Source: Acidisoma cellulosilyticum
GTDB lineage: Bacteria; Pseudomonadota; Alphaproteobacteria; Acetobacterales; Acetobacteraceae
Assembly (NCBI RefSeq): GCF_020621385.1
Contig: NZ_JAESVA010000005.1
Location: forward strand, 372,001-436,000
Direction of reading: 5' to 3'
DNA length: 64,000 nucleotides
Below, in pieces: positions 1-64,000 of the stretch. The notes beneath the pieces were generated by a model. It was not told the origin of the DNA. It worked only from the letters and a program-made list of their open reading frames with translations, and ran no database searches. A program made the translations under genes and the position numbers. Positions within the stretch are counted from its first letter, which is position 1. Each line of letters starts with the position of its first letter.

Positions 1-1
1 G

Positions 2-1264
2 ACCGGCCTCGGTTTCGGCGGCTTGTTCATCAACGACGCTTTCAGCCGTTTCGCGCAATTGCTGATCCTGGCCGGTGCCGGCCTCGCCATCATCCTCTCG
101 CTCGATTTCAATGAGCGCGAGGAGGGCATGGCCCGTTTCGAATACCCGGTCCTGATCCTGTTCGCCTCGGCGGGCATGATGATCATGGTCGGCGCCACCA
201 ACCTCATGACCCTTTATCTCGGGTTGGAGCTGCAGTCCCTCGCGCTGTATGTCGTGGCGGCCTTCGCCCGCGACAGCCTGAAATCCTCGGAAGCCGGTCT
301 CAAGTATTTCGTCCTCGGCTCGCTCGCCTCCGGCATCCTGCTCTATGGCATGACGCTGACCTACGGCTTCTCGGGCAGCACCGATTTCATCCATATCGCC
401 AAGGCGCTGGTTACCAGTACGCCCTCCGTCGGCCTCGTCATCGGCATGGTTTTCGTGATGGTCGGCATCGTCTTCAAGATCGCCGCCGTGCCTTTCCACA
501 TGTGGTCCCCGGATGTGTACGAGGGCGCGCCGACATCGGTGACGGCGCTGTTCGGCTCCGCCCCGAAAGTGGCGGCCATGGCTCTGCTCATCCGCGTGAT
601 GGCCTGGCCCTTTGGCCATCTGTTCGTGCAATGGCAGCTGCTGATCGAGATCATCGCCATCGCTTCGCTGATCCTGGGGGCGCTGGCGCCGCTGGTGCAG
701 ACCAATATCAAGCGCCTGATGGCCTATTCCTCGATCGGCCATGTCGGATACGCGCTGATGGGTCTGGCCGCCGGCAACGGCAATGGCATCAGCGCCATGC
801 TGGTCTATCTCGCGACCTATATCTTCATGACGCTCGGCGCCTTCGGCATCATCATCGCCATGCGCCGTCAGGGCCGTCCGGTCGAGAAGATCACCGACCT
901 CGCGGGCCTCGGCCGCAACCATCCGGGTCTGGCGATTGCCATGACCATCTTCATGCTCAGCATGGCCGGCGTGCCGCCGCTGTCGGGTTTCTTCGGCAAG
1001 CTTTACGTCTTCCTGGCCGCGATCCAAAGCGGGCTCTGGCTGCTCGCCGTTATCGGCGTCATCACCAGCGTCATCGGCGCCTATTACTACCTGCGTATCA
1101 TCAAGCTGATGTATTTCGATGCGCCGGAAGGCGCGTTTGACCATCCGGCGCCGTCGCTATCTTTCGTCGTGGCGCTAACCGGCGCGGTGACGCTGCTGTT
1201 CATTCTGGTGGCGGGTCCCGTCACCACCGCGGCGCAGGCCGCGGCCATGGCCCTGTTGGGGTGA
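2..1264 (+). CDS. nuoN: NADH-quinone oxidoreductase subunit N (C-terminal part; 5' end outside window)
   Basis: Antiporter-like membrane subunit of respiratory complex I, which couples NADH:quinone electron transfer to proton pumping across the inner membrane. The reading frame is open to the left edge from base 2, so the start lies upstream; about 420 codons are visible against a usual family length near 480. The protein is almost entirely hydrophobic helices. It carries the proton_antipo_M signature, with the conserved Lys in the segment VFKIAAVPFHMWSPDVYEGAP and the later IKRLMAYSSIGHVGY helix. Its stop codon overlaps the next gene's GTG start by 4 bp (GTGA), indicating translational coupling. 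As the last nuo gene it suggests the rest of the operon lies to the left. Confidence 0.97.
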   Translation, partial: TGLGFGGLFINDAFSRFAQLLILAGAGLAIILSLDFNEREEGMARFEYPVLILFASAGMMIMVGATNLMTLYLGLELQSLALYVVAAFARDSLKSSEAGLKYFVLGSLASGILLYGMTLTYGFSGSTDFIHIAKALVTSTPSVGLVIGMVFVMVGIVFKIAAVPFHMWSPDVYEGAPTSVTALFGSAPKVAAMALLIRVMAWPFGHLFVQWQLLIEIIAIASLILGALAPLVQTNIKRLMAYSSIGHVGYALMGLAAGNGNGISAMLVYLATYIFMTLGAFGIIIAMRRQGRPVEKITDLAGLGRNHPGLAIAMTIFMLSMAGVPPLSGFFGKLYVFLAAIQSGLWLLAVIGVITSVIGAYYYLRIIKLMYFDAPEGAFDHPAPSLSFVVALTGAVTLLFILVAGPVTTAAQAAAMALLG

Positions 1265-2046
1265 CGGATAGCGTCGCGGCAGATCTGCTTCCGCTTGCCT
1301 CGGGGTATCGGCTCGAAGAAGTCCAGCTGATCCCTTCCACCTCGGATGCCTGCATCGCCCGCGTCCATGAAGGCGCGGCCGACGGGCTGGCCATTCTGGC
1401 GGCGGCGCAGTCCGCCGCCCGCGGCAGTCGCGGCCGAAGTTGGAGCGCACCGCTCGGCAATCTCTATCTGTCTGTCCTGCTGCGGCCGCGCAATGCGGCC
1501 GAGGCCGGTGGTGCCGGGCAATGGGCGCTGCTGGCCGGCCTCGCTTTCGTCGAGGCGCTATCGGCCTATGACGCCGACCCTGAGCAGCTGACCGTGAAAT
1601 GGCCGAATGACGTGCTGCGCGCCGGTGCGAAGCTCGGCGGCGTGTTGGTCGATGCCGGCATGGGAAAGAATGGCCTCGATTGGCTGGTCATCGGCGTCGG
1701 CGCCAATCTGGCGGTTGCACCGGTGGTGACAGGGCGCCTTACCGCCGCGATCCTGCCCCGCGCGGGGACTGCGCCGTCACCGCGCGACGTCGCCCACAGC
1801 TTTATCGCGCGAATCGCGTATTGGCGCGGCTTGCTGGCCGAGCGAGGCTTCGCGCCCATTCGGTCGGCCTGGATGGCGCGTGCCCACCCGATCGGCACCC
1901 CGATCGCAGTCCGCGACGCCCGCGGCGACAGCATGGCGGAAGGGACCTTCGCCGGGCTATCGGAAACCGGCGAGTTGTTACTATCCATGGGCGAAACAAC
2001 GCGCGCCATCTCCACAGGTGATGTGCTTTTGGGCCAAGGGAGCTGA
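1261..2046 (+). CDS. birA: biotin--[acetyl-CoA-carboxylase] ligase
   Basis: Activates biotin to biotinyl-AMP and transfers it to the biotin carboxyl carrier lysine of carboxylases. The 261-residue protein shows the biotin-binding loop RGSRGRSW (residues 54-61), KWPNDV (113-118) and KLGGVLVD (124-131), then a small C-terminal domain. There is no N-terminal helix-turn-helix, so this is the monofunctional class and should not repress transcription as E. coli BirA does. The GTG start at 1261 lies inside the nuoN stop. coaX follows after 6 bp. The nuoN-birA-coaX-rnj order recurs in many Alphaproteobacteria (family knowledge). Confidence 0.95.
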   Translation: MTDSVAADLLPLASGYRLEEVQLIPSTSDACIARVHEGAADGLAILAAAQSAARGSRGRSWSAPLGNLYLSVLLRPRNAAEAGGAGQWALLAGLAFVEALSAYDADPEQLTVKWPNDVLRAGAKLGGVLVDAGMGKNGLDWLVIGVGANLAVAPVVTGRLTAAILPRAGTAPSPRDVAHSFIARIAYWRGLLAERGFAPIRSAWMARAHPIGTPIAVRDARGDSMAEGTFAGLSETGELLLSMGETTRAISTGDVLLGQGS

Positions 2047-2052
2047 CCCGCC

Positions 2053-2862
2053 ATGCTTCTGGTGATCGATGCCGGCAATACGAATATCGTTATGGCCTTG
2101 CATGATGGGTCTGGTTGGCGCGGAACCTGGCGCATTTCGACCGATGCGCAACGCACCTCTGACGAATATGCCGTATGGCTGATGACGCTGATGCGTCATA
2201 GCGGGCTGGAACCGAAGACGGTCAGTCGGGCCGTCATCGGTATCGTGGTGCCGGCGGCGCTCTATCATCTGCGCCGTCTGTGCCGGGAATGGTTCGAGGT
2301 CGAGCCGATGATCGCATCGGCGGAGCTCGATTGGGGTTTTGAGATAAGGGCCGACGCGCCGACCGAAGTGGGGGCGGACCGCCTGCTGAATACGCTGGCC
2401 GCCCATCACAATTACGGGGGGCCCTTGGTGGTTGTGGATTTCGGCACCGCCACCAATTTTGATGTCGTGGACCAGGATGGAAATTTCGTCGGCGGGATCA
2501 TCTCGCCGGGTGTCAATCTCTCGATCGAGGCCTTGCACAGAGCCGCCGCGCGGTTGCCGCGCATTGCGATCGGCCGGCCTCAGGTCGTGATTGGACGCTC
2601 GACGGTACCCGCCATGCGGTCCGGCATTTTCTGGGGCTATGTCGGCATGGTGGAAGGGCTGGTGGCCCGCATCCGTGGCGAGCTCGGTGTGCCGATCAAG
2701 GTGATCGCGACCGGCGGACTCGCCCCGCTTTTTGCCGAAGGCACCGCAATTTTCGAATCGATCGACCCCGATCTTACGCTGGAGGGGATGCGCTTGTTGG
2801 CGCTGCGCAATCCCGCTCCCAGCCTGCCGAAGGACTGGAAGCGCCATTCCACAGGAGATTGA
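2053..2862 (+). CDS. coaX: type III pantothenate kinase
   Basis: Phosphorylates pantothenate in the first step of coenzyme A synthesis. The protein is 269 residues, normal for CoaX. It opens with the phosphate-binding motif DAGNTN (residues 6-11), followed by the GADRLLN segment and the second phosphate motif [11 protein letters not shown], both typical of this ASKHA-fold, potassium-dependent class. The ATG at 2053 is preceded by AAGGGAG at about 2036-2042. It lies directly behind birA on the same strand and just before RNase J, so these genes are probably co-transcribed. Confidence 0.96.
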
Positions 2863-2879
2863 CCAAGGATAAGGGCCTA

Positions 2880-4532
2880 ATGACCAATTATGACGACGAT
2901 CTAGCTTTCCTCCCGCTTGGGGGGACGGGCGAGATCGGCATGAACTTGAACCTCTACCGCTGCAACGGGCAGTGGTTGGCGGTTGACTGCGGCCTGGGCT
3001 TCGGCGGGCCGGAACATCCCGAAGTGGATGTCATGGTGCCGGACGCGAGTTTCATTGCGGAGCGGCGCGACAAGCTGCTCGGCCTTGTGATTACCCATGC
3101 TCATGAAGACCATCTGGGCGCCGTCGCCTGGCTGTGGCGCGGCTTGCAATGTCCGGTCTATGCGACACCGTTTGCTGCCGCCGTCCTGCGGCGCAAGCTG
3201 ACGGAAGCCGGATTGCTGAGCGAAGTGCCGCTGTATGTCGTGCAGTCGGGCAGCACGCTGGTGCTGGGTGATTTTTCCATCGAATTCGTCGCCATGGCGC
3301 ATTCGGTGCCGGAAGCGCAGGCGCTTGCCATCACCACGCCGTACGGGGTGATCCTGCACAGCGGCGACTGGAAGCTGGACCCTGATCCGGTCGTGGGACC
3401 GGTCTCGGATGAGGCGACCTTGAAGCGCCTGGGTGACCAGGGCGTGCTCGCCATGGTCTGCGATTCGACCAATGCGCTGGTCGAAGGCCATTCCGGGTCG
3501 GAAGCCGAAGTGCGCCGCGCCTTGCCGGAACTGATCCGTCATCTGAGCGGTCGGGTGGCGATCACCTGTTTCGCGAGCAATGTCGCGCGGCTGGAAAGCA
3601 TAGCGCTCGCCGCCAAGGCCGTCGGCCGCCAAGTGGCGATTGCCGGGCGGTCCTTGCGTAATATCGAGGCAGCCGCCCGCGAATGCGGCTATCTGGCCGA
3701 TGTACCGCATTTCCTGAGCGAAGACGCGGCGGCGGATGTGCCGGATGACAGGCTTCTGCTCATCCTCTCGGGCAGCCAGGGCGAGGCGCGGAGTGCCATG
3801 TCCCGCGTGGCGCTCGATACGCATCCCCGCATCGCATTGGGGGAGGGCGATACCGTCATCTTCTCCAGCCGCGTCATTCCCGGGAATGAGCGGGCGATCA
3901 GCCTGGTGCAGGATAATCTCGTCCGTCGCGGCGTAAGGCTGATGACGGACAATGACCATATGATCCATGTCTCGGGCCATCCGGCGCGGGACGAGCTGCG
4001 GCGGATCTATGCGCTGGTGCGGCCGACTTATTCCGTGCCGGTCCATGGCGAATGGCGGCATCTGACGGCTCATGCCGGCCTGGCGGGTGAAGCCGGCGCC
4101 AAGCCGTTGATGCTGGAAGACGGCGATATTCTGGAACTGGCACCCGGCAAGCCGCAGATTATCGACAGCGCGCCGGTGGGCCGCCTGGCGGTCGACGGCA
4201 ATCGGCTGGTGCCGATGACGGGCGGCGTGCTGGCGGCGCGCCGGCGCATGCTGTTCAACGGTGTCGTCATCGGCAGTCTGGTGGTGGATGAGCAGGGCCG
4301 TATTCGCGGCAATGCCCAGATCAGCGCGCCGGGACTCTTCGATACCGAAGACCCTGAGCGCACGCGCATGGAGGCAGAGTTCACAGCGGCCGTCGCCGAT
4401 CTGCCGGCGCCGCTGCGGCGGGATGATTTCGCCCTCGCGGAATCGGCCCGTGCGTCGCTGCGCCGTGCTGTCGGCAAGCGCGTGCAGAAGCGCCCGTTGG
4501 TCGATGTGCATCTGATGCGGATCGCCGGATAG
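2880..4532 (+). CDS. rnj: ribonuclease J (metallo-beta-lactamase/beta-CASP family)
   Basis: Endo- and 5'-3' exoribonuclease acting in RNA maturation and decay. About 550 residues. The metallo-beta-lactamase zinc motif HAHEDH is at residues 73-78, LHSGDWKLD follows, then the beta-CASP region and the C-terminal SGHP segment with VPVHGEWRHL. I chose the ATG at 2880 because AAGGA at 2865-2869 is well placed. An in-frame TTG at 2859 would overlap coaX and sits only 1 bp after AGGAG. The gene ends about 210 bp before tRNA-Val. Confidence 0.94.
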   Translation: MTNYDDDLAFLPLGGTGEIGMNLNLYRCNGQWLAVDCGLGFGGPEHPEVDVMVPDASFIAERRDKLLGLVITHAHEDHLGAVAWLWRGLQCPVYATPFAAAVLRRKLTEAGLLSEVPLYVVQSGSTLVLGDFSIEFVAMAHSVPEAQALAITTPYGVILHSGDWKLDPDPVVGPVSDEATLKRLGDQGVLAMVCDSTNALVEGHSGSEAEVRRALPELIRHLSGRVAITCFASNVARLESIALAAKAVGRQVAIAGRSLRNIEAAARECGYLADVPHFLSEDAAADVPDDRLLLILSGSQGEARSAMSRVALDTHPRIALGEGDTVIFSSRVIPGNERAISLVQDNLVRRGVRLMTDNDHMIHVSGHPARDELRRIYALVRPTYSVPVHGEWRHLTAHAGLAGEAGAKPLMLEDGDILELAPGKPQIIDSAPVGRLAVDGNRLVPMTGGVLAARRRMLFNGVVIGSLVVDEQGRIRGNAQISAPGLFDTEDPERTRMEAEFTAAVADLPAPLRRDDFALAESARASLRRAVGKRVQKRPLVDVHLMRIAG

Positions 4533-4740
4533 TCCGGTTTGGGGACGGGCTGCGGCGGGTGGTGAGCCACTGGCCGTGGCCCGAATCGCCTTTGGATTCG
4601 CAAAAATTCCAGAGCCTGTCGGGCGAAACGCTGCAAACCGCAGGGCGCAGAGCCGATCCCCAAGCGAAGAGGGGCTCGAATGTGACAGCCCTCTTGCAGC
4701 GTCCGGCAACAGCCGTTAGGAAGACCTCCATCGGAACCGT

Positions 4741-4815
4741 GGGCGCATAGCTCAGCGGTAGAGCACCACCTTGACACGGTGGGGGTCACAGGTTCAATCC
4801 CTGTTGCGCCCACCA
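4741..4815 (+). tRNA. tRNA-Val (anticodon GAC)
   Basis: Complete cloverleaf of 75 nt including an encoded CCA. The acceptor arm GGGCGCA (4741-4747) pairs with TGCGCCC (4805-4811), with discriminator A at 4812 and CCA at 4813-4815. The anticodon stem CCACC/GGTGG holds the loop TTGACAC, giving GAC, which reads GUC and GUU valine codons. The T loop GGTTCAATCC is standard. It is a single gene between rnj and the CtrA-like regulator. Confidence 0.96.
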
Positions 4816-5152
4816 CGGTTCTGATTAATCCCCCCTTAAAATTCGCTTTAGATTCAACACCGTCCCTGGCACAGCTTGCGGTTGTGATTGGGGTCGAATT
4901 CGTATCGCGTTGAAAATATTGTGTATTTTGATGAAACGGGCAGAAGGGACCTGATGATCCTGTTTCGATATGATCACGAATTCGCGATGATTATGAATCA
5001 ATGCTCAATAATATTGAGTCATCATCCTTCCAATGCACGGGTTTGTCAGCTTTCTTGTCACATTCCTAACGACACATCCTATAGTTGTGCTTATTATTGA
5101 CGAATACACGTTCCGGTAGCAAAGTCGCTTTGCAACCAGTGGATGTAGACCG
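4816..5152. other. intergenic region upstream of the CtrA-like gene
   Basis: 337 bp, less GC-rich than its surroundings, with several T-runs and AATATTG repeats around 4912-5014. It should contain the promoter of the response regulator. I see no convincing coding frame: a 70-codon frame at 4888-5100 has no ribosome site and no family features. No TTAA-N7-TTAA CtrA box was found. Confidence 0.6.
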
Positions 5153-5893
5153 ATGCGTGTCCTTCTTGTTGATAATGACGCCCAGGCTGCCTCGACGATC
5201 CAGCGTGCTTTGAAATCCAACGGTGCGGTGTTGGAGCATGTCGAGACTGGGGAAGAGGCCTTTCAGCTCGCCAAGCGCTACGACTATGACGCGCTGGTGA
5301 TGGACCTGATGCTGCCCGATACGGACGGGTATGAGGTCATCCGCCGCCTGCGGTGGAGTTCGATCACCGTGCCCATCCTCGTGCTGTCCAGCCTCACGCG
5401 GCCCCAGGCGAAGGTGAAGGCCTTCTCCCTCGGCGCGGACGATTTCCTGGCGAGACCCTTCGACGAGTCCGAGCTTAGCGCGCGAATTCAGGCGCTGGTT
5501 CGCCGCTCCAAAGGGCTCAGCCATTCCCGTATCTCTCTCGGCCTCACCATGCTGGATATGGAGTCCAATCTCGTCACGGTCAGCGGGCAGACGGTCCATC
5601 TGACGGAGAAGGAATACCGCATTCTGGAACTGCTGTTCCTGCGCAGCGGCAGCATCGTCGCCAAGGAATCCTTCCTGAACCATCTTTACGGCGGCAATGA
5701 CGAGCCTGACATCAAGATCATCGATGTCTTCGTCTGTAAGCTCAGGCGGAAACTGGCGCAGGCCGGGGCGGCGGACGTTATCACCACGGTGTGGGGGCGG
5801 GGCTATATCGTGCGGGATGCGGTGGCGACGACGCAGCCGGCCTTGCGGCCGCCGGGGGCAGAGACGGGCGGCCAGGGCATGGCTTTGATCTAG
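5153..5893 (+). CDS. CtrA-like response regulator (OmpR/PhoB class), divergent paralogue
   Basis: 246 residues: receiver domain about 1-118, then a winged-helix DNA-binding domain about 125-232. The C-terminal half contains LYGGNDEPDIKIIDVFVCKL and TVWGRGYIVRD, close to the hallmark of CtrA, the alphaproteobacterial cell-cycle and motility regulator. The phospho-acceptor Asp51 is kept (VMDLMLPD). Two other normally fixed receiver residues differ: the acidic pair near the N-terminus reads D7-N8 instead of E/D-D, and the conserved Lys of the KPF motif is Arg101 (ARPF). The C-terminus is extended by about 20 Ala/Gly/Pro-rich residues. It stands alone between two tRNA genes without a kinase. It is probably a second CtrA-type regulator with altered phosphorylation rather than the housekeeping copy. 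Confidence 0.85.
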   Translation: MRVLLVDNDAQAASTIQRALKSNGAVLEHVETGEEAFQLAKRYDYDALVMDLMLPDTDGYEVIRRLRWSSITVPILVLSSLTRPQAKVKAFSLGADDFLARPFDESELSARIQALVRRSKGLSHSRISLGLTMLDMESNLVTVSGQTVHLTEKEYRILELLFLRSGSIVAKESFLNHLYGGNDEPDIKIIDVFVCKLRRKLAQAGAADVITTVWGRGYIVRDAVATTQPALRPPGAETGGQGMALI

Positions 5894-5976
5894 GAAAAGA
5901 GCAAGGAAATGCGCGATTTACGCTCCGGCAGCACTGGCGCCGGGGCGTAATGCGTTTTAGTTTGCCGACGACCGCA

Positions 5977-7070
<1,094 letters not shown>

Positions 7071-8525
7071 TTGTCTAGCACAACGTCGCCGACAAACGCT
7101 GGTGGCATATCCTTCGTTACGACTTACAGCCGTGCCAATCAGGGTGGTCATATTACGAAGGTGGTGATCGATTACACCGCAGGCGGCACAACGACCGCTG
7201 TCGATACAGTAACTGCGACGGTTGTCTTGGGTGTTAGCAACCTCACCCTCGCCACAACGGATGGTGCCTCTGTTACTACTCCGCTGATTGCGCTCGGCGC
7301 TACGCGATACTATTTCGATCCAACCTCAATCAGCCAAACGTACAATATTACGTCGGTTCTCTCCAGTCTTGAATATGATGTGGCTGGAACCGCCACCATC
7401 AATCAGGAAATATCGGCTGCTTCAGGTGAAGTCGTTAATATCTGGGGCGGTGCAGCAACTTATGAGATCGGTGTTGCGAATATTGCTTCCGCACTGACCG
7501 TTGATATTGGCTATGGCGGCAGTTTTGCCCTGAGTTCTGCTGGCTTGGGTGGATTGGTCAGCGTTAGCCTTTTGAACGGTTCGTCAATCAATTTTGGCAC
7601 CAATGGCGGCACCTTCGACACTGGACTCGACAACAGCTTCATTAATGTCAGTTTGCTGACTGGCCTGGATGTTACCGGATTCAAAACCAGTGGTGTTGAT
7701 TTCATCAACGATCAGGCGATCACTCAGACCATTGCCTCCTACGCAATTGTGACCGACCCTTCCAATGCAGCCGATCAGGTCATCGATTTCTATAATGCCA
7801 GTGGCGCGCTCGCGGGCGACTTTGTCGTGGCGGGCAATAACCTCACCAATGGCAATTGGGCGGTCACGAACACCCATGGCGGCCTGATCGTTGAGAGTAG
7901 CGGCGCGGGTGGTGTCAAATTCACGCCGGGCGTGCTCTGCTTCCTCGCCGGCACCATGATCGCGACCCCGGACGGTGAGCGCGCAATCGAGACGCTGAAG
8001 ATGGGCGATCTGGTCTTGACCGCCGAAGGCAATGCCGAGCCTGTCCGCTGGATGGGTATCAGCACCAATTCGGCCGTGGACGGCGATCCGCTGAATGTTC
8101 TGCCCATCCGCATCCTTGCCGGTGCATTGGGCGAGGGCATGCCGGTGCGCGACCTGCTGGTCTCCTCCGATCATGCGCTGCTGGTCGACGGGGTGCTGGT
8201 TCAGGCCGGCGCCATGGTCAACGGCCTGTCGGTGGTTCGGGAATACGATGTCCCCGAAACCTTCACCTACTACCATGTCGAACTATCCAGCCACGAACTC
8301 ATCCTCGCGGAAGGCGTTCCGGCTGAGACCTTCGTGGACAATGTCAGCCGCATGGCCTTCGACAATTGGGCCGAGCATGAAGCCCTTTACGGCGAGGAGA
8401 CGCGGATCGAGGAGATGCTGCTGCCGCGTGCGCAGTCTCAGCGTCAGATGAAGTCCTTCACCCAGCGCCGGCTTATGGCCCGCGCCGAGGCTCTGTTCGG
8501 TCAGCCTCTGCCGATCGCCGCCTGA
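7071..8525 (+). CDS. Hint-domain protein with adhesin-like N-terminal region
   Basis: 484 residues in two parts. Residues 1-285 are rich in Ser, Thr, Gly, Ala and Asn with short repetitive beta-type segments and no Cys, resembling a secreted or surface passenger. Residues 286-470 form a Hint (hedgehog/intein-type) domain: it begins at Cys290 in VLCFLAGTMIATPDG and has SSDHALLVDG, giving the S-x-x-H pattern with His368, and YYHVELSSHELILAEG. Such C-terminal Hint domains are frequent in Acetobacteraceae; whether they self-cleave is usually unknown. The TTG start at 7071 has AGGAG 8 bp upstream. There is no classical signal peptide, so any export would need another route. The N-terminal half is less GC-rich than the C-terminal half. 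Confidence 0.8.
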   Translation: MSSTTSPTNAGGISFVTTYSRANQGGHITKVVIDYTAGGTTTAVDTVTATVVLGVSNLTLATTDGASVTTPLIALGATRYYFDPTSISQTYNITSVLSSLEYDVAGTATINQEISAASGEVVNIWGGAATYEIGVANIASALTVDIGYGGSFALSSAGLGGLVSVSLLNGSSINFGTNGGTFDTGLDNSFINVSLLTGLDVTGFKTSGVDFINDQAITQTIASYAIVTDPSNAADQVIDFYNASGALAGDFVVAGNNLTNGNWAVTNTHGGLIVESSGAGGVKFTPGVLCFLAGTMIATPDGERAIETLKMGDLVLTAEGNAEPVRWMGISTNSAVDGDPLNVLPIRILAGALGEGMPVRDLLVSSDHALLVDGVLVQAGAMVNGLSVVREYDVPETFTYYHVELSSHELILAEGVPAETFVDNVSRMAFDNWAEHEALYGEETRIEEMLLPRAQSQRQMKSFTQRRLMARAEALFGQPLPIAA

Positions 8526-8540
8526 TAACCTAGGCCTAAG

Positions 8541-8574
8541 ACCCCTTGTCCATTGGGCAAGGGGTCAGGTTTTG
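8541..8574 (+). terminator. rho-independent terminator after the Hint gene
   Basis: An 8-bp perfect stem, ACCCCTTG (8541-8548) with CAAGGGGT (8558-8565), 9-nt loop, followed by CAGGTTTTG. It lies 16 bp after the stop codon. Confidence 0.75.
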
Positions 8575-8681
8575 CCTGCTTTATTGCCGTCTTGGACAAA
8601 AACGCCTAGCCTTCACATGGCCGTGCTGTGGGGGTGTTGGGCTGTTCAACCTCCTTCCTTGATCCGGCCTTTGGGGCCGCT

Positions 8682-11432
8682 ATGCTGCTTGCGCTTCGTT
8701 CCTTTCAGATTCAGGGAAAGCTCGAAGCGGCGGAGCGCAATTTCACACGCATCCTCTCAGCGACACCCCAGCATATTCATGCCCGCATCGGCCTCGGCTA
8801 TTGCGCCTGGCTGGCGGGGGACCTCGGCCGCGCCGCCCAAGCCTTCGACGAGGCCGCAGCCCTCGATCCGGCGGACGAGGATGCGGTCACGGATTGCGCA
8901 ACCGCTCTGGCTCAGATCGGCAAACACGCAGCCGCGGATGCGTTCCTCGCGCAAAGACCGCAGACGCCGCGGTTATTGATCGCGCGTGGCACCATCGCCG
9001 AGCAACAGGGCGAGGATGATCGCGCGCGGGGCTTCTACCAGGCCGCGCTGGACAGCGAGGAGAAGCCGGGCGAAGCGGCGTTTCAACGTCTGATCACCCT
9101 GCATCGCCGGGCCGGACGGTTCGACGCGGCGCTTGCGGTCGCGGAGGGGCTGGCGGCATCGGACAAGCAAAGGGGCGCCACAGCGGCGCAGGCCCGCGGC
9201 GCGATCTATCTCGCCATCGGCCGCAGCGATGATGCCATCGATGCTTTTCGTGCTGGCCTGGCGGCTGACCCGGATTCGGAGACCTGCGCGCTTGCCTTGG
9301 CGCGGGAATGGCGCCGCCGCGGGCGCCATGAGGATGCAGCCGCTGTGCTCGCTGACCGGCCCGAGACGGTGTCTTTGCTGCTCGAACGGAGCGAACTGGC
9401 TCTCGCGATGCGTGACCCGGACGCTGCACGGGGTCATGCGCAGGCGGCGGACCGCCTGCAGCCCAAGCGCCCCGAAGCGCTGGTTCAGCTCTGTCGGATC
9501 GAAATCGATCGCGGAGACTATGCGGCGGCGCGGGCGGCGGCTGACCTCATTCCCGGCAAAGGGGCGGAGTTCAAGGCGGTGCATTTGCGCGCTCTGCTCG
9601 ATATCGCGCGCGCGAGGGAGGATGACAGGGAGGCAGAGGCCGTTCTGTCACAGCTCGTCACGCTGCTGCCCAGCGATGCCCTTATGCGCGTCGAACACGC
9701 GCGCGCGCTGCGCAAACTGGGGCAAGGTGTCGCGGCGGCAGCCGAGGTGATGCTGGCCCTTGACTGGGATCCAAGGTCCACCGCCGCGCTCGGCGAGGCC
9801 GGAGAGCGGGCGCAAAAAGACGACGACTACGAAACCGCGCGGCATTTCTTTCGCCGCGTGCTCGACATCGCGCCCGATCACATTTTCCACCATCTCCGCC
9901 TTGTCCGGCTTCTGCAGACCATGGGCAGCGACGAGGAGATGCAGGCGCTCGAAGCCTGTAACGCGAGATTCGGCGATGTCGCGGATCTGCGGAGCGAGGC
10001 TGTCCGTCGCTTGCGCGAGGCGGGCAATCTTGAGGAAGCTTTGGCGGCGGCGGCGGCGGCGACATCCGCCCATCCGGGCAGTTTCGCTCTATGGGTCGAT
10101 TATCTGGACCTTTCCCTTCGGTTGCGTCCGGTCGCCGAGGTCGAGCGGCTGCTCGCGCGCATACCCGCGCAGAACCGCAGGGAGGAGCTTGTTGTCCTAT
10201 TGCATCGGGCGCGGCTGGCCATCCGCCTGAACAGGCGTGACGAGGCCCGCCTTATCCTGGAAAAGGGGCTGTTGCAGGACCCCCATAACCGATCCTATCT
10301 CAACGAGCTTTTCCTGCTCAGCCTTTGGCGTAACGATGTGGAAGACGCGACCAGGCATCATCTGCACCTTGCAAGTCTGTCCCTGGTCGAACGGCGTATG
10401 AACGGCCAGACAATCAACGCATCGCAATCCCATAACGGTCAGATGATCAATGACCTGAAGCTGGATGCGGAGGCGATGGAGGCTTTGCATCAGAGCGAGC
10501 ACGGCACCAGCCGCGGTCGCATCCGCCGGCTGATGGAGCTTGTGCGGGAACGGCCGGACCATATTCCGACCGCTCAGGCTCTTGTCGTCACGGCCATGGA
10601 GGCGGGGCGCTTCGCGCCGCCGCCTCGGGATGCAGCGGCAGCACAGGTGGCGCATGCCCATATCCCGCAGCGCGTCGCGCAATATTGGGATGAGGATCCG
10701 CCGCCGGCCGATCTGCGTGCCATTTCTGACAGCTGGCGTCAGATCAATCCGGGCTACGAATATCGGCTCTATAATGACAAGACTGCGCGCGCCTATCTGC
10801 AGGAACGGCTGCCTGCCGGCGCATTGCAGGCCTATCTGCGCGCCCGGGACGCAACGACCAGGGCCGATCTTTTCCGTCTGGCGGTGCTGGTGCTGGACGG
10901 CGGGATCTGGGCGGATATGGACGACCGTTGCCTGAAGCCGGTCGGCCAATTGTTCAGGCCCGCGGACCTTGCCGTTTTCTGGCAGGAGAGAAGCGGCCAT
11001 ATCTGCAACAATTTCATGGCGGCGGCCCCAAACCATCCGATCCTGCGCCGCGCCCTTGTGACCGCTGTCACGGCGATCAATCGCGGGGATCATGACAAGG
11101 TCTGGATGCTGACCGGACCGGGTCTGATCACGCGGTCTTTTGCGCAGGAGATGGCAGCGTCCGGAGAATTGTGGTCATCCTGGCTCGGTCAGGTCAATGT
11201 CATCGGCGAATTCGATCTTTGGCCTGTCGTCGGCATGCATTGTGCGGCGCTCTATAAGCGGCAGGGCCGTCACTGGCACAAGGAAGCCTTTCAGCAGGCG
11301 AAGCCGAGGCCGGGTGCCCGGGCAATCGCCGATGCCGGCGATCTCGACGGCACCCCCCGGTCCCCGACATCCGCCGTCGCCAGTGCGCCGTCGGATCAGC
11401 CGAGCTTGGCGGCCGCTTCGGCCTCGGACTGA
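8682..11432 (+). CDS. TPR-repeat protein fused to a GT32-type glycosyltransferase
   Basis: About 916 residues. Residues 1-600 are Ala/Arg/Leu-rich helical repeats of tetratricopeptide type (for example IHARIGLGYCAWLAGDLGRA). Residues from about 660 form a glycosyltransferase of the DXD sugar-binding (GT32/Gly_transf_sug) family: IPQRVAQYWDEDPPP, then ATTRADLFRLAVL and the metal and nucleotide-sugar motif GGIWADMDD (740-748), then NNFMAAAPNHPIL. It probably transfers a sugar to a protein or glycan, with the TPR part presenting the acceptor. It follows the Hint protein on the same strand after a terminator. I chose ATG 8682; an upstream GTG at 8628 is in frame but adds a non-TPR leader. The last 40 residues are low complexity. 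Confidence 0.8.
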   Translation: MLLALRSFQIQGKLEAAERNFTRILSATPQHIHARIGLGYCAWLAGDLGRAAQAFDEAAALDPADEDAVTDCATALAQIGKHAAADAFLAQRPQTPRLLIARGTIAEQQGEDDRARGFYQAALDSEEKPGEAAFQRLITLHRRAGRFDAALAVAEGLAASDKQRGATAAQARGAIYLAIGRSDDAIDAFRAGLAADPDSETCALALAREWRRRGRHEDAAAVLADRPETVSLLLERSELALAMRDPDAARGHAQAADRLQPKRPEALVQLCRIEIDRGDYAAARAAADLIPGKGAEFKAVHLRALLDIARAREDDREAEAVLSQLVTLLPSDALMRVEHARALRKLGQGVAAAAEVMLALDWDPRSTAALGEAGERAQKDDDYETARHFFRRVLDIAPDHIFHHLRLVRLLQTMGSDEEMQALEACNARFGDVADLRSEAVRRLREAGNLEEALAAAAAATSAHPGSFALWVDYLDLSLRLRPVAEVERLLARIPAQNRREELVVLLHRARLAIRLNRRDEARLILEKGLLQDPHNRSYLNELFLLSLWRNDVEDATRHHLHLASLSLVERRMNGQTINASQSHNGQMINDLKLDAEAMEALHQSEHGTSRGRIRRLMELVRERPDHIPTAQALVVTAMEAGRFAPPPRDAAAAQVAHAHIPQRVAQYWDEDPPPADLRAISDSWRQINPGYEYRLYNDKTARAYLQERLPAGALQAYLRARDATTRADLFRLAVLVLDGGIWADMDDRCLKPVGQLFRPADLAVFWQERSGHICNNFMAAAPNHPILRRALVTAVTAINRGDHDKVWMLTGPGLITRSFAQEMAASGELWSSWLGQVNVIGEFDLWPVVGMHCAALYKRQGRHWHKEAFQQAKPRPGARAIADAGDLDGTPRSPTSAVASAPSDQPSLAAASASD

Positions 11433-11459
11433 CGCGGACCTCTGCTCACAGGATCGGAT

Positions 11460-11481
11460 GATGTCAGCTTAGGCTGACATC
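11460..11481 (+). terminator. hairpin after the glycosyltransferase gene
   Basis: Perfect 9-bp inverted repeat GATGTCAGC/GCTGACATC with a 4-nt loop, 28 bp after the stop codon. There is no T-run behind it, so it may be an RNA-stabilising hairpin rather than a true terminator. Confidence 0.35.
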
Positions 11482-11485
11482 CTGA

Positions 11486-11680
11486 AGTCCGTCAGGTTTA
11501 GGTGGAAACGCCCCAAAATCTGTCCTGCGCGGGCCTGGCCGGCCGCACCCCGACCCGCGCATCTACCCGACGCAGCAAGCAATCGGCCGGCTGGGCGCCG
11601 CGGCGGGTAGGTCCGGGGCGCGTAGCCCGCGCAACAAGTGCGCGGATGACAAATTATCTATTAAAACCTGACAGACTCTA
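11486..11680 (+). repeat. MITE-like dispersed repeat, copy B
   Basis: 195 bp with inverted ends AGTCCGTCAGGTTTAG (11486-11501) and TTAAAACCTGACAGACTCTA (11661-11680). The interior GGAAACGCCCC and TCTGTCCTGCGC matches copies A and D. It is GC-rich internally and lies in the otherwise AT-rich gap before aqpZ. No reading frame. Confidence 0.8.
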
Positions 11681-11751
11681 GGTCCGAGGCGCGCAGCCCG
11701 CGTAACAAGTGCGTGGATGACGCATTATCTATTAAAATCAAGCAGGCTCTA
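11608..11751 (+). repeat. 71-bp tandem duplication of the copy B right end
   Basis: Two units, 11608-11678 and 11679-11749, each beginning TAGGTCCG and containing CAAGTGCG, GGATGACG and ATTATCTATTAAAA, most bases identical. The second unit's terminal repeat has decayed (ATCAAGCAGGCTCTA). The remaining sequence to 11950 is AT-rich without genes. Confidence 0.75.
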
Positions 11752-11950
11752 ATAATAAAATATTATCATAATGAAATAAGAACAAAACAATAAAATGTTT
11801 GAAATTTAAAAATTCGTTAATCAATCTTTTTATTTAAAGCTATCTTTCAGTATTGGTTGCGTTGAAAACAATTGATCTAGCATTTGTTATTATGGACAGG
11901 TTTTTTTTGATCGGCTATTGCACGAGATCAAGAAAGAGGGAGCGTTCTCC

Positions 11951-12694
11951 GTGCTTCAGACGGACATGCAGCGGCGCCTCGTGGCTGAATTCATCGGCAC
12001 TTTCTGGCTCGTCTTCGGAGGTTGCGGTGCCGCAATTTTTTCGGCGGCCTTTCCCCAGCTCGGCATCGGCTTCGTGGGCGTCGCCTTCGCCTTCGGATTG
12101 ACGGTCCTCAGCATGGCCTATGCCGTCGGGCATATTTCCGGTGGCCATTTCAACCCTGCGGTGACGCTCGGCCTGTGGTCGGCGGGACGTTGCGCCAACA
12201 AGCATGTGCTGCCCTATGTCATTGTGCAGGTCGTCGCCGCGATCGTCGCTGCGGCAGCGCTTTATCTCATCGCGTCCGGTAAGCCGGGCTGGGTGCCGGG
12301 CGGTTTCGCGGCCAACGGCTACGGCGCGCTCAGCCCCGGAAAATTCGGCATGGCGTCCTGCTTCTTTGCGGAATTCCTGCTGACCTTCTTCTTTCTGATG
12401 ATCATCATCGGCACGACGTCCAAAGGGGCAGCCAGCGGTTTCGCAGGCATCCCGATCGGACTGGCGCTGACGCTCATCCACCTGATTTCGATCCCGATCA
12501 CCAATACCTCGGTCAATCCCGCGCGCAGCACCGGCCCGGCTTTGTTCGCGGGCGGTGCCTATACGGCGCAGCTTTGGCTGTTCTGGCTGGCACCGATCCT
12601 GGGAGCGCTGGCGGCGGGTGCCCTGGCACGCGTTCTCTGGGAACCGATGACCATCACCGAGACGGTCATCATCGAGGAAAGCCGCGTGGCCTAG
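11951..12694 (+). CDS. aqpZ: aquaporin Z-type water channel
   Basis: 247-residue MIP-family channel for water movement across the inner membrane. Both pore signatures are present: GGHFNPAVT with NPA at residues 68-70 and SVNPARS with NPA at 189-191. Arg192 follows the second NPA, and His177 is in place for the narrow aromatic/arginine filter of water-selective AqpZ channels. Six hydrophobic helices are evident. I chose GTG 11951 because AAGAGGGAG lies about 8 bp upstream; a TTG at 11918 adds 11 unlikely residues. The stop codon TAG is the first part of a dispersed palindromic repeat (12691-12797). Confidence 0.93.
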
Positions 12695-12797
12695 AGCATA
12701 TCCCGGTCAGATGGAATCATCTGTCCGGGTGAAGATGCTCGCAAAACAATAAACTAGAGCGGCACCTGTGAGCATAAGCGAACAGGAAACGCTCTAG
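12691..12797 (+). repeat. composite palindromic repeat, copy 1
   Basis: 107 bp: CTAGAGCAT, an imperfect hairpin around CAGATGGAATCATCTG, then CTCGCAAAACAATAA and a second block AGAGCGG...GAAACGCTCTAG with complementary ends. It matches 25127-25237 along its whole length. It overlaps the aqpZ stop codon and ends just before the convergent SDR gene, where it may act as a bidirectional terminator. Confidence 0.85.
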
Positions 12798-12815
12798 GGC
12801 AGCATCTGCTCAGCC

Positions 12816-13649
12816 TTACACCTCCGTCGGATAATCCGTGCTCAGCGTTACGGCCTCCCAGGTGTCGATTTCCGCGTTCACATCGGCCAGTTTCGCCCGC
12901 GCGCGGCGCAGCGCGTCCGACCCCAGCAGCAGATGCAGCGGCGGCGCGGCACTATCGACCAAAGCGATGATCGCCATCGCCGCGCGGTCCGGGTCGCCGA
13001 TCTGCTTTCCGGCCATGCCGTCCATATAGGCCAGCGCCTTGCCGACGGTCGGGGCATAGGCGTCCGCGACATCGGATTTGCTGCGGCGGATCGAATGATC
13101 GGACAGGAAATCCGTGCGGAAACCGCCGGGTGCCACGGCCGTCACCGTAAGTCCGAACGGCGCCACTTCCTGTGCCAGCGCCGCCGACAATCCCTCCATG
13201 GCGAATTTGGTCGCGGCGTAGAGCGCGGAGGAGGCCATGGGCGCGCGGCCGGCGATGGAGGTCACATTGATGATATGCCCGGCACCTTGCGCGCGCAGGC
13301 GCGGCAATGCCGCGCGGATGAGCTGGAACGGCCCGAAGACATTGACGGCGAACAGCCGCGCCACTTCCGCGTCGCTCGCTTCCTCGGCAGCGCCCAGCAA
13401 CCCGTAGCCGGCATTATTGACGATGACGTCGATACGCCCGGTCAGCGCGAAAGCCCGCGTCACAGTCTCGGTGACGGATGTCGCATCGGTGATTTCCAGC
13501 GGCAGAATATGCAGCTGGCCCTGGCCGACCGCGATATCGGGCTGCCCCTCGCGCACCGTGCCGATCACGGTATCGCCGCGCGCCAGCGCCGCCTCGGCCA
13601 TTGCCTTGCCCAAGCCCCGGCCGATGCCGGTGATAAGCCATGTCGTCAT
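12816..13649 (-). CDS. short-chain dehydrogenase/reductase
   Basis: 277 residues, classical SDR fold for NAD(P)-dependent oxidation or reduction of an unidentified substrate. The cofactor motif TGIGRGLG is at residues 7-14, NNAG at 78-81, and the catalytic Tyr144-x3-Lys148 in LYAATK with Ser131 upstream. The start ATG at 13649 is preceded by AAGGAG; a longer frame beginning at 13688 lacks a ribosome site. It is divergent from the LysR gene at 13744, the usual arrangement of a LysR regulator and its target. Confidence 0.88.
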   Translation of the reverse strand: MTTWLITGIGRGLGKAMAEAALARGDTVIGTVREGQPDIAVGQGQLHILPLEITDATSVTETVTRAFALTGRIDVIVNNAGYGLLGAAEEASDAEVARLFAVNVFGPFQLIRAALPRLRAQGAGHIINVTSIAGRAPMASSALYAATKFAMEGLSAALAQEVAPFGLTVTAVAPGGFRTDFLSDHSIRRSKSDVADAYAPTVGKALAYMDGMAGKQIGDPDRAAMAIIALVDSAAPPLHLLLGSDALRRARAKLADVNAEIDTWEAVTLSTDYPTEV

Positions 13650-13743
13650 GATCTTTCTCCTTGAAGACAAGGAGAGACATAGACCCATGCCGAGACAGGA
13701 TAATCCGCGATCTGCTACAGGGGTTGCTTAGCTACACTTACTA

Positions 13744-14682
13744 ATGCCGGAGAGGCCGATGGTACAGCCCGCCGATTACGGAGCCTTGCGCGCTTTTGCG
13801 GCGGTGGCTGAGACGCTGAGCTTCGCGCGCGCGGCCGAAACCCTGGGCGTGTCATCCTCGGCGCTCAGCCAGACCATCCGCGGTTTGGAGGATCGCGTCG
13901 GTGCGCGGTTGCTGAACCGCACCACGCGCAGCGTGTCGCTGACCGAGGCCGGCACGAATCTGTTGCATGAGGCGCGGCCGGCGATTGACGCCCTGGCGGC
14001 TGCTTTCGGGCGAGCCCGGCACAGTGAGGGCCGCCCGGCGGGTGTCGTGAAAATTCTGTCTTTCCGGATCGCCGCCGACATCTTTCTTCTGCCCATGCTT
14101 GCCCGCTTCCAGCAGAATTTTCCCGCTGTCGTGCTGGACATCACGCTGGATGACGCGGTGGTCGATCTCGTCGCCGCCGGTTTCGATGCCGGCATCCGCG
14201 TGGGGGAGGTGATCGAGCGTGATATGGTGGCGGTGAAGCTGGGCGACGCGATCCGTCAGATCGCGGTTGCCTCGCCCGCCTATATCGCGGAATGCGGCGC
14301 GCCGGACAGCCCGGCCGATCTGCTGCATCACCGCTGCATCAACTGGCGCTGGCCGGGAAAGACCACGCTCTATGAATGGGAATTCTGCGAGAATGACCGC
14401 TGGTTCTCGGTCGCGGTCGATGGCCCGCTGATCGTCAATAGCCGCGCCTTCGCGGTGCAGGCGGCAGCAAACGGCGTCGGCATTGCCTTCGTAAAGGATT
14501 CCGACGCCGCCGGGTTGATCGCCGAAGGGACGCTGGTGCCGTTGCTGGAGCAATGGTCGGCGCCCTTCGAGGGTTTCTATCTCTGCTATCCCCAGCAACG
14601 GCATATGGCGCCCGCGATACGCGCCTTCATCGACGCGCTGACAGCATCGGTGAAGGCAGGCTCTCAGCCCTTGGCCCAGTAA
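13744..14682 (+). CDS. LysR-family transcriptional regulator
   Basis: 312 residues. N-terminal winged helix-turn-helix about 10-70 (FAAVAETLSFARAAETLGVSSSALSQTIRGLE), then a substrate-binding domain of the CrgA/DsdC-like group ending AIRAFIDAL. Divergent from the SDR gene with 94 bp between them, so it probably controls that gene. ATG 13744 and ATG 13759 are both possible starts; the second gives the more usual N-terminus. Its 3' end overlaps the convergent NmrA-like gene by 19 bp. Confidence 0.88.
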   Translation: MPERPMVQPADYGALRAFAAVAETLSFARAAETLGVSSSALSQTIRGLEDRVGARLLNRTTRSVSLTEAGTNLLHEARPAIDALAAAFGRARHSEGRPAGVVKILSFRIAADIFLLPMLARFQQNFPAVVLDITLDDAVVDLVAAGFDAGIRVGEVIERDMVAVKLGDAIRQIAVASPAYIAECGAPDSPADLLHHRCINWRWPGKTTLYEWEFCENDRWFSVAVDGPLIVNSRAFAVQAAANGVGIAFVKDSDAAGLIAEGTLVPLLEQWSAPFEGFYLCYPQQRHMAPAIRAFIDALTASVKAGSQPLAQ

Positions 14683-15542
14683 AGGGCCGCGTCGGCCGCG
14701 AAGGCGGCGTAGGATCGCGGCGCATGGCCCAGCAGGGTCGTCAGCCGCGCGATGCTATCGGGCGAGGCGACGGCGCCATCCGCCTGATAGCGGGCGAACA
14801 TCAGCCGCAGATCCAGCGCGTGCCAGGCGGGCAGCATGCCCTTCATGCGCTGTTCCATGACCGCCAGGTCATCGCCGCCATAGCGGATCGTGCGACCCAA
14901 TACCTTGGTCCAGATCGCCGCGATGGCCTCCCCGGTCAGGCTGTCCGGCCCGACGAGGTCGTAGACCTCGCGGCCAAGCGGTGCGGCTGACTGGTCAAGC
15001 CGCGCAAGCTCGATCGCCGCTGCCTCGGCGATATCGCGGATATCGACCATGGAAACGCCCTTGGCACCGATGGGTGAGCCATAGGCGCCGGCCTTCAGCA
15101 GCACGTCCTTCTCGCGCAGATCGTTCTGGATGAAATAGGCCGGGCGCAGGATCGTGGCCGGCATATCCAGCGCTGCGATCATCCGTTCCACCGTGAATTT
15201 GCCGGCGAAATGCGGCACATCGGCATAGTCCTCGCCCTTCATGACCGACAGATAGACGACGCCCGTGACGCCGGCTTCCCGCGCGACCGTCAGCGCCAGC
15301 ATGGCCTGGGTCAGTTCGTCCGCCACATTGGGCGCGAGCAGGAACAGGGTACTGATTCCGGTCATCGCCGCGCGCAGGCTATCGACATCCGCCAGATCGC
15401 CGCGCAGGGCGGTGACGCCAGCGGGCAGTGTCGCGTTGTCCGGCGAGCGGGTCAGTGCCCGAACCTCGCGATTGAAGGGCTGCAGGGCGGCCAGAACCTG
15501 GGTGCCAATGGTGCCGGTGCTGCCGGTGACAAGAATGGTCAT
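14664..15542 (-). CDS. NmrA-like NAD(P)-binding protein (NAD-dependent epimerase/SDR family)
   Basis: 292 residues starting MTILVTGSTGTIGTQV, a Rossmann-type GxxGxxG nucleotide-binding motif of the atypical SDR/NmrA group (quinone reductase or redox-sensor relatives). The usual YxxxK catalytic pair is not obvious: VYLSVMKGEDY is the equivalent stretch. Family members act as NAD(P)H:quinone reductases or as non-catalytic redox sensors; the substrate here cannot be told. AGGAG precedes the ATG at 15542. It is divergent from a LysR gene that probably regulates it. Confidence 0.82.
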   Translation of the reverse strand: MTILVTGSTGTIGTQVLAALQPFNREVRALTRSPDNATLPAGVTALRGDLADVDSLRAAMTGISTLFLLAPNVADELTQAMLALTVAREAGVTGVVYLSVMKGEDYADVPHFAGKFTVERMIAALDMPATILRPAYFIQNDLREKDVLLKAGAYGSPIGAKGVSMVDIRDIAEAAAIELARLDQSAAPLGREVYDLVGPDSLTGEAIAAIWTKVLGRTIRYGGDDLAVMEQRMKGMLPAWHALDLRLMFARYQADGAVASPDSIARLTTLLGHAPRSYAAFAADAALYWAKG

Positions 15543-15599
15543 TCTTTCTCTCCTGATGATGGGGCGGGCATTGCTGCTTGCCTGGGGAAACAAATAATC

Positions 15600-15656
15600 G
15601 TTCCGGTTTTCAGAAGAAGACGCCAGGATAGAGACAACACGTCTCAAAAACGGAAC
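15600..15656. promoter_or_regulatory. candidate LysR operator between NmrA-like and LysR genes
   Basis: The 120-bp divergent gap holds a perfect 15-bp inverted repeat GAGACaacacGTCTC at 15631-15645, flanked by two opposed half-sites GTTCCG (15600-15605) and CGGAAC (15651-15656). Symmetric sites in such gaps are typical of LysR autoregulation. Binding is inferred. Confidence 0.45.
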
Positions 15657-15662
15657 ACGGTA

Positions 15663-16547
15663 ATGAACCTCGAAGCCCTGACCGACTTCAATCTGGTCGC
15701 CAGCCATGGCGGTTTCGGCCGCGCCAGCCGCGTCTCCGGCCGGTCCAAGGCGACGCTGTCGCGCCGGGTGGCGGAACTGGAGCAGAGCCTGGGCGTGCGG
15801 CTGATCGATCGCGGGTCCCATAGCCTGCGCCTGACCGACGAAGGCCGCAGCCTGCATGACCGGACGGATGGGCTGCTGTCGGAGATTGCGGAGGCGGGTG
15901 AGGCGGTGGTGCTGGGCGCCGCCACGCCGCGCGGCCGGTTGCGGGTCAGCGCGCCGGTCGTCTTCGCCCATGTCGTGCTCGGGCGGATCGCCGCCCGCTT
16001 CGCTTTGACCTATCCGGACGTGCAGCTTGAGATCGTGGCTGAGGACCGCAAGGTCGATCCGGTGGAGGACGGCTTTGACCTCATCATCCGGATCGATCCG
16101 TCAGCGGATGAGCAGTTGGTCGGCCGGCGCTTTCTGTATGATGAGCGGTTTGTCGTTGCGCCCCCGGATATGGCGATGCCGGAGGGTGACGGCTCTGTAG
16201 TCAGGGCCGTGCTGCTATCCGCCAGCCCGCCGGGCCAGGTCTGGCGTCTGGCCAAGGGCGAGGGCAGGGAGGTCGCGCTCACGCCGCAGCCGATCCTGCG
16301 TCTGTCATCCCTGCTGATGGTGCGGGAGGCCGTTCTGGCCGGCGCCGGGGCCGCTTTGCTGCCGAAACTGCTGGTGGCGGATGATATCGCGGCCGGCAGG
16401 CTGGTCTTATGGGGCGTGCATGCCGGGCCGCCGGTCGAAATCTGGGCTTTGCAAAGCGCCCGCCGGCTGATCGGCGCCAAGGTCCGCGCCTTCCTCGATA
16501 TCCTCGACAGGTCCTTCCCCGAGCGGATTGTCACACCTGCATCGTGA
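15663..16547 (+). CDS. LysR-family transcriptional regulator
   Basis: 294 residues: HTH about 1-60 (VASHGGFGRASRVSGRSKATLSRRVAELE), then a substrate-binding domain of the PBP2_CrgA type (RLRVSAPVVFAHVVLGRIAARF). The ATG at 15663 gives the standard MNLEALTDF start; the frame continues upstream only as a shadow of the opposite gene. Probably regulates the divergent NmrA-like gene. A MarR gene follows on the same strand after 57 bp. Confidence 0.88.
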   Translation: MNLEALTDFNLVASHGGFGRASRVSGRSKATLSRRVAELEQSLGVRLIDRGSHSLRLTDEGRSLHDRTDGLLSEIAEAGEAVVLGAATPRGRLRVSAPVVFAHVVLGRIAARFALTYPDVQLEIVAEDRKVDPVEDGFDLIIRIDPSADEQLVGRRFLYDERFVVAPPDMAMPEGDGSVVRAVLLSASPPGQVWRLAKGEGREVALTPQPILRLSSLLMVREAVLAGAGAALLPKLLVADDIAAGRLVLWGVHAGPPVEIWALQSARRLIGAKVRAFLDILDRSFPERIVTPAS

Positions 16548-16563
16548 AGGTCATCTACACAGT

Positions 16564-16579
16564 TTAACTTTGAAGTTTA
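16564..16579. promoter_or_regulatory. candidate MarR operator
   Basis: Imperfect palindrome TTAACTTTGAAGTTTA, 12 of 16 positions symmetric, centred about 33 bp before the MarR start. MarR proteins commonly bind such AT-rich dyads over their own promoter. Inference from position and symmetry. Confidence 0.4.
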
Positions 16580-16604
16580 CCTTCGTATCGGCTAAATATT
16601 GTCC

Positions 16605-17051
16605 ATGAACGGTACCGATCCCCAAACCTTGCTGGCCGCTACCCTGGCCAGCGACCTCCGCGCCATTGCCAGCAAGCTGAAGCGCCGCTTGCGCGAACAG
16701 GCGGGGACAGGGGATCTGACTCAATCCCAGATTGCGGTGCTGCTGCGTCTGGAGAAGGACGGGCCCGCGACCACCTCCACACTCGCGCGGGCGGAGGGGA
16801 TGCGTCCGCAATCCATGGGCGCGGCCATCGCGCCGATGGAAGCGGCCGGCCTTTTGGACGCCAAGCCGGACCCGCATGACGGGCGGCAGACCATCCTGTC
16901 GCTGTCGGATGCCTGTCGCACCATGATCCGGGAGGGCCGGGCGGCCCGGCAGGATTGGCTGACGCGCAAGATTGCGGCGCAGCTGTCACCCGATGAGCAG
17001 ACCACGTTGGCGACGGCCGTCCACCTGCTCAAACGCCTCGTCGAAGACTGA
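16605..17051 (+). CDS. MarR-family transcriptional regulator
   Basis: 148 residues with the winged helix of MarR/SlyA proteins: LTQSQIAVLLRLEKDGPATTSTLARAEGMRPQSM, and the wing region KPDPHDGRQTILSLS (the DxRxxxLxLT-like motif). Start ATG 16605; an in-frame TTG lies 6 bp earlier. It probably represses itself and the following isochorismatase-like gene, small membrane protein and MFS transporter, which run on the same strand from 30 bp downstream. This is a common layout for small-molecule efflux. Confidence 0.88.
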   Translation: MNGTDPQTLLAATLASDLRAIASKLKRRLREQAGTGDLTQSQIAVLLRLEKDGPATTSTLARAEGMRPQSMGAAIAPMEAAGLLDAKPDPHDGRQTILSLSDACRTMIREGRAARQDWLTRKIAAQLSPDEQTTLATAVHLLKRLVED

Positions 17052-17080
17052 TCCCGTAAAACCAAGGGAAGGAGCGACAG

Positions 17081-17647
17081 ATGCCTGTCACGACCCTGGA
17101 TAAACAGACCGCTCTTATCCTCATCGATCTGCAGAAAGGCATTGTCGGACTTCCGTTGCTGCATCCGATCGACGGCATTTTGGCGAAGGCGCGTCTGCTG
17201 GCCGATGCGTTCCGGGCAAAGGGCTTGCCGGTCGTGCTGGTCAATGTCGATGGCAGCGCACCGGGACGGACCGAACGGGCGCGTCCGGAGCAAAACTGGC
17301 CCGAAGGCTGGACCGATTTCGTGCCGGAGATCGACCGGCGCCCGAGCGATATCGTGGTGACGAAACAGACCTGGGGCGCTTTCGCCAGCACGGATCTTGA
17401 CGCGCGGCTCAAGCGCCTCGGTGTCACGCAGGTCGTCATCCTGGGGATCGCGACCGGTGGCGGTGTCGAGTCAACGGCGCGTCAGGCCTATGAGCAGGGT
17501 TTCCATGTCACGCTTGCCATCGACGCCATGACCGACCGGCGCGCGGAAGCGCATGACTATTGCCTTGCCCATGTTTTTCCTCGGCTGGGTGAGACCGGCA
17601 CCACGCAGGCGATCATCGACCTGCTCGATACAAGGAATGCGTCATGA
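17081..17647 (+). CDS. isochorismatase-family hydrolase, catalytic Cys replaced by Gly
   Basis: 188 residues with the alpha/beta fold of cysteine/isochorismate hydrolases. Asp16 (LILIDLQ) and Lys95 (VVTKQTWGAF) of the usual triad are present. The position of the nucleophilic Cys in the ATxxCVE motif is Gly128 (ATGGGVEST). Gly at this place is known in true isochorismatases such as PhzD and in a common subfamily with a STNIGVEST motif, so the protein may use a non-covalent mechanism; amidase activity is unlikely. AAGGAAGGAG-like ribosome site. It overlaps the next gene by 4 bp. Confidence 0.82.
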   Translation: MPVTTLDKQTALILIDLQKGIVGLPLLHPIDGILAKARLLADAFRAKGLPVVLVNVDGSAPGRTERARPEQNWPEGWTDFVPEIDRRPSDIVVTKQTWGAFASTDLDARLKRLGVTQVVILGIATGGGVESTARQAYEQGFHVTLAIDAMTDRRAEAHDYCLAHVFPRLGETGTTQAIIDLLDTRNAS

Positions 17648-17976
17648 TCGGCGGCCATTTTCTGCTGACCTATTTCTTCGGCGGCGCCTTTCTGGCCAAT
17701 GCTGTGCCGCATACGGTCGCCGGCATGATGGGCCGGCCGTTTCAAAGCCCTTTCGCCAAGCCGCGCGGTGAGGGGTTTTCGTCCTCCACCGTCAATGTCC
17801 TCTGGGGCTTTTTCAATCTCATCATCGCCTATCTGCTGATCTGCCGTGTGGGGCAATTCGATCTGCGCAGCACGGCCGATGTGGTGGCGCTCGCGCTCGG
17901 GATGCTTGCCTTGTCACTATTCGCCGCCCGGCATTTCGGCCGCTTCAACGGCGGCAATAGGCCCGAGCGCGCGTGA
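17644..17976 (+). CDS. small integral membrane protein of unknown function
   Basis: 110 residues with three to four hydrophobic stretches (FLLTYFFGGAFLANAVPHTVAGM, VLWGFFNLIIAYLLI, VVALALGMLALSLFAA). Start ATG overlaps the previous stop (ATGA), and its own stop overlaps the MFS gene's GTG, so the three are translationally coupled. The HTVAGMMGRPFQSPFAKPRGEG loop looks conserved in kind but I cannot name the family. Confidence 0.7.
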   Translation: MIGGHFLLTYFFGGAFLANAVPHTVAGMMGRPFQSPFAKPRGEGFSSSTVNVLWGFFNLIIAYLLICRVGQFDLRSTADVVALALGMLALSLFAARHFGRFNGGNRPERA

Positions 17977-19214
17977 GCGATACCGCGCCCGGCGGCACCT
18001 TCCGGTCGCTCAGGGTCTATAATTACCGCGTCTGGGCCGGCGGTGCCGTCGTCTCCAATATCGGCACATGGATGCAGCGCACGGCGCAGGATTGGCTGGT
18101 GCTGACGCAATTGACGCATCACAATGCCGCGGCCGTCGGTATCGTCATGGGGCTGCAATTCGGCCCGCAGCTGTTGTGGCTGCCTTGGACCGGCTCCGCC
18201 GCCGATCGCTTCGACAAACGTCGGCTGCTGATGCTGACCCAGGCGGTGATGGGTTTTCTGGCCCTGGTGCTTGGTCTGCTGACCGTCACAGGCCAAGTCC
18301 GGCTATGGCAGGTCGATGTCTTTGCCTTTCTGTCCGGCACGGCGGCCGCCTTCGATGCGCCGGCAAGACAGACCTTTGTCGGTGAATTGGTGGGGGAGCG
18401 CGATCTGTCGAACGCGGTCTCGCTCAACTCCACCTCCTTCAACGGCGCGCGGATGGTGGGGCCGGCTTTGGCCGGCGTCATCATCGCATCCGTTGGCACC
18501 GGCTGGGCTTTCCTGCTCAACGGGTTGTCGTTCATCGGCGTGCTATTCTCGCTGACGCTGCTGCGTGTCGGCGATTTGCACGGACAGGCGCGGGCGGGAC
18601 GGGGAAAGGGCAGTTTCGCCGAAGGGGTGCGCTATGCCTGGAACCGGCCGGATCTGCGGGCGATCCTGATCATGCTGTCGTTGATCGGCACCTTCGGGCT
18701 GAATTTCCCGATCTTCATCTCAACCATGGCGGTCCGCGTCTTCCACGCCGATGCCGGCGGCTACGGCATGCTGTCCTCCATCATGGCGGTCGGCACCATG
18801 AGCGGCGCGTTGTTCGGCGCCAGCCGCGGCCGGGTCCGCTTTCGCTCGCTGCTGTTCGGCACGGCGATTTTCGGTGCCGGTTGCCTGGCTGCGGCCGTCT
18901 CGCCCGGGTATTGGTTTTTCGCGGCGGCCCTTGTCGTCATCGGCGTCGCGGCCTTGATCGTGACCAACGCCACCAATAGCCTGATGCAGCTCTCCACCGA
19001 ACCCGCCATGCGCGGCCGCGTGATGGCATTGCGCATTGGTATCGCGCTCGGCGGCACCTTTGTCGGTGCGCCAATGGTCGGTTGGGTCGCCGACAATTGG
19101 GGGCCGCGCTGGGCCATGGGCGTGGGGGCTGCCTCAGGCTTCGCCGCCGCGATGGTCGTGGCCTATGCCATGCTCCGCCGAATGCATCATGGGCTGACCG
19201 GCCCCGCCGTTTAG
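17973..19214 (+). CDS. MFS transporter, EntS-like (MFS_3) efflux type
   Basis: 413 residues, 12 hydrophobic helices. Features of the MFS_3 group: FRSLRVYNYRVWAGGAVVSNIGTWMQRTAQDWLVL at the N-terminus and RFDKRRLLM after helix 2. Members export siderophores or drugs; the substrate is unknown here. GTG start at 17973 overlaps the upstream small membrane protein. With MarR, the isochorismatase-like enzyme and the small membrane protein it forms a likely four-gene unit under MarR control. Confidence 0.87.
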   Translation: MSDTAPGGTFRSLRVYNYRVWAGGAVVSNIGTWMQRTAQDWLVLTQLTHHNAAAVGIVMGLQFGPQLLWLPWTGSAADRFDKRRLLMLTQAVMGFLALVLGLLTVTGQVRLWQVDVFAFLSGTAAAFDAPARQTFVGELVGERDLSNAVSLNSTSFNGARMVGPALAGVIIASVGTGWAFLLNGLSFIGVLFSLTLLRVGDLHGQARAGRGKGSFAEGVRYAWNRPDLRAILIMLSLIGTFGLNFPIFISTMAVRVFHADAGGYGMLSSIMAVGTMSGALFGASRGRVRFRSLLFGTAIFGAGCLAAAVSPGYWFFAAALVVIGVAALIVTNATNSLMQLSTEPAMRGRVMALRIGIALGGTFVGAPMVGWVADNWGPRWAMGVGAASGFAAAMVVAYAMLRRMHHGLTGPAV

Positions 19215-19289
19215 GGCTGGTGCGCCGCAGGCGTTGCGCTTACCGATAGCGGGATAAACGTCCTGCGACTCTGAGAGTTTCCGCATCTG

Positions 19290-20495
19290 ATGCTGCCCGC
19301 GACCGGACGGCTGGGCCGCCGCGACTGGCTCGATATCGCTGTGCTCGGCCTATCCCAGGTCCTGGGTTACGGCACGCTCTATTACAGCTTCAGTACCCTC
19401 GTTCCCGCCATGGCGCGCAGTTTCCACTGGCCGCGCGACTGGATTTTTGGCGCGCTCTCCCTGGCGTTTCTCGCTGGCGGCCTGGCATCGCCCTGGGTCG
19501 GGCGCTGGATCGATCGCGTCGGCGCCGGCCGGGTGATGAGTATCGGCTCGGTCGCGGCGGCAGTGTCCTTGGCAGCCTGCGCACTGGCGCCGACCGGCGC
19601 GCTTTTCGTGCCGGCGCTGATCGCCATGGGTTTGGCCTCCACACTCGTGCAATACGGCGCGGCCTTTCCCTTGCTGGTGCAGCGTCACCCGGCGACGGCG
19701 CGGGCCAGCATCGTCTATCTGACGCTGATCGCGGGCTTTTCCTCAACTTTGTTCTGGCCGCTGACAAGTTGGCTGGACCATATGATGACCTGGCGACAGG
19801 TCTATTTCATTTTTGCGGGCCTTAATCTTTTCCTTTGCCTGCCGCTGCATCTGTTTCTGTGCCGTCGCCCATCGGCAAGGCCCGAGTCCGCGGCCAACCC
19901 GCCGGCCCGCATTCTGGCATCGGCCTCGGGTCTATTGCCACCCCATGCGCGCATGCGTGGTTTCGTGCTGATGGCGGTTGCCTTCTCATTCCAGAGCTTC
20001 GTGGGCTCGGCGATCCTGGTGCATATGCTGCCGATGCTCGATGCCTTGGCCCTGGGGCCGGCGGCGGTTGCCGTCAGCGCCCTGTTCGGCCCCGCCCAGG
20101 TCGCCAGTCGCTTCATCAACCTGGTCTTCGGAAAAGATATGCCGCAGCTGACACTGGCGACGATCTCGGCTGCGCTCTTTCCGGTCGCGCTGGTCGCACT
20201 TTGCCTGACCGCGCCATCCTTTGCCGGTGCCATGCTCTTCGCCGTCCTGTTCGGCATCGGCGGCGGGCTGAACAGTATCGTCGCCGGGACGCTGCCTTTG
20301 GCGCTGTTCGGGGCGGAGGGCTACGGCGCCCGCCAGGGCAAGATCATGTCCGTCCGCCTTGTGGTGGGCGCCATTGCGCCTTTCGCCTTTGCCGTCATGA
20401 CGGATCGCATCGGCATCACGCCCACGCTTCTGACCATGGCCGTCATAGAACTCGGCGCCGTTGCCGGTTTCGCGATGATCGCCCGGCTGGTCTGA
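19290..20495 (+). CDS. MFS transporter
   Basis: 401 residues, 12 predicted helices, with the motif-A-like loop WVGRWIDRVGAGRVM between helices 2 and 3. It resembles the group of 12-helix MFS proteins with an N-terminal LGYGTLYYSFSTLVPAM helix, often annotated as oxalate/formate- or arabinose-efflux-like. Start ATG 19290, 75 bp after the previous MFS gene, weak ribosome site. Probably a separate unit; it is followed by a MITE-like element. Confidence 0.85.
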   Translation: MLPATGRLGRRDWLDIAVLGLSQVLGYGTLYYSFSTLVPAMARSFHWPRDWIFGALSLAFLAGGLASPWVGRWIDRVGAGRVMSIGSVAAAVSLAACALAPTGALFVPALIAMGLASTLVQYGAAFPLLVQRHPATARASIVYLTLIAGFSSTLFWPLTSWLDHMMTWRQVYFIFAGLNLFLCLPLHLFLCRRPSARPESAANPPARILASASGLLPPHARMRGFVLMAVAFSFQSFVGSAILVHMLPMLDALALGPAAVAVSALFGPAQVASRFINLVFGKDMPQLTLATISAALFPVALVALCLTAPSFAGAMLFAVLFGIGGGLNSIVAGTLPLALFGAEGYGARQGKIMSVRLVVGAIAPFAFAVMTDRIGITPTLLTMAVIELGAVAGFAMIARLV

Positions 20496-20511
20496 TCCCT
20501 GACCGGTCTCT

Positions 20512-20671
20512 AGAGTCCGTCAGGTTTAGGTTGAAACGACCCGTTGCCCCGTCATGGCCGGGCTTGACCCGGTCATCCAGTCCTTGGGCGCCCCAACGAA
20601 TGGATGCCCGGCTCTGGGGCCGGGCATGACGATATTAGGGACAAGCTTCAGTTAAAATCAGACAAACTCTA
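20512..20671 (+). repeat. MITE-like dispersed repeat, copy C (with internal REP-like palindrome)
   Basis: 160 bp with ends AGAGTCCGTCAGGTTTAG (20512-20529) and TTAAAATCAGACAAACTCTA (20652-20671). The interior differs from copies A, B and D: it holds GTCATGGCCGGGCTTGACCC facing GGGCCGGGCATGAC, the REP-like type also seen at the right end of the window. Its last three bases CTA form the stop codon (TAG on the minus strand) of the diguanylate cyclase gene. Confidence 0.75.
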
Positions 20672-21613
20672 ATGCGCGGCGATAATATGCTCGCGGAGTT
20701 CGGCATGGGTGAAAGCCCGGCCGATCACCCGGTTCCGGCCCGCATTCTTGGCGAGATAAAGTTGCCGGTCGGCGGCATTGATCCAGGCTTCCGGCGGGAT
20801 ATCCAGCGTGCAAGGGGCGGTCGCGACGCCCAGGCTCACCGTCACGAAGGCCGCGGTATCGGAGGCATCATGCGGAATGCCGAGAGCCGAGACCCGCATG
20901 CTGATCGTCTCGGCGATCTCCATCGCTTCCTCATGCCCGATATCGGGCAGGATGCAGGCGAATTCCTCGCCGCCATAGCGCACCGTCACATCGGCCGCGC
21001 GTCTGGCCGCCCGGTGCAAGGTCGCTGCCACCTGCACGATGCAGCGGTCTCCGACCATATGGCCGTAAAGGTCGTTGAAGCGCTTGAAGAAGTCGATATC
21101 GAGGATGATGACAGAAAGCAGGCCGCCGGTCACGGATAGGCGTCTGGTTTCCCGCGCCAGGCTCTGCTCAAGCTGCCGACGGTTGCCAAGCCCGGTGAGC
21201 GCATCCGTCACGGCCAGCGTCGCCAGCTGATCGCGCATGCGCTTCAGTTCAAGATGGTTGCGCACCCGCGCCTGCACGATGGCGGGGGAGATCGGCTTGG
21301 CGATGTAGTCGATCGCGCCGAGCGCGAGACCTTCCAGCTCCGCCCCCTCATGGCCCAAGGCGGTCGTGAAAATGATAGGAATATCGGCGAGCAAGGAATC
21401 GGATTTGATATGCTTGCAGACCTCATAGCCATTGGTGCCGGGCATCAGCACGTCGAGCAGCACAAGATCCGGCATCACGTTGCGCAGCAGTTCGTAGACT
21501 TCGTCGGCCGAGGTCGCGAAGCTGATGTCGTAGTCATCTTCCAGGGCAGCGCTGAGAATCTCGATATTGGAGACTTCGTCATCGACGATCAGAATGACAG
21601 GGCGCTTGTTCAT
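20669..21613 (-). CDS. response regulator with GGDEF domain (diguanylate cyclase, PleD/WspR-like)
   Basis: 314 residues. Receiver domain 1-120 with phospho-acceptor Asp54 (LVLLDVLMPG) and KP at 106-107; GGDEF domain about 130-300 with active GGEEF at 214-218. The product inhibition site RxxD (RAAD, 205-208) lies exactly five residues upstream, so feedback by cyclic di-GMP is expected. It should make c-di-GMP on phosphorylation. The start overlaps the stop of the upstream hybrid kinase (ATGA), so that kinase is its likely partner. The last codon is provided by an inserted repeat. Confidence 0.93.
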   Translation of the reverse strand: MNKRPVILIVDDEVSNIEILSAALEDDYDISFATSADEVYELLRNVMPDLVLLDVLMPGTNGYEVCKHIKSDSLLADIPIIFTTALGHEGAELEGLALGAIDYIAKPISPAIVQARVRNHLELKRMRDQLATLAVTDALTGLGNRRQLEQSLARETRRLSVTGGLLSVIILDIDFFKRFNDLYGHMVGDRCIVQVAATLHRAARRAADVTVRYGGEEFACILPDIGHEEAMEIAETISMRVSALGIPHDASDTAAFVTVSLGVATAPCTLDIPPEAWINAADRQLYLAKNAGRNRVIGRAFTHAELREHIIAAH

Positions 21614-24474
21614 GGCAATATGTCCTCGGGCACCACGGCGGATGCCGTCAACTCCTCAAGATAGGCAAGTGCCTTGGGGTAATCGAGAGCGGACAGCGCC
21701 TGCCGGATGGGATCAAGCCGCAGACCTTCAGGCGAATTGCCCAGACGTGCCTCGACGGTTTCGAACATTTTCCGCGCCTTCAGGCTGCGTCTTTGCAGAA
21801 GCTGTTGCAGCTCGGCCAGTTCGGACGCGACCGGCGTATAGTCCAGCGTGCCGGCGCGCAGCAAAGCCGGTGCCACGGGCGCGACAGGGGATTGGCTGCG
21901 CAGGCTTTGCGCGGCGGCGATGGCGGGCTTCATGGCCTCGTCCAGGCGCTGCGTCAGTCGGGGCAGGTCGTCCAGGACTCGCTTGGCGAGCGCGTCTTCC
22001 AATTGCCGCGCGCATTCCGCGACGTCGCGAATTTCCAGCGCGCCGGCGGTGCCCTTCAATGTATGGGCGCTCCTCCGGGCCTCGTCCCATTCGCGGTCGG
22101 TGATCTGGTTCTCCAGCACCGACACGGCATCCGCGAATTTATAGCTGAAATCGATGATCAGCTTGCGCAGCAGTTTCCGTCGGCCGTTCAGACGCGCCAG
22201 CGCCGTGCCGAGATCGAAGGGCGGCAGCTCCGCCGGCAGCATGTCGTCGGCAAGCTGCGGCGGTGCGACCTCCGCTGCGGGTGCGGGTGCGGCCGCCGTG
22301 GCGGCTGTCCTGTCACGGCCGCCGGGCCTGAGCCAGCGCGACAGCTTTTCCAGCAGCAGCGGCGGTTCGATCGGCTTGGTCGAATGGTCGTTCATGCCGG
22401 CATCCAGGCAGTTCTGCCGCTCCTGCTCATAGGCATGGGCGGTCATCGCGATGATCGGCAGGTCTGTCGCCGAGAAGGTCTGCCGGATGCGCTTGGTCGC
22501 CTCTATCCCGTCCATCTCGGGCATCTGCACATCCATCAGAACGGCATCATAGCGCGTCGGCGCGGCCTCGATCATCTCGCAGGCAATGCGCCCGTTCTCT
22601 GCCTGCTCCACCACCAGACCGGCATCGGTCAGGATTTCATAGGCCAGTTCGCGGTTGATCTCGTTATCTTCGACGAGCAGCAGAACGGCACCGCGATAGG
22701 GGGCGGCGATCATCACCGTTTCTTCCGGTGCCATCGTCTGCCGTAGTTCCTCGCTGCCAAAGATCGCGGCCAGGGTTTCCAGAAGAATATCGGTATCCAA
22801 CGGCTTGACGAGGAAGGCCGCGATACCGGCGGCACCGGCGGCGGTGATGGCTTCTTCGCGACTATAGGCCGTCACCATCATGATCGTCGGCATTTTGGGA
22901 ATGCTATGATCCTGACGCATCTGATTGACCGTCTCGATGCCGTCCAGCCCGGGCATGCGCCAGTCGAGCAGAACGAGGTCGAAGGGTTTGCCGCTGCTAT
23001 TCGCGGTGCGCAGCATGCTCAAAGCCTCGCTGCCGGACGCGGCCAGATCCAATTGGCTGAACCAGGGGCTGAGGGTTTCGGACAAAATCTCGCGCGAGCC
23101 GGCATTATCATCCGCGATCAGAACGCGCAGGTTGCGCAGCTGACTGAGGGTCGCGTTAGAGGGCGCGGCGATCTTGGTGGACAAGGACAAGCGCGCGGTG
23201 AAGGAGAATTGGCTGCCGATACCCTGCTGGCTTTGCACGGTCAGCGTGCCGCCCATCAACTCCACCAGCTGGCGGCTGATGGAAAGGCCCAGACCGGTGC
23301 CGCCGAAGCGCCGGGTCATGGAGGTATCGGCCTGGGTGAAGGCCGTGAAGAGCTGGTTCACCTGGGCCGGCGTCATGCCGATGCCGCTGTCCCGCACTGA
23401 GAATTCCAGCAGCAGGTCGTCGCCTTCCTGCCGGATCACCCGCACCGAGAATTGCACATGCCCGGCATCGGTGAATTTGATGGCGTTGCTGACGAGGTTG
23501 GTCACCACCTGGTTCAGCCGCAGCGGGTCGCCGATCACCGTATCCGGCGTATCGGCGCTGATGTTGAACTCAAGCTCGATATTCTTCTCGACAGCGCGCA
23601 GCGCCAGCATCTGCCGCACGGAATCAAGCGAATGGCGCAGCTGGAAGCTCGTCCGCTCCAAGACCAGCTTGCCGGCTTCGATTTTGGAGAAGTCGAGAAT
23701 GTCGTTGATGAGATCGAGCAGGCTGGTCGTCGCCGATTTGATCTTGACCAGATAGTCCCGCTGCTTGGGCGTCATTTCCGTGCGCAGCGCCAGATGGCTG
23801 AAGCCGAGGATGGCGTTCATCGGTGTGCGGATTTCATGGCTCATATTTGCCAGGAACAAGGATTTGGCGATGCTCGCCGCCTGGGCGTCCTTCGTCCGCT
23901 CGGCGACCGTTTCCTCCAGCGTCTCGTTATGGCGCTGGATCTCCGCGCTCATCTGCTCGACGCGGGCGAAGCTTTCCACCAGCCGGTTGCTGACCCACAT
24001 CAGCACGCTGCCTTCCAGCAAGACGATGACCGCATGGAAGACGACACGCGCGATACCGCCGCCATTCGGAAAGACCGCAAAGGGCAGCAGCAGATCGAGT
24101 GCCAGATGATGAAGCATAATGGCGACAGAGGCGAGCAGGATGGCCCGCCAGTCGCACCAGGCAATCAGCAGCGCCAGACATGCGAAGAAATACATATGCA
24201 TGTCGATCTGCCAGGGATTGCCGCGCAGCAGATAGACGAGAAGCGCCGGCTCCCCCACCAACGCTACGGCCGAGATATAGCGCGTGGCCGGGCCGATGCC
24301 GCTCATCTTCCAGCTCAGATGATAGGCGCCGGCCAGAACCACGGCGAAAAGCGTCGGCAGCAGGATCGGCTCGCCGAGACCCCAGGATACGATGACGATT
24401 ATCGGCACGTGACCCCAGAGCATCAGGGCCATCAGCTGTCCGAATCGGGTCCTGAGAGCGAGGATCTCAGCCAT
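21610..24474 (-). CDS. hybrid sensor histidine kinase (membrane domain-HisKA-HATPase-REC-REC-Hpt)
   Basis: 954 residues. About six hydrophobic helices in 1-165, a coiled linker 165-205, HisKA with phospho-His213 (NMSHEIRTPMN), HATPase with RLNQVVTNLVSNAIKF (about 319-334) and GGTGLGLSIS (391-400). A first receiver has Asp504 (LLDWRMPG), a second has Asp648 (LMDVQMPEMDG). A C-terminal Hpt domain has His804 (SAHTLKGTAG). This is a complete internal phosphorelay, probably passing phosphate to the coupled GGDEF regulator. No periplasmic sensor domain is evident; the helices may sense directly. Start ATG 24474 is one base after the stop of the small upstream gene. Confidence 0.93.
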   Translation of the reverse strand: MAEILALRTRFGQLMALMLWGHVPIIVIVSWGLGEPILLPTLFAVVLAGAYHLSWKMSGIGPATRYISAVALVGEPALLVYLLRGNPWQIDMHMYFFACLALLIAWCDWRAILLASVAIMLHHLALDLLLPFAVFPNGGGIARVVFHAVIVLLEGSVLMWVSNRLVESFARVEQMSAEIQRHNETLEETVAERTKDAQAASIAKSLFLANMSHEIRTPMNAILGFSHLALRTEMTPKQRDYLVKIKSATTSLLDLINDILDFSKIEAGKLVLERTSFQLRHSLDSVRQMLALRAVEKNIELEFNISADTPDTVIGDPLRLNQVVTNLVSNAIKFTDAGHVQFSVRVIRQEGDDLLLEFSVRDSGIGMTPAQVNQLFTAFTQADTSMTRRFGGTGLGLSISRQLVELMGGTLTVQSQQGIGSQFSFTARLSLSTKIAAPSNATLSQLRNLRVLIADDNAGSREILSETLSPWFSQLDLAASGSEALSMLRTANSSGKPFDLVLLDWRMPGLDGIETVNQMRQDHSIPKMPTIMMVTAYSREEAITAAGAAGIAAFLVKPLDTDILLETLAAIFGSEELRQTMAPEETVMIAAPYRGAVLLLVEDNEINRELAYEILTDAGLVVEQAENGRIACEMIEAAPTRYDAVLMDVQMPEMDGIEATKRIRQTFSATDLPIIAMTAHAYEQERQNCLDAGMNDHSTKPIEPPLLLEKLSRWLRPGGRDRTAATAAAPAPAAEVAPPQLADDMLPAELPPFDLGTALARLNGRRKLLRKLIIDFSYKFADAVSVLENQITDREWDEARRSAHTLKGTAGALEIRDVAECARQLEDALAKRVLDDLPRLTQRLDEAMKPAIAAAQSLRSQSPVAPVAPALLRAGTLDYTPVASELAELQQLLQRRSLKARKMFETVEARLGNSPEGLRLDPIRQALSALDYPKALAYLEELTASAVVPEDILP

Positions 24475-24475
24475 G

Positions 24476-24886
24476 TCAAAAGCCTTGGGGTTGCGGCGCG
24501 GACAGACAGCCGTGCGCGGCGATGGGGTTGATCACAAGCCAGGCGCCGGCGCGGTACAGGGCAGCGACGAAATCAGGTCGGTCGGAGGTTACGATGAAAA
24601 TATTTCGCAGACCGCCGGCATCGACAAGCGCGCCGCCGGCACGGCCGACAAGGGCCGCCGCCTGCAAGGCGCCGTCCCATGGCGGCAGTACGATCGCGAC
24701 TTCCTTTTGTCCCGGACGCGGTTGCGCGACGAGGAGCAGGATAGCCAAGACCGAGACAAGAAGAAGCAGACCGGCGGGCAGCAGATGTTTCCAGCTTGGC
24801 GCAGGGTCGGCCGGGGCAGGGCGCCGGCTGAGGGCGATTTTCCCTTGCGGTCTAGGCCGATCCGGTAGGACGCCAGCTTGGATCAT
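24476..24886 (-). CDS. small membrane-anchored protein upstream of the kinase, unknown function
   Basis: 136 residues: basic N-terminal tail, one transmembrane helix (HLLPAGLLLLVSVLAILLLV, about 34-53), then a roughly 80-residue outside segment with AIVLPPWDGALQAAAL and the C-terminal pattern GAWLVINPIAAHGC. I recall similar small proteins beside alphaproteobacterial sensor kinases, but know no assigned function. Its stop is one base from the kinase start, so it is co-translated. It could be an accessory input or a redox-active partner through its lone Cys. Confidence 0.7.
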   Translation of the reverse strand: MIQAGVLPDRPRPQGKIALSRRPAPADPAPSWKHLLPAGLLLLVSVLAILLLVAQPRPGQKEVAIVLPPWDGALQAAALVGRAGGALVDAGGLRNIFIVTSDRPDFVAALYRAGAWLVINPIAAHGCLSAPQPQGF

Positions 24887-25278
24887 CGGACGCGCAAGTC
24901 TCCCGCAGCGGCTTCGGCCGGCGTTACAGCGTTAAAAACAGACCAGTCAGGGTGTAGAGGGTTCATAAAGCAACCGGATTAACCCACTTGGCTAGGTGGT
25001 GTTAGCTGGGCTTCATCAAAAACTCATCTGAAATTTCGCACGCCCCGGCTGTCCCGCGCTTTTCGAAAACGAGGGAGACCAAGGACTAGGGAAATTTTGG
25101 TGTTTTTGGAGAGGGAAACAGCCGGCCTAGAGCATCTTCACACAGTCAGATGGAATCATCTGACTGTGTGAAGATGCTCGCAAAAACAATAACCTAGAGC
25201 GGTATCTGTGAGCGTAAGCGAGCAGGAAACGCTTTAGGGCCGGATAGACGAGGCGATCTTTCCGGGTCTTGGCGCGGA
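24887..25278. other. intergenic region with palindromic repeat
   Basis: 392 bp. It should contain the promoter of the leftward kinase operon near 24900-25000. The right part is filled by a composite palindromic repeat (25127-25237) that may terminate the leftward lipoprotein gene. No plausible gene is seen. Confidence 0.6.
25127..25237 (+). repeat. composite palindromic repeat, copy 2
   Basis: 111 bp, matching 12691-12797. The first block is a perfect 23-bp stem (25130-25152 with 25157-25179) around the loop GAAT. The second block begins AGAGCGGTATCTGTGAGCG and ends GAAACGCTTTAG. It lies downstream of the lipoprotein gene, so it can act as a strong hairpin in that transcript. Confidence 0.85.
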
Positions 25279-25977
25279 TCAGCTTTCCTCGTCGGTCGGC
25301 CAGACCCATCCGGCCGAGCGGTAATAGCGATGCAATTGCTTCACGATGGCGGTCGCGGTGCTGTTCGTGGGTTTGCTCAGCCCGCCGTTCAGATTCGTCA
25401 CGACGTCGATGCCGCCGCCGATGGCAAGGTGAATAAGATTGCCGGTGGCAAGTGCGATGCCGCCGGGCAGGATCAGCCCCGGCTTGATGCCGGTATCGCT
25501 GGCCGTATCGAAGGCAGTGAGGGACGAATGCGCTGACGGCAGGGTGGTTTCCAGATCGGCGCGCGCCTCCAGCTTGGCGCTGCCCATGCCGAAGCCGATC
25601 AGGAAACGCTCGGCGCGGCTGCCGGGGTCCGCCTGCTGGATCGAGACATGCAGTACGGCCGCGCCCGGTCGCGCGCTGCCTGCTGTGTAGGGGATGGCCG
25701 CGATATGCGCCTTGCCGAGCCGTCTCACCACCGCTGCCTGCAATTGCGGTGCGACAGCGGCCGCTGCCCTTGTCTGATCCGCGTTCGGCATCGGCGCGGT
25801 ATCGACCGCGACGAGGATTTCGCTCGGTGCCGGGGTGGTGGTGCTGACCGAGGCGATATTGCTGACATGCGCGCCGGCGCAGGATGACAGCAAAAACAGC
25901 GACAGGCCGGCCAGCGCGGCGCGGCCAGGCTTCCGTTTAAGGGCAGCGGGCATCGTCTTGGGAAGTGAGTCTTGCAT
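25279..25977 (-). CDS. lipoprotein, DUF4410-like
   Basis: 232 residues. Lipobox LFLLSSC about residue 34 after a basic N-terminus and hydrophobic helix, so it is probably lipid-anchored in the envelope. The mature part shows the pattern of DUF4410 proteins: a central VLHVSIQQADPGSRAERFLIGFGMGSAKLEARADLET and a Gly-rich IKPGLILPGGIALATGNLIHLAIGG. Function unknown. I chose ATG 25977 because AGGGA lies 6 bp upstream and because the candidate ECF promoter at 26005-26032 would start transcription near 25998, excluding the longer frame. Confidence 0.75.
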   Translation of the reverse strand: MQDSLPKTMPAALKRKPGRAALAGLSLFLLSSCAGAHVSNIASVSTTTPAPSEILVAVDTAPMPNADQTRAAAAVAPQLQAAVVRRLGKAHIAAIPYTAGSARPGAAVLHVSIQQADPGSRAERFLIGFGMGSAKLEARADLETTLPSAHSSLTAFDTASDTGIKPGLILPGGIALATGNLIHLAIGGGIDVVTNLNGGLSKPTNSTATAIVKQLHRYYRSAGWVWPTDEES

Positions 25978-26004
25978 GCGAGGTCCCTGCGTCATCATGA
26001 ATTA

Positions 26005-26032
26005 TGATACGCAGCCTGCGAAATCATCCCCC
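26005..26032 (-). promoter_or_regulatory. candidate ECF-sigma promoter of the lipoprotein gene
   Basis: On the minus strand GGGGGAT (26026-26032), a 14-bp spacer and CGTATCA (26005-26011), 28 bp before the chosen start codon. The same two boxes with the same spacing precede the ECF sigma gene. The -35 box overlaps one arm of a hairpin (26024-26057, ATCATCCC/GGGATGAT ends) that could terminate the preceding small gene. Confidence 0.6.
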
Positions 26033-26065
26033 GCGGCCGATGCCGCGCGGGATGATAGGTCACCG

Positions 26066-26455
26066 TCAGGGTGTGTAATAATAAGCCGGCGGCGGCGCAT
26101 AGACCACCGGCGGCGGCGCGGCATAGATAACCGGGGGCGGTGCCACATAGGTCGGATAGGCCGGGTGCGAAGCCGCCGCGATACCAACGGCGGTGCCGAC
26201 AGCCAGACCCGCGACACCCGCCGCCGCAACGGCGCCGCCCGCATAGCAGCAAGGGCCATGCCCATAATAGCCATGGCCGTAGTAACCATGCCCATAATAG
26301 CCGTGGCCGTAATAACCGCCACCGCCCCAATGGTTGAAGGTCGCCGTATTGCCGTGCGGGCCGGTATAGCGCCAGCCGCCGGCCATGGCCGGGCCGGCGA
26401 ATGCCGCCAAAGTCAGCGCCGAGACAACGGTCGCGATAGAGAGCTTCTTAAACAT
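26066..26455 (-). CDS. secreted Gly/Tyr/His-repeat protein
   Basis: 129 residues. Signal peptide MFKKLSIATVVSALTLAAFAGPAMA with an AMA cleavage site. The mature protein begins GGWRYTGPHGNTATFNHWGGG, followed by four consecutive GYYGH units, then GPCCYAGGAVAAAGVAGLAVGTAVGIAAA (a glycine-zipper-like hydrophobic stretch) and a Pro/Tyr-rich tail APPPVVYAPPPAYYYTP. His clusters plus a Cys pair suggest metal binding; the glycine zipper suggests membrane contact. It lies 53 bp after the EF-hand gene and is probably co-transcribed with it. No named family is recognised with certainty. Confidence 0.75.
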   Translation of the reverse strand: MFKKLSIATVVSALTLAAFAGPAMAGGWRYTGPHGNTATFNHWGGGGYYGHGYYGHGYYGHGYYGHGPCCYAGGAVAAAGVAGLAVGTAVGIAAASHPAYPTYVAPPPVIYAAPPPVVYAPPPAYYYTP

Positions 26456-26508
26456 GATATGTCTCCAGCATCCTTGATGATGGGATAGGTTTGATCAGGA
26501 AACCGCGC

Positions 26509-26826
26509 TTACGGCGCGTTCCAGTCGTTCTGATCCAGATAACCCTTGTTGCCTTGGTCCCGTTTTGCGAAACGCTTTTGCAGGATCGATTGTTGCTGTT
26601 GTGGCGTCATTGCCTTGAAACGCTGTGCAAGGGGACCGTTCGCATTCGCCAGCATCTGCATGGCGTAGGCGTCGAATTCCGGGAAGGTGACGCGCCCGTC
26701 ATGGTTGGCGTCGGCGACAGCGAAATTGCCCTTCATCTGCGCCAGGGCCATGGGTGCCAAGGCAAGCGTGCCGGCAAAAGCGAGAAGCCCCAGCGTCCCG
26801 ATGCGGCGGGTCTTGTGTGCAGTCAT
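26509..26826 (-). CDS. secreted EF-hand protein
   Basis: 105 residues: signal peptide ending ALAPMALAQ (about 1-30), then one canonical 12-residue calcium loop DANHDGRVTFPE (39-50) followed by FDAYAMQML, and a degenerate second loop DQGNKGYLDQND. A Gln-rich segment (TPQQQQSILQKRF) lies between. Such small EF-hand proteins often accompany ECF/metal-sensor modules in Proteobacteria (family knowledge). ATG 26826 is chosen for GGAGA 5 bp upstream. A TGATACG-type promoter box is 32 bp before the start. Confidence 0.82.
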   Translation of the reverse strand: MTAHKTRRIGTLGLLAFAGTLALAPMALAQMKGNFAVADANHDGRVTFPEFDAYAMQMLANANGPLAQRFKAMTPQQQQSILQKRFAKRDQGNKGYLDQNDWNAP

Positions 26827-26857
26827 GAGAGTCTCCGTCATTGGTCTTGACGCAGAC

Positions 26858-26895
26858 TGATACGGAAGCGGGAGAGCGATGCGACATCATCCCCC
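26858..26895 (-). promoter_or_regulatory. candidate ECF-sigma promoter of the EF-hand gene
   Basis: Minus-strand CGTATCA (26858-26864) as -10 box, in the same position relative to the gene as in the lipoprotein gene. GGGGGAT occurs at 26889-26895 but with a 24-bp spacer; at the expected 14-bp spacing the sequence is GTCGCAT, a 4/7 match. So the -10 is clear and the -35 uncertain. Confidence 0.45.
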
Positions 26896-26919
26896 GCTCG
26901 CCTCTCTCATTCGTGACCG

Positions 26920-27411
26920 TCAGGGATCGAAGCCCGTTTCGTGCATGCTTTTGCGCGTCGCATCGCGGTCGGCGATCAATTTGCGCCGCCCTTCCGGAGA
27001 GACAGCGCCCAGCGCATCGACCAGCGGGCCACGGAAGACGTCGAAAAACTGGTTCCAATCGCTGCGCCAATTATTCAGGGATTGGCTGACGGCCGCCGGG
27101 TCATAGGGTTCCGCGCTAATCGCCTGTCCTACGGCATGCCGAGCCGAAGCGAGCCTTTGGGCCGATCCGGCAAAGACCGATGATTCGCTTTTGATGACCT
27201 GCCGGAAGGTTTTCGCATCCTTGGGCGGCAGGCTGTGTTCCGCCGTCGCCAGCGCCTGGGCGAGTGGATTGTCGAACCGCCGCTGGCTCTCAACCCGCCA
27301 GATGTGACTGCCGATCAGGGCGACCAGAAACAGATTGATAATGACCGAGACCGACAGCGCGATCTTGGCACGGGTCCAGCAAGGGGGGGTGCGTAGGACC
27401 ATGGCCATCAA
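26920..27411 (-). CDS. periplasmic heavy-metal sensor/resistance protein (CnrX/Spy-like)
   Basis: 163 residues: short cytoplasmic N-terminus, one transmembrane helix (about 16-37, IALSVSVIINLFLVALIGSHIW), then a helical periplasmic domain of the heavy-metal-resistance type (LPPKDAKTFRQVIKSESSVF, LVDALGAVSPEGRRKL). In CnrYXH-type systems such a membrane-anchored sensor detects metal or envelope stress and controls release of an ECF sigma factor. Its start overlaps the anti-sigma stop by 4 bp, and the ECF gene is two genes upstream, supporting that role. Metal ligands cannot be assigned: few His or Cys are present. Confidence 0.8.
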   Translation of the reverse strand: MMAMVLRTPPCWTRAKIALSVSVIINLFLVALIGSHIWRVESQRRFDNPLAQALATAEHSLPPKDAKTFRQVIKSESSVFAGSAQRLASARHAVGQAISAEPYDPAAVSQSLNNWRSDWNQFFDVFRGPLVDALGAVSPEGRRKLIADRDATRKSMHETGFDP

Positions 27412-27893
27412 AAGGGCAGGACGTGGAGGGGAGAGGTCTGCAGCAAGCTCAGCACCCCTTCCGATATGCCGGACGGTGCCGAAATGGCCCCGATCAGAAA
27501 CCCGCCGGCGACGGCGATGCCGCCGGAGGTCGCAAGGCCCAGCCAGCCGAGATTGGCCTGCACGACAGCAAAGCCGTGGTTCAGAGACACCAGGCCCGGC
27601 CAGCGCCGGCGCTGGCCGCGGGCGACGCCGTCCCGCGCGATATGGCCCGAGACGCCCGCGCGCAGGCGCGCCACGGCCGCCGCTTCCTCGGCCTCAGTCC
27701 ACAGCGCGGCATGCTCCGCCCGGCTCATGGCATCAAATAGCGCGTCGGTTTCGGCAGCGGAGGCGAGGATGGCCTGAGCGTCCGCGGAGACTCGCAGCAA
27801 AGCCTCGGCATCCCGTCGCTCGTCTGCGGGCCAGCGCAGCAGGTCGGCGCCATAACTGTCCGAGAGCGCCTTCAGCCGGTTGATCGTCATCAT
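27408..27893 (-). CDS. probable anti-sigma factor, membrane-bound
   Basis: 161 residues. Cytoplasmic N-terminal part (MMTINRLKALSDSYGADLLRWPADERRDAEALL) resembling short alphaproteobacterial anti-sigma domains, then one transmembrane segment about 115-140 (ANLGWLGLATSGGIAVAGGFLIGAI) and a short outside tail. It begins 13 bp after the ECF sigma gene and overlaps the metal-sensor gene, the usual sigma/anti-sigma/sensor order. A ZAS zinc motif (HxxxCxxC) is absent. ATG 27893 is chosen with AAAGGGGG upstream. Confidence 0.75.
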   Translation of the reverse strand: MMTINRLKALSDSYGADLLRWPADERRDAEALLRVSADAQAILASAAETDALFDAMSRAEHAALWTEAEEAAAVARLRAGVSGHIARDGVARGQRRRWPGLVSLNHGFAVVQANLGWLGLATSGGIAVAGGFLIGAISAPSGISEGVLSLLQTSPLHVLPF

Positions 27894-27906
27894 TCGCGGC
27901 CCCCTT

Positions 27907-28464
27907 TCACGTCTGTCTTTGAATAGTGTCACGCAAAAAGGCACGCGCGCGTGCCAGCAGTCTTTCGATGGCCTTGGCCGATAGACCCAAGGTCCGGCCG
28001 GCCTCCGCGCCCGACAATCCCTCATCATAGACAAGTGTCATGGCGGCGCGCTGCCGGGCAGGCAATTGGTGGAGAGCCGCCAGCAGCACCTTGTTCCGCT
28101 CGGTCGTGGCGAGCTTGTCCTCGGCGCTGTCGCTGGGGTCAGGCGCGTCGTAATCCTCCGGCAACTGACCGGGCTGGATACGCCGACGATGATCGATGCA
28201 GAGATTGACGATGATGCGATACAGCCAGGTGCGAAACTGCGCGCGCGCGGGGTCAAACCGCGCGATTTGAGACCAGGCGCGCAGCATGGCTTCCTGCGTG
28301 ATATCCTCGGCGATGAGACGGTCGGGGATGACGCGCGCCGCGACACGCAGGGCGAAGGGCCCGTGCCGCGTGACGATCTCGTCGAAAGCCCGGCGGTCGC
28401 CCTTGCCGGACCAGCCAGCCAGGGCTTCATCTGTCGCGTCCCGATAGGTAAGCGGACCCGTCAT
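27907..28464 (-). CDS. ECF-type RNA polymerase sigma factor
   Basis: 185 residues with sigma region 2 (FDEIVTRHGPFALRVAARVIPDRLIAEDITQEAMLRAWSQ, and FRTWLYRIIVNLCIDHRRR) and region 4 (LPARQRAAMTLVYDEGLSGAEAGRTLGLSAKAIERLLARARAFLR). No C-terminal extension. ATG 28464 with AAGG 8 bp upstream is preferred; ATG 28512 is possible but lacks a ribosome site. Its own upstream region carries the same GGGGGAT/CGTATCA boxes as downstream genes of the cluster, implying autoregulation. Confidence 0.93.
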   Translation of the reverse strand: MTGPLTYRDATDEALAGWSGKGDRRAFDEIVTRHGPFALRVAARVIPDRLIAEDITQEAMLRAWSQIARFDPARAQFRTWLYRIIVNLCIDHRRRIQPGQLPEDYDAPDPSDSAEDKLATTERNKVLLAALHQLPARQRAAMTLVYDEGLSGAEAGRTLGLSAKAIERLLARARAFLRDTIQRQT

Positions 28465-28584
28465 TTGGGGCGCCTTGCCCCAAAGACCCGCCTGGGCGCG
28501 CAAAATCGACATACCATTCAGCCATGACCCTGCTGCTCATCCAGCCATCACGCCGGGCGAGACTGCCATGCGTGGGTGCGAGCC

Positions 28585-28613
28585 TGATACGGGGTGGGGC
28601 AGGCAATCCCCCC
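28585..28613 (-). promoter_or_regulatory. candidate autoregulatory ECF promoter
   Basis: Minus-strand GGGGGGAT (28606-28613), 14-bp spacer, CGTATCA (28585-28591), about 120 bp before the sigma start codon. Identical boxes and spacing occur before the lipoprotein gene (26005-26032). Confidence 0.6.
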
Positions 28614-28684
28614 TGTCGGGGCTGATCTGGTCAGTGCGGCGGAGATAACGCCGGGCGCGCTGAGCGCGTTCGGGTCTCAGAATC

Positions 28685-28710
28685 AAAAAAGGCCGGGCGA
28701 ACCCGACCTT
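28685..28710 (-). terminator. rho-independent terminator of the cold shock gene
   Basis: Read on the minus strand: AAGGTCGGG, loop TTCG, CCCGGCCTT, then a run of T. Nine paired positions including one G-T wobble. It ends the leftward cold shock transcript about 65 bp after the stop. Confidence 0.85.
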
Positions 28711-28775
28711 CTTCTAAGCGCCTCAAGGGCTAGTGCCAGTACATCCGTGGTCACTGGCCCAAAGCGCTGTCCGAA

Positions 28776-28985
28776 TTACGCGGACTGAAGATTCTCGGCG
28801 GCAACCTTGCCGTTACGATCATTCTTCACGGCGTCGAAGCTGAGCTTCTGGCCTTCGCTGATGGAATGCAGGCCCGAACGCTCGACGGCAGAGATGTGGA
28901 CGAACACGTCCGGGCCGCCGTTGTCCGGCTGAATGAAGCCGAAGCCCTTGGTCATATTGAAGAACTTAACTGTTCCAACGGTCAT
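28776..28985 (-). CDS. cold shock-like protein (CspA family)
   Basis: 69-residue single cold-shock domain, an RNA/ssDNA-binding chaperone. RNP1-type KGFGFI and RNP2-type VFVHIS motifs are both present ([21 protein letters not shown]..., [13 protein letters not shown]). The start ATG 28985 follows AAGGA; the longer frame upstream lacks family similarity. A terminator follows. Typical length. Confidence 0.95.
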
Positions 28986-29229
28986 GACGATTTTCCTTTC
29001 AATCGCATTAAAAATTTGGCCCGGGCGGTTAGCCATGACGGACCGTTCATGGTCGATTTTGAAAGAGGAAGATCGTCAGCGGCGCAGGTAGCGCAGGAAC
29101 AAAGTTCGTCAGTAAAGATCGATGAAGGGCTCTCTAGACCCTCGGAACAGTATCGGCAAGACAATTCTGAAAAAGCGTAAGACATGCGCCAGTTGCAGTG
29201 CAGGGCTCGCGCCATCAATCGCGCGGATT

Positions 29230-30147
29230 TCAGGCCTTTGACTGCTTCGGCCAGCGGCGATGCAGCCAAAGCCAGCTGCCCGGGCGGGCGCGCACCCAGC
29301 CTTCTACTGTCCGGTTCAGCGCAAAGGTGATGGCCGCGATATCGGCGGTTCTGTCGCCCGTCAGGGGGATGTCGAGCGCAGGTTCGCAGATCATGCGCAG
29401 CCGCGCCGGTCCGATACGCTCAACCCGGACCGGCACCAGCGGCAGGTTGAAGCGCAGCGCGAATTGGGCCGGGGCCGTCGCGGTCATCGCCATCCGTCCG
29501 AAGAATGGCGCCGGGATTCCGTCATTCATCTTCTGGTCGATCAGCAGGCCAAGCGATCCGCCGCGAGCGACATGCAGCAGCGCCGCGCGGGCGCCGGCCG
29601 CCCCCTTGGCGAACATGGAGACATCCGCGCCATGCGCGGCGGAGCGCATCGCCTGGATGGCGTCCTCCATCGCGGGATTCGATGCCCGCCGATAGGCACC
29701 GGACACGGCAAGGCCCATCTGCGCGGCAATGGGAAGGATCATTTCCCAATTCCCGCAATGGGCGGAGATGAAAATCGCCTGGCCCGGCGGCAGGAATTCC
29801 GCCCCGGCAAATTCCCAGCCTGGGCCGCTTTCCGTGCGCTTCAGCCGCGCGAGATGCGGCAACTCCCCGACATTGCGGCCAAGATTGCGCCAGACATCGA
29901 CGATGATCCGCTTCCGCTCGGCGGCGCTGAGGTCCGGCAAGGCGCGGCGCAGATTGCCATCCGCGACCTTGGACGGGCTCAGATGCGGGCCGATCGCCGC
30001 GGTGACGGCACCCGCCAGATTGGAGGCATTCACCGGGCCGATCAGACGCAGAAAGCCGAATCCGGCCCGCATCGCGAGCTTCGTCGCGGACTGCCAGGGA
30101 TAGGCGCGCCGGCCGCCGTCAGCGCGCCGGGTTTTGTCTCGCTCCAT
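29230..30147 (-). CDS. lysophospholipid/lauroyl acyltransferase (LpxL/HtrB family)
   Basis: 305 residues. Contains the HX4E catalytic motif HCGNWE in the context AIFISAHCGNWEMILPIAAQMG, then GAYRRASNPAMEDAI and LLIDQKMNDGIPAPFFG, matching the family that adds secondary acyl chains to lipid A or related lipids at the inner membrane. The C-terminus WVRARPGSWLWLHRRWP is the usual family ending. It is just 11 bp from the Ldh gene stop on the same strand, so possibly co-transcribed. Confidence 0.9.
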   Translation of the reverse strand: MERDKTRRADGGRRAYPWQSATKLAMRAGFGFLRLIGPVNASNLAGAVTAAIGPHLSPSKVADGNLRRALPDLSAAERKRIIVDVWRNLGRNVGELPHLARLKRTESGPGWEFAGAEFLPPGQAIFISAHCGNWEMILPIAAQMGLAVSGAYRRASNPAMEDAIQAMRSAAHGADVSMFAKGAAGARAALLHVARGGSLGLLIDQKMNDGIPAPFFGRMAMTATAPAQFALRFNLPLVPVRVERIGPARLRMICEPALDIPLTGDRTADIAAITFALNRTVEGWVRARPGSWLWLHRRWPKQSKA

Positions 30148-30158
30148 GGATTAGGCGC

Positions 30159-31187
30159 TCAGAATCCCAGGATCTGCGCGGTATCCTGGTCCACCGGTAT
30201 GCCGTCGCGCAGGCGCTGTTCCACGACCTGCCATTCGCGGTCGCCCGGCGCCATCGGCGGCGGGAAGCCCTCGCGCGGCGGCGAGGCGCGCAGCGCATCC
30301 AGATAGCGGCGCATCCCGGCCGCCATCTCCGTCACGCCGGCAAAGCGCGCCGGGTCGATCGCGATGAAGAAATGGCCGAGATTGGAGGGTTTCGCCGTCT
30401 CGGATTTGCCGAGCGAGACCAGATCATGGTCCAGCGTCGCCCCGGTCAGAATGGCGGAGAACAAGGTCGCGACACCCGCCAGTGCAGCGCCCTTGAAGCC
30501 GTAATCGGCGCCGCCCATCGGCATCAGCATCGTGGCATCGGCCGGATCACGCACCGGATTGCCGCTGGCATCGACCGCAATGGCCTCCGGCAAAGGATGC
30601 CCGAGCGAGCGGTAGAGCAGCACGCGATTGAAGGGAATGGCGGAGGTCGCCATGTCCATCAACCAGGGTTTTTCGCCCGGCACCGGGGCGGCGACGGCCA
30701 GCGGATTGGTGCCGTGAAAGGCCTCCCGCCCGCCGAAAAGCGTGACCAGGCTTTCCGCATTGGTGGTGGCAAAGCCGATCATCCCGGCTTCGGCTGCTGC
30801 CAGCGCATAGGCACCGGCCGCGCCGTAATGGGAGGAGCCGGTGGCGCCCACGGCACCGATGCCGCTGTCCCGCGCCAGTTCGACCGCCGCCTTCATCGCC
30901 TCATAGCCCGTGTGATGGCCAAGGCCGTTATCGCCGTCCAGCATGGCGGTGGCGGCGGCCGTCTTCCGCAACCTGACCTGCGGGCGGCCGTTGATTTCGC
31001 CGGATCGCAGCGGCCCGTCGTAATAGCCGACCAGCCGCACGCCGTGGCTATCCACCCCATGCAGCGAGCCGTGCATCAGCGCGCGGACGGTGGCGGCGGA
31101 GGAGGGGGCATCGGCGCCGGCTTCCGTCAGTTTCTGCTGCACGCGCTCGGCCAGCTTTGCCGCTGGTACGATAATAGGAGCTTTCAT
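30159..31187 (-). CDS. Ldh-family (malate/L-lactate dehydrogenase-type) oxidoreductase
   Basis: 342 residues of the NAD(P)-dependent LDH2/MDH2 fold, which includes malate, L-lactate, ureidoglycolate and delta-1-piperideine-2-carboxylate reductases. Visible family features: LMHGSLHGVDSHGVRLVGYY with the catalytic SHG His, GHHTGYEAM, SSHYGAAGAYAL, and TNPLAVAAPV. The substrate cannot be assigned. The RidA gene begins 188 bp away on the opposite strand; pairing with an imine deaminase would fit a cyclic-imine or amino-acid substrate (inference). Confidence 0.87.
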   Translation of the reverse strand: MKAPIIVPAAKLAERVQQKLTEAGADAPSSAATVRALMHGSLHGVDSHGVRLVGYYDGPLRSGEINGRPQVRLRKTAAATAMLDGDNGLGHHTGYEAMKAAVELARDSGIGAVGATGSSHYGAAGAYALAAAEAGMIGFATTNAESLVTLFGGREAFHGTNPLAVAAPVPGEKPWLMDMATSAIPFNRVLLYRSLGHPLPEAIAVDASGNPVRDPADATMLMPMGGADYGFKGAALAGVATLFSAILTGATLDHDLVSLGKSETAKPSNLGHFFIAIDPARFAGVTEMAAGMRRYLDALRASPPREGFPPPMAPGDREWQVVEQRLRDGIPVDQDTAQILGF

Positions 31188-31375
31188 CCCGCAACCCTTG
31201 GTCTCTTCCCGCCAACAGATAGCCCCTGTCGGGGGAGGAGACCAAGGGGACAGGATCGGCGTAAATTGGAAGAATCATTTTGTGCGCGTTTGTCCATGCC
31301 CGCGCCCGCGCAGGCGCCTAGGCTGCCGGCATCGTCACGGCGATCCAGGTCGTGTCAGGCAAAGAGGGTAGTGCG

Positions 31376-31777
31376 ATGAACGAAGCGATCAATCCGAAGG
31401 GCTGGCTGCCGGGCAAGACCGCCAACGGCACGCTGCATCTGAATTGGGGCGTGAAAGCCGGCAACCATATCTATGTCGCGGGCATGCTGTCGCTTGATCC
31501 CTATGACGGCAGCCTGGTCGGTGAGGGCGACGTGACGGTGCAGACGCGCCGCGTGCTGGACAGCATCAAGGAAGTGATCGAGCTTGCGGGCGGCACCATG
31601 GCGGATGTCACCTTCAATCAGATATTCCTGCGCAACATGGATGACTATCACGCCATGAACGCTGTCTATGTCGAATACTTCAAGGACTTCCTGCCCGCGC
31701 GTTTCTGCCTGAAGGGTGAGATGGTGAAGCCGGAATTCCTGGTCGAAATCGCGACGACGGCCGTTGTGACGCGCTGA
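31376..31777 (+). CDS. RidA/YjgF-family imine deaminase
   Basis: 133 residues, one YjgF/RidA domain, which hydrolyses reactive enamines or imines, in some pathways aminoacrylate. The Arg of the active site is present in LPARFCLKG. GGTMADVTFNQIFLRNMDDY is the usual central stretch. ATG 31376 chosen (MNEAINPKGW). It faces the Amt-like gene and is followed by a terminator at 31804-31835. Confidence 0.87.
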   Translation: MNEAINPKGWLPGKTANGTLHLNWGVKAGNHIYVAGMLSLDPYDGSLVGEGDVTVQTRRVLDSIKEVIELAGGTMADVTFNQIFLRNMDDYHAMNAVYVEYFKDFLPARFCLKGEMVKPEFLVEIATTAVVTR

Positions 31778-31803
31778 CGTCTTTCGTTCTGCTGTCGAGG
31801 TCA

Positions 31804-31835
31804 GGCCCGTCCTTTCGCGGACGGGCCCAGCCTTT
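31804..31835 (+). terminator. terminator after RidA
   Basis: Perfect 9-bp stem GGCCCGTCC/GGACGGGCC (31804-31812 and 31819-31827) with a 6-nt loop followed by CAGCCTTTT. It separates convergent RidA and Amt-like genes. Confidence 0.75.
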
Positions 31836-31840
31836 TGCCT

Positions 31841-33214
31841 TCAGCCGGTGGCGGAAACCGGCTTCAAGACTGTCTCCGTCACCGATGACGTATCATCGGT
31901 CATGAAGCGGGACCAATAGGTCGCGTCCAGACCTTGCGCCTCCTGCTTGGCCGTCACCCGCAGCCCGATCGTCTTTTCGAGCAGGAAGATGACGACGAAA
32001 GCGACGACGGCGATGCCCACCACCATCAGCACCGTGCCGTGCAACTGTGTGCCGAAGGTGATGCGCGCATGCTGATAGGCATAGGCGCCCTTCGTGACAT
32101 CGAAGAAACCGCCCTGCATTTTGCCGCTCCCCACGATGCCCGCCATGATCGCGCTATAAAGACCGGGACCGAAGGCCAAGGGCACGATCTTGGGATCGTC
32201 GATGCCGATGCGACGCATCAGCGCATCCGCCAAGGCCATCACGACCGGGCCGAAAAAGCCGACCGCGAAAGCCTGCCAGGGCAAGGCGATATCAAGGAAG
32301 GCCGAGCAGGAGATATAGCCCGCGATCGGTCCCAGGATGATGTAGATCGGATTGCCTTTGACGTAAGCCACAATGGCGCCGGAGACGCCGCCCGCGACCA
32401 GCGCCAGCACGATGCTCATGAACAGCACGCCCAGGCCGCTATCGTTCACGGCAATGCCGTAATAGCCGACGCCCGGCACCAGGAAGCCGCAGGCCGGCAC
32501 AAACAGCGGAATGGCGAGGATCAGAAAGAAGGCGCCGAGCGCCATCATCGGGAAGTTCGTCGAGACCGAGGCGATCTTCTGGCGCGGCCCAAGACGCCAG
32601 GCAAGGATAAGCCCCCAGATGCCGACGAAGACATACATGGCAAAATCGCCCACGAAATCATGCAGGCCGCTATTGGTCAGCGCGCTGGCCGATCCATAGG
32701 TGAGGTAAGCGACGGCCGGGCTGATGATGCCGCCGATCAGCGCGGACATGATGACGGCCGGCACCGGCTTCAGACGCTCCACCCCCGCGCTATGCATCAG
32801 CATGCAGATCAGCATGGTGAACAGCACGAAGAAGGCCGCAAAGATCTGCGCGGTATCGGCGCCGGGCACGAAGGCCGGGTCCAGATGCTGCGCAAAAGTA
32901 TTCAGGTTCGGCCCGAAGATGGACCAATCCGACAGCGCTTGCCGCAAAGGATGCGGCACGCCCAGCGCCTGGTAGATCTGCCAGTTCCAGGACCCATAGC
33001 CGATGACCAGATAGGCAAGACCGCCGACAGCGCCGCAGACCCATTTCTGCACGATGGTATCGACCACGTTCTTGCGGTTGACGATACCGGCATCCAGCAG
33101 CGTCAACGCCACCATGCCGAGCACCACACCGAAACAGCCGAGTATGTAGAAGATATCTGAAACATAGGCACCGGCTGTCACCTGTGCCGAAAACGTCTTT
33201 AAGCCCGCCGACAT
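31841..33214 (-). CDS. Amt/MEP-fold membrane channel lacking both pore histidines
   Basis: 457 residues, about 11 membrane helices, aligned by eye with ammonium transporters along the whole length: GIVNRKNVVDTI (like GLIRGKNVLSML of AmtB), DFVGDFAMYVFVGIWGLILAWRLGPR (like DFAGGTVVHINAAIAGLVGAYLIGKR), IDDPKIVPLAFGPGLYSAIMAGIVG, and the C-terminal TIGLRVTAKQEAQGLD. Asp186, matching structural Asp160 of AmtB, is kept. The twin pore histidines are replaced: His168 by Tyr194 and His318 by Phe348, and Trp148 by Tyr173. The pore is therefore unlikely to conduct ammonium normally. No glnK is beside it. Last gene of a leftward catabolic operon, 153 bp after thiM; it may import that pathway's substrate. 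Confidence 0.8.
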   Translation of the reverse strand: MSAGLKTFSAQVTAGAYVSDIFYILGCFGVVLGMVALTLLDAGIVNRKNVVDTIVQKWVCGAVGGLAYLVIGYGSWNWQIYQALGVPHPLRQALSDWSIFGPNLNTFAQHLDPAFVPGADTAQIFAAFFVLFTMLICMLMHSAGVERLKPVPAVIMSALIGGIISPAVAYLTYGSASALTNSGLHDFVGDFAMYVFVGIWGLILAWRLGPRQKIASVSTNFPMMALGAFFLILAIPLFVPACGFLVPGVGYYGIAVNDSGLGVLFMSIVLALVAGGVSGAIVAYVKGNPIYIILGPIAGYISCSAFLDIALPWQAFAVGFFGPVVMALADALMRRIGIDDPKIVPLAFGPGLYSAIMAGIVGSGKMQGGFFDVTKGAYAYQHARITFGTQLHGTVLMVVGIAVVAFVVIFLLEKTIGLRVTAKQEAQGLDATYWSRFMTDDTSSVTETVLKPVSATG

Positions 33215-33367
33215 TCGGATTATTCCTTCTTTTGATGCATTGGAATCCGGATGCCGTGGAAAGGGATTTCATCTCCAGGATGACAGGGGATTGTTTCCCC
33301 CTATTTTTGGTCGTCACGGTTACAAAGCCATTCACGATGAATGACCTTGCAACCGATTGTCTCGTGA

Positions 33368-34150
33368 TTATTCAGCAGGGTCGAGCAGCGACAGATGATC
33401 CAGGAACTGCACGGCGAAGCTGCCCGTGCCGATAGCACCGGACGCACGCTCGGCCGCTTCGGAATAGATCGCGTGGGCGGCGGCCACCGCCGTCAGACGG
33501 TCATCCGCATTGGCCAGCATGCCGGCGATGAAACCGCCGAGCGAGCAACCGGCGCCCGTCATCTGCGTCATCCGCGCGTCACCGCCGCTGACCGCAATCG
33601 TGGTGCGGCCGTCGGTGATATAGTCGATCGGGCCGCTGACGGCCGCGATGGTGCCGGTCTCGGCGGCCACCTTCTCCAGGAAAGGCAGCGCCTTGTCGGA
33701 GGTCAAGGTCGTCTCCACACCCTGGCCGCCGCCATGGCCGCCCGCGAGCGCGATCAACTCGGACGCATTGCCGCGAATGGCGGTCGGCTTGAATTCCAGC
33801 AGGCTGCGGACGACCGCATCATATTCGGCCGCACCGGCACCGACCGCCACCGGGTCCAGCACCCAGGGCACATTGCCTTCATGGGCCGAACGCGCGGCGA
33901 GGCGGATTTCATCCGGTCCGCAGCTCATCAGGCAGGCGGCATTGATCCAGACGGCATGGGCATGGCCGCCGAAGACGCTGGGCCAGTCCATGGCCGTGCC
34001 GATGGCGGGGCCGGCGCCGACCGCGAGCAGAACATTGGCCGACAGACCGGCGGTGACGTAATTGGTCAAGCCGTAGCAGAAGGGTTTCATGGCCTTCAGC
34101 CGGGAAAATTCGTGGCGGACGGCGGTATCCCGCCAAGATAATTCTTTCAT
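33368..34150 (-). CDS. thiM: hydroxyethylthiazole kinase
   Basis: 260 residues, normal family size. Phosphorylates 4-methyl-5-(2-hydroxyethyl)thiazole, a thiamine salvage step. Seen: KPFCYGLTNYVTAGLSANVLLAVGAGPAI (substrate region), WVLDPVAVGAG, RGNASELIAL, and TGAGCSLGG with the conserved Cys202. Start ATG 34150 has GGAGAG upstream. It is flanked by a Rid protein and the Amt-like channel rather than thiE or thiD, and no TPP riboswitch was recognised nearby. So a role within this operon's pathway is as likely as ordinary salvage. Confidence 0.9.
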   Translation of the reverse strand: MKELSWRDTAVRHEFSRLKAMKPFCYGLTNYVTAGLSANVLLAVGAGPAIGTAMDWPSVFGGHAHAVWINAACLMSCGPDEIRLAARSAHEGNVPWVLDPVAVGAGAAEYDAVVRSLLEFKPTAIRGNASELIALAGGHGGGQGVETTLTSDKALPFLEKVAAETGTIAAVSGPIDYITDGRTTIAVSGGDARMTQMTGAGCSLGGFIAGMLANADDRLTAVAAAHAIYSEAAERASGAIGTGSFAVQFLDHLSLLDPAE

Positions 34151-34231
34151 CACGCTCTCCAGGTTCCGGCCGCGACGCGGCGGTTGATCGTCAGGTTGAT
34201 ACAAAAAACGGAAGGTTTCGTCTGCGGCGTC

Positions 34232-34630
34232 CTATTCGGCGCTGACCCCGGCAATGGCCGTGACTTCAAGTTCGATCTTCATGCGCGTATCGATGAGGCG
34301 GGAGACCTGCACCATGGTGCAGGCCGGCCGCACGGCGCCGAAAGCCCGGCCATGGGCCGCAATCAGCGCATCCCAATCCGCGTCGTCGGTCAGATAAAGG
34401 CGGGTGCGCACGACATCGGCGAGCGTGGCGCCGGCCTGTTCCAGGATGCGGCTGACCTTCGTCACGGCATAGGCCAGCTGCGCGGCGGCATCACCCGGGC
34501 CAGCGGTGTCGATATCCGGCGGCAGGCCGGAACAGCCCGAGACATAGATGGTCCCCTGCGCCAAGACAGCGCGGGAATAGCCCATCAGCTCTTCGTAGCG
34601 GCTGCCGGTCGCGATCGTCTGTCTTGTCAT
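34232..34630 (-). CDS. Rid-family protein, active-site Arg apparently missing
   Basis: 132 residues, one YjgF/Rid domain (LAQGTIYVSGCSGLPPDI, QAGATLADVVRTRLYLTDDADWDAL). In canonical RidA the catalytic Arg sits in PARST; here the matching stretch is AVRPACTMVQVSRL, with Cys in that place. Rid subfamilies without this Arg lack imine deaminase activity (family knowledge) and have largely unknown roles. The start overlaps the HAD stop by 4 bp. Confidence 0.8.
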   Translation of the reverse strand: MTRQTIATGSRYEELMGYSRAVLAQGTIYVSGCSGLPPDIDTAGPGDAAAQLAYAVTKVSRILEQAGATLADVVRTRLYLTDDADWDALIAAHGRAFGAVRPACTMVQVSRLIDTRMKIELEVTAIAGVSAE

Positions 34631-35319
34631 CGCTTGACCTCGTGAAGGCTGACGGGCTGTGCCAAGGACAGCAGATGCTCTGCCGTCAGCGTGCTGAAAT
34701 CGGCCAAGGTCAGCGCGGTCTCGGTATTGAAAACATGCAGGCCGGTCTGCAAGGCAACGAAAGGAATGCCGAGCACAGCGGCGGTGCGCTGGTCCCAAAG
34801 CCCGTCGCCCAGAATGACGGCACGGAAGGGCTCGGCCTCCGCGCCCATGGCAAGTGCCGAAGCCGCAAGGACGATGTCTTCGCGGGTGAGGTGCTCCCCG
34901 CCGGTGGCCAGCGCCAGATCGTCCGGCTTCAACCCAAGGAGAGACAATTTCAGCCTCGCCATGCGGCGCAGCGATCCGGTGGCAAAGGCAATCTTCACAC
35001 CATCGCGCTGGGCCAGATCGGTCAGAAGCGCTTTGGCGCCGGGGATTTCGTGAAGCGCGTGTTCCGCCAGATGCTCGCGCAGCGCGGCCTCGTACAATTC
35101 ATCGTAGCGGGAGAGTTCGGCGGCGGTGATGCCGCGTCCGTGGTAATGCCGGAACAGCGCATCCAGCACGCCCAGATCGGTATAATGCGGATAGGCGCTC
35201 CAGGGCTGAAACGTCACGTCCAGCCCGTCATCGGCGAGAAGGCGGGTGATCAGGTCATGATGCAAATTGCCTGAATCCAGCAGCGTGCCGTCGACATCAA
35301 AGATGACGAGCGTTTTCAT
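34627..35319 (-). CDS. HAD-superfamily hydrolase (phosphatase)
   Basis: 230 residues. HAD motif I FDVDGTLLDS (nucleophile Asp8), motif II IAFATGSLRR, motif III-IV VILGDGLWDQRTA, and a helical cap of the beta-phosphoglucomutase/PGP type in between. It probably dephosphorylates a small metabolite. Overlaps amidase by 4 bp and the Rid gene by 4 bp. With a downstream kinase (ThiM) in the same operon, it may act on a phosphorylated intermediate. Confidence 0.87.
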   Translation of the reverse strand: MKTLVIFDVDGTLLDSGNLHHDLITRLLADDGLDVTFQPWSAYPHYTDLGVLDALFRHYHGRGITAAELSRYDELYEAALREHLAEHALHEIPGAKALLTDLAQRDGVKIAFATGSLRRMARLKLSLLGLKPDDLALATGGEHLTREDIVLAASALAMGAEAEPFRAVILGDGLWDQRTAAVLGIPFVALQTGLHVFNTETALTLADFSTLTAEHLLSLAQPVSLHEVKR

Positions 35320-36710
35320 ACAACGGTCTCCGGCCAGCGGATATCGAAACCGCGTGTCTTTTCCAGAAGCTTGGCCACCTGCAGCACGCCGGCATCGTCA
35401 AACCGCTTGCCGGCGATCTGGACGGAGACCGGGCAACCGCCGTCCCCCGCATCATGCACCACGACGGTCGCGGCCGGCCAGCCGAGCTGGTTGAACCAGC
35501 AGGCGAAAGCCTGGTGGGACATCGCACCCAGCGACGGGTCAGGGCAGGGCAGTTCGGCCGGGAAGGCGCGCACCGGCAAAGCCGGTGACAGCACATAGTC
35601 GAAATCGGAGAGTTGCTTGGCAATGCGCGTGGTCGCGACCGTGATACGGCGATTGACGCCGGCCGCAAAGATCGCAGACTGGACCAGCATGCCGTCATAC
35701 ATCGCACCGATGACAGGATGAATGCGCCCGCGCTCGGCTGGCGTCAGGCCAAAGTAATCGGGCGCACCGATGGACAGCATATACCAGTGGATCGCCATGT
35801 AATCCTCGGCGTCCACCGTGATATCGGCGATCTCGATGATTTCGGCACCAAGATCGGCCAGACGCGCGGCCTGCGTCTGCACAGCCGCCAGCGTCGGCGC
35901 ATCGGTCGCGTCACCCCAGCCGGCCTGCGCCCAGACTGCGATGCGGCGGCCGTCGAGACGCGTCAGATCCGTGAGCGCCGGGATGAAACGCCCCTCGGCC
36001 GAGAAGAAATCGCCGTCGGAAAACTGGCCGAGGGCCGCGAGCGTCAGTTCCACATCGCGCACACAGCGCGCCATCGGGCCGGCACTGCGATAGCTGCCCG
36101 GCGGATCATAGGCGATGCGGCCCTGCGTCGGCTTGATGGAGGCAAGGCCGGACAATGCGGCCGGCAGGCGTACCGATCCCACCATATCGGTGCCGAGTGC
36201 GACGGCCGCGCCACCCAGCACGACGGAGGGGCCAGCGCCGGAGGAGGAGCCGCCGGGGCTGGTCGCACCATCCCAGGCATTGCGGATGATGCCGTGTTCG
36301 GAACTTAGGCCGGACATGACCATGGCGAAATCCGGCATCGTCGTCTTGGCGGTCGGCACCATGCCGGCGGCGCGCGCCCGCTGCACGGGCAGAGCGTCAT
36401 GGGGGGAGGGCGTGCCGGCATGGCAGGCGGTGCCGTGCCAGCGCGGAAAGCCCTGCATATGGAAACTGTCCTTGAAGCTGATCGGCACGCCGTCCAGCGG
36501 GCCGATCGGCTTGCCTGCGCGCCAGCGTTCTGTGCTCGCCTCGGCCAGGGAGATGGTCAGGCCGGGAGAGACGCTGGCGATGGCATTCAGCGCGGCCAAG
36601 GGCCCGGTGATACGGGCGAGGGCGGCTTCCGCGACATCGACCGGGGTGAAGCGCCCGCCCGCGAAGCCTGCGGTCATGTCGGCCGCCGTCAGCAGGGTGA
36701 TGTCAGACAT
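35316..36710 (-). CDS. amidase (amidase signature family)
   Basis: 464 residues with the Ser-cisSer-Lys fold: catalytic Lys in VPISFKDSFHMQG, SPGGSSSGAGPSV and GTDMVGSVRLPAALSGL with the nucleophile region. It hydrolyses an amide bond of unknown substrate. ATG 36710 is chosen, overlapping the sulfurtransferase stop by 8 bp; the alternative ATG at 36722 is possible. The family is broad (GatA-like, indoleacetamide, nicotinamide and allophanate hydrolases). Confidence 0.9.
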   Translation of the reverse strand: MSDITLLTAADMTAGFAGGRFTPVDVAEAALARITGPLAALNAIASVSPGLTISLAEASTERWRAGKPIGPLDGVPISFKDSFHMQGFPRWHGTACHAGTPSPHDALPVQRARAAGMVPTAKTTMPDFAMVMSGLSSEHGIIRNAWDGATSPGGSSSGAGPSVVLGGAAVALGTDMVGSVRLPAALSGLASIKPTQGRIAYDPPGSYRSAGPMARCVRDVELTLAALGQFSDGDFFSAEGRFIPALTDLTRLDGRRIAVWAQAGWGDATDAPTLAAVQTQAARLADLGAEIIEIADITVDAEDYMAIHWYMLSIGAPDYFGLTPAERGRIHPVIGAMYDGMLVQSAIFAAGVNRRITVATTRIAKQLSDFDYVLSPALPVRAFPAELPCPDPSLGAMSHQAFACWFNQLGWPAATVVVHDAGDGGCPVSVQIAGKRFDDAGVLQVAKLLEKTRGFDIRWPETVV

Positions 36711-37578
36711 GGCTTGCCTCATGCGCGACCGGCAGGGACAGCGTATTCCGCCAGCCGTTCATGGAATCGTCGTAGATTTTCACGTCATCGATGCCGACCA
36801 GGGACAGCGCCAAGGCCAGACCGGCCGCGTTGATACCGCCACCGCAATAGAGCACCGGGGCGATATCATGCCCGACGCCGAGCTTGGACAGGGCCGCCTC
36901 CACACGCTCCGGCGTCAGCCTGCCGTCCGCGTCCAGAAGGTCAGGGAAGGGAAGGTTGAGGCTGGTCGGAATATGGCCGCGCCGAGGGTCAGTGCTGTCG
37001 TCACCCCGAAACTGCACATCGCGCAGCCCGCAGAGCAGCGGCTGCCCCGGAATGGTTCCATGACCAATCATTTCGGCGACAAAATCCGTATCGACGAACA
37101 GCGTAGAATTCTGCTGAGCGCTCAAAGTACCAACCGGCACTGGCGCGGCCTCGCCCGTCTCGATAGCGCCGCCGATGGCTTCCCAGGCGCCGATGCCACC
37201 ATTCAGCACGCGAATATTGGTCAGGCCGAAAGCCCGAAACACGCACCACAGCCGCGCGGCATAGGCGCTGCCCAGATTGTCATAGGCGACGATCCGGCTA
37301 TCCGCGTTCAGGCCCAGCGCTTGCGCGGCGCTATCGAATCCCGCTCGCGTCGGACAGGTAAAGGGATAGCGCGCGTCCGGATCCGAAAACGCCTGCATGA
37401 CATCGGCGAAGCGCGCGCCAGGAATATGGCCGCGCGTGAAGGCGGCTCCGCCGGGCGCGAATGCGGTGCGGCCATTGATACCGGGGATGCGCGCGACCGA
37501 GCAGTCCAGCACCACGACCGCATCAAGATTGGCCGCCAGCCAATCGGCCTCGACCAGGGGGGAGGGGTCAGCGCGCAA
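36703..37578 (-). CDS. sseA: two-domain sulfurtransferase (thiosulfate/3-mercaptopyruvate type)
   Basis: 291 residues, two rhodanese domains (about 8-140 and 158-285). Catalytic Cys245 in VLYCGGGINA. The loop CGGGIN differs slightly from the CGSGVT of mercaptopyruvate sulfurtransferases, so substrate preference is open. N-terminal inactive domain has HIPGARFADV; linker GGIGAWEAIGG. It moves sulfane sulfur to an acceptor, fitting a pathway that releases sulfur from an organic substrate. Overlaps the LLM gene by 11 bp. Confidence 0.88.
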   Translation of the reverse strand: MRADPSPLVEADWLAANLDAVVVLDCSVARIPGINGRTAFAPGGAAFTRGHIPGARFADVMQAFSDPDARYPFTCPTRAGFDSAAQALGLNADSRIVAYDNLGSAYAARLWCVFRAFGLTNIRVLNGGIGAWEAIGGAIETGEAAPVPVGTLSAQQNSTLFVDTDFVAEMIGHGTIPGQPLLCGLRDVQFRGDDSTDPRRGHIPTSLNLPFPDLLDADGRLTPERVEAALSKLGVGHDIAPVLYCGGGINAAGLALALSLVGIDDVKIYDDSMNGWRNTLSLPVAHEASHV

Positions 37579-38908
37579 CGCGGTTCATCCATTCGTCGCG
37601 CAGCGGACGCTTCAGGCCGAGCAGGTCACGCGTCGTGCCCTCGGGGTAGGACGTGCGATGCAGCCCGCGCCGCTGCAATTCCGGCACCACGCCGGCGGTG
37701 AAGTCCTGAAAGGCGCCGGGCAGATGCGTCGCCTGCACCATGAACCCGTCCGCCGCGCCGGCTGCGACCCAATGCTCCATCCTATCGGCAATGGTCTTGG
37801 CCGAGCCGATCATATTGCCTTCGGTCCGCGCGCCGTACCAGCGCCCGATCTCCCGCACGCTCAGCTTTTCGCGCTGGGCGAATTCGACGACTTCCTCGTA
37901 ATGGCCCTGAACGCCGACTTCTTCCAAGGTCGGCAAAGGTCCGTCCAGGTCGTATTGCGTCAGATCGACATTGCAATGATAGGCGAGGCGCGACAGGCCA
38001 GCCAGGGGATGAACCAGATCGGCGAAGGCTTCATGCTTCGCCTGGGCTTCCGCATCCGTTTCGCCCACAACCACGGTCGCGGCGCATAGAACCTTGATCT
38101 GATCCGGGTCGCGCCCGAAGGCCGCGGCGCGCTTCTTGATGTCCTGGTAGAAGGCAATCGCCGATTCCAGAGATTCGTTGCTGCTGAAAATGACATCGGC
38201 CCAGCGTGCCGCGAAATCCCGTCCGCGCGGGGAAGCCCCGGCCTGGATCAGCAGCGGATAGCCCTGCGGCGGGCGCGGCACCGAAAGCGGTCCCTGCGTG
38301 CTGACATATTTGCCTTTGAAATCGACGGCGCGCACGCGGTCAGGGTTGCCGAACACGCCGCTATCCTTGTCCTGGGTGATGACATCGTCATCCCAGCTGT
38401 CCCACAGCCGCGCCGTCGCTTCCACAACCTCCTCGGCGCGGGCGTAACGCGCCTCGCGCGGCGGCAGCTTGTCCTGGCCGAAATTCTGCGCCTCCGCGTC
38501 CTGGAAGGATGTCACGATGTTCCAGCCCGCGCGGCCATCGGTCAGATGATCGAAGCTCGCCAATTCCCGCGCCAGATTATAGGGCTCGTGATAGCCGGTG
38601 GAGATGGTGGCGGCGAGGCCGAGATGGGTACTGGCGCCGGCCATGACGCCCAGCACCGTCATGGGGTCCAGGCGCGGCGTGCCCGATCCCCATTCCACCG
38701 CCGGACGGAAAGACCCGCCGAGCGAGCGCGGCATGGACAGCGCGTCAGGGATGAAGGCGAGGTCGAAACAGGCGGCTTCCAGGATACGCGCGGCATTGCG
38801 GTAATAGCTGGCGGACAGAAACGCAGGGTCGGCATCCTTATGGCGCCAGCCCGAGGTTCCCATCGGCCCGCCATTCATGAAAGCGGCGAGATTGATCTGC
38901 CCGGCCAT
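37568..38908 (-). CDS. LLM-class flavin-dependent monooxygenase, NtaA/SnaA/DszA family
   Basis: 446 residues of the bacterial-luciferase fold using reduced FMN. Family marks: FMNGGPMGTSGWRHKDAD, ATISTGYHEPYNLARELASFDHLTDGRAGWNIVTS, QAGASPRGRDFAARWADVIF, and GTTRDLLGL at the C-terminus. Relatives oxidise nitrilotriacetate, EDTA, dibenzothiophene sulfone, pristinamycin and other N- or S-compounds. First gene of the leftward operon, probably the enzyme that opens the substrate. It needs a flavin reductase, none of which is in the operon. Several promoter-region palindromes lie at 38938-38984. Confidence 0.9.
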   Translation of the reverse strand: MAGQINLAAFMNGGPMGTSGWRHKDADPAFLSASYYRNAARILEAACFDLAFIPDALSMPRSLGGSFRPAVEWGSGTPRLDPMTVLGVMAGASTHLGLAATISTGYHEPYNLARELASFDHLTDGRAGWNIVTSFQDAEAQNFGQDKLPPREARYARAEEVVEATARLWDSWDDDVITQDKDSGVFGNPDRVRAVDFKGKYVSTQGPLSVPRPPQGYPLLIQAGASPRGRDFAARWADVIFSSNESLESAIAFYQDIKKRAAAFGRDPDQIKVLCAATVVVGETDAEAQAKHEAFADLVHPLAGLSRLAYHCNVDLTQYDLDGPLPTLEEVGVQGHYEEVVEFAQREKLSVREIGRWYGARTEGNMIGSAKTIADRMEHWVAAGAADGFMVQATHLPGAFQDFTAGVVPELQRRGLHRTSYPEGTTRDLLGLKRPLRDEWMNRVAR

Positions 38909-38937
38909 TCTCTGCTCCTGAAGCGCAACGCTCGCTC

Positions 38938-38984
38938 ATGCCTATCCGGCATAGCGTCGCGCCTTTGCCATCACGCCATGTGAT
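38938..38984. promoter_or_regulatory. two palindromes upstream of the LLM operon
   Basis: Two perfect 15-bp inverted repeats with identical geometry (5-bp arms, 5-bp centre): ATGCCtatccGGCAT at 38938-38952 and ATCACgccatGTGAT at 38970-38984, 32 bp centre to centre, i.e. about three helical turns. They lie 30-76 bp before the LLM start, suitable for binding by the LysR or MocR product encoded just upstream. Confidence 0.45.
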
Positions 38985-39050
38985 ATCCTGAAGAAACCTA
39001 TCCTGACGTCCGGAAGCCGGCTTTCAACAGAAGAGATTTTGCCTTCGTGA

Positions 39051-39944
39051 TTACTTTTGGAATGACGCGGCGACGCCCTCGGCGATCTTCAGGAATTGCA
39101 GCACGACCGGCTTCTTCTCCGTGCTGCGCCAATACATGGCCGTCTGCCAGCCGAGATCGGGGCCGTCGATGGGCTGCACCACAAGCCGCGAGCGATCGAT
39201 GAGGCTAGACACGGCTGAGCCGTGCATGATGGCGACGCCGAGCCCGGCCGCGACCATGCGCAATTGCACTAGGCTTTCATTCACCCAATGGGTCACGGCC
39301 GGCTCGATCCCCTTCCATTCGAACAATCGCTGCACCGCGCCCTCGAACCCCGGCGCAATGGCGTGTTTCAGGCGGATGAAGGGCATATGCCGCACGGCCG
39401 GACTGTCGATGCTCTCAATCTCGCCGGCGCGTTCGGCCGGGAAGACGAAGGCCAGCCGGTCGCTGGAGACGATGCAGGAGGAGAGGTCAGGACTATCCTG
39501 CAGCCGTGCGAACGCGACATCCAGCCGGTGTTCGCGCAGCATCGGCAATTGGCTTTGCGACGAAATGTCGTCGAAACTGATTTCGACGTCCGGGAAAGTC
39601 TCCCGATAGGCGATCAGCGCCCGCGTCATCACTTCCAGCGCGGAGAAGGTAAAGCCGATGGCAAGCTGGCCGGTCTGGCCCGCCGCCATGCGCAACCCGC
39701 GCGCCCAGATACGGTCGGCCTCCCGCACCAGCGGCTGCGCTTCGACCAAAAACTGACGCCCGAAATCGGTCAGTTCGGTGCCCTGGCGGGAGCGGTGAAA
39801 CAGCAGTTGCCCCAGGATATCTTCCAGTCGCGCGATCTGCTTGGTCAGCGTCGGCTGGCTGATGCCAAGCCGGTCGGCGGCGATCGTGTAATTGCCGGCC
39901 TCGCCCAGGATGACGAAAGAGCGCAGCAGGTCTATCCGGGTCAT
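39051..39944 (-). CDS. LysR-family transcriptional regulator
   Basis: 297 residues: HTH about 1-60 (SFVILGEAGNYTIAADRLGISQPTLTKQIARLE) and a substrate-binding domain (QLAIGFTFSALEVM, VAFARLQDSPDLSS). Its start overlaps the stop of the MocR gene (ATGA), so the two regulators are translationally coupled. It precedes the LLM operon on the same strand by 142 bp and is its best candidate regulator. Confidence 0.88.
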   Translation of the reverse strand: MTRIDLLRSFVILGEAGNYTIAADRLGISQPTLTKQIARLEDILGQLLFHRSRQGTELTDFGRQFLVEAQPLVREADRIWARGLRMAAGQTGQLAIGFTFSALEVMTRALIAYRETFPDVEISFDDISSQSQLPMLREHRLDVAFARLQDSPDLSSCIVSSDRLAFVFPAERAGEIESIDSPAVRHMPFIRLKHAIAPGFEGAVQRLFEWKGIEPAVTHWVNESLVQLRMVAAGLGVAIMHGSAVSSLIDRSRLVVQPIDGPDLGWQTAMYWRSTEKKPVVLQFLKIAEGVAASFQK

Positions 39945-41389
39945 GACCCTTGCTCCTGCCTGGCGGTGGCCAGCGCGCGGCGCAGCACCTCCCAGAAACG
40001 CGGCTCGCCGCATTGCGCGACATTGAAGCGCATGAAATTGCCCGCCGTTTGCGAGACGCTGAAGACATTGCCGGGGGCGAGCACGACATCCTCGTCCATG
40101 GCGGCTTTCGTGACGCGCGTGGAATCCAATCCTTCCGGCAAGCGGCACCAGAGATTGAAACCGCCGCGCGGCATCGCCCAGGGTTCTATGCCCAGCGCCC
40201 GCAACTGCGCCGCCGTCTCCCGCCTTGCGCGCGACAGCTTCGGATGCAGCGCCTGCCGGTGCTTGCGATACAGGCCATCGGTCAGCACGCGGGCGATGAT
40301 CTCGGTCACCAGCGGGCTCGGGCCCGTGAAATTGGTGGCGACCTGCAGGTCGATCAGATCCTCGGTCCAGTCGCTGCGCGCCGCGATATAGCCGCAGCGG
40401 ATGGAAGCCGAGATGGTCTTGGAGAAGCTGCCGATGCGGATGACGCGGGCGAGACCGTCCAGGCTCGCCAGACGCGGCGAGGGTTCGGGCTCGAAATCCG
40501 CGAAGATATCGTCCTCGACGATCGTCAGATCATGGGCGGCAGCCAAAGTCAGAAGCCGGTGCGCCGTCTGCAGCGACAGCGTCGCCCCGGTCGGGTTATG
40601 CAGCGCGGAATTGGTGATGTAGAGGCGCGGGTGATCTTCCCGCAGCACCGTCTCGAAAGCCGCCAGATCGGGCCCCGACTGCGTATAGGGCACGCTGACG
40701 ATCCTGACCTGATGCGCCCGCAGCAGCGCGCGGAAATTGAAATAGCAGGGGTCGTCCACCAGAACCGCATCGCCCGGCCGCAGCAGGAAACGGCAGACCA
40801 TATCCAGCGCCTGGGTGCCGGAACTGGTCAGCATCAGTTGATCGAGGCTGGCCGAAATACCTTCCTCGGCGAAGCGCGCGAGCAGCAGGCGGCGCAATGT
40901 CAGCGCGCCGCGCGTGCCGGCATAATCGGCCAGCAGATCGTCCTCGCAGCGGGCAAGGCCGCGCACGGCACGGCGGAGGGCGGCGGTCGGCATCCAGCTT
41001 GCCGGCAGCCAGCCGCAGCCCGGCCGCATGACGCGCTGATCGGCGTCGAGCGATTGGCGGGAGACCCAGAAGGGATCCACGGCCCGATCCCGTTTCGGCT
41101 CACTCTCGGCGAGCGCCAGCGGCCCGGCGGCGCGACCGGCGACATAGAAGCCGGAGCCGCGCTGCGGGCGGATCAAACCCTCCGCCGAAAGCCGGTCATA
41201 GGCTTCGACGACGGTGGAGGGCGACACGCCCATGCTGGTCGCAAGACCGCGGATGGAGGGCAGACGGTCGCCGCCCGCCAGCGTGCGATTGGCCATGCGC
41301 GCGCGAATGGCTGCCATTACCTCCTGCGTGCGGCCGGCGGTTCTAACGGCGATGTCCTTGACGCTATCCAATTGTATGGGCTTCCGCAT
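39941..41389 (-). CDS. MocR/PdxR-type regulator (GntR HTH fused to aminotransferase domain)
   Basis: 482 residues. GntR winged helix about 15-85 (LPSIRGLATSMGVSPSTVVEAYDRLSAEGLI, RGSGFYVA), then a fold-type I aminotransferase domain with the PLP lysine in SFSKTISASIRCGYIAA. MocR proteins sense PLP or amino compounds and often control B6 or amine metabolism. Divergent from a DMT exporter gene with a 7-bp-arm inverted repeat between them, and coupled to the LysR gene downstream. Confidence 0.92.
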   Translation of the reverse strand: MRKPIQLDSVKDIAVRTAGRTQEVMAAIRARMANRTLAGGDRLPSIRGLATSMGVSPSTVVEAYDRLSAEGLIRPQRGSGFYVAGRAAGPLALAESEPKRDRAVDPFWVSRQSLDADQRVMRPGCGWLPASWMPTAALRRAVRGLARCEDDLLADYAGTRGALTLRRLLLARFAEEGISASLDQLMLTSSGTQALDMVCRFLLRPGDAVLVDDPCYFNFRALLRAHQVRIVSVPYTQSGPDLAAFETVLREDHPRLYITNSALHNPTGATLSLQTAHRLLTLAAAHDLTIVEDDIFADFEPEPSPRLASLDGLARVIRIGSFSKTISASIRCGYIAARSDWTEDLIDLQVATNFTGPSPLVTEIIARVLTDGLYRKHRQALHPKLSRARRETAAQLRALGIEPWAMPRGGFNLWCRLPEGLDSTRVTKAAMDEDVVLAPGNVFSVSQTAGNFMRFNVAQCGEPRFWEVLRRALATARQEQGS

Positions 41390-41400
41390 CAGTACAGTTC

Positions 41401-41428
41401 GACAGGATTGTATGGAATTGTTCCTGTC
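41401..41428. promoter_or_regulatory. candidate MocR operator
   Basis: Perfect inverted repeat GACAGGA (41401-41407) and TCCTGTC (41422-41428) with a 14-bp centre, between the divergent MocR and DMT genes. It lies 12-39 bp upstream of the MocR start codon. Regulatory role inferred from position and symmetry. Confidence 0.5.
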
Positions 41429-41473
41429 CCCGCCAGTGCCGTGAGCGCAGACCTTTTGCGAAAGCGAGGCGCC

Positions 41474-42340
41474 ATGACACAGACAAAAACGGGATCGGGT
41501 TGGGGCAGCGGGCTGCTCGGCGTGCTGATCTTCAGCGGCTCCCTGCCGGCGACGCGCCTGGCCGTCTCTGGCTTCTCGCCGCTATTCCTCACCTCCGCCC
41601 GCGCCGTCATTGCGGCCGCGCTCGCGGGGGCGATGCTGATCCTGCTGCGGCAGAAGCGGCCGGCACGCGGGGATATTCTGTCGCTCGGCATCGTCGCACT
41701 CGGCGTCGTCATCGGCTTTCCGCTGCTCACGGCGCTGGCCTTGCGCCATATCGATGCCGGCCATTCCGTCGTCTTCATTGGCCTGCTGCCCTTGATGACG
41801 GCGGGTTTCGCGGTGCTGCGCGGCGGGGAGCGGCCAAAGCCGCTATTCTGGTTGTTTTCGGTTTTGGGCAGCCTCAGCGTCGTCGGTTTCGCGCTCGGCC
41901 AAGGGGGAGGGGCAGCGACCGCCGGCGATCTGCTGATGGTGGCGGCCATCCTGCTCTGCGGTCTGGGCTATGCCGAAGGGGCAAGGCTATCCCGTCAGCT
42001 TGGCGGCTGGCAGGTGATTTCCTGGGCGCTGTTGCTGGCCTTGCCGCTGATGCTCGTCCTCGCCATGGCGACAAGGCCAGCGCATTGGGCCGGCATCGGG
42101 CTGGCTGCCTGGGCGGGCCTCGCCTATGTCTCGCTCTTCAGCATGCTGCTGGGCTTCGTGTTCTGGTATCGCGGCCTGGCGCTGGGCGGTGCTGCGCGCG
42201 TTGGCCAGTTGCAGCTGCTGCAACCCTTTATCGGGCTGATGCTGGCGGCCCTCGTCCTGGGCGAGACCATGGAATGGAGCATGCTGGCGGCGGCCGGCGC
42301 GGTGGTGCTGTGTGTCGGCGCCGCGCGGCGTTTCGCCTGA
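41474..42340 (+). CDS. EamA/DMT-superfamily transporter
   Basis: 288 residues, ten hydrophobic helices in two EamA repeats (about 10-140 and 150-285), as in RhaT/PecM-type metabolite exporters. It begins MTQTKTGSGWGSGLLGVLIFSGSLPATRLAV. ATG 41474; upstream in-frame sequence is only a shadow of the opposite gene. Divergent from a MocR regulator, a frequent pairing in which MocR controls an amino-compound exporter. Substrate unknown. Confidence 0.88.
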   Translation: MTQTKTGSGWGSGLLGVLIFSGSLPATRLAVSGFSPLFLTSARAVIAAALAGAMLILLRQKRPARGDILSLGIVALGVVIGFPLLTALALRHIDAGHSVVFIGLLPLMTAGFAVLRGGERPKPLFWLFSVLGSLSVVGFALGQGGGAATAGDLLMVAAILLCGLGYAEGARLSRQLGGWQVISWALLLALPLMLVLAMATRPAHWAGIGLAAWAGLAYVSLFSMLLGFVFWYRGLALGGAARVGQLQLLQPFIGLMLAALVLGETMEWSMLAAAGAVVLCVGAARRFA

Positions 42341-42349
42341 GGGAAGCGG

Positions 42350-42679
42350 CTAGCCCTGGCGGGCGGCTTCGTGATGCTGGATCACCTCGCGGATCACGAA
42401 GCCCAGAAATTTCTCGGCGAAATCGGGGTCCAGCTGGGCATCCTCGGCCAGCGTCCGCAGGCGGGCGATCTGCTCGGCTTCCCTGGCCGGATCGGAGGGC
42501 GGCAGACCATGCTCGGCCTTTAAGGCGCCCACGGCCTTGGTGCAGCGAAAGCGCTCGGCCAGCATATGGATCAGCGCGGCGTCGATATTGTCGATGCTGC
42601 GGCGCAGCGTCTTCAGCGCTGCCATGGGCGTATTGGGGGGCGTATTTTGGGGCGCGGTCTGGGTCGGCTGGTCCGTCAT
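42350..42679 (-). CDS. chorismate mutase (AroQ class)
   Basis: 109 residues. All-helical AroQ chorismate mutase, converting chorismate to prephenate for Phe/Tyr synthesis: LKTLRRSIDNIDAALIHMLAERFRCTKAVGALKAEHGL with the conserved Arg and Lys of the active site, then DPAREAEQIARL. A low-complexity leader (PTQTAPQNTPPNTP) precedes it. ATG 42679 is chosen, AGGA 9 bp upstream. Single gene, convergent with the DMT transporter. A PchB-like lyase role cannot be excluded. Confidence 0.88.
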   Translation of the reverse strand: MTDQPTQTAPQNTPPNTPMAALKTLRRSIDNIDAALIHMLAERFRCTKAVGALKAEHGLPPSDPAREAEQIARLRTLAEDAQLDPDFAEKFLGFVIREVIQHHEAARQG

Positions 42680-42919
42680 TCTCATCAGTCCTGTTCTAGC
42701 CGGACTATTCTAGCGCGGTCTCGGCTGCCGGGAAGACGTGGATTTGACACGGTACGGCGATGACCGCCGAGGCGTAACGCTGATCGGTGGACGCGGTGCC
42801 CAGGCCCAGCCCGCTATCCTCAAAACATCGACGTAGAGAAACGACATGCGGTTTCGGTTGCGTTGCAACCGGCCCGCCAATCACGCTAAGACGGCCGCCC
42901 TCTTACCGACGTGGATGGC

Positions 42920-44407
42920 ATGGACGAGTTCTATAAAGCGCATAAAAGCTTGTTGATCGGGTGCCTTTTAGCGGCGTTATTTGTATATGGCTATCCGCTG
43001 ACAAACTTCGCCCTTCATATCGACGAGGAAAATGGGGCAGTTTTCGGTACCGTATTCAATAATATCAGCATTGGTCGCTGGGGGACATCGCTCATCCACA
43101 GCACGATATTGCGTGGCCCTGTCTTGCCTTTTTTCATGCCGGCGATCAGCCTTGCTTTTCTGGTGGCGGCCGCCATCGGCACCGCTAAAATCATCGGGAA
43201 CGGCGGCTTTTCCGAAAAATTCCTGGCTTTGCTTTATATCGCGTTTCCGCAATTTGCTTATCAACTCGAATTCCTGAACCAGACGGAGTCTGTGGCGCTG
43301 GGCCTATTGGCCGCGACCGTCGCCTTCGGGTGCATTGTCAGGACAGCAGGCAATGCAAATCAAGGAAATTTTCGATACTATATAATAAGCGTCGTTCTTG
43401 TTGTATTTGCAATTTCTACCTATCAATCCCTGGTCCTTATTGTGCCGGCCTTATGCGCCTTGTCGGCCCTATCCCTGGTTCTGGAGGATGCTCCGAACAG
43501 ACGCATTGTCCGCGAGATCGGCATTTCCTTAGCCGTTACGATCGTTTCTTTGATCATCTATCATTTTATTACAAAATTCCTCCAATTCGCGCTCCACGTT
43601 CCAGCCTCTGACTATCTCGATGCGGTGGTGGGATGGCATCACGGGTCCTGGTCTCACGCGTTTCAAAATGGGACGGGTTCTCTGTGGAAGGATGTCTCGG
43701 GGGGCGATTATTTCGGCGAGTCGATCTACGCGACCGTTTTTATTCCCGGCATTATGATCCTGGTACAGTATTGGAAGCGCAAACCCAGCCTTTCCAGAAA
43801 AGCGCTCGCCTTTGGCTTGGTGCTGTTCGGGATTGCCTCTCCCTTTGCCATGGTGCTTTTGCTTGGCATGCAGGAGCCGCCGCGGACATTCGTGGCTTCG
43901 GCGGTTATTTTTTCCGGATTTTGGACGCTCGGTTTCCGGTCGATCGGGTGGCGGAAATCCTGGGCCTGGGTGATTGTGGCATGCTGCCTCCTCTACGGTT
44001 CCTTTCATGTAACCCGCCTGTTTTTTGCGGATACGATGGCGTACCGATCGGACCTTCTGCTGGGCAATCGCATTGTATCGGCAATCTATGACCGAGAGCC
44101 CGCATTCGATGAAACCAAAACGCCGGTCTATTTCTGCGGCGTTTACGCGGTCCCGAACTTCTGGCGAAAGAACCATTATGATGTCTTCGGCGGATCCTTC
44201 TTTTCGTGGGACGTCGATGACAGCATCCGGATCAGCTCATTTCTGACGGTCAACGGGATCGCCAATGTCAAGCTGGCGACAGACGCCGATAAAGACAGGG
44301 TGCAGTCAAAACTGCCGTTCCTGCCGGCCTGGCCCAATCCCAATGCCATCAGCGATATCGACGGCGTCCTTGTCGTAAAGCTCGGCCCGACATGCGGTAA
44401 CCCTTGA
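42920..44407 (+). CDS. GtrIV-like membrane glucosyltransferase
   Basis: 495 residues, about ten hydrophobic helices in the first 380, then a soluble C-terminal part (VYFCGVYAVPNFWRKNHYD, FLTVNGIANVKLA). The acidic motif FALHIDEENGAVF after the first helix matches the Glucos_trans_II (GtrIV-like) family, which adds glucose from a lipid carrier to O-antigen or similar glycans on the outer face of the inner membrane. Codon use is visibly less GC-rich than neighbours, as is usual for surface-glycan genes gained by transfer. GTG 42911 is an alternative start. No gtrA/gtrB partner is adjacent. Confidence 0.75.
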   Translation: MDEFYKAHKSLLIGCLLAALFVYGYPLTNFALHIDEENGAVFGTVFNNISIGRWGTSLIHSTILRGPVLPFFMPAISLAFLVAAAIGTAKIIGNGGFSEKFLALLYIAFPQFAYQLEFLNQTESVALGLLAATVAFGCIVRTAGNANQGNFRYYIISVVLVVFAISTYQSLVLIVPALCALSALSLVLEDAPNRRIVREIGISLAVTIVSLIIYHFITKFLQFALHVPASDYLDAVVGWHHGSWSHAFQNGTGSLWKDVSGGDYFGESIYATVFIPGIMILVQYWKRKPSLSRKALAFGLVLFGIASPFAMVLLLGMQEPPRTFVASAVIFSGFWTLGFRSIGWRKSWAWVIVACCLLYGSFHVTRLFFADTMAYRSDLLLGNRIVSAIYDREPAFDETKTPVYFCGVYAVPNFWRKNHYDVFGGSFFSWDVDDSIRISSFLTVNGIANVKLATDADKDRVQSKLPFLPAWPNPNAISDIDGVLVVKLGPTCGNP

Positions 44408-44517
44408 TGTCCGACGGACATCATGCTGCGCCGGATCGGTCAGCCGCTTGACCGGCGCAGCACTTGCCAGCCGGGTGGGGCCCGGCGATCATTCGGACCG
44501 ATGAAAAGGACGCATGC

Positions 44518-45150
44518 ATGAGCGGCACGATGATCGCGCCGGACGGGAGGCCGCGCTGCCATTGGTGCGCCATCGGCCCGGATATGCTGGCCTATCATGA
44601 CCGCGAATGGGGCTTTCCGGTCGGCGACGACCGTCTGCTGTTCGAAAAATTCTGCCTGGAGGGATTCCAGTCCGGCCTCAGCTGGCGCACGATCCTGACC
44701 AAGCGAGAGAATTTTCGCGCTGCCTTCCATGGTTTCGATATCGCCCGTGTGGCCGCGATGACCGATGCCGATATCGGCCGGTTGCTGCAGAATGAAGGCA
44801 TCATCCGCAATCGCGCCAAGATCGCGGCGGCGATCAACAACGCGAAACGGGCGCAGGACTTGATCGGTGAGGTCGGCTCGCTCGCGGCCTATGTCTGGCG
44901 GTTCGAGCCTGCGGCGGAGAATCTGCCACCGCCGCAGACGATCACGACCTCGCCCGAATCGATTGCCCTATCAAAAGACCTCAAGAAACGCGGTTGGGCT
45001 TTCGTCGGCCCAACAACGGTCTTCGCGATGATGCAGGCCCTGGGACTGGTCAATGACCATGCCCATGGCTGCGTGACGCGGGATGCGGTGGCGGCAGCGC
45101 GGGCAGGGTTTCGGCTGCCCGCCCTGTCACGGGTGGAAAAGTCGCCGTGA
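44518..45150 (+). CDS. tag: DNA-3-methyladenine glycosylase I
   Basis: 210 residues. Removes 3-methyladenine from alkylated DNA. Zinc-site ligands are in the right places: Cys14 and His27 (CHWCAIGPDMLAYHDREWG) and the C-terminal HAHGC. Central EGFQSGLSWRTILTKRENFR and NEGIIRNRAKIAAAINNA are family signatures. ATG 44518 chosen. Its 3' end overlaps the convergent DMT gene by 24 bp. Confidence 0.95.
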   Translation: MSGTMIAPDGRPRCHWCAIGPDMLAYHDREWGFPVGDDRLLFEKFCLEGFQSGLSWRTILTKRENFRAAFHGFDIARVAAMTDADIGRLLQNEGIIRNRAKIAAAINNAKRAQDLIGEVGSLAAYVWRFEPAAENLPPPQTITTSPESIALSKDLKKRGWAFVGPTTVFAMMQALGLVNDHAHGCVTRDAVAAARAGFRLPALSRVEKSP

Positions 45151-46038
45151 CGCCAGAGGGCGTTTGAAGATCTGGGCCGCGATTACGCCCGCCAGCGCCA
45201 GCCCCCCGCCGATGACATGAAACAGCCGGACAGGTTCGCCCAGCATCACAATGGCCGCGGCTGCCGTCAGCACCGGCAAAAGGTTGATGAAGATCGCGCA
45301 ACGGCTGGGTCCCAATTGGGCCACGCCACGGATCCAGAAAAAGGGTAGCACGACGGAGGCCAGGGTTCCGGCATAGGCGATCAGCGGCCAGGTTTCGGCA
45401 TTGATCTGTCGCAGCGGTGCGGGTGTCGCCAGATAGGCGGGGATCATGATCACCAAGGCGCAAAGCGACTGCATATAGGTGTTCTGCCAACCATCCACCG
45501 GCAATTTCCAGCGCTTCAGCAGCACGCCGTACAGCGCATAGACGCAGGCATCGATGAACATCAGCGCGTCGCCCGGATGGATGCCGTTGCGCCAGATCGA
45601 TGCCGGGTCACCGCCGCTGACCAGATAGATCAGGCCCAGGAAGGACAGAACGCCACCGCCCAGCATGCCGATCGTCGGCGCCTCACCCAGCACCAGCGCG
45701 CCGAGTGCGACCGTCAGCAGCGGCGTCAATGCCGTGAATACGGCCATATTGGTGGCGGTCGTCGTTTCCGCCGCCAGATAGGACAGGCTCTGGAACAGGC
45801 AGGCGGCCAGGAAGCCGAGGATCGCGAATTGCCCGATATGCGGCCAGATGACGGCGCGGTTGCGCCAGGCGGGCCGGGCGACGAACAGGCTCATGATACC
45901 CACCGCCAGAATAAGGCGATAGGTGGTGATGGCCTGCGGCCCGATCGTATGGGCCGACAGTCGGGAAACGATGACATTGCCCGACCAAATCAGGATCGCG
46001 CCGAAAGGGTAGAGAAGGGCGGCTTTGTGCTTGAGCAT
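45127..46038 (-). CDS. EamA/DMT-superfamily transporter
   Basis: 303 residues, ten helices in two EamA repeats (ILIWSGNVIVSRLSAHTIGPQAITTYRLIL in the first). Exporter of unknown small metabolites. Divergent from an AraC-family gene, with a perfect 9-bp inverted repeat in the gap; that regulator probably controls it. Convergent overlap with tag. Confidence 0.88.
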   Translation of the reverse strand: MLKHKAALLYPFGAILIWSGNVIVSRLSAHTIGPQAITTYRLILAVGIMSLFVARPAWRNRAVIWPHIGQFAILGFLAACLFQSLSYLAAETTTATNMAVFTALTPLLTVALGALVLGEAPTIGMLGGGVLSFLGLIYLVSGGDPASIWRNGIHPGDALMFIDACVYALYGVLLKRWKLPVDGWQNTYMQSLCALVIMIPAYLATPAPLRQINAETWPLIAYAGTLASVVLPFFWIRGVAQLGPSRCAIFINLLPVLTAAAAIVMLGEPVRLFHVIGGGLALAGVIAAQIFKRPLASRRLFHP

Positions 46039-46101
46039 GGCGTTTCGCTCTTATGGGATGAAGGGAGCGTCCAGCCTTAGCCTCTGGCAATCGCGTCCGT
46101 C

Positions 46102-46130
46102 TCTCGCTAAACAGACGTCAATTAGCGAGA
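46102..46130. promoter_or_regulatory. candidate AraC-family operator
   Basis: Perfect inverted repeat TCTCGCTAA (46102-46110) and TTAGCGAGA (46122-46130) with an 11-bp centre, ending 7 bp before the AraC start codon. The repeat overlaps the expected ribosome site, suggesting autorepression. Confidence 0.55.
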
Positions 46131-46137
46131 ATAGGAC

Positions 46138-46908
46138 ATGCCCAATTCTCCTCCGCGCTATCAGGATTATCACGCGACTTCCCAGCCCATGGCGGCGATG
46201 GAGGCGGATTACGCCAGCGGCGCTTCCACCGGCTGGCATGCCCATCCGCGCGGCCAGCTGCTTTATGCGATCGAAGGGGTGATGATAGTGCGCTCCGCCG
46301 CCGGCAGCTGGGTGGTGCCGCCCAATCGCGCTGTCTGGCTGGTGCCGGACTTGACGCATGAGGTGCGGATGAGCGGGGCGGTGAAAATCCGCACTTTGTT
46401 CATCCGTCCGGATGCCGCGCCGCATCTGCCGCGCGCCAGCTGCGTCATTGCGGTCTCATCCCTGCTGCGGGAACTGATCATCGCCGCGATGCTTGTGCCC
46501 TTGGACTATCGGCCGGACACGCGGGATGAGCGGCTGATGCGCTTGATCCTGGATGAGCTGAGGGAAACATCGGTGCTGCCGTTGCATCTGCCGATGCCGC
46601 AGGATGCGCGGCTGCGGCAGATCTGCGCGGCGCTGATTGCCGATCCCAGCGACGCGAGGACAGCCGAGGATTGGGCGCGGCCTTTCGCCGTGACGGCGAA
46701 GACCATCTACCGGCTCTTCATGCAGGAAACCGGGCTGAGTTTCGCGCAATGGCGGCAGCAGGCGCGGTTGCTATTCGCGTTGGAGCGACTGGCCCAAGGC
46801 GCGCGCATCCTCGATGTCGCGCTCGACAGCGGTTATGCCAGCCAAAGCGCCTTCACCGCCATGTTCCGTCGCCATTTCGGCATGCCGCCGGGTGTCTTCT
46901 ATCGTTAA
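46138..46908 (+). CDS. AraC-family transcriptional regulator with cupin domain
   Basis: 256 residues. N-terminal cupin (STGWHAHPRGQLLYAIEGVMIVRS, WVVPPNRAVWLVPDLTHEVRM) about 20-100, C-terminal AraC HTH about 155-255 (FAVTAKTIYRLFMQETGLSFAQWRQQARLLFAL, ILDVALDSGYASQSAFTAMFRRHFGMPP). Divergent from the DMT exporter, the usual target of this regulator type (NimR-like). Confidence 0.92.
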   Translation: MPNSPPRYQDYHATSQPMAAMEADYASGASTGWHAHPRGQLLYAIEGVMIVRSAAGSWVVPPNRAVWLVPDLTHEVRMSGAVKIRTLFIRPDAAPHLPRASCVIAVSSLLRELIIAAMLVPLDYRPDTRDERLMRLILDELRETSVLPLHLPMPQDARLRQICAALIADPSDARTAEDWARPFAVTAKTIYRLFMQETGLSFAQWRQQARLLFALERLAQGARILDVALDSGYASQSAFTAMFRRHFGMPPGVFYR

Positions 46909-46953
46909 CGGTTGTCTTCAATCGTTAAGATAAAGCCCCGGCCGCCGGCCTGA

Positions 46954-48252
46954 TCAGACTTCTTCCAGGACCTTGCCGGTCGCCGCTGCCCGCGCGGCGC
47001 GCTTCTCTTCCTCGGTCCAGACTTTGCGCTCGCGCTTTTTTTCCTGCGGCTTGACTTGCTTGACCGGGCCGCCGCCCAGAACCGGCGCGCGCATGGTCGA
47101 GTTCCTTGCCGCTTCGGAATGCCATTCGTGATCGGCCAGCACGGTCAGCGCGCGGCCGATTTCCCGCTCCACATCCCGCAGCCACGCCCGCTGCTCGGCA
47201 TCGCAGAGCGTGACGGCGAAGCCGCTGCGCCCGGCGCGGCCGGTGCGGCCGATGCGATGGACATAGCTTTCCGCCAGGCTCGGCAGGTCATGGTTGAAAA
47301 CATGCGTCACGGTATCGACGTCGATGCCGCGCGCCGCGATATCCGTCGCCACCAGAACCTGCACGCTGCCGGCGCGGAAGGCATCCAGCGCGCGCTCCCG
47401 CTGGCCTTGCGACTTGTTGCCGTGCAGGGCCTCGGCCGTGATGCCTGCCTCGGTGATGAAGGCGCAAACTTCGTTGGCAATGTTCTTCTGCAGCGTGAAG
47501 ACCACGGCCTGGCCAATGCCCGGTGTGCGCAGCAGTGCCAGCAGCGCCGCCTTCTTGTCGGATGCATCGACGAACATGACCGATTGTTCGATCCGGTCGA
47601 CGGTGGTGGATGGCGGGGCGATCTCGACCTTCGCGGGATCGCGCAGCAGGGTCTCAGCCAGCACCGCGATGGATTTCGGCATCGTGGCCGAAAACAGCAG
47701 CGTATGCCGATCCTTCGGCAGGGTCGCGACGATGCGCTCGATCGGCTTGGCGAAACCCATATCCAGCATCTGGTCGGCCTCATCCAGCACCAGCGCCTCA
47801 AGCTGCGACAGGTCGCAAAGGCCCTGATCGATCAGATCCAGCAAGCGCCCCGGTGCGGCCACGATGATATCGACGCCGGCCTTCAGCGCATTGACCTGAT
47901 GGAACTGGCTGACGCCGCCGAAAATCGTCGTCACGCGGGGCTTCATGTGGCGGCCGAATTTCTCGAAACCGTCAGCGATCTGAGAGACCAGTTCGCGTGT
48001 GGGTGCCAGGACCAGAACGCGGGCGCCGCCCTTGGGCGCCGGGCGCGGCGCGGCGGCCAGACGATGCAGCAGCGGCAGCGCGAAGGCAGCGGTCTTGCCG
48101 GTGCCGGTCTGCGCCATGCCGAGCATGTCGCGGCCTTCCAGCAGCATCGGGATCGATTGCGCCTGGATCGGGGTCGGGCAGACATACCCTTCCTCGGCCA
48201 ATGCGGAGAGCAGGGATGGCGCCAGGGAAAGATCGGCGAAAGTCATGGACAT
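46954..48252 (-). CDS. DEAD-box RNA helicase (RhlE-like)
   Basis: 432 residues with all helicase motifs: Q motif PTPIQAQSIP, Walker A AQTGTGKTAA, DEAD box as VLDEADQML, SAT in LLFSATMPKS, VATDIAARGID and HRIGRTGRAG. The C-terminal 40 residues are Lys/Arg-rich (KPQEKKRERKVWTEEEKRA), likely an RNA-binding tail. ATP-dependent RNA remodelling in ribosome assembly or decay. A nearby in-frame ATG at 48246 is equally possible. Confidence 0.94.
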   Translation of the reverse strand: MSMTFADLSLAPSLLSALAEEGYVCPTPIQAQSIPMLLEGRDMLGMAQTGTGKTAAFALPLLHRLAAAPRPAPKGGARVLVLAPTRELVSQIADGFEKFGRHMKPRVTTIFGGVSQFHQVNALKAGVDIIVAAPGRLLDLIDQGLCDLSQLEALVLDEADQMLDMGFAKPIERIVATLPKDRHTLLFSATMPKSIAVLAETLLRDPAKVEIAPPSTTVDRIEQSVMFVDASDKKAALLALLRTPGIGQAVVFTLQKNIANEVCAFITEAGITAEALHGNKSQGQRERALDAFRAGSVQVLVATDIAARGIDVDTVTHVFNHDLPSLAESYVHRIGRTGRAGRSGFAVTLCDAEQRAWLRDVEREIGRALTVLADHEWHSEAARNSTMRAPVLGGGPVKQVKPQEKKRERKVWTEEEKRAARAAATGKVLEEV

Positions 48253-48633
48253 GGTCGTGCGGCGCCTCCGGCGCTGGGTAAGGCTGCGCCTATTGGGGCT
48301 TCGCTGGTTCAGGATGACGCCTTTTACGGGTGATGCTGCACTGCGTCAACGCAGAGAGGCGGGCGGCAGCATCCTGTAAATCCCGAAGCCAGTGCTGAAT
48401 GCGCTGTATGGAAAGACCCGGCAGCGCGCGATCTGGCGCCAGCAGGTTAACAATTTTGTCACGAGAAAATACAATTGTAAAAAGTAAAATAATAAAATGA
48501 CTCAAAATTTTTGTTTTTAATTTGTTGACCTAACTTATTTCGGCATTTAACCCTGCTTACGAGGCCATTGGCTTCATTTAATTATTTTCAATCGTGAAAT
48601 ACGATCCAGGGTTAACTGGGTGAGGACATCAGA
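48253..48633. other. intergenic region, AT-rich, upstream of the sfn operon
   Basis: 381 bp. The half nearest sfnG (about 48450-48620) is AT-rich with several GTTAAC/TTAAC sequences (48448, 48547, 48611) and should contain the operon promoter. GAGG lies just before the sfnG ATG. No clear sigma-54 -24/-12 element was found and no gene is seen. Confidence 0.6.
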
Positions 48634-49749
48634 ATGACGAACGAACCTCCCAAGACGAATGGCGCCGATCCTCTAAGCTTTGCCTACTGGGTCCCGAACG
48701 TCTCAGGCGGTCTGGTTGTCAGCAAGATCCCGCAAAGGACCGATTGGAACCTGGCTTACAACGTCAAACTCGCGCAGATCGCCGAGGCTTCCGGCTTCGA
48801 TTACGCGCTATCGCAGATCCGGTTCATCGGCAGCTACGGCGCCGAGTATCAGCATGAATCGACAACCTTCTCGACGGCGCTTTTGGCCAGCACCACGCGG
48901 CTGAAGGTTATTGCGGCGATCCTGCCTGGACCCTGGCATCCGCATGTTATCGCGAAGCTGGGGGCGACGGCCGACCAGCTTTTTGAAGGCCGATGGGCCA
49001 TCAATGTCGTCAGCGGGTGGTTCGCCGGTGAGTTCGAAGCCCTTGGGTTGCCCTGGCTGGCGCATGATGAGCGGTACAAGCGCTCGCGTGAATTCATCGA
49101 AGTGGTGAAGGGCATCTGGACCGAAGACAATTTCAATTATGAAGGTGAGTTCTACAAAGCGAAGGACTTCACCCTGAAGCCCAAGCCGGTGCAGCGACCG
49201 CATCCCGAGATCTTTCAGGGCGGAAACTCCCGCGCGGCGCAGGAAAATGCAGGCGCCGTCTCAGACTGGTATTTCATGAACGGCAATACGCCGGACGGAC
49301 ACCGGAAGCAGATTCAAAACGTCCAGGCGATTGCCGCCAGTCACGGACGCCACGTCAAGTTTGCTGTCAATTCCTTCGTGATCGCACGAGAGACAGAGGA
49401 GGAAGCGCAGGCGGTCCTGGCGTCGATCATCGATCAGGCAGACCCGGAGGCCGTCAATGCCTTCGGTGGCGCCGTCAAGGAAGCAGGACAAGCGAGCCCG
49501 GAGGGGCAGGGCATGTGGGCCAATTCCGGTTTCAAGGATCTCGTTCAATACAATGACGGCTTCAAGACGAACCTGATCGGCACACCCCGCCAGATCGCCG
49601 AACGGATCGTCGCGCTGAAGGATATCGGCGTCGATCTCGTGCTCTGCGCTTTCCTGCACTTCCAGGAGGAGGTCGCGTTCTTCGGCGAGCGTGTCCTGCC
49701 GTTGGTGCGCGAGTTTGAAGAAGCCCGCAGTCGCGCCCGCGCCGCTTAG
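48634..49749 (+). CDS. sfnG: dimethylsulfone monooxygenase, SfnG type
   Basis: 371 residues, LLM flavin-dependent fold. The stretch FAYWVPNVSGGLVVSKIPQRTDW with YALSQIRFIGSYGAEYQHES and ILPGPWHPHVIAKLGATADQL is characteristic of SfnG, which oxidises dimethyl sulfone with FMNH2 and O2 to methanesulfinate and formaldehyde so sulfur can be assimilated. RutA is the nearest other family but differs at the N-terminus. It is the first gene of a seven-gene rightward unit with a Liv-type ABC importer and an SfnB-like flavoenzyme. Confidence 0.88.
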   Translation: MTNEPPKTNGADPLSFAYWVPNVSGGLVVSKIPQRTDWNLAYNVKLAQIAEASGFDYALSQIRFIGSYGAEYQHESTTFSTALLASTTRLKVIAAILPGPWHPHVIAKLGATADQLFEGRWAINVVSGWFAGEFEALGLPWLAHDERYKRSREFIEVVKGIWTEDNFNYEGEFYKAKDFTLKPKPVQRPHPEIFQGGNSRAAQENAGAVSDWYFMNGNTPDGHRKQIQNVQAIAASHGRHVKFAVNSFVIARETEEEAQAVLASIIDQADPEAVNAFGGAVKEAGQASPEGQGMWANSGFKDLVQYNDGFKTNLIGTPRQIAERIVALKDIGVDLVLCAFLHFQEEVAFFGERVLPLVREFEEARSRARAA

Positions 49750-49775
49750 CCGCACCGGCCAGAGACATCACCACC

Positions 49776-50579
49776 ATGGCAGGCGCCGCGATCCGTCTTT
49801 CAGGCGTGACACTCTCCTTCGGCGGCATCCTTGCCCTCAAAGGTGTGGATCTCGACATTCATGCCGGAGACATTCACGCCATCATCGGCCCCAATGGGGC
49901 CGGTAAAAGCTCGCTGGTCAATATCATCTGCGGCATTTATCGGCCCGAGGCCGGGTCTATCGACTTCGACGGCCAGCATCTTTCGCGCATGGAAACCGGT
50001 CGGCTGGCCAAGCTGGGCATCACGCGGACGTTCCAGAACATCGTTCTGTTCAAAGGCATGTCGGTGACGCAAAACGTCATGATGGGGCTGACCCATAAGA
50101 CGCGCTCGACGCCCTGGGGCCAGATCATCGGCAGCGCGCGCGCAAGGCGCGAGGAAGCTCACGCCTACGAAATTGCCCGAGCGATCCTGGCGCGCCTTGA
50201 CCTGACACAGGTCCAGGACCGCGCCGTCAATACCCTCTCCTATGGCGCACAAAAGCGCGTGGAGCTTGCCCGCGCGCTGATAGCGGGGCCGCGCCTTCTG
50301 CTTTTGGACGAGCCTATGGCGGGGATGACGGCGGGTGAGAAGGTCAGGATGATCGCGTTCATCCGGGAAGCACAAGCGCATAGTGGTGTGACTGTCATCC
50401 TGATCGAGCACGATATGGGCGTGGTGATGGAACTCTCGGATCGCATTACCGTTCTGGACCACGGCAAGCGCATCGCGCAGGGAACGCCGTCCGAAATTCA
50501 GGTCAATCCCGACGTGATCGACGCCTATCTGGGCGTCGCCCACGCAGATGACGGCGATGACGCGGTGCTTGCAGCATGA
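49776..50579 (+). CDS. branched-chain amino-acid-type ABC transporter ATPase (LivG-like)
   Basis: 267 residues. Walker A GPNGAGKSS, signature LSYGAQKRVELARAL (Q-loop before it), Walker B LLLLDEPMAG, and the LivG-type C-terminal VMELSDRITVLDHGKRIAQGTP. Energises import together with the LivF-like ATPase four genes on. 26 bp after sfnG and overlapping the next permease gene by 4 bp. The substrate is inferred to be an organosulfur compound from its neighbours. Confidence 0.93.
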   Translation: MAGAAIRLSGVTLSFGGILALKGVDLDIHAGDIHAIIGPNGAGKSSLVNIICGIYRPEAGSIDFDGQHLSRMETGRLAKLGITRTFQNIVLFKGMSVTQNVMMGLTHKTRSTPWGQIIGSARARREEAHAYEIARAILARLDLTQVQDRAVNTLSYGAQKRVELARALIAGPRLLLLDEPMAGMTAGEKVRMIAFIREAQAHSGVTVILIEHDMGVVMELSDRITVLDHGKRIAQGTPSEIQVNPDVIDAYLGVAHADDGDDAVLAA

Positions 50580-51466
50580 GTGCGTGGAGCTTTTTCTTCG
50601 AAGTTCTGGTCGCGGGACTTGCCGCCGGCATCATGTATTCGCTTGTCGCGATCGGCTTCGTGCTGATCTACAAAACATCCGGTGTCCTGAACTTCGCCCA
50701 AGGCGCGATGCTGCTTTTCGCGGCACTGACCTTCGTCAGCCTGCATGAAAGAGGCATGCCCTTCTTATATGCCCTCGCGATCACATTCCTCGTCATGGTC
50801 ATTCTTGGCATCGCGATCGAGAAATTTGTCTTGCGACCTATGATCAATCAGCCGCCGATCACCTTGTTCATGGTCACCCTTGGTCTTTCCTATATTATCG
50901 AGGGCAGCGCGGAGCTTATCTGGGGCACCCAGGTCCACGGCCTCGATCTTGGCATTCAAGATGAGCCCATGCAGATCGCGGGCGTGCTCGTAAGCCAGTT
51001 CGATCTGTTTTGCGCAGCGGTCGCGGCCGTAATGGTCGCGGCGCTGACAATCCTGTTTCGCTATACGCGTATCGGCCTGTCCTTTCGGGCCGCCGCCGAG
51101 GACCAATATGCGGCGCTCAATATCGGTTTGAGATTGCCGTTCATCTGGGCCGCCGTCTGGGCGACGGCGGGTATTGTGGCCCTTGTCGCAGGGCTGCTGT
51201 GGGGTGCGCGGACAGGCGTACAATTCTCCCTGTCGCTCGTCGTATTGAAATCGCTTCCCGTCCTGGTGCTCGGTGGTTTCGATTCCATTGCGGGCGCAAT
51301 CATCGGTGGTCTGATCATTGGCGCGACCGAGAATCTCGCTCAGGTCTATCTTGGCCCCTATATCGGCGACGGTATCGATAGTTGGATCGCCTATGTCGTG
51401 GCGCTCGGATTTCTGCTTGTGCGTCCTTCCGGCTTGTTCGGCCAGAAACTGGTCGAAAGGGTCTGA
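50576..51466 (+). CDS. branched-chain-type ABC permease (LivH-like)
   Basis: 296 residues, about eight helices. LivH features: MYSLVAIGFVLIYKTSGVLNFAQGAMLLFAAL near the N-terminus and the EAA-like AAAEDQYAALNIGLRLPFIWAAVWA, then GGFDSIAGAIIGGLIIG. First membrane subunit of the importer. Start overlaps the ATPase stop (ATGA), and livM follows after 3 bp. Confidence 0.93.
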   Translation: MSAWSFFFEVLVAGLAAGIMYSLVAIGFVLIYKTSGVLNFAQGAMLLFAALTFVSLHERGMPFLYALAITFLVMVILGIAIEKFVLRPMINQPPITLFMVTLGLSYIIEGSAELIWGTQVHGLDLGIQDEPMQIAGVLVSQFDLFCAAVAAVMVAALTILFRYTRIGLSFRAAAEDQYAALNIGLRLPFIWAAVWATAGIVALVAGLLWGARTGVQFSLSLVVLKSLPVLVLGGFDSIAGAIIGGLIIGATENLAQVYLGPYIGDGIDSWIAYVVALGFLLVRPSGLFGQKLVERV

Positions 51467-51469
51467 TCC

Positions 51470-52510
51470 ATGAGCAGCGCAATCCTCGAACGTCAGGCCA
51501 ATTCCCAAGGCCTTCCCGGGCTCAAGTCCTTTCGCGGTCCCTTTCTGGTTTTACTCGTCTTTGCTGTCGTCATCCCGCAAGTGCATTCGGATTATTTGTT
51601 CGATGCCATTCTGACGCCATTCCTCGCGATCAGCCTTGCCGCATTGGGGCTCAATCTTTTGACCGGTTATGCCGGTCAGGTGTCTCTGGGAAGTGCGGCC
51701 TTCATGGCGGTGGGGGCCTTCGCCGGATATAATTTCCTGTTGCGGATTCCGGGCTTGCCGCTGCTCGCGGGTCTCGCTTTCGCGGGACTGACCGCAGCCG
51801 TCATTGGCATCGTTTTCGGTCTACCCAGTCTCCGCCTGCGTGGCTTCTATCTTGCCGTTTCAACATTGGCGACGCAGTTCTTCGTCCAATGGGCGCTCAC
51901 CAATATCAGTTGGTTTTCAAACGACGACACATCCGGCGTCATAAGCCCGCCTCCTTTGCATCTGGGTGGTTTTGCGCTGGACAGTCCGGTCAGGCGCTAT
52001 CTGCTTTGCCTCGGCGTCGTCGCGGTCCTGACCTTTCTGGCCATGAGGCTGGTCTCCGGCCAGACCGGCCGTGCCTTGATCGCCGTGCGTGACAGCGAAC
52101 TTGGCGCGCGTGTTCTGGGGGTCAAGGTCCTGCGCACGAAGCTTTTCATCTTCGCTGTCAGCAGCTTCTACATTGGCGTGGCTGGCGCCTTATGGTCCTT
52201 CGCCTATCTGCGGACGATCGAGCCGGACGGATTCGATCTCGACCGCTCCTTCCAAATTCTATTCGTGATCATCATCGGCGGTCTTGCCAGCATTCGCGGG
52301 GCCTTCCTCGGTGCCGCGTTCATTGTGGTCCTGCCGCTTTTGCTCTCACGCGCCGGTGCCATCCTGCTCGGGCCCGGGTTCGACAGCGGACTTGTCGACC
52401 TGGTGCAGAAAATTTTCCTCGGCGCTCTCATCATTCTTTTTTTGAGGCTCGAACCCGCCGGTCTTTCCGCCCTCGTCGGTCGCTTACGCATCCGGCGCAA
52501 CGCGACCTGA
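51470..52510 (+). CDS. branched-chain-type ABC permease (LivM-like)
   Basis: 346 residues, about ten helices; LivM features are ISLAALGLNLLTGYAGQVSLGSAAFMAVGAF and the coupling region AVRDSELGARVLGVKVLRTKLFIFAVSSFYIGVAGAL. Second membrane subunit, paired with the LivH-like permease. The binding-protein gene begins 30 bp downstream. Confidence 0.93.
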   Translation: MSSAILERQANSQGLPGLKSFRGPFLVLLVFAVVIPQVHSDYLFDAILTPFLAISLAALGLNLLTGYAGQVSLGSAAFMAVGAFAGYNFLLRIPGLPLLAGLAFAGLTAAVIGIVFGLPSLRLRGFYLAVSTLATQFFVQWALTNISWFSNDDTSGVISPPPLHLGGFALDSPVRRYLLCLGVVAVLTFLAMRLVSGQTGRALIAVRDSELGARVLGVKVLRTKLFIFAVSSFYIGVAGALWSFAYLRTIEPDGFDLDRSFQILFVIIIGGLASIRGAFLGAAFIVVLPLLLSRAGAILLGPGFDSGLVDLVQKIFLGALIILFLRLEPAGLSALVGRLRIRRNAT

Positions 52511-52540
52511 ATCGTCATTCGGTTTCATACGGAGTCTTCT

Positions 52541-53905
52541 ATGGTCCCTATTGCAAAGAGGCTGGCAGCGCTCGCGCGCTCAACAGCCCTGGTGGCAGGT
52601 TTCGCTCTTGCGGCCGCCATCCCCATGGTCTCGGCGCAGGCTGCCCAACCGGAACAGTATTTTCCGCTGCAAAGCTATCGCGTCGGCCCTTATGCCGCAG
52701 GTGGAACCGGCTTCTTCGGCGGCTTCATCGACTACATGAACCTCATCAATCTGCGGGACGGCGGCGTGAACGGCGTCAAGCTCACCTGGGACGAATGCGA
52801 GACGCAGTATATCGTCGAGCGTGGCGTTGAATGCTATCAGCGGCAAAAGACGCATGTTCCAGGCCCCTCCGCCTGGAATCCGCTCAGCGTCGGCATCGCC
52901 TATGCCATGATCGACGGCGTGACCGCCGATAAGGTGCCCTTGATCACGATCGACCACGGCAGGACCGATTCCACGGACGGCGCCGTTTTCCCTTACGTGT
53001 TTCCGCTGTTGATGAACCCCTATAGCGAAAGCTCGGGCATCATCAATTTCATCGGCAGTCGCCTGGGCGGTGACGCCAAGCTTGCCGGCAAGTCGATCGT
53101 CGTCCTGTATCACGGCTCCCCCTACGGTCGTGAGACCGTTCCCATCTATAAGCTGCTCGCCGCCAAATACGGTTTCACGGTGAAGCAGATCGAGGTCCCG
53201 GCGCCAGGCACTGAACAGGAATCGGAGTGGTTGACGATTCGCCGCACCAATCCCAATTATGTCGTGCTGCGCGGCTGGGGCGTGATGAATCCGGTGGCGC
53301 TCAAGACAGCGCAGAAAGTCGGTTTCCCGGCCGACCATATCATCGGCAATGTCTGGAGCAATTCCGAGGAAGACGTAATACCGGCCGGTGGCGCGGCGAA
53401 GGGCTATATTGCGCTGACGACGCAAGCGACCGGAACGACCTATCCGGTGGTGCAGGACATCGAGAGGCTCGTCTATGGCGCCGGCAAGGGCAATCTCGCG
53501 GATAAGGCGCGTATCGGCAGCGTCTACCACAATCTTGGTATCGTGAACGGCATTCTGAACGTCGAGGCCATCCGGATCGCTCAGGCGAAGTTCGGCGACC
53601 GGACCTTGACAGGTGACGAGGTCCGGTGGGGCTTCGAGCATCTGCAGCTCGATCCGGCGCGGGTAAAGGCGCTGGGTGCGGAAGGGCTGTTTCATTCCAT
53701 TAACGTCACCTGCTCCAATCACGAAGGCGACGGCTATGTGACCTTCCAACAATGGGACGGGGCGAAATGGGTTCGCATCAGCGACTGGATCGCTCCGGAC
53801 TGGACGCTTCTGCGTCCGATCATTGAAACATCGGCCAATAAATACGCCAAGGAACACAGCATCACGCCGCGCGACTGCGCCAAAGAAACCGTCGCGGCGA
53901 ACTGA
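52541..53905 (+). CDS. ABC transporter substrate-binding protein (Liv-type, PBP type 1)
   Basis: 454 residues, longer than LivK (about 370). Signal peptide about 1-35 ending SAQAAQ. Mature protein of the type-1 periplasmic binding fold: IDYMNLINLRDGGVNGVKLTWDECETQYIVERGVECYQR, then IVVLYHGSPYGRETVPIYKLLAAKYGF and DHIIGNVWSNSEEDVIPAGG. Differs from amino-acid binders, with two Cys in the N-domain, so the ligand is probably something else, perhaps a sulfone or sulfonate. It delivers the substrate to the LivHM permease. Confidence 0.88.
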   Translation: MVPIAKRLAALARSTALVAGFALAAAIPMVSAQAAQPEQYFPLQSYRVGPYAAGGTGFFGGFIDYMNLINLRDGGVNGVKLTWDECETQYIVERGVECYQRQKTHVPGPSAWNPLSVGIAYAMIDGVTADKVPLITIDHGRTDSTDGAVFPYVFPLLMNPYSESSGIINFIGSRLGGDAKLAGKSIVVLYHGSPYGRETVPIYKLLAAKYGFTVKQIEVPAPGTEQESEWLTIRRTNPNYVVLRGWGVMNPVALKTAQKVGFPADHIIGNVWSNSEEDVIPAGGAAKGYIALTTQATGTTYPVVQDIERLVYGAGKGNLADKARIGSVYHNLGIVNGILNVEAIRIAQAKFGDRTLTGDEVRWGFEHLQLDPARVKALGAEGLFHSINVTCSNHEGDGYVTFQQWDGAKWVRISDWIAPDWTLLRPIIETSANKYAKEHSITPRDCAKETVAAN

Positions 53906-53912
53906 GGTCACC

Positions 53913-54713
53913 ATGACAGTCGCGCCCGCCTTGTTGACGTTGGAGGATGTGGACGTCGTCTACGGCGCCGCCATCACGGCCGTGCGCGGCGTCAGGCTTC
54001 ATGTCGGGCAGGGTGAGATTGTCACCCTGCTCGGTGCGAATGGCGCCGGAAAAACCTCCACATTGCGCGCGGTCTCCAATCTGTTGCATGCCAAGCTCGG
54101 CCGCATGAGCCGAGGCCGCATCACCTTCGACGGCCGATCGACAGCGGGCTTGCCCACCAGCCGGCTGGTGTCGTCCGGACTGGTTCAGGTTCTGGAGGGG
54201 CGGCACTGCTTCCGGGCGCTGACTATCGAGGAAAACCTCATCACCGGCGCGATCGGACGGCGGGCCAGCAAGGCCGAAACCGCCACGGATCTGGAGCTTG
54301 TCTATGCTTTGTTTCCGCGTCTGCGGACCAAGCGGGCGGTGCTTGCCGGCCTGACGTCCGGGGGGGAGCAGCAGATGGCGGCCATCGGCCGGGCGCTGAT
54401 GGCGCGTCCGCGACTGCTCATTCTCGACGAGCCCTCCATGGGTCTGGCGCCGATCGTCGTCGCGGAAATCTTCCTTGCCCTCACAGCGCTCAATCGCGAT
54501 CAGGGGCTTTCCATCCTGCTGGCCGAACAGAACGCCACGGTGGCGCTTAAGGCCGCGCACCGCGGCGTTGTGCTGGAAAACGGCCGGGTCACCCTGACCG
54601 GCATCGCATCCGAGCTCAGCGCGCGCGACGACATTCGCGCGGCCTATCTCGGTCTCAACAAACCGCCTTCGTCTGAGTCTTCGCGCTCAAAATCCATTGA
54701 GGTTGTCGCATGA
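53913..54713 (+). CDS. branched-chain-type ABC transporter ATPase (LivF-like)
   Basis: 266 residues. Walker A GANGAGKTS, signature TSGGEQQMAAIGRALMARPRLLILDEPSMGLAP with Walker B, and LLAEQNATVALKAAHRGVVLENGRV at the C-terminus, all as in LivF. ATG 53913 chosen, 7 bp after the binding-protein stop; the longer frame upstream overlaps that gene. Its stop overlaps the next ATG by 4 bp. Confidence 0.93.
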   Translation: MTVAPALLTLEDVDVVYGAAITAVRGVRLHVGQGEIVTLLGANGAGKTSTLRAVSNLLHAKLGRMSRGRITFDGRSTAGLPTSRLVSSGLVQVLEGRHCFRALTIEENLITGAIGRRASKAETATDLELVYALFPRLRTKRAVLAGLTSGGEQQMAAIGRALMARPRLLILDEPSMGLAPIVVAEIFLALTALNRDQGLSILLAEQNATVALKAAHRGVVLENGRVTLTGIASELSARDDIRAAYLGLNKPPSSESSRSKSIEVVA

Positions 54714-55966
54714 ACGTCATTAAGCCGAATACCGGGCATCCGCCCTTGGGTAAGAGTGGTGTTCCCGGATTGCCCCGGCCGTCTGCCCCAGCCCATGTCA
54801 TCAGCGATGATGCCGAGGCGATCGCGGTTGCCCATAGGCTGGCCGCTGATTTTGTCCAAGGTGCCGCCGCGCGTGACCGGGATCGCGTCGCGCCGGTCCG
54901 GGAACTCGACCTGTTCTCGCAAAGCGGCCTGTGGTCCATCAACGTGCCCCGCGCCTTTGGTGGGCCGGAGCTTTCCTATGTGACGCTATGCCGCGTTATT
55001 GCGATCATCGCGGCGGCCGATCCCTCCATCGGGCAGATTCCCCAGAACCATCTGGGTGTCGTCGCGGCCATTCGGACAGTCTCTGATCCGGCCCAGCAAA
55101 CATTGCTCTTCGACCTCGTGTTGAGCGGTCTCCGCTTCGGCAATGCCTTCTCGGAATTCGGTTCCAAACGGGCGGCCGATTTTGAAACCAAATTCGAGGA
55201 CGCAGGTGACCACGTCATCGTCACCGGCCGGAAATTCTACTCGACCGGCGCGATCTTCGCGCATCTGGTGCCGATCGTGGCCTTGGACGATCAAGGGCGT
55301 GCCTGGTACGCGATTGCGGATCGCAATGCGCCCGGTCTGACGGTCATCGATGACTGGTCGAGCTTCGGGCAACGCACGACAGGCAGCGGCACGGTCATTC
55401 TTGATCGCGTCACCGTGCCGAAGACGCATCTGGTGCCGGGTTATCTCGGCTATGAGCGGCCGACAGCGGATGGCGCGATTTTCCAGATCATCCAGGCCGC
55501 TGTCGATACCGGCATTGCGAAAGCAGCGATTGAGGACACGATCGCCTTCGTCCGCACGAAATCCCGCCCCTGGATCGATAGCGGCCTGGATCGCGCGTCC
55601 GATGATCCTTACACAATTCAGGCGATCGGTGATCTGACGATCCGGCTTCACGCGACCGAAGCACTTCTCGATCGTGCGGGTGCCGCGATCGATCGCGCCG
55701 TCAGCGATCCGACGAGCGAGAGCGTGGCGACGGCGCAGTTGGCGACAGCCGAAGCGAAGGTGCTGTCCACGGAACTGTCGGTCTATGCCGCGAGCAAGCT
55801 ATTCGAACTGGCCGGCACGCGGTCAACGCTGGCGGCCGAGGCACTCGATCGGCATTGGCGTAACGCAAGGACCCATACGCTCCATGACCCTGTGCGCTGG
55901 AAATACGCGATCCTTGGAAACCATGCGCTCAATGGCGTCAACCCGCCGCTCCATGCCTGGAGTTAG
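54710..55966 (+). CDS. sfnB: SfnB-like, acyl-CoA-dehydrogenase-fold sulfur-acquisition oxidoreductase
   Basis: 418 residues. Acyl-CoA dehydrogenase/DszC-fold flavoprotein: NVPRAFGGPELSYVTLCRVIAIIAAADPSIGQIPQNHLGVVAAI, FGNAFSEFGSKRAADFETKF, VTGRKFYSTGAIFAHLVPI, and the C-terminal NARTHTLHDPVRWKYAILGNHALNG. This pattern is typical of the SfnB family, linked to sulfur scavenging from sulfones and related to monooxygenase DszC. It probably oxidises an organosulfur substrate with reduced flavin. Last gene of the sfnG unit; overlaps the LivF-like gene. Confidence 0.85.
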   Translation: MNVIKPNTGHPPLGKSGVPGLPRPSAPAHVISDDAEAIAVAHRLAADFVQGAAARDRDRVAPVRELDLFSQSGLWSINVPRAFGGPELSYVTLCRVIAIIAAADPSIGQIPQNHLGVVAAIRTVSDPAQQTLLFDLVLSGLRFGNAFSEFGSKRAADFETKFEDAGDHVIVTGRKFYSTGAIFAHLVPIVALDDQGRAWYAIADRNAPGLTVIDDWSSFGQRTTGSGTVILDRVTVPKTHLVPGYLGYERPTADGAIFQIIQAAVDTGIAKAAIEDTIAFVRTKSRPWIDSGLDRASDDPYTIQAIGDLTIRLHATEALLDRAGAAIDRAVSDPTSESVATAQLATAEAKVLSTELSVYAASKLFELAGTRSTLAAEALDRHWRNARTHTLHDPVRWKYAILGNHALNGVNPPLHAWS

Positions 55967-56063
55967 CGGCAAACGCAGTCTCGATTATTGGCGTGTAGGC
56001 GATCGGGTCTGACGGATCGCTGAACGACATCGGGCGCAGACTTTATGGGCAGGGCGATATCCG

Positions 56064-56993
56064 CTAGCCAATTTGGTCTGCGCTCTCCTCCGGCAAACCC
56101 CCGGACGTCTCGAACAGCAAGGCGCGGACCCAGCGGTGGCCGGGGTCACGATGCGTCCGTTCATGCCAGACGGCGATCTTGCTGAACCCGGGTATGGCGA
56201 CGGGCGGCGCGCGCATGGCGAGCCCGGGGGCACCGCTGACCAGGCGGCGCGGCGCGACCGCGATCAACTCTGTCCTGCGCAGCACTTCCGCCAGCACCAG
56301 AAAGCTCGTGACCGACAGCGCGACATGGCGGGCGCGGCCGATCTCGGCCAGCGCATCATCCGTCACGCCCCAGAAGCGCTCGCCGGCATAGGAGACGAGC
56401 GCATGGTCGAGGGCACAGAAACGGTCGAGCGACAGCACCTCCGTCGCGGCATCGGCATGGTCGGCGCTCAGCGCACAAACATAGGTTTCATCGAATAGGC
56501 GGCGCGCATGCAGGTCCGGCGCCGCACTGTCCGGCGTCATCAAAGCCAGGTCCAGGTCGCCGCGCTCGAAAGCGGTTTGCACGCGGTCGCTTTCGACCGG
56601 GCGGATGGCGACGCGAATGGCGGGCGCGCGGCGGCGCAGCGCCGCCAGGAAAGGCACCACGACGGCCTGCTGCGCGTAATCGGTCGCGGCGATGGAGAGG
56701 GTGAAAGCGGCGGTCAGCGGGTCGAAACCGGCCGGCAGCAGCAGGCTGTCGACATCCCCCAGAATCTGCTTCAGCGGGCCGGCCAGTTGCGCGGCGCGGA
56801 GCGTCGGCAGGATTCCGTGCGGCGTGCGGACAAACAGCGGGTCGCCGAAACTCTCCCGCAGCCGGGTCAGCATGCCGCTGACCGCCGGCTGGGTCAGGCT
56901 CAACCGCGCCGCCGCGCGTGTCACGCTCCGCTCATCCAGCAGCGCGTCCAGCGTGCGCAGCAGGTTCAGGTCCAGGCTTCTGATATCGCGCAT
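56064..56993 (-). CDS. LysR-family transcriptional regulator (NodD/SyrM-like)
   Basis: 309 residues. N-terminal HTH (DLNLLRTLDALLDERSVTRAAARLSLTQPAVSGMLTRLRESFGDPLFVRT) of the NodD/PcpR branch, followed by a substrate-binding domain. Divergent from the VOC gene with a GGACAT-N13-ATGTCC repeat in the 146-bp gap, so it probably controls it. Convergent with the sfn operon, ending about 100 bp from sfnB. Confidence 0.88.
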   Translation of the reverse strand: MRDIRSLDLNLLRTLDALLDERSVTRAAARLSLTQPAVSGMLTRLRESFGDPLFVRTPHGILPTLRAAQLAGPLKQILGDVDSLLLPAGFDPLTAAFTLSIAATDYAQQAVVVPFLAALRRRAPAIRVAIRPVESDRVQTAFERGDLDLALMTPDSAAPDLHARRLFDETYVCALSADHADAATEVLSLDRFCALDHALVSYAGERFWGVTDDALAEIGRARHVALSVTSFLVLAEVLRRTELIAVAPRRLVSGAPGLAMRAPPVAIPGFSKIAVWHERTHRDPGHRWVRALLFETSGGLPEESADQIG

Positions 56994-57009
56994 TCTGATG
57001 GCGTAAATC

Positions 57010-57034
57010 GGACATTGTAATTGGCGTTATGTCC
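57010..57034. promoter_or_regulatory. candidate LysR operator
   Basis: Inverted repeat GGACAT (57010-57015) and ATGTCC (57029-57034) with a 13-bp centre, 17-41 bp upstream of the LysR start. Placement fits LysR autorepression and control of the divergent VOC gene. Confidence 0.5.
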
Positions 57035-57139
57035 CCTTAGCTGGTATCTCAGTTTCTGTCACCCGGTCATAACCGGCTGCGGCTGGCCGCTTTCCGGCAG
57101 CCGAAGCCAGTCGTTCGGCCGTCGCATAAGGATAACCGC

Positions 57140-57640
57140 ATGAATCCCGTCTATCCGCGTAGCTTTTCCCATATCGGCCTGTCCGTGACCGATATCGACG
57201 CGGCCGTAAAATTCTACACTGACGTGCTGGGCTGGTATCTCATCATGCCGCCGACCCTGATTACCGAGGATGATAGCGCTATCGGCATGATGTGTTCCGA
57301 TGTCTTCGGCGCCAATTGGGGGCAGTTCCGCATCGCGCATCTTTCGACCGGGGACCGTGTCGGCGTCGAGATCTTCGAATTCAAGAACGCCGAGAAGCGT
57401 GAGAACAATTTCGAATACTGGAAATCCGGCGTCTTTCATTTCTGCGTGCAGGACCCCGACGTCGAAGGCCTGGCCGCCAAGGTTGTCGCCGCAGGCGGCC
57501 GCCAAAGAATGCCAGTGCGCGAATATTTCCCCGGCGAGAAGCCCTACCGCATGGTCTATATGGAAGACCCCTTCGGCAATATCTTTGAAATCTACAGTCA
57601 TAGCTACGAGCTGACCTATTCCGCCGGCGCTTATTCCTAA
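57140..57640 (+). CDS. VOC/glyoxalase-family protein
   Basis: 166 residues, two beta-alpha-beta-beta-beta modules of the vicinal oxygen chelate fold (lactoylglutathione lyase and extradiol dioxygenase relatives). Likely metal ligands: His11 (SHIGLSV), Glu in GVEIFEF, His in GVFHFCVQD, Glu in NIFEIY. The substrate is unknown. It is followed at 2 bp by a MITE-like repeat. Confidence 0.85.
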   Translation: MNPVYPRSFSHIGLSVTDIDAAVKFYTDVLGWYLIMPPTLITEDDSAIGMMCSDVFGANWGQFRIAHLSTGDRVGVEIFEFKNAEKRENNFEYWKSGVFHFCVQDPDVEGLAAKVVAAGGRQRMPVREYFPGEKPYRMVYMEDPFGNIFEIYSHSYELTYSAGAYS

Positions 57641-57641
57641 G

Positions 57642-57809
57642 GGCCTGTCAGGTTTTGATAGAGACCTCGCCGCCCATACTTCGTCGTCCGCGCACGCGTT
57701 GCGCGGAACTACCCGACGTGGCGCCTCTCTGGCCGCTTGCCTGTGCAAACGGGTTGAAGCTGCGCAGGACAGAGTCGGGGGCGCTTCCGATCAAATCTGA
57801 CAGACTGTA
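57642..57809 (-). repeat. MITE-like dispersed repeat, copy D (inverted orientation)
   Basis: 168 bp with ends GCCTGTCAGGTTTTGATA and TCAAATCTGACAGACTGTA. Read on the minus strand, its interior (GGAAGCGCCCCCGACTCTGTCCTGCGC as GGAAGCGCCCC plus TCTGTCCTGCGC) matches copy B. Placed directly after the VOC stop codon. Confidence 0.75.
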
Positions 57810-57857
57810 CAGCCGGACCCAAGATTCGCTCGTTTGACGATACAAAGGATAAATAGA

Positions 57858-58973
57858 ATGTCGGCATTATTTCAGCCGTTTGAGCTGAAAGACGTGACTT
57901 TGCGCAACCGCATCGCGGTGCCGCCCATGTGCCAATACAGCGCCCTGGACGGGTTCACCAACGAATGGCATTGGGTCCATTACCCCAGCATGGCTCGTGG
58001 TGGCGCTGGCCTGGTGATTGTGGAAGCAACCGGCGTCTCCCCCGAAGGGCGCATCACCCCGGGCTGCACCGGGTTGTGGGATGACGCGCATGTCGAAGGC
58101 ATGGCGCGCATCGCGTCCTCCATCAAGGCGGCCGGAGCGGTGCCGGGTATCCAGATCGGCCATGCCGGCCGCAAGGCCAGCGCCAATAAGCCCTGGGAAG
58201 GCGATGACCATATTCCGGACGGCGCGCTCGGCGCCTGGCCGACCATCGCCCCCTCCGCCATCGCTTTCGGTGGCGGTCTGCCCAAGGTGCCGAAGGCGAT
58301 GACGATTGCCGATATCGAGCGCGTGCGCGCGGATTTCGTGGCTGCCGCCCGCCGGGCGCGCGATGCCGGTTTTGAGTGGCTGGAGCTGCATTTCGCCCAC
58401 GGCTATCTCGGCCAAAGCTTCTTCAACCCGCAATCCAACCAGCGCAGCGACCAATATGGCGGAGATTTCCAGGGCCGCAGCCGCTTCCTGCTGGAAACGC
58501 TGGACGCCGTGCGCGCCGTCTGGCCGGAAAACCTGCCGCTGACGGCAAGGTTCGGCGTCATCGAATTCGACGGCCATGACGATCAGATCGTCCCGGAATC
58601 CATCGAACTCGTGAAGGCCTTTCGCCGTGGCGGGCTGGATATGCTCAATGTCTCGGTCGGCTTCTCGACGATGGACGCCAATGTGCCCTGGGGGCCGGGA
58701 TTCCTCGCGCCCATCACGCAGCGCGTGCGACAGGAGGCCGCATTGCCGGTCTCCGTCGCCTGGTGCATCGACGGCGCTGAGATTGCCGATCTGGTGATCG
58801 CGGAACAGCAGGCCGATCTGGTGATGATCGGGCGGGCCCATCTCGCCAATCCGCATTACGCCTATGATCTCGCCCAGGCTTTGGGCGAGAAGGATCCGGC
58901 TTGGACTCTGCCGGCACCTTACGCGCATTGGCTGGCGCGCTATGCCGGTCCGGGACGGCCCTCGGCGCAGTAA
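57858..58973 (+). CDS. NADH:flavin oxidoreductase / old yellow enzyme (YqjM-type)
   Basis: 371 residues, FMN-binding TIM barrel. Cys25 in VPPMCQYSA is the hallmark of the thermophilic-like (YqjM) ene-reductase class; HFAHGYLGQSFFNPQSNQRSDQYGG and IGHAGRKAS hold substrate- and flavin-binding His, and MIGRAHLANP the phosphate site. Reduces activated double bonds with NAD(P)H. ATG 57858 chosen with AAGGAT 7 bp upstream. Confidence 0.92.
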   Translation: MSALFQPFELKDVTLRNRIAVPPMCQYSALDGFTNEWHWVHYPSMARGGAGLVIVEATGVSPEGRITPGCTGLWDDAHVEGMARIASSIKAAGAVPGIQIGHAGRKASANKPWEGDDHIPDGALGAWPTIAPSAIAFGGGLPKVPKAMTIADIERVRADFVAAARRARDAGFEWLELHFAHGYLGQSFFNPQSNQRSDQYGGDFQGRSRFLLETLDAVRAVWPENLPLTARFGVIEFDGHDDQIVPESIELVKAFRRGGLDMLNVSVGFSTMDANVPWGPGFLAPITQRVRQEAALPVSVAWCIDGAEIADLVIAEQQADLVMIGRAHLANPHYAYDLAQALGEKDPAWTLPAPYAHWLARYAGPGRPSAQ

Positions 58974-58997
58974 GGGGGCTTGCGATGGGGACGCGCG

Positions 58998-59927
58998 TTA
59001 GGTCGGGTCCCCATCCTCCTCTGCGGCACTCGCACCCATGCGGAAATTGCTCAGCGTCGCCTTCATGTCGCGCATCCGGTCCAGCTGATCGCCGTGACGG
59101 CGCAACGCGACCGCGATCGACAGCACATCGATGACGACGAGTGCGGCGACGCGCGATGTGGTCGGCGTGAAGGCGTCGGTATTGTCCAAAGTCTCGACCA
59201 GCAGCGTGATGTCGCAAAGGTCCGACAGCGTGGCGCGTGCGCCGGTCAGCGCGATGGTCTGGGCACCATGGTCGCGAGCGATGCGCGCGGCCTCGATGAT
59301 CCCCTGGGACAATCCGGTATTGGAAATGGCGACCGCGACATCCTCCGGTCCCATCATCGCGGCGGCCATGACCTGCTGATGGCTGTCGGCCAGCGCCCGG
59401 CAAGGCACGCCGAATAGCGGGAATTTCTGCTCGGCATCCTGTGCGACGATCGCGGAAGCGCCGAAGCCAAAAAAGGTAATACTGCGAGCCGAGGCGAGCA
59501 CGTCGATGGCAGCGCCGAGGGCGGCGGCATCCAGATGATGCCGCGCCCAGTCCAGGCTGGTCATGGTATATTCGAAGATCTTCTCGACGACGGCCGCCGG
59601 CGGATCGTCGCTGCGGATGACGGAATGGGTCGCGGGCGTGCCCAGCGCCACGCTTTGCGCAAGGCGCAATCTGAAATCATGAAAGCCGGTGCAGCCGACG
59701 GCCGTGCAGAAGCGGATGACGGTCGGCTGGCTGACATCGGCGAGCTTCGCGACCTCGGCCACCGTGCCGGCCAGAACCTGCTGCGGATTCGCGAGCACGA
59801 GATCGGCGACCTTGCGTTCGGATTTGCGCAACTCGTCGATCGATAGTCGCACGACTTCCAGGATATTCGGTCCGGCGCGGCGGTGATGGGGCTCCGGATT
59901 ACGGGACATTGGACCAGGCGCTTTCAT
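58998..59927 (-). CDS. MurR/RpiR-family regulator with SIS domain
   Basis: 309 residues. N-terminal RpiR HTH (ELRKSERKVADLVLANPQQVLAGTVAEVAKLADVSQPTVIRFCTAVGCTGF) and C-terminal sugar-isomerase (SIS) domain about 125-290 (ITFFGFGASAIVAQDAEQKFPLFGVPC, AISNTGLSQGIIEAARIA) that binds a sugar phosphate. Divergent from the sugar ABC importer, which it probably controls. ATG 59909 is an alternative start; neither has a clear ribosome site. Confidence 0.9.
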   Translation of the reverse strand: MKAPGPMSRNPEPHHRRAGPNILEVVRLSIDELRKSERKVADLVLANPQQVLAGTVAEVAKLADVSQPTVIRFCTAVGCTGFHDFRLRLAQSVALGTPATHSVIRSDDPPAAVVEKIFEYTMTSLDWARHHLDAAALGAAIDVLASARSITFFGFGASAIVAQDAEQKFPLFGVPCRALADSHQQVMAAAMMGPEDVAVAISNTGLSQGIIEAARIARDHGAQTIALTGARATLSDLCDITLLVETLDNTDAFTPTTSRVAALVVIDVLSIAVALRRHGDQLDRMRDMKATLSNFRMGASAAEEDGDPT

Positions 59928-60023
59928 GGGGTTCGACCAGAGAATGCTCTGCGATAGGCCAAGCAGGCTGCCCCTGGCAACAGGCGGATAGGGCCGATGA
60001 CCTGCCCTGGGCCTGAGATATGT

Positions 60024-60036
60024 GTAGCGCTGCTAC
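60024..60036. promoter_or_regulatory. candidate RpiR operator
   Basis: Small inverted repeat GTAGC-gct-GCTAC in the 296-bp divergent gap between the RpiR gene and the sugar importer. Short, so only suggestive. The rest of the gap has no gene. Confidence 0.3.
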
Positions 60037-60223
60037 TTTTGTGAGGCTCTCATCGCCTATATTGGCGCGGAAACATCCAAAATTGCCATTGCCGGACCGG
60101 ATATCGTGAATTAAAACTACAGGACGCTGGATGATGGGCGGTCACAAGTTAGAACGACTGGCCCGTCCGTCATCGGCTGAAGCAACGAAGCAATCAATCA
60201 TCAGCCTAAGCTGGGGAAACGCG

Positions 60224-61216
60224 ATGAAAAGACATCTGTTGATGGCGGCAGCCTTATTCGGGGGCAGTTTGGCGGGCGCAAGCCTGCTGACGGCGAGCCC
60301 CAGTTTCGCCAAGGACGAAAAGATCGCCGTCATCATCAAGGCGACCGATTCGGATTTCTGGCAATATATGGTCGTGGGTGCGAAGAATTACGCGCATGAC
60401 CATCCGGGCGTCAGCGTCACCATCTATGGTCCGCCCTCCGAAACCGATGTCGATCAACAGGTTTCGATCCTCGAAAACGTGGTGACCCGTCATCCTGACG
60501 GTATCCTGATCGCACCGTCCAGTTCCGACGCGCCGGTGGAAGCCATCGGCCAGGCCATTTCCCAGGGCATTCCGGTGGTGACCGCCGATAATCGCGTCCG
60601 CGGCGTGACGGTGACCGGTCATCTCGCGACCGACAATATCAAGGCCGGCGGACAGGCGGCACAGACGCTGGTGGATATGCTGAAGGCAGCCGGCAAGCCG
60701 CTCAAAGGCAAGATCGGCATGATCAGCGCCTACGCCGGCGTTCAGGTTCTGACAGACCGTGACAAGGGTTTTTCCACGAAACTCGCGGAAATTGCACCGG
60801 ATCTGAAACTGCTGCCGGTGCGTTATATCGATAATGATATCCAGAAGGGCATGTCCTCGGCGACCGATGTGATTTCCGCCAATCCGGATATTCTCGGATT
60901 CTTCGCCGATAACAACCATTCCGCGGACGGCACGGCGCTGGCGATCCAAAGCAGCGGCAAAACCGGCCAGCTGGTTGCCATCGGTTTCGATTCCGATCCG
61001 CAGGAAGTCGATGCGCTGAAAAGCGGCGATCTCTCGGCGCTGGTGGTGCAGGACCCGTACAGCCTCGGCTATAAGGGCGTGCAATTCGTCATCGACGCCA
61101 TCAACAAAAAGCCGGTCGCGGCCTATACCGATACCGGCGTCGCGCTGATCACCAAGTCCAATATGGATCAGCCGGACATGAAGGGCCTGCTCAACCCCTT
61201 GACCCGCAAGGAATAG
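60224..61216 (+). CDS. sugar ABC transporter substrate-binding protein (RbsB-like)
   Basis: 330 residues with signal peptide about 1-28 ending PSFAK. Type-1 periplasmic binding fold of the ribose/galactose group: IAVIIKATDSDFWQYMVVGAKNYA, then VSILENVVTRHPDGILIAPSSSDA and PVVTADNRVRGV. It captures a pentose or similar sugar. ATG 60224 with GGGGA upstream; the frame before it is not coding. Followed at 7 bp by the ATPase gene. Confidence 0.92.
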   Translation: MKRHLLMAAALFGGSLAGASLLTASPSFAKDEKIAVIIKATDSDFWQYMVVGAKNYAHDHPGVSVTIYGPPSETDVDQQVSILENVVTRHPDGILIAPSSSDAPVEAIGQAISQGIPVVTADNRVRGVTVTGHLATDNIKAGGQAAQTLVDMLKAAGKPLKGKIGMISAYAGVQVLTDRDKGFSTKLAEIAPDLKLLPVRYIDNDIQKGMSSATDVISANPDILGFFADNNHSADGTALAIQSSGKTGQLVAIGFDSDPQEVDALKSGDLSALVVQDPYSLGYKGVQFVIDAINKKPVAAYTDTGVALITKSNMDQPDMKGLLNPLTRKE

Positions 61217-61223
61217 GCCGCGG

Positions 61224-62747
61224 ATGTCGGCGGCAGCCCCAGTGATGCAGGCGCCGAGCGTGCAGCCCTTCCTGCGTCTGGACGGTATTTCCAAAAGCTA
61301 TCCAGGCGTGCGCGCGCTTTCCAATGTCACGTTGGAGGTGATGCGGGGGGAGGTGCATGCCCTGTTGGGGGAGAATGGTGCGGGCAAATCGACCCTCATC
61401 AAGATCCTCATGGGCGTCATTCAGCGCGACGAGGGCAGCATGTTTCTCGACGGTGAAGCGGTGGAAGTCCGCTCGCCGCTGCGAGCCCAGGCACTGGGGC
61501 TTGCCGCCGTCTATCAGGATGTGACCCTCGCCCAGCCTTTGACGGTGGGCGAGAATTTCTTCCTCGGCCATCTGCCGCGAAAGAACGGCATGGTCGATTG
61601 GGGCCATATGCGGCAGGAGACGGAGCGCTTTCTCCGCTCCCTCGGCATCATGACGGATGCGCGCATGCGCGTGGGCGATCTGCCCATCGCGCAGCAACAG
61701 CTGATCGCCATCGCCAAGGTCATCTGGGGCGGCGCCAAGCTGATCATCTTCGATGAGCCGACGGCGCTGCTGACCAATGCCGAGACGGATATTCTGTTCG
61801 GCATCATCGAGAAGCTGAAACAGGAAGGCCGCTGCGTCATCTACATCTCCCACCGGTTGGAGGAGATTTTCCGCATCTGCGACAGTGCCACCATTCTGAA
61901 GGATGGCGGCTTCGTGCGCCGCGTTCAGGTGGCTGATGTCACCGAAGACGATATCATGGCCATGATGGTCGGGCGCAGCCTGGACGCGGCCTTTCCGCAT
62001 CGGCCGCCGACGCCGGGCGATGTGGCGCTGGACCTGCGCGGCATCACCGCCGCCGGTCGTCTGGACAGCGTCGACCTGACGCTTCGCCGCGGTGAAATCC
62101 TCGGCCTCTACGGGCTGATCGGCGCCGGACGGACCGAGTTGCTGCGGGTGATTTTTGGCGCGGACCCGATGGATAGTGGGGAGATGCGCATCGAGGGCAA
62201 GGTCGTGAAACCAAACTCGCCGCTCGGCATGATCCGCGAAGGTGTGGCGCTGCTGACGGAGGACCGCAAACACCAGTCGCTGGCCCTGCAACTCGACGTC
62301 AATGTCAACATGAACCTGGTCGTCAGTCAGAACCAGGGACGGTTCGGTCTTCTGGAGAGGAAGAAGGAAGATGCGGTGACGGGGCGCTTCATCCGTGCGC
62401 TGAATATCCGCACGCCGTCGCCTTTCCAGAAGGTTCTCAATCTCAGCGGTGGCAACCAGCAGAAGGTCGTCATCGGCAAATGGCTGGCCGCCGATCCGCG
62501 CATTGTGCTGTTCGACGAGCCGACCATCGGCGTCGATGTCGGTGCGCGCGTCGAAATCTACGGCCTTATTCACAAGCTGGCCGATGAAGGTCGCGCCATC
62601 ATCGTCGTCTCCTCCTATCTGCCGGAGGTGATCGGCATCTCGGACCGTATCGCGGTCATGCATAAAGGACGCATCATGGGCATCGTTGACAAGGAAGAGG
62701 CGACGGAGGAGCGGCTGTTGCGGCTTGCCTCCGGCCTCGCGTCATAA
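61224..62747 (+). CDS. sugar ABC transporter ATPase (RbsA/MglA-like, two ATPase domains)
   Basis: 507 residues, two fused nucleotide-binding domains. N-terminal Walker A LLGENGAGKST and Walker B LIIFDEPTALL; its signature is IAQQQLIAIAKVI, a weakened LSVxQ-type motif. The C-terminal domain has the degenerate Walker A GLIGAGRTE, LSGGNQQKVVIGKWLA and VLFDEPTIGVDV. This asymmetry is usual in RbsA-type proteins. Middle gene of the importer operon. Confidence 0.94.
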   Translation: MSAAAPVMQAPSVQPFLRLDGISKSYPGVRALSNVTLEVMRGEVHALLGENGAGKSTLIKILMGVIQRDEGSMFLDGEAVEVRSPLRAQALGLAAVYQDVTLAQPLTVGENFFLGHLPRKNGMVDWGHMRQETERFLRSLGIMTDARMRVGDLPIAQQQLIAIAKVIWGGAKLIIFDEPTALLTNAETDILFGIIEKLKQEGRCVIYISHRLEEIFRICDSATILKDGGFVRRVQVADVTEDDIMAMMVGRSLDAAFPHRPPTPGDVALDLRGITAAGRLDSVDLTLRRGEILGLYGLIGAGRTELLRVIFGADPMDSGEMRIEGKVVKPNSPLGMIREGVALLTEDRKHQSLALQLDVNVNMNLVVSQNQGRFGLLERKKEDAVTGRFIRALNIRTPSPFQKVLNLSGGNQQKVVIGKWLAADPRIVLFDEPTIGVDVGARVEIYGLIHKLADEGRAIIVVSSYLPEVIGISDRIAVMHKGRIMGIVDKEEATEERLLRLASGLAS

Positions 62748-62760
62748 GAGCGATAGTGAC

Positions 62761-63762
62761 ATGGCAATGACGATTCCCGGCATCGGCCCGGCCAAGGGCG
62801 CGAAGCGGCCCCCGGCGTCCAGCTTCTCCTTCTGGCATCGCTACAGCACGGAATTGACGCTGGGCGCGATTCTGGTGGTGTTCTTCCTTATCCTGAGCTT
62901 CGCCTCGCCCTATTTCTTCACGCAGTCCAATCTCGCGAATCTCGTGAAGCAATCGGCCATCAACGGCATCATCGCGCTGGGCGTGACAGCGATCATCATC
63001 ACCGGCGGCATCGATCTTTCGGTGGGCGCTGTGGCGGGATTGACGGGCGTCGTCACCGCCATGCTGATGGTCGGTGGTTGCGGTGTCCTTCTGTCATGCG
63101 TCGCGGGTCTGGCGGCGGCGGTCGTCATCGGCATCGTCAATGCGATTATGATCTATGAAGGCGGCATCCCGCCTTTCATTGCCACACTTGCGACCATGAC
63201 GATGGTGCGCGGCCTGATCAGCCTCATCACCAATGCGATGATGATCACGGGATTGCAGCCGAGCTTTCTGAAATTCGGTGAGGCCTCCTATTTCGCGCTG
63301 CCGTCGCAATTCTGGGTCTGGATCATCCTTGCCGTCGTCATGGCTTTTGTGCTGACACGCACAAGGCTGGGGCGGAATTTCTACGCCATCGGCGCCAGCC
63401 AGGAGGTGGCGCGGCTGAGCGGCATCAATCTGCGCCGCACCATTTATGCGGTCTATGGCCTGGGCGCGCTGCTGGCTGGCATCGGCGGTCTTGTGCTCAC
63501 AGCGCGCGTGCGCATGGCGGCACCGACGGCGGGCGAGGGGTATGAGCTTTACGCCATCGCTGCCGCCGTCATCGGCGGCGCTAGCCTGAACGGCGCGCAG
63601 GGCTCCGTGCTTGGCGCCATTCTCGGTGCGCTGATCATGACGACCATCACCAATGGCGGCAATCTGCTTGGCATCGACGCGTTTACGCTGCAGATCGTCA
63701 TCGGCGCGCTGATCGCGGGTGCGGTCTGGTTGGACAAGCTACGCAAGGGCGGCAGGCGGTAG
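62761..63762 (+). CDS. sugar ABC transporter permease (RbsC-like)
   Basis: 333 residues, about ten helices. Family marks: SAINGIIALGVTAIIITGGIDLSVGAVAGLTG and the coupling region AIGASQEVARLSGINLRRTIYAVYGLGALLAGIGGLV, then GEGYELYAIAAAVIGGASLNGAQGS. ATG 62761 chosen, 13 bp after the ATPase stop. Completes a three-gene CUT2-type importer. Confidence 0.94.
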   Translation: MAMTIPGIGPAKGAKRPPASSFSFWHRYSTELTLGAILVVFFLILSFASPYFFTQSNLANLVKQSAINGIIALGVTAIIITGGIDLSVGAVAGLTGVVTAMLMVGGCGVLLSCVAGLAAAVVIGIVNAIMIYEGGIPPFIATLATMTMVRGLISLITNAMMITGLQPSFLKFGEASYFALPSQFWVWIILAVVMAFVLTRTRLGRNFYAIGASQEVARLSGINLRRTIYAVYGLGALLAGIGGLVLTARVRMAAPTAGEGYELYAIAAAVIGGASLNGAQGSVLGAILGALIMTTITNGGNLLGIDAFTLQIVIGALIAGAVWLDKLRKGGRR

Positions 63763-63778
63763 GGGATTTTGCATCATG

Positions 63779-63922
63779 AGCCGTCATCCCGGCACGTGTT
63801 GCGGGAATCTTCTGACTTGGGTGCTCAGGAAAGAAGATCCCCGGGTCAAGCCCGGGGATGACGGTTATTGGTGGGGAATGTATTTAATGATGTGTCATCC
63901 TCGGGCTTGACCCGGGGATCCA
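63779..63922. repeat. REP-like palindromic intergenic cluster
   Basis: Two facing copies of a GC-rich palindromic unit, GATCCCCGGGTCAAGCCCGG (from 63836) and CGGGCTTGACCCGGGGATCC (from 63902), plus a related GTCATCCCGGCACGTG block at 63783. Units of this sort are spread through many alphaproteobacterial genomes after genes. A related unit is inside repeat copy C. Confidence 0.75.
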
Positions 63923-63932
63923 CTCTTCACCA

Positions 63933-64000
63933 CTAGGCCAACCGATACGCCACACCCGGCGCCGCCGGCAGCAGATTGATCGGCAGATCGGGCTGTGCGG
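63933..64000 (-). CDS. 3' end of a gene on the minus strand (partial)
   Basis: Reading leftward from base 64000, one frame stays open for 22 codons (AQPDLPINLLPAAPGVAYRLA then TAG). Composition fits coding sequence in this genome, and a leftward gene would converge with the sugar importer. Too short to name. Confidence 0.45.
   Translation of the reverse strand, partial: AQPDLPINLLPAAPGVAYRLA

Follow-up and report, generated by a model that had tools for sequence, protein, structure and literature searches.

We analyzed a 64,000-nt stretch of Acidisoma cellulosilyticum DNA (the window) in which minus-strand genes encode, in the order of transcription, an ECF sigma factor, a probable membrane anti-sigma factor, a CnrX/CpxP-like periplasmic sensor, a secreted EF-hand protein, a secreted Gly/Tyr/His-repeat protein, and a DUF4410 lipoprotein (Table 1). 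The original prediction had read the first three genes as a sigma/anti-sigma/CnrX-like sensor module, and all three assignments were supported. The sigma protein matched the Pfam families Sigma70_r2 (1.6e-22) and Sigma70_r4_2 (4.7e-13), and sigma2 and sigma4 are its only promoter-binding domains, as in an ECF sigma factor; its profile matched SigW, CnrH (8.6e-31), and RpoE. Translation probably begins at M17 rather than at the first ATG. A stem-loop preceding this probable start looked striking, but the leader folded no better than shuffled sequences (z of -0.57), and the structure was set aside. The sigma query had nine matches in the genome, itself included, so other ECF-like genes are present.

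Table 1. Genes and promoter elements of the sigma factor locus, in window positions
Feature	Position	Strand	Remarks
Predicted sigma-operon promoter	28585..28612	minus	GGGGGAT tgcctgccccaccc CGTATCA; exact, N14 spacer; sigma-dependent by prediction
ECF sigma gene	27907..28464	minus	Probable start M17 (28464), from ortholog alignment; first ATG 28512
Probable membrane anti-sigma factor, 161 aa	27408..27893	minus	Position, conserved order, hydrophobic stretch
CnrX/CpxP-like periplasmic sensor	26920..27408	minus	N-terminal membrane helix; start overlaps anti-sigma stop
GGGGGAT copy upstream of the EF-hand -10	26889..26895	minus	24 bp from CGTATCA, not 14
Poor -35 at N14 of the EF-hand box	26879-26885	minus	GTCGCAT
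CGTATCA box before EF-hand gene	26858..26864	minus	Perfect -10
Secreted EF-hand protein	26509..26826	minus	Probable start 26826; first ATG 26841; one canonical loop
Gly/Tyr/His-repeat secreted protein	26066..26455	minus	Homologs in orthologous loci
Predicted DUF4410 lipoprotein promoter	26005..26032	minus	GGGGGAT gatttcgcaggctg CGTATCA; exact, N14 spacer
DUF4410 lipoprotein	25279..25977	minus	PF14366, 3.7e-13; probable start 25977, first ATG 25998

No Pfam or NCBIfam family was found in the 161-aa protein, which has four predicted N-terminal helices followed by a hydrophobic C-terminal stretch and was modeled with a pLDDT of 95 to 98 over residues 1 to 60 and a low pLDDT beyond about residue 90. 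The model resembled the class I anti-sigma domain of RslA (3hug) weakly (prob 0.38, E of 2.4, Z of 5.0); CnrY was not among its fold matches, few chains having been compared, and a PDB sequence search with the anti-sigma and sensor profiles gave nothing convincing. Homologs of the protein sit between the sigma and sensor genes in related loci, and this conserved order, together with its position and its hydrophobic C-terminal stretch, suggests that it is the anti-sigma factor. The sensor scored well above the cut-off of the Pfam family Metal_resist (4.1e-16; 59.7 bits against 29.2), and NccX and CnrX took the top Foldseek ranks (prob 1.00, E of 0.016 to 0.05). For 4clv and 2y3d the probability was 1.00, though E was only 0.016 to 0.026, and the VIA Z scores (7.3 to 8.0) were tied with those of unrelated helical chains; the fold matches also included 3itf, 3qzc, Spy entries, and 3lay. 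With a membrane helix predicted at residues 11 to 44, the protein combines a CnrX-like helical fold with a membrane anchor.

The motif GGGGGAT-N14-CGTATCA, which the original prediction had placed before the sigma and lipoprotein genes, is present at both places and is not common: across all 6,004,381 bases of the genome there is no other exact site, and none with a single mismatch. Genomic sites with two mismatches number 22, and 19 of them fall within reading frames that are 100 aa or longer and have coding-like composition. A looser pattern, GGGGRN-N13-16-CGTATCA, had four genomic sites (two of them the known copies), compared with two for a reversed control. Since matches with up to three mismatches inside the window (three) were not above the number in shuffled sequences (mean of 6.4), our argument depends on the two exact copies and on how well the motif is conserved. 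Among the 22 two-mismatch sites and 2 looser-pattern sites, only four fall clear of reading frames of 100 aa or more, and none was counted as a target: L003 (GGCGGAT, CGCATCA), located 115 nt upstream of a gene whose beginning resembles PurH; L008, 206 nt upstream of a 231-aa frame; L011, with no frame downstream; and L098, 80 nt upstream of a gene for a small membrane protein. An early rule for ECF promoters called for AAC in the -35 element and CGT in the -10 element, although, according to the available part of that source, such rules no longer define ECFs (PMC8103513); here CGT is present in the -10 element and AAC is absent from the predicted -35 element, whether this is read as GGGGGAT or as GTGGGTT. 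Among the publications listed in a search of literature mainly outside subscription journals, none describes the motif, judging from titles, opening lines of abstracts, and selected passages. The letters GGGGGAT occur in at least seven publications, and in one of them they belong to primers.

The motif also occurs in orthologous loci. A site was counted as direct if it lay no more than 350 bp upstream of the sigma gene, matched at 11 or more of the 14 bases, and kept the spacer at precisely 14 bp. Such a site precedes the orthologous sigma gene in 19 of 29 loci, and in 6 further loci a motif with at least 12 of 14 matches lies before one or more codirectional genes leading into sigma. The N14 motif is thus found in 25/29 loci, from Acetobacteraceae to Solidesulfovibrio, although these are not 25 independent cases, because several of the loci are close relatives. 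The spacer sequence is not conserved; one locus (L079) has the motif with a 15-bp spacer, and by motif score no good site was found in three others of the 29 (L085, L086, and L089). Homologs of sigma, anti-sigma, and sensor occur together in 24/29 loci. In acetic acid bacteria, divergent lipoprotein genes are preceded by GGGGGA(A/G)-N14/15-CGTAACA. Other motif-preceded genes in related loci encode Cys-rich repeat, LTXXQ/Spy-like, fatty acid hydroxylase, and DUF4410 lipoprotein products. The Cys-rich repeat protein (PF00839) had no match in the Acidisoma genome, in a search that was silent in control genomes too. In a broader search, at least 11 exact motif matches were listed, and 4 of these 11 were not beside a sigma match.

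Sixty-two loci were examined for agreement between base 2 of the -35 element and the type of recognition helix in the sigma factor. Twenty-eight were left out (27 with a best site scoring below 12 and one with no readable helix), and base and helix type agreed in all 34 that were scored; since the 34 essentially form two clades, the match may reflect a single event. A broader reading, which we offer as speculation, is that these scattered loci belong to one ECF class in which a CnrX-type metal sensor may have become a general envelope sensor lacking His/Cys ligands. In the same speculative reading, the class would use an unusual G-rich -35 element in which a switch of the second base accompanied that of one helix residue (Arg to Gly), and it would have passed between Acetobacteraceae and sulfate-reducing Desulfovibrionaceae along with its promoter language.

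The EF-hand and Gly/Tyr/His-repeat genes fit less neatly. The EF-hand loop (DANHDGRVTFPE) follows the canonical D-x-N/D-x-D-G-x-x-x-x-x-E pattern, and in an alignment of 10 loops D-x-N-x-D and the final E were present in all 10 and the Gly in 9. The EF-hand_1 match of the window protein (2.9e-5) is below the Pfam cut-off, and that of an Acidomonas ortholog is above it. Identity with lanmodulin was rejected, because the NCBIfam LanM match (0.019) scored 15 bits where the cut-off is 135. No Pfam family was found for the Gly/Tyr/His-repeat protein. The CGTATCA box claimed for the EF-hand gene is indeed present, but the claim that it lies at the same distance from the start fails for the first ATGs, where the gaps are 16 nt (EF-hand), 6 nt (lipoprotein), and 72 nt (sigma). 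Measured to the ATGs that, by eye, lie behind Shine-Dalgarno-like sequence, the gaps are 31 nt for the EF-hand gene and 27 nt for the lipoprotein gene. At N14 spacing the EF-hand site matches at 11/14 positions overall, a score equaled by 0.42% of 5,000 shuffles of the 80 bp upstream. The more distant GGGGGAT had been overlooked in the original prediction. The 18-mer that holds it matches the lipoprotein promoter at 17/18 bases, and the two upstream regions resemble each other with a score of 32, compared with a maximum of 31 in 2,000 shuffles.

Compared with the two well-supported promoters, then, a promoter belonging to the EF-hand gene itself is weak and uncertain. The chances seem to us evenly divided that this box is an inactive, decayed copy and that the EF-hand and Gly/Tyr/His-repeat genes are transcribed from the sigma promoter only. 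The 24-bp spacing of the good -35 element, or the poor -35 element at 14 bp, points that way, as do the acetic acid bacteria, where both genes lie downstream of sigma and the patterns used detected no such box ahead of the EF-hand gene. The perfect -10 box argues against decay, as does a related locus (L166) in which a motif-like site (11/14, 15-bp spacer) precedes the EF-hand gene. A decayed box would be compatible with the autoregulated circuit that we favor. Of the local autoregulated regulon in the original prediction, probable autoregulation and the lipoprotein gene as a target are supported by comparative evidence. It is less certain that the EF-hand and Gly/Tyr/His-repeat genes are driven by their own promoter; what suggests their membership is less the box than the gene order they share with sigma across acetic acid bacteria.

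Taken together, we think it likely, judging from sequence comparisons, that the locus encodes a positively autoregulated ECF/anti-sigma/CnrX-fold sensor switch controlling small envelope proteins. The sigma factor would be held by the membrane anti-sigma factor, itself controlled by the membrane-anchored periplasmic sensor, and an envelope signal arriving at the sensor would lead to sigma release. RNA polymerase carrying the freed sigma factor would then transcribe the sigma operon itself and the lipoprotein gene from GGGGGAT-N14-CGTATCA, and the EF-hand and Gly/Tyr/His-repeat genes would probably also be turned on, by a weak promoter together with read-through. Locally, this would yield a small set of envelope proteins, with no efflux pump among them. 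Envelope stress is a more likely signal than heavy metal and the most likely one overall, because the predicted targets in Solidesulfovibrio include a CpxP/Spy-type (LTXXQ) protein.

We consider it unlikely that the locus instead senses heavy metals (Ni/Co or other) in the manner of CnrYXH, with an output that confers protection from them. The Metal_resist match, the NccX and CnrX fold ranking, and the CnrYXH-like logic of sigma, anti-sigma, and sensor would fit such a system, and metal binding by the EF-hand and Gly/Tyr/His-rich proteins is conceivable. The sensors also have three conserved acidic columns (D64 in 22/23 sequences, E75 and D103 in 19/23, with D and E counted together). However, conserved His or Cys columns are absent from the alignment of the sensors: the best His column reached 9/23 and the best Cys column 3/23, and in 4/23 sensors the part outside the membrane lacks His altogether. 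According to the available text of one report, CnrX signaling requires Met123 (PMC7689651); the best Met column in these sensors reached 14/23, and the window protein has Leu there. Given the lack of conserved His and Cys, CnrX-type metal sensing is not supported for this sensor. The scanned neighbors (acyltransferase, dehydrogenase, ammonium transporter, hybrid kinase, and cold-shock protein genes) include no efflux pump gene, but the absence of efflux genes is probably not a general rule, because in the nearest relative (L069) a 12/14 motif precedes an ATPase-domain gene that is followed by a HlyD/CusB-type efflux adaptor gene. It is more improbable still that another ECF sigma factor uses these boxes as genuine promoters while the local one acts elsewhere: further ECF-like genes exist in the genome, and an ECF sigma cascade has been proposed in Caulobacter in the accessible part of one study (PMC13171946), but the motif accompanies the same sigma factor in Solidesulfovibrio and the -35 base tracks the helix of that sigma factor.

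If the autoregulated switch is as we propose, the locus would provide a sigma factor paired with promoters whose -35 box is distinctive, a natural test of sigma retargeting through a recognition-helix change, and, in acetic acid bacteria, an envelope-stress regulon open to testing.

Among known systems, CnrYXH and NccYXH of Cupriavidus metallidurans likewise combine an ECF sigma factor, a membrane anti-sigma factor, and a membrane-anchored helical periplasmic sensor, and they share the sensor fold. In contrast with both, the sensor described here has no conserved His/Cys. In contrast with CnrYXH, the predicted local targets do not form an efflux pump but are small envelope proteins, and the anti-sigma factor has four predicted N-terminal helices, whereas CnrY is described in the accessible part of its source as a two-helix class II anti-sigma factor (PMC7406223). 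An Azospirillum brasilense operon, annotated by its authors as RpoE8, a hypothetical protein, and a periplasmic heavy metal sensor, has the same three-gene arrangement, a likeness of annotation rather than of compared sequences; the available portion of that report describes it only as raised upon RpoE6 overexpression (PMC12826043). In Caulobacter, sigV and the periplasmic EF-hand protein CaBP also link an ECF sigma factor to an EF-hand protein, with mutual activation, but the cabp promoter has GGAAA and CGTTCA as its -35 and -10 elements, and the accessible part of the study does not mention a CnrX-like sensor (PMC13171946). Finally, the sensor shares its fold with the periplasmic proteins CpxP, Spy, and ZraP, and the predicted Solidesulfovibrio target is an LTXXQ protein of this kind; unlike those proteins, the sensor retains a membrane helix and adjoins an ECF sigma factor.

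On the minus strand, the ECF sigma gene is followed by genes for a 161-aa protein without a family assignment (the probable membrane anti-sigma factor), a Metal_resist protein (the CnrX/CpxP-like sensor), an EF-hand protein, a Gly/Tyr/His-repeat protein, and a DUF4410 lipoprotein. The sigma and 161-aa genes are 13 nt apart, and the stop codon of the latter overlaps the sensor start. Aligned orthologs place the probable sigma start at M17, and Shine-Dalgarno-like sequences, judged by eye, fit the lipoprotein and EF-hand starts. A stem-loop (TTGGGGC-AAGGC-GCCCCAA) lies immediately 5′ of the probable sigma ATG; the whole sigma leader, stem-loop included, folded no better than shuffles. The scanned neighbors encode a lipid A-type acyltransferase, a malate/lactate-type dehydrogenase, an ammonium transporter, a cold-shock protein, and a large hybrid histidine kinase (receiver and Hpt domains) that showed no link to the motif. 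Downstream of the lipoprotein gene lies a dispersed palindromic repeat, an inverted repeat whose arms are 23 bp long: one arm occurs at 39 genomic places with at most 2 mismatches (17 exact; reversed control, 0).

Features of the sigma locus (window positions)
Feature	Position	Strand	Sequence
Motif before ECF sigma gene	28585-28612	minus	GGGGGAT-N14-CGTATCA, exact
Motif before lipoprotein gene	26005-26032	minus	GGGGGAT-N14-CGTATCA, exact
Box before EF-hand gene	26858-26864	minus	CGTATCA
Probable EF-hand start	26826		
Probable lipoprotein start	25977		
Stem-loop	28464-28485		TTGGGGC-AAGGC-GCCCCAA
Inverted repeat	25130-25179		
Hybrid histidine kinase	21610-24474		

The original prediction was of an autoregulated local regulon with a shared promoter motif, and the motif proved rare: the 6.0-Mb assembly contains two exact matches, those before the sigma and lipoprotein genes, and no copy with 1 mismatch. 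At up to 3 mismatches, the window holds 3 matches against a shuffle mean of 6.4 (no excess), and the weight of the evidence is in the two exact copies and their conservation rather than in the window match count.

Scanning a set of named genomes yielded 29 related sigma loci (designated by L numbers), many of them close relatives and hence not independent counts, from Acetobacteraceae (including acetic acid bacteria), Roseomonas-like genera, a Xanthobacteraceae bin, Solidesulfovibrio, and a few others. Homologs of all three module proteins were found together in 24; L073 and L080 end inside the anti-sigma gene, and no anti-sigma homolog was detected in L089, L090, or L093. With the window's boxes as the reference, 350 bp before each sigma match was scored against 200 Markov shuffles. 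The motif was kept at orthologous loci, with at least 11/14 bases and a 14-bp spacer before sigma in 19 of 29 (shuffle frequency, 0.005 to 0.040), and L079 had 12/14 with a 15-bp spacer. Nine fell below this score, six of which (L070, L073, L080, L081, L082, and L084) carry the motif at 12 to 14/14 before the co-directional gene(s) ahead of sigma. For L085, L086 (GTGGGTT-N14-CGTAACC), and L089, the same score found no good site. The module's distribution is patchy: sigma matches at 1e-40 occurred in 35 of the 397 genomes of the family (the window's own among them), but in none of four genus mates, and at 1e-45 in 2 of 385 class genomes, own included. One Roseomonas-type module (L083) is on a contig titled Microbispora (Actinomycetota), which is possibly misbinned.

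Of 62 distinct sigma rows, 34 combined a readable helix with a site scoring 12 or more; 27 with a best site below 12 and L152 (GTGGGAT), without a readable helix, were left out. Base 2 of the -35 box was G in 12/12 rows with a ..KAxERLLAR.. helix and T in 22/22 with a ..R(A/G)LEG.. helix, a covariation that fits binding of the motif by its own sigma. Since the E-G helices fall in one supported tree group, independent events are few. The Solidesulfovibrio sigmas formed no single supported group and were placed, with weak support, near alphaproteobacterial ones; transfer of the module between phyla seems likely, and some records are bins.

The lipoprotein is the best supported predicted target besides sigma, because motif-type boxes precede lipoprotein genes in relatives as well, and its proposed regulon membership thus held up. 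In acetic acid bacteria, divergent DUF4410-type genes follow GGGGGA(A/G)-N14-CGTAACA in L072, L074, L077, and L160, the same boxes at spacer 15 in L075 (genome shared with L161), and GGGGGGC-N14-CGTAACA in L164. A lipoprotein homolog in L167 follows GGGGGAT-N14-CGTAACA. DUF4410 was confirmed for the divergent L075 and downstream L077 copies. Five acetic acid bacterial loci (L160, L161, L163, L164, and L165) have a single-strand run in the window's order plus one gene, a Gly-zipper gene between sensor and EF-hand; L162 lacks a Gly-zipper match at that place, and L076 lacks EF-hand, Gly/Tyr/His, and lipoprotein matches.

The EF-hand gene was predicted to belong to the regulon from its CGTATCA box, which is present; the -35 sequence at 14 bp is GTCGCAT, and a GGGGGAT copy lies 10 bp too far away. 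The EF-hand and lipoprotein upstream regions are alike (local score, 32; top of 2000 shuffles, 31), matching at 17/18 bases around GGGGGATGAT, with 10 extra bp between that region and CGTATCA before the EF-hand gene. We read its promoter as a diverged copy, of uncertain activity. In L166, a motif-like site (11/14; spacer, 15 bp) precedes an EF-hand gene.

We propose that a signal would reach the sensor, sigma would be released from the anti-sigma factor, and transcription from the motif would provide positive feedback, with small envelope proteins as output. The sensor (model pLDDT, 88.6) likely has an NccX/CnrX-type fold, given the combined Foldseek ranks and Pfam match: NccX and CnrX ranked top with probability 1.00, but with E values of at least 0.016 and TM-scores of ~0.4 of the query, and unrelated helical chains equaled its VIA Z of ~8. 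In the anti-sigma model, four N-terminal helices are predicted, with high confidence across residues 1 to 60, and the model matched RslA weakly.

We consider envelope stress a likelier signal than heavy metal, because the sensor lacks conserved His or Cys ligands and one predicted target is Spy-like. Across 23 sensors, the best His, Cys, and Met columns held 9, 3, and 14 (Leu in the window); acidic residues were frequent (D64, 22; E75, 19; D103, 19) and might conceivably bind a hard ion, for example calcium. Five Solidesulfovibrio loci (L073, L080, L081, L082, and L084) carry the motif upstream of a Cys-rich repeat gene that leads into sigma, and the first four also carry it, at 12/14, ahead of a divergent LTXXQ/Spy-like gene. 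Elsewhere, the motif lies before Cys-rich repeat genes and before genes for small proteins that look secreted by eye (L070 and L071/L159), as well as before a fatty acid hydroxylase gene (L070). The main fact favoring a heavy metal signal is an HlyD/CusB-type efflux adaptor gene in L069 (2101-4046), the nearest relative, after a motif-preceded gene with a histidine-kinase-type ATPase domain. L159 (14466-15358) also has a motif-preceded gene with this domain; the domain matches in the two loci, 4e-6 and 2e-5, are slightly below the Pfam cutoff.

The -35 box deviates from the early ECF promoter rule, AAC plus CGT, as given in a review (PMC8103513). CnrYXH supplies the logic of the sigma/anti-sigma/sensor circuit (PMC7689651), an EF-hand protein is linked with an ECF sigma in Caulobacter sigV/CaBP (PMC13171946), and Azospirillum RpoE8 has the same annotated gene arrangement as the locus described here (PMC12826043).
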